Shown here: positions 1 to 8,947 of the stretch, piece after piece
Position numbering within the stretch: the first letter of the stretch is position 1
Layout of the letters: the number at the start of each line of letters is the position of its first letter
Assembly (NCBI GenBank): GCA_015657435.1
Contig: JADLKH010000002.1
Coordinates: forward strand, 84,321-93,267
DNA length: 8,947 nucleotides
Direction of reading: 5' to 3'
DNA from: Synergistales bacterium
GTDB lineage: Bacteria > Synergistota > Synergistia > Synergistales > 79-D21
Made by a program: the position numbers and the translations under genes
The notes under the pieces: model-generated
Databases searched by the model: none
Told to the model about the DNA's origin: nothing
The model's input: the letters and a program-made list of their open reading frames with translations, nothing else

Positions 1-48
1 CAGGACCTCGGCCTCGGCAACCGGAAACGGGAAGGGGAGGAAAACTGA
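1..48 (+). CDS. 3' end of an upstream gene, probably a LivM-like branched-chain amino acid permease
   Basis: Frame 1 is open from the first base to a TGA at 46-48 and gives the 15-residue tail QDLGLGNRKREGEEN. The tail is hydrophilic and too short to identify by itself. It ends one base before the ATG of the LivG-like ATPase, and the GGAGG at 36-40 inside it serves as that gene's ribosome binding site, so the two genes are co-transcribed. In Liv operons the gene before livG is normally the permease livM. The identity is inferred from position only; the coding status of the tail is fairly safe. Confidence 0.5.
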   Translation, partial: QDLGLGNRKREGEEN

Positions 49-49
49 G

Positions 50-805
50 ATGGCCCTTCTTGAAGTTCGCAATCTCACGATGAAATTCGGCTCCCTCGTG
101 GCCAACAGCGATGTTTCCTTCGACGTCGAAAAGGGCACGATCGTCGGCCTGATCGGACCGAACGGCGCGGGCAAAACAACTCTCTTCAACTGCGTCGCGG
201 GCTTTTACAAGCCTACCGAAGGCCGGATTTCATTCGACGGACAGGACGTCACGAATCTCCCGGCCTACCGGATATCCCGGCTCGGAGTGGCCCGAACTTT
301 TCAAGTGGTGCGCCCCCTCAAGGAAATGACCGTCCTCGAGAATATCCTCGTCGGGGCCTATCTCCGGGAGGCGGACCCGCAAAAAGCTTTACGAATCGCG
401 GAAGGCTGCCTCAAGACCTGCTTTCTCGAACAGTTCAGGGATCGCCCGGCGGGAGGGCTGACCATCGGCAACAAAAAACGGCTAGAGGTCGCCAGGGCTC
501 TTGCAACAAGCCCCAAGCTCCTCCTGCTGGACGAAGCGGTTGCCGGATTGACCTCCACCGAGGTCAAACAGATGGTCGATCTGATCAAGGGCTTGAGGGA
601 AAGCGGGATCACCATCCTCATGGTGGAACACATCATGGAGGCGATCATGCCGATCGCGGACAAAATCGTCGTCCTTGACGGCGGGGTCAAGATCGCCGAG
701 GATCGGCCTCGGGCCGTCGTCGAGAATGAAAGCGTCATCAAGGCCTACTTCGGCGAAAAATTCAGCAAACGGCTGAAAGCCATGAAAGACGGTGCGCCAT
801 CATGA
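50..805 (+). CDS. livG: Branched-chain amino acid ABC transporter ATPase, LivG-like
   Basis: This is a cytoplasmic ATP-binding subunit that would power uptake of branched-chain or related amino acids with a partner ATPase, two permeases and a periplasmic binding protein. The 251 residues match the usual LivG length. Visible motifs are Walker A GPNGAGKTT (36-44), the Q-loop TFQ (Q85), the ABC signature region LTIGNKKRLEVARAL (137-151), Walker B LLLLDE (157-162) and the H-loop H194. The signature reads LTIGN where textbook ATPases have LSGGQ; LivG proteins often deviate here. The segment VARTFQVVRPLKEMTVLENI is typical of LivG. The ATG lies one base after the previous stop, with GGAGG at a good distance, and the 3' end overlaps the next gene by ATGA. 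The family call is strong; the exact substrate is inferred. Confidence 0.93.
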   Translation: MALLEVRNLTMKFGSLVANSDVSFDVEKGTIVGLIGPNGAGKTTLFNCVAGFYKPTEGRISFDGQDVTNLPAYRISRLGVARTFQVVRPLKEMTVLENILVGAYLREADPQKALRIAEGCLKTCFLEQFRDRPAGGLTIGNKKRLEVARALATSPKLLLLDEAVAGLTSTEVKQMVDLIKGLRESGITILMVEHIMEAIMPIADKIVVLDGGVKIAEDRPRAVVENESVIKAYFGEKFSKRLKAMKDGAPS

Positions 806-1518
806 GCGATGCGATCCTGAAAGTCCACGACATTCATTGCGCCTATGATGCCGTTCCCGTCATTCACGGCATATCCCTGGAGGTCAGGGAAGGAGAAATC
901 GTGGCGATCGTCGGAGCAAACGGAGCCGGCAAGTCGACGACGATGCGGACGATCGCGGGCCTCATGCACCCGACGCAGGGAACCGTTTCCTTCCTCGGCG
1001 AAGACGTGACGCGAACCGCGGGTTACGCCATGGTCACGAAGGGGATCAGCTTCGTCCCCGAAGGAAGGCGGCTTTTCTCGAAGCTTACCGTTCGCGAAAA
1101 TCTGGAACTCGGGGCCTACACGGAGAACAACAGGCCAGTGATCGAGGAACGTCTGGAAGAAGTGTTCACCCTCTTCCCGATCCTCAAGAACAGGGCGAAC
1201 CAGGTCGCCGAAACCATGAGCGGCGGGGAGCAGCAAATGTGCGCTATCGCCCGCGGTCTCATGTCAAAACCGAAACTCCTGATGCTGGACGAGCTTTCCC
1301 TGGGGCTGATGCCCTCCCTCGTCGAAAAGGTCCTCGAAACCGTCGTGGAGATCAACCGCAAGGGAACCACGATCCTCCTCGTCGAGCAGATGGTCCAGGA
1401 AGCTTTGGAAATCGCCACCAGGGGCTATGTGATCCAAACCGGACGGATCGTGCAGGAAGGCACGGCACGGGAACTCCTCGAATCCGATTCGGTCAGGAAA
1501 GCCTATATGGGGATGTAG
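802..1518 (+). CDS. livF: Branched-chain amino acid ABC transporter ATPase, LivF-like
   Basis: This is the second cytoplasmic ATPase of the Liv-type importer and is expected to pair with the LivG-like protein. The 238 residues fit LivF. Motifs are Walker A GANGAGKST (38-46), the stretch GISFVPEGRRLFSKLTV, which is a LivF hallmark following the Q-loop region, the signature MSGGEQQ (139-145) and Walker B LLMLDE (159-164). The switch position reads LLVEQ, with Gln where many ABC ATPases have His; Gln is common in LivF. The start is fixed by the 4-base ATGA overlap with the upstream stop, which implies translational coupling. The long hairpin at 1527-1571 just after the TAG suggests this is the last gene of the operon. 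Confidence 0.94.
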   Translation: MSDAILKVHDIHCAYDAVPVIHGISLEVREGEIVAIVGANGAGKSTTMRTIAGLMHPTQGTVSFLGEDVTRTAGYAMVTKGISFVPEGRRLFSKLTVRENLELGAYTENNRPVIEERLEEVFTLFPILKNRANQVAETMSGGEQQMCAIARGLMSKPKLLMLDELSLGLMPSLVEKVLETVVEINRKGTTILLVEQMVQEALEIATRGYVIQTGRIVQEGTARELLESDSVRKAYMGM

Positions 1519-1526
1519 TCCCCTGA

Positions 1527-1571
1527 GAAAGGAAAGGCCGTCGGCGAAAAATGCCGACGGCCCTTCCTTTC
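1527..1571 (+). terminator. Long hairpin after livF, probable operon terminator
   Basis: The arms 1527-1545 and 1553-1571 pair over 19 positions with one A/C mismatch (1535 with 1563), around a 7-base loop (GAAAAAT, 1546-1552). The inner ten pairs are GGCCGTCGGC against GCCGACGGCC. The hairpin starts nine bases after the livF stop. The 3' arm is pyrimidine-rich (TTCCTTTCC) but no true T-run follows, so it may act as a weak or factor-assisted terminator or as a 3'-end stabiliser. Confidence 0.65.
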
Positions 1572-1644
1572 CTGCCGGGTGCAAAGCCGCTGCCCTGCTG
1601 GTAGACTTATGGATGTGAATTCGCGCCATGGAGGGGATCTCGTC

Positions 1645-2361
1645 TTGAATTTCGGGAAACGGTGGCTCCTTGCCGCCTTCGCGCTTTGCCTATTCGCACT
1701 GCCTGCTGCGGCTGCCCAGACCCCGGCCAAAGGAACCCCCGAGTGGGCTCCGAAAGCCGGAGAAAGGTGGCTGGAAGTGATCAAGAAGGACCGGAGGCTC
1801 CACCTCCGTCAGGGGGAAAAGATCCTGAAGACCTACAGGGTCGCCATCGGGAGCGGAAAAGGAACCAAGAAGAGTCCGATCGACAAGATCACGCCCGTCG
1901 GAGTCTTCACGATCCGCCGGATAGCGGACCCCACGGACTGGATCTTCGATCCGAAGGTCTTCAACGAGCCCGGTGAACCCCAGAAGGACGTTTACGGGAA
2001 ATGGGCCATCAGTTTCCGGAACCCGTGGAACCTGGCGATCCATGGAACCAATGCCCCGTGGTCCATTGGAAAGGCGGTGACCCACGGCTGCATCCGCCTG
2101 AAGAACTCCGACATCGAGGACCTGGTGAAGAACGTCAGGCCGGGGATGAAACTCGTCATCCGGGAGAAAGCCCTTCAAAGCGACAAGAGCAAAGCCTCCG
2201 CCCCCGCGGGTGCCAAACCGCTACAGGCACAGCAGCCGGTTGCTCCTCCGGCCGTTCCCGAATCGGCCGACCTGGCTTCAACGGTTTCAATCGACATCGA
2301 GCCCGTCAAGGCCCCTCCCGAATCTTCGGATCCGTCCCAGGAACAGACGCCCGAACCGTAG
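1645..2361 (+). CDS. Secreted L,D-transpeptidase, YkuD domain
   Basis: This is a probable periplasmic enzyme that makes 3-3 peptide cross-links in peptidoglycan or attaches proteins to it. It carries the YkuD active-site pattern: H133-G, then T-H147-G-C149-I-R151, with C149 as catalytic cysteine. The N-terminal part, WLEVIKKDRRLHLR onward to the PVGVFTI segment, is the usual beta-rich start of the domain. I chose the TTG at 1645 because a GGAGGGG lies 8 nt upstream (1630-1636) and because it yields a classic signal peptide: a short basic start (MNFGKRW), a hydrophobic core and PAAAA before Q. ATG 1609 and GTG 1579 are in frame but lack a good binding site and would place extra charged residues before the core. 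The product is 238 residues. The C-terminal 50 or so residues are Ala/Pro-rich and low in complexity, perhaps a flexible or wall-associating tail. No LysM domain is visible. Confidence 0.9.
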   Translation: MNFGKRWLLAAFALCLFALPAAAAQTPAKGTPEWAPKAGERWLEVIKKDRRLHLRQGEKILKTYRVAIGSGKGTKKSPIDKITPVGVFTIRRIADPTDWIFDPKVFNEPGEPQKDVYGKWAISFRNPWNLAIHGTNAPWSIGKAVTHGCIRLKNSDIEDLVKNVRPGMKLVIREKALQSDKSKASAPAGAKPLQAQQPVAPPAVPESADLASTVSIDIEPVKAPPESSDPSQEQTPEP

Positions 2362-2396
2362 GTCGGATCGCTCCGCCTGCCCCACCCCTAGTCGGG

Positions 2397-3038
2397 CTAA
2401 AGGCGTCCGGCAGCGATCCTGCGTAGGCGCTCCCAGGCCTCGCCGGAAAGACCCCACAGCGGGACTTCCCGGTTGTAGATCGAAGGATTGCCGAATCCGG
2501 CAAGGAAACCGTTCACACGGGCGGCGGCGGTCGAATCGACGAAGGCACGTTCGTCGGGGAACCGGTCCCGGAAGGCCTTCATCAGGAAAGGATCCAGCCG
2601 CAGACGATATTTCTGATGGAAACTCTCGGCCCGGTTAAAACCCGAGTAGGGAACGATCTCCGTGACCAGGGGGCGTCGATGGATCTCGACAAGGCGCCCC
2701 TCGCTTGTCCTGGCTTCGTCTTCCTGGGCGACGGAATGCACGAAGATCAAGGAAGCGTATTGGCGGGACCACGCCGCTTCAGTCGGAGCGTGGGATTCCC
2801 AGAAAACCTCCAGAAGTCGTCCGTAAGGAATGATCCCCGGATCGAAATCGATCTGGACCGATTCCGAATGGTCGCCGAGATCATGATATGTAGGGTTCGG
2901 GCTAGTTCCCCCCGTGTAACCGACGCGCGTTCTGACAACTCCATCGAGACTCCCGAACCGGGCGTCGGGACCCCAGAATCAGCCGAGTGCGAACGTTGCG
3001 GTTTGCAGTCGGTCCTCACCTTTTCTTCCTGTCGTCAC
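2397..3038 (-). CDS. msrA: Selenocysteine-containing peptide methionine sulfoxide reductase A (UGA-interrupted)
   Basis: MsrA reduces the S-form of methionine sulfoxide in proteins and free methionine. In one continuous frame the sequence reads TATFALG, UGA, FWGPDARFG, then VGYTGG, NPTYHDLGDHSESV, FWESHAPTE, SRQYASLIFVH and ESFHQKYRL, all recognisable MsrA blocks. The UGA (2979-2981) falls exactly on the catalytic Cys of GCFWG, so I read it as selenocysteine at residue 20 of 213. The Tyr of GYTGG and the Glu of HSESV, known active-site positions, are present. The block between HAPTE and RQY is shorter than in E. coli MsrA, as in a divergent MsrA subgroup. There is no cysteine anywhere in the protein. 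The start is GTG 3038 with AGGAG 10 nt upstream, overlapping the ygiQ end by 23 nt; CTG 3008 is an alternative. Without recoding, only a useless 117-residue fragment (from TTG 2750) would be called. A pseudogene or a read error (TGC to TGA) is the main alternative. Confidence 0.85.
2948..2966 (-). promoter_or_regulatory. Candidate bacterial SECIS hairpin in msrA
   Basis: On the msrA mRNA, bases +13 to +31 after the UGA can fold as GAC/GUC, one G-A mismatch, then CCCG/CGGG closed by the loop GUU (+21 to +23, positions 2958-2956). Bacterial SECIS elements lie inside the coding region just after the UGA and show a G and U at the start of a small apical loop recognised by SelB; position and loop fit this. 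A competing helix UCCCGA/UCGGGA (+9-14 with +23-28) with an 8-base loop containing GGU is also possible. The fold was done by eye and the sequence is GC-rich, so some pairing is expected by chance. Confidence 0.55.
2979..2981 (-). other. In-frame UGA, predicted selenocysteine codon of msrA
   Basis: The plus strand has TCA here, TGA on the coding strand. It is preceded by GGC (Gly19) and followed by TTC TGG GGT (Phe-Trp-Gly), so it replaces the nucleophilic cysteine of the family's GCFWG motif. It is the only stop in this frame between the GTG at 3038 and the TAG at 2397-2399. Confidence 0.83.
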
Positions 3039-4908
3039 GTTCCCTCTTCTCCTTTTGCCTGACCCTATTCCTTGCGACCGATCCGCCGGGGGAAACTCCT
3101 CTCGGGCGGACCAGGCAACGGGAGCCAAGGCCGACGAGGTCCTGTCGCCCGGCTCTTTCAAGGGCTTCCCTGACAAGGTCGACGTTCTTCGGATCCCTGT
3201 ACTGAAGGAGAGCCCGCTGGAGTCTTTTTTCGTGTGCGCTTCTTGCCACGAAAACTTTCTCTCCCGTGAGGGGATGGATTCCCGTGTAATACATGCAGGT
3301 CGAAAGCGTCCCTGGAGTCGGGATGAAATCCTGAACCTGCTCGGGGTGAAGCCCCGTGTCACGCAAGAACTCGGCCAACTCGACCGCTTCCCTCAGACCC
3401 GCCCCCGGGTGGCTTGACATGAAATAAGGCACGAGATACTGCTCTTTTCCCAGCCTCAGGTTTACACGCCTGTAAGCCTCCGCGAACTCGAGGTAGGCCT
3501 CCTTGCCGCTTTTGCTCATCAGATCGGTCACTTTCCGCGACACGTGCTCGGGTGCGATCTTGAGCTGTCCGCTGACATGGTGTTCGCAAAGCTCGGTCAG
3601 AAAAGGCTCCACCTCTCCATCGAGAAGATAGTCGTACCGGATCCCCGATCGGACAAACACTTTCTTGACCCCGGGCAGGGCCCGGATCGCCCGGAGGAGA
3701 TCAAGGTAGTCGGAATGGTCCGTGTCAAGCTTGGGGCAGGCTTTTGAACCCAGGCAGTCCCTTCCCCTGCAGGTTCCCCGTTGAAGCTGGCCTTCGCAGG
3801 ACGGGTGCCGGAAGTTCGCCGTCGGTCCCCCCACGTCATGAATATAGCCCTTGAAGCCGGGCATTTTCGTCAGCAGAACCGCTTCTTTCAGCAGAGACGC
3901 CTTGCTTCGGGGCTGGATGATCCTCCCCTGGTGCGAGGTGATGGCACAAAAGCTGCAAGCCCCAAAACACCCCCGGTGACTGACCAGGCTGAACTGGACC
4001 TCCTGGATCGCCGGGACTCCGCCTTCGGGCGCGTAATCCGGATGGGCGGCCCGCACATAGGGAAGGTCGTAGATCGAATCGAGTTCAGGTGTCGTCAGGG
4101 GCCTTGCGGGCAGGTTCTGGACGACCCATCTCGGGCCATGGGCCTGCAGGATGGTTTTCCCCCGGATCGGATCCTGCTCCAGGTAGAACAGCCGAAACGC
4201 CTCCGAGAACGCCTCCTTTGAAGTCAGCACGGACTCGAAAGAGGGCAGTTCAACGGACTCGCCCCAGACTTCGTCTCTTTCTGAAGCCATCCAGCAGGTG
4301 CCGGATACGTCCCGGATGTCCCCGGAACGGATTCCCAAGTCCAATTGGCGGGCGATCTCCACGATCTGCAACTCCCCCATGCCGAAAACGAGCAGATCCG
4401 CTCCGCTGTCCACCAGGATCGAACGGCGGACGGCATCATCCCAGTAGTCGTAATGGGCAAACCGCCTTAGGCTCGCTTCGATTCCGCCGATCACCAGGGG
4501 GATGTTGCCCATCGCCTGACGAATCCGGTTGCAGTAGGCAATTGTAGCCCTCTCCGGCCGCCGGCCCGCGCGGTTTCCGGGCGAGTAGCTGTCCGTGTGA
4601 CGGCGTTTCTTTGCCGCTGTGAAGGTGTTCAGCATCGAATCCAGGTTTCCGGCGGACACGAGCACTCCCAGCCTTGGTCGTCCCATTGCAAGGAAAGCCT
4701 CCGGGGATCGGTAGTCTGGCTGGGCTAGAATCCCGACCCGGTAGCCCTCCCGCTCCAGGACCCTGGCGATGATCGCGTGGCCAAAACTCGGATGATCCAC
4801 GTAGGCATCCCCGCTGACCACCAGAAAATCGAGTTCGCCCCATCCCCGGATCTCCATGTCCTGCCTGCAGACCGGGAGAAAGGCCTCCCGTGCCGTCGCC
4901 TTGCTCAT
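3016..4908 (-). CDS. ygiQ: YgiQ family radical SAM protein
   Basis: This is a radical S-adenosylmethionine enzyme of the YgiQ/UPF0313 family; the reaction is not established. The 630 residues are a full-length, uninterrupted protein, somewhat shorter than E. coli YgiQ. The N-terminal part (FLVVSGDAYVDHPSFGHAII, then GYRVGILAQPDY) is the family-specific domain. The iron-sulfur motif is HRGCFGACSFC, with C314, C318 and C321 in the CX3CX2C spacing typical of this family. A further Cys-containing stretch (TCRGRDCLGSKACPKL) and the blocks IAPEHVS, YFMSSHPGAG and QDFIPTPGTLSTCMYYTG are also YgiQ hallmarks. The last 30 or so residues are strongly basic. I took ATG 4908 rather than the longer start at 4956 because it overlaps the upstream stop as ATGA and gives the expected N-terminus. 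The msrA start lies inside its last codons. Confidence 0.95.
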   Translation of the reverse strand: MSKATAREAFLPVCRQDMEIRGWGELDFLVVSGDAYVDHPSFGHAIIARVLEREGYRVGILAQPDYRSPEAFLAMGRPRLGVLVSAGNLDSMLNTFTAAKKRRHTDSYSPGNRAGRRPERATIAYCNRIRQAMGNIPLVIGGIEASLRRFAHYDYWDDAVRRSILVDSGADLLVFGMGELQIVEIARQLDLGIRSGDIRDVSGTCWMASERDEVWGESVELPSFESVLTSKEAFSEAFRLFYLEQDPIRGKTILQAHGPRWVVQNLPARPLTTPELDSIYDLPYVRAAHPDYAPEGGVPAIQEVQFSLVSHRGCFGACSFCAITSHQGRIIQPRSKASLLKEAVLLTKMPGFKGYIHDVGGPTANFRHPSCEGQLQRGTCRGRDCLGSKACPKLDTDHSDYLDLLRAIRALPGVKKVFVRSGIRYDYLLDGEVEPFLTELCEHHVSGQLKIAPEHVSRKVTDLMSKSGKEAYLEFAEAYRRVNLRLGKEQYLVPYFMSSHPGAGLREAVELAEFLRDTGLHPEQVQDFIPTPGTLSTCMYYTGIHPLTGEKVFVARSAHEKRLQRALLQYRDPKNVDLVREALERAGRQDLVGLGSRCLVRPRGVSPGGSVARNRVRQKEKRERDDRKKR

Positions 4909-5993
4909 AGGAAGATCCTGACGACTTCCACGGCGATCAGGATGATGATGATCCATTCCAGGACCTCCGCCCTCCGGCTTGTGAACTCCTGGTTCAGCAG
5001 CTCGACCGTTTCCCGCATCGCTCTTAGTTTCTCATCCATGCGGTTCAGCCATGCCTTTGTCCGAAAGAGCTGAAGGGCTCGATTGTAGATCTGGGCGTAA
5101 TAGACATCCTCCGTCACTCGGACCGCCGACGTCAGATGGTCGGTCATGAGTTCGGTCTCGAGGATCAGTTGCATTGCGGTCCGTGCGATACGGCTCATTT
5201 TGCCCGAGAAAACCGAGGTCACTCCCCACCGGGTTTCCCCGAGATCCTTGAAAAGCCTCTCAAGCCGTCGGTTCAACAGGTCGTCATAATAGCGCGCCTC
5301 GAGAAGCTGGACGTTGGCGTACTCGAGCAGAAGGCGAAGGTCCGCATAATCCCCTTCTTCCACAAGGAAGGCGTTGTTGTAGTTGAGGATCACCAGATCA
5401 TCCGCCGTGTAGGAAAAGGCATTTTCCAGGGCCAGGTGCGCCTGCTGGCGACTCAGGGGCTTTTTTTCCCCGAAAATGAGACGAATCAGGGCCGGAAGCT
5501 CTCGAAGATCGCTTTTCGTAACCGGTTCTGAAGTCTTTCGGACCACGTACAAGGTGTACTCCTCCGAAAACCGGGCTGCTTCCCGCCGATCCACCAGGGT
5601 TTCCGAAACGGAATCCATCAGCGTGCGCAGTTCGTTCTCGAACAGGCGGTCAAGGTCCGGCCCCAGGCTCATCTGGACCGCACGGTCCGTGAATTGGTCC
5701 AAGTCCAGGTCTTTCAGCGTTGCCGTGGCTCCCAGCGAGATCACCCCGAAATCGAAGAACCGCGCCGAGAGATGGACCTCGACGCGTTCCCCGCCGACTA
5801 CCCAGGACTGCGGTCCGAGTTCCACGGCGGAAGGGGGGCGCACCAAGTCGATGGACTGGTTGTCGACCCTGACCAGTCCCTGCCTGAACGGCAGCCTTCC
5901 CGAAAACAGATTGCCGGAAAGCCTGTCAAGGCGGATCTCATCCGCCACGTCATAAAGTCGAAGGAAAACGATATCGGCCGTTTCAATGAACAT
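4905..5993 (-). CDS. RMD1/DUF155 family membrane-anchored protein
   Basis: The 362-residue protein resembles the RMD1/YagE (DUF155) family, whose molecular function in bacteria is not known; eukaryotic members are mitochondrial. Supporting blocks are the central ALENAFSYTADDLVILNYNNAFLVEEGD, the region LLLEYANVQLLEARYYDDLL, and the C-terminus SRRAEVLEWIIIILIAVEVV. A single hydrophobic segment at about 345-362 is the only membrane span, so the bulk should be soluble and tail-anchored. Helices before the anchor are rich in charged residues and probably form a coiled coil. The start is ATG 5993 with AAGGGGGAAG about 8-10 nt upstream. It is the first gene of the minus-strand operon and overlaps ygiQ by 4 bases, suggesting coupling. 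The family call is good; no function is proposed. Confidence 0.82.
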   Translation of the reverse strand: MFIETADIVFLRLYDVADEIRLDRLSGNLFSGRLPFRQGLVRVDNQSIDLVRPPSAVELGPQSWVVGGERVEVHLSARFFDFGVISLGATATLKDLDLDQFTDRAVQMSLGPDLDRLFENELRTLMDSVSETLVDRREAARFSEEYTLYVVRKTSEPVTKSDLRELPALIRLIFGEKKPLSRQQAHLALENAFSYTADDLVILNYNNAFLVEEGDYADLRLLLEYANVQLLEARYYDDLLNRRLERLFKDLGETRWGVTSVFSGKMSRIARTAMQLILETELMTDHLTSAVRVTEDVYYAQIYNRALQLFRTKAWLNRMDEKLRAMRETVELLNQEFTSRRAEVLEWIIIILIAVEVVRIFL

Positions 5994-6022
5994 TTCCGGA
6001 CTTCCCCCTTATTCTCTTTATC

Positions 6023-6051
6023 AGGATATCTTCTCGGGTATTCCTTCGCAA
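6023..6051 (-). promoter_or_regulatory. Candidate sigma70-type promoter for the RMD1-ygiQ-msrA operon
   Basis: Reading the minus strand, TTGCGA (6051-6046) and TATCCT (6028-6023) are 17 bases apart. Transcription would start near 6017, about 25 bases before the ATG at 5993. The -10 match is moderate, so this is a plausible rather than certain site. Confidence 0.4.
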
Positions 6052-6069
6052 GCGCAGTCGGTACCGGAC

Positions 6070-6099
6070 TTGACCCCCTGGACCTGTTTGGCTTAGGAT
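6070..6099 (+). promoter_or_regulatory. Candidate sigma70-type promoter for the riboswitch-mntP transcript
   Basis: TTGACC (6070-6075) and TAGGAT (6094-6099) are 18 bases apart. The predicted start near 6106 coincides with the beginning of the riboswitch P1 helix, which supports the call. Confidence 0.55.
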
Positions 6100-6105
6100 G
6101 AAGGT

Positions 6106-6204
6106 GCTCAAGAGGGAGTAGCTAGAGAGGCCGCATCAACAGACTGGCGTGTGAGCGCCTGGTGTGGTCGTTGACCGTGACGGGTCGATTAGCGAGACTT
6201 TTGG
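6106..6204 (+). promoter_or_regulatory. yybP-ykoY manganese riboswitch upstream of mntP
   Basis: The region carries the conserved landmarks of the yybP-ykoY family: GGGAGTAGC (6114-6122), GCATCAACA followed by a hairpin (GGCGT, GTGA, GCGCC at 6146-6159), the TTGACCG segment (6171-6177), and AGCGAGACTTTTG (6191-6203). P1 forms by CAAGAG (6109-6114) with CTTTTG (6198-6203). The family senses Mn2+ and commonly controls Mn exporters, which is what follows here. The 3' strand of P1 is also the 5' strand of the terminator, so Mn2+ binding should stabilise P1, block termination and turn mntP on. Confidence 0.9.
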
Positions 6205-6235
6205 CGAGGATGCCCCTTGCCGAAAGTCTTTTTTT
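6196..6235 (+). terminator. Riboswitch-controlled intrinsic terminator of mntP
   Basis: GACTTTTGGCGAGG (6196-6209) pairs with CCTTGCCGAAAGTC (6215-6228) over 14 positions, two of them G-U, with a 5-base loop (6210-6214). Seven T residues follow (6229-6235). The stem takes bases 6198-6203 that riboswitch P1 also needs, so the two structures exclude each other. It ends three bases before the mntP Shine-Dalgarno sequence. Confidence 0.9.
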
Positions 6236-6249
6236 ATGGAGGGATGCAA

Positions 6250-6813
6250 ATGAACCCGCTGTTCCCGGTTTTTCTGGGGTTAAGCCTTTCCATGGACGCC
6301 TTCGCCGTCTCTGTGGCAATGCCGTTCTGTGTCCCCTCGCTTTCGACACGCCAGGTCTGGCGTGTCGCCGGGGCATTCGGGTTTTTCCAGGCCTTCATGC
6401 CCCTGATGGGTTGGATTTTAGGCAACCTTGCCGCCAAGGCGATTGCCCCGTTCGATCATTGGATCGCCTTCGCTCTTCTGGCTTTCATCGGGGGGAAAAT
6501 GGCCCGGGAAGGGATGGGGGGAACGGATGAATGCAACACCCGATGCGATCCCACCTCCGGATGGCCTCTTTTGACTTTGGCGGTCGGCACAAGCATCGAC
6601 GCCCTGGCGGTGGGCTTCAGCTTTGTCGCCATGGATTTGAACGTATGGAGAACGGTGGCCGTCATTGGAACGGTGACTTTTGCCACCTGCTGGGTCGGCA
6701 TGGTGGGAGGTCGCCGGATCGGCCGGTTTTTCGGCAAACGCATGGAAGTGGTCGGCGGGCTTGTTCTGATCGGAATCGGCCTGAAAATCCTGATCGAGCA
6801 TCTTTCAAAATAA
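6250..6813 (+). CDS. mntP: Manganese efflux pump MntP
   Basis: This is an inner-membrane exporter that removes excess Mn2+. The 187 residues match E. coli MntP (about 188) and show two homologous halves, each with a conserved aspartate motif in a membrane helix: LSLSMDAFAVS (D16) and VGTSIDALAVG (D117). About six hydrophobic segments can be seen, with a polar central loop rich in Cys/Asp (TDECNTRCDP). I chose ATG 6250 because GGAGGG (6238-6243) lies 6 bases upstream and the N-terminus then matches the family. An in-frame ATG at 6244 sits against that site, and a TTG at 6217 lies inside the terminator. The riboswitch just upstream independently supports a manganese role. Confidence 0.95.
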   Translation: MNPLFPVFLGLSLSMDAFAVSVAMPFCVPSLSTRQVWRVAGAFGFFQAFMPLMGWILGNLAAKAIAPFDHWIAFALLAFIGGKMAREGMGGTDECNTRCDPTSGWPLLTLAVGTSIDALAVGFSFVAMDLNVWRTVAVIGTVTFATCWVGMVGGRRIGRFFGKRMEVVGGLVLIGIGLKILIEHLSK

Positions 6814-6819
6814 TCCGCC

Positions 6820-6848
6820 TTGTCAATTGCCCCGGGGTACCCCATAAT
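6820..6848 (+). promoter_or_regulatory. Candidate sigma70-type promoter for the polar amino acid ABC operon, with palindromic spacer
   Basis: TTGTCA (6820-6825) and CATAAT (6843-6848) are 17 bases apart, close to consensus. The spacer contains the perfect palindrome GGGGTACCCC (6834-6843), which overlaps the -10 edge and could be a repressor site. A start near 6855 would leave a leader of about 30 bases with a GGGGGGAG element before the GTG at 6886. Confidence 0.55.
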
Positions 6849-6885
6849 ACCCGTGCACAGAATAAAGAAGGGGGGGAGATAAGGG

Positions 6886-7671
6886 GTGGCTCAAACGAAC
6901 CAGCCCTTGATCGTTGTCGATAACCTCTGCAAGAGCTTCGAACAGGGGGAGGTGCTGAACCGCATCAGCATCTCCATTCGAGAAGGAGACCTTGTATCCA
7001 TCATCGGTCCCTCCGGTTGCGGCAAGTCCACGTTTCTCCGTTGCCTCAACTGTCTGGAAATCCTCGATTCGGGAACCATCTCGATCGCAGGGGTCGCCGT
7101 TTCCCGTAAGGGACCGGAGGATCCCATCACCGACGAACTTCTCAACAAGGCGCACCTGCTCAGACAGGAAGTCGGGCTGGTGTTCCAGATCTTCAACCTG
7201 TTTCCCCACAAATCCGTCCTCGAAAACATCATGCTCGCGCCGATGGTGGTCAAGAAGGAAAGCCGCGAGCAGGCCGAAGAAAATGCCGTCCGGCTCCTGA
7301 AAAAGGTGGGCCTGGAAGACTGCATTCACCGCGATCCTGGAACTCTTTCGGGAGGGCAGAAACAGAGGGCGGCCATCGCACGGGCTCTCGCAATGAACCC
7401 CAAGGTCATGCTTTACGACGAACCCACTTCCGCCCTTGATCCGGAGTTGGTCAAGGAAGTCCTCCAGGTTATGCGCGACCTCGACGCAGAGGGGATGACC
7501 CAAATCGTCGTGACTCATGAAATGCGCTTCGCTCGGAAGGCCTCGGACTATATCGTCTTCATGGACAAGGGTGAAATCGTCGAGGTGGATGACGGAGACA
7601 TCCTGTTCACCAATCCGAAAAACGAGCGGACCCGGGAGTTTTTGAGACACTTCGAGGGGGATGCCCTATGA
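6886..7671 (+). CDS. Polar amino acid ABC transporter ATPase, GlnQ-like
   Basis: This is the cytoplasmic ATPase of a polar amino acid (glutamine/glutamate/histidine/arginine type) importer. Motifs are Walker A GPSGCGKST (41-49), the family-typical Q-loop VFQIFNLFPH, the signature LSGGQKQR (154-161), Walker B VMLYDEP (174-180), the D-loop SALDPE and the H-loop H211 in VVTHEMRFA. The 261 residues are slightly longer than average because of about 15 extra residues (KGPEDPITDELLNKAHL) before the Q-loop. The start is GTG 6886 with a purine-rich GGGGGGAG 6-8 bases upstream; no better ATG exists. The end overlaps the next gene by ATGA, so both proteins should be made together and form one transporter. 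The precise substrate cannot be read from the sequence. Confidence 0.93.
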   Translation: MAQTNQPLIVVDNLCKSFEQGEVLNRISISIREGDLVSIIGPSGCGKSTFLRCLNCLEILDSGTISIAGVAVSRKGPEDPITDELLNKAHLLRQEVGLVFQIFNLFPHKSVLENIMLAPMVVKKESREQAEENAVRLLKKVGLEDCIHRDPGTLSGGQKQRAAIARALAMNPKVMLYDEPTSALDPELVKEVLQVMRDLDAEGMTQIVVTHEMRFARKASDYIVFMDKGEIVEVDDGDILFTNPKNERTREFLRHFEGDAL

Positions 7672-8947
7672 GACGGAAAATGAAAATCCTGCTGTTTTCC
7701 CTCCTCCTGGTCCTCTTCGCAGCCTTCCCTTCAATCGCCTCGGAGCAGGAGCTCCGTTGGGGAGGCGATACCGAGGGCGGTGCCCCCTACATGTTCCAGG
7801 ACCCGAAAGACACGACAAAGATCATCGGCTACGAAGTCGAGATCATCGAAGCCATCGCGAAACAATTGGGCCGAAAACCGGTATTCGTGCAGAACGGATG
7901 GGACAACCTGATCCCGGGTCTTCAGCGCAAGCTTTACGACGTCACGCTGGACGGGCTGGAAATCACCCCTGAACACAAGCAGGAGGTCAACTTCTCCATC
8001 CCCTACTACGCCACGTTCCTTCAGCTTGCTGTCAGGCGGGACAACAAAACGATCGAAACCCTGGAAAACTGCCGCGGCAAAATCGTCGGAACCCTGAAGC
8101 AGGCCTACTCCCATCAGGTGCTCGAAGAATTCGGGGGTATCGAAATCCGCCTTTACGAGGACGAGATCAACGCCTACAGCGACCTGGTCAACGGTCGCCT
8201 GGACGCGACCCTGTTCGACGCTCCCATCGCCGTCTTCTATGCGGGATTCAACCCTGAAATCAAGTTCGTCGGCCCGGAAATCGGCCGGATGGAATACGGG
8301 ATCGCCATCCGGAAGGAAGACACCGAACTCCTGAAAGACATCAACGGAGCACTGGTGGCCTTACGGGACAGCGGAGAACTTCGGCGGATCTACGACCGAT
8401 GGAACCTCTGGAGCCCGATGATGGCCAAGGAATTCAACGACTACAGCCCACGCAAGGTCGACGCCGTCATGTTCAACGAATGGGCCGAACAGCAGAAACC
8501 CGAATTCACGTTTAAGGACCGGATGAAGCGTTATGCAAGCTTCATGCCCGTCCTGGGCAAGGCCGCCGTTACGACCATGAAGGTTTCCATCGTGGCGATG
8601 CTCCTGGCGATGGCTTTCGGCTTCGTCCTTGCCGTCGCCAGAGTTTTCGGCCCCACATTCCTCTCGCATATCGCGGTGGCCTACATCGAAACGATCCGTG
8701 GAACCCCGGTGCTGATCCAGCTATTCTTCATCTTCTACGGCTTGCCGAACATCGGGATCAAGCTCTCCCCCTTCCTGGCCGGTGCCGTCGGACTGGGGCT
8801 GAACTACGCCGCCTACGAAGCCGAGAACTACCGGGCCGGGCTGATTTCCGTCCCCAAAGCCCAGATGGAAGGGGCCCTGGCCCTGGCGATGACACGCTGG
8901 CAGGCCCTGCGCCATGTCGTCATCCCGCAAGCCTTCCGGCTTGTGCT
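7668..8947 (+). CDS. Fused amino acid-binding protein and ABC permease (3' end outside window)
   Basis: The frame starts at ATG 7668, overlapping the ATPase stop, and stays open to the window edge (426 complete codons). It opens with a signal peptide (MRRKMK, a hydrophobic run, SIAS before EQ at about 25). A family 3 solute-binding domain follows at about 28-255: GYEVEIIEAIAKQLG from residue 54, the segment around SIPYY (110), and a DLVNGRLDATLFD block. After a linker, a permease domain begins near 299 with a membrane helix (VSIVAMLLAMAFGFVLAVA), then the signature ETIRGTPVLIQLFFIFYGLP of polar amino acid permeases. The EAA loop starts at E401; it reads EGALALAM where many relatives have EAA and a conserved Gly, a mild deviation. 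Binding protein and channel are thus on one chain, as in GlnP-type importers, so with the preceding ATPase the transporter needs only two genes. Confidence 0.9.
   Translation, partial: MRRKMKILLFSLLLVLFAAFPSIASEQELRWGGDTEGGAPYMFQDPKDTTKIIGYEVEIIEAIAKQLGRKPVFVQNGWDNLIPGLQRKLYDVTLDGLEITPEHKQEVNFSIPYYATFLQLAVRRDNKTIETLENCRGKIVGTLKQAYSHQVLEEFGGIEIRLYEDEINAYSDLVNGRLDATLFDAPIAVFYAGFNPEIKFVGPEIGRMEYGIAIRKEDTELLKDINGALVALRDSGELRRIYDRWNLWSPMMAKEFNDYSPRKVDAVMFNEWAEQQKPEFTFKDRMKRYASFMPVLGKAAVTTMKVSIVAMLLAMAFGFVLAVARVFGPTFLSHIAVAYIETIRGTPVLIQLFFIFYGLPNIGIKLSPFLAGAVGLGLNYAAYEAENYRAGLISVPKAQMEGALALAMTRWQALRHVVIPQAFRLV

Follow-up and report, generated by a model that had tools for sequence, protein, structure and literature searches.

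The msrA gene of this Synergistales bacterium most probably encodes a selenoprotein. Within the window, by which we mean the whole 8,947-nucleotide stretch of DNA analysed here, a single in-frame UGA stands at the catalytic cysteine position of a methionine sulfoxide reductase A (MsrA) frame, and we put the probability at roughly 95% that this UGA is decoded as selenocysteine (Sec) by the host's machinery, assisted by a SECIS hairpin predicted just downstream, the product being a one-Sec methionine-S-sulfoxide reductase of the CoMsrA type. CoMsrA is the Sec-containing MsrA of Clostridium oremlandii (PDB 4lwj, 4lwk, 4lwl, 4lwm, and 4u66), a species listed also under the genus name Alkaliphilus. 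This reading draws on the observed frame, the position of its UGA and the conservation of that codon, the Sec genes of the host, the full-length similarity to CoMsrA, and the conserved active-site residues.

The msrA frame lies on the minus strand at 2397..3038 and runs from a GTG start at 3038 to a TAG stop ending at 2397, comprising 214 codons with the stop and 213 without it. Its sole internal stop is the TGA at codon 20 (2979..2981, minus strand, read 2981..2979), which sits within G-U-F-W-G and aligns with residue 16 of CoMsrA. An earlier note, made from the letters of the window, had described a minus-strand MsrA frame in which one TGA replaces the nucleophilic Cys of GCFWG; the frame, the PMSR match, and the alignment with known structures all agree with that description. 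The read-through product, predicted to be a one-Sec MsrA lacking Cys, matched Pfam PMSR (PF01625) over residues 13-145 with an E value of 2.1e-35 and 122.7 bits (curated cut-off, 23.7), and it scored 110.3 bits on TIGR00401 (cut-off, 108.1). The best chains in a comparison with the PDB were MsrAs, and the alignments printed for them cover residues 9-206 with no gap. G-UGA-F-W-G is accompanied by Y51, E59, Q93, Y94, H141, and Y144 at the active site, and the protein holds no Cys apart from the UGA residue and thus no resolving Cys. A weak match of residues 8-111 to NF041383, a model of VPGUxxT thioredoxin-like (seleno)proteins, was also recorded (36.8 bits; cut-off, 275).

Domain borders were transferred from those given for CoMsrA (1-144 and 145-209) in PMC4333827, placing a catalytic MsrA domain at residues 12-148 (2595..3005, minus strand) and a C-terminal helical domain, as in CoMsrA-type enzymes, at residues 149-213 (2400..2594, minus strand). 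The strand that opens the fold (E12-18) lies N-terminal of the UGA; the fold alignment comprised the window protein and, out of 120 relatives listed, 26. A possible ribosome-binding site, AAGGAG, is found 10 nt before the GTG (3049..3054, minus strand), within the last codons of the preceding gene.

Conservation of the UGA in relatives bears most directly on whether it is an accident. Of 149 genomes of the order, the host's own included, 72 had an MsrA match; the best match carried a single TGA as its only internal stop in 23 of the 149, whereas in the remaining 49 of the 72, mostly MsrAs of more distant kinship, it lacked a TGA. The 23 include every one of the five genus genomes. At 110 loci, which are not a random sample (30 from the order's genomes plus the best 80 of 158 relatives), 26 had TGA as the catalytic codon, 56 had TGT, and 25 had TGC, the other 3 carrying a Ser codon. 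Comparison of duplicates over 60 nt (L024 = L051 and L025 = L052) reduced the TGA loci to 24 distinct ones. Among the best 80 of 158 relatives, the site of the UGA was occupied by a Cys codon in 77 and by TGA in 3. The three Ser-form homologs (L047, L048, and L049, from G125, G145, and G139 of the same order) have AGT, TCT, or AGC as the catalytic codon, within the context FALGSFQ or FGMGSFL.

The contention that a random stop would be unlikely to hit this codon was borne out, because MsrA in each of the other four genomes of the genus has exactly one TGA, at the same codon. These close relatives, to which the earlier note had looked for the residue at this site, thus keep UGA and show no further stop, and a second stop, which would speak against Sec, was found in none of the 24 distinct UGA loci. 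Between same-genus pairs, pS downstream of the TGA was 0.26-0.67 and pN only 0.05-0.20, and this part of the gene is therefore under purifying selection; the 19 codons that precede it are too variable, and their number too small, for selection to be judged. It is consequently very unlikely that the gene is a pseudogene whose TGA arose by sequencing error or recent nonsense mutation. The host assembly does contain ambiguous bases and, elsewhere, a broken SelA frame, but an error or a recent lesion would not be expected to recur as the same TGA in the four other genus genomes and in 24 distinct loci overall, with no second stop in any of them, selection maintained after the TGA, and constraint on a hairpin (see below).

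A similarly slim chance attaches to the UGA being a real stop that ends a 19-residue peptide, with a shorter C-terminal protein starting independently downstream. In-frame start codons are indeed present downstream and are used by gene callers, but such a fragment would be without the catalytic residue and without the opening strand of the fold (E12-18). Nonetheless, 24 of 24 Sec-form loci retain F16 and G19 ahead of the UGA and FWG behind it, and there would likewise be no evident reason for a hairpin at SECIS distance to be conserved. As the earlier note anticipated, automated callers truncate MsrA at the UGA, and the active site is missing from most of the 10 database relatives examined: seven (P0002-P0007 and P0092) start downstream of the UGA, and P0008 is a 117-residue fragment 97% identical to the corresponding fragment of the window. 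P0013 has Cys at the catalytic position, and P0009 is printed with GWFWG, probably a gene caller's reading of UGA as Trp. The window gene, reduced in this way to 117 residues, is a clear example of a likely working enzyme lost by standard annotation.

Decoding of the UGA as Sec would require dedicated machinery, and the predicted selA, selB, selC, and selD were all located in the host genome (2.68 Mb, 6 contigs, 85.6% complete), with one qualification concerning SelA. The tRNA-Sec (74.5 bits; anticodon tca) was the sole one of 15 matches above the family cut-off, SelB scored 371.7 bits, and SelD scored 342.9 bits and itself contains one in-frame TGA at TSG-U-AAK. SelA reached 489.5 bits over positions 1-372, while positions 377-453 continue in another frame; the break, near residue 373 and at about 113006-113017 of G000:C5, adjoins an ambiguous base N (L133, G000:C5:111000-115600). 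Since SelA is whole in three other genomes of the genus (G001, G002, and G004) and the break lies beside the N, we regard it as probably an assembly fault, yet the blemish remains. The first part of SelA runs open into SelB as a single 1107-codon frame.

Further UGA-containing genes had also been predicted, and besides SelD they are represented in the host by GrdA and GrdB, which carry in-frame UGA at known Sec sites. Both GrdA matches hold one TGA (context in L153, CFV-U), and an in-frame TGA in the context U-G[ST]CTRC occurs in five of the six full-length GrdB genes (L146-L151); the site was not seen in the sixth, L149. GrdA is present twice with equal scores (G000:C3:27440-27880 and C6:202747-203187), and a glutaredoxin twice as identical 94-residue frames (G000 C5:796-975 and C5:29688-29867), which suggests duplicated segments or assembly duplication. 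Across the order, SelA was found in 21 of the 23 UGA-MsrA genomes versus 90 of the 126 others (one-sided p 0.033), a co-occurrence that is weak evidence because SelA is common in the order; the two UGA-MsrA genomes without SelA above the cut-off are G003 (no match; 56% complete) and G020 (a partial match).

A genome-wide reassignment of UGA to Trp or Gly, with which the GWFWG of P0009 would be in keeping, is scarcely credible: TGA terminates four of the eight window genes checked, including the overlapping YgiQ gene, so that UGA is not a general sense codon here, the Sec gene set is present, and Trp or Gly would be placed at a catalytic position where the best 80 of 158 relatives have 77 Cys codons and 3 TGA.

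The candidate bacterial SECIS (bSECIS) hairpin, GAC-G-CCCG-GUU-CGGG-A-GUC (2948..2966, minus strand), was identified from sequence, folding energy, and comparison with relatives. It places 20 nt between the UGA and a 3-nt loop, GUU, which is closed by a 4-bp upper stem (CCCG/CGGG), followed by one G.A mismatch and a 3-bp lower stem (GAC/GUC), for an energy of -8.3 kcal/mol. These values lie within all of the bSECIS limits set out in PMC13188914, namely, a loop of 3-9 nt that has G within its first two positions, a spacing of 16-37 nt, an upper stem of 4-16 bp, and an energy of -7.5 kcal/mol or below. Folding the window region as a single sequence was uninformative, the result being no stabler than shuffles (z -0.62), and the hairpin was therefore judged by comparison. 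An alternative pairing in the window, TCCCGA/TCGGGA, has similar stability (-8.0 kcal/mol in plain form); it was set aside in favour of the hairpin at columns 16-34 because it is not the structure that relatives keep. An Rfam scan of the window gave nothing at gathering score, and with a lax E value the region 2880-3000 returned just two rows, both well short of gathering score.

Comparison with relatives points to constraint on the hairpin. Over its eight pairing positions, the 24 distinct UGA genes had a mean of 6.4 paired, versus 3.0 in the Cys-form control, in which 76 of the 77 loci were distinct. The upper stem was complete, with its four pairs, in 21 of 24 UGA genes versus 6 of 76 Cys-form genes. 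Synonymous codon redraws gave a mean of 4.24 pairs, the highest of 1000 means being 4.96; for the window hairpin alone, the same test gave p 0.032. The loop GTT and the Gly codon GGG of the 3' arm are each kept in 23 of 24 UGA genes. Evidence from covariation is mixed. The pair at columns 19-31 alternates between U-A (10) and G-C (7), and double-change cells overall numbered 9 versus 4.0 in shuffles, a count reached in 0 of 500. Pairs with a double change, however, numbered 2 versus 1.2 (115 of 500 shuffles as high) and further pair types 4 versus 3.7 (283 of 500). Sliding the 3' side by +1 produced 10 double-change cells versus 9, but with 47.9% versus 79.7% of cells paired. Two of five measures and the +1 slide thus speak against a clean SECIS claim, as does the RNAalifold consensus of the 45-nt region, a different structure that pairs the UGA codon itself and has no double changes; we did not adopt it as the SECIS element. 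In the fixed register, only 15 of the 24 hairpins reach -7.5 kcal/mol. The worst fit is L037, with 3 of 8 pairs, whose minimum-energy fold is a shifted 6-bp hairpin (-10.2 kcal/mol) with the loop AGGUUC and G at its second position. The conserved candidate hairpin provides material for SECIS models.

The window MsrA resembles CoMsrA in having a predicted Sec at GUFWG, in being Cys-free with about 210 residues and a C-terminal helical domain, and in carrying the active-site Y, E, Q, Y, H, and Y at aligned positions. The two proteins are 41-43% identical and come from different phyla. In canonical two- and three-Cys MsrAs (E. coli, bovine, and Mycobacterium), the fold of the catalytic domain is shared, but these enzymes have resolving Cys residues (PMC4479559) and lack a CoMsrA-like helical domain (PMC4333827). 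As reported in these two papers, CoMsrA is reduced by glutaredoxin rather than thioredoxin, and its Sec form is far more active than the Cys form. In the mechanism that we propose, SelB-bound Sec-tRNA would insert Sec at the msrA UGA, helped by the predicted SECIS hairpin, and the selenolate would attack methionine-S-sulfoxide to give a selenenic acid. Because the window MsrA has no resolving Cys, a glutaredoxin-like partner may then reduce the selenenic acid back, by analogy with what is reported for CoMsrA; a CPWC glutaredoxin gene is present in the host genome.

The view that MsrA selenoproteins are uncommon should be tempered. Within the order, 23 of 149 genomes carry a UGA-MsrA, and a bacterial Sec-MsrA has already been characterised biochemically and structurally (PMC4333827 and PMC4479559). 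PMC13188914, PMC9312934, and PMC12013277 also present Sec-MsrA as a known bacterial selenoprotein family and Synergistota as rich in selenoproteins, and the window MsrA would therefore be another instance of a known family and not a new kind of protein. No description of Sec-MsrA in Synergistaceae was found in the literature searched, the coverage of which was partial, so we do not claim that it is unpublished. The range of Sec-MsrA would extend from Clostridium to a genus of Synergistaceae and to those 23 genomes of the order.

Cys-form one-Cys MsrAs from Haloarchaea, Salinibacter relatives, Halanaerobium, and others belong to the same subfamily and can be aligned over most of their length. 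Their catalytic codon is instead TGT or TGC, they rarely form all four upper hairpin pairs, and in 63 of the 77 Cys-form loci from the best 80 of 158 relatives the catalytic Cys is the only one in the aligned stretch. A quick-method tree was built from 104 proteins (25 Sec forms including CoMsrA, 76 Cys forms, and the outgroup L044, L045, and L050), leaving out L046-L049, L051 and L052 as duplicates, and one Cys protein identical to another. A Sec clade with SH-aLRT 100 unites the five members of the genus. Sec forms branch off at several points close to the base, the Cys forms, archaeal and other, lie in nested groups, and CoMsrA sits on a long branch among Cys forms from Bacillota. Five Sec/Cys state changes suffice under parsimony, and support is below 80 on 43 of 101 inner branches. 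The tree cannot fix the direction of these changes; it is compatible with Sec-to-Cys replacement and does not prove it. One scenario, which we hold tentatively and at rather less than even odds, is that the one-chalcogen MsrA was first a selenoenzyme of anaerobes (Synergistaceae and their order), that its descendants in halophilic archaea, Salinibacter relatives, and Halanaerobium became Cys-only MsrAs by exchange of Sec for Cys without gain of a resolving Cys, and that the window gene is a surviving Sec form of the ancestral type. Natural Sec and Cys variants of the one-chalcogen MsrA offer material for the old question of what advantage Sec has over Cys.

Upstream of msrA, a YgiQ-family radical SAM gene (3016..4956, minus strand; 833.5 bits) ends in TGA and overlaps the msrA start by 23 nt. 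This gene before msrA and a convergent L,D-transpeptidase-like gene after it are found in all five genomes of the genus. A 362-residue frame at 4905-5993 (minus strand), with no Pfam or NCBIfam match at E 0.001, overlaps the 5' end of the YgiQ gene. On the plus strand, at 7668-8945, family 3 solute-binding and ABC permease domains share one frame that runs off the end of the window.
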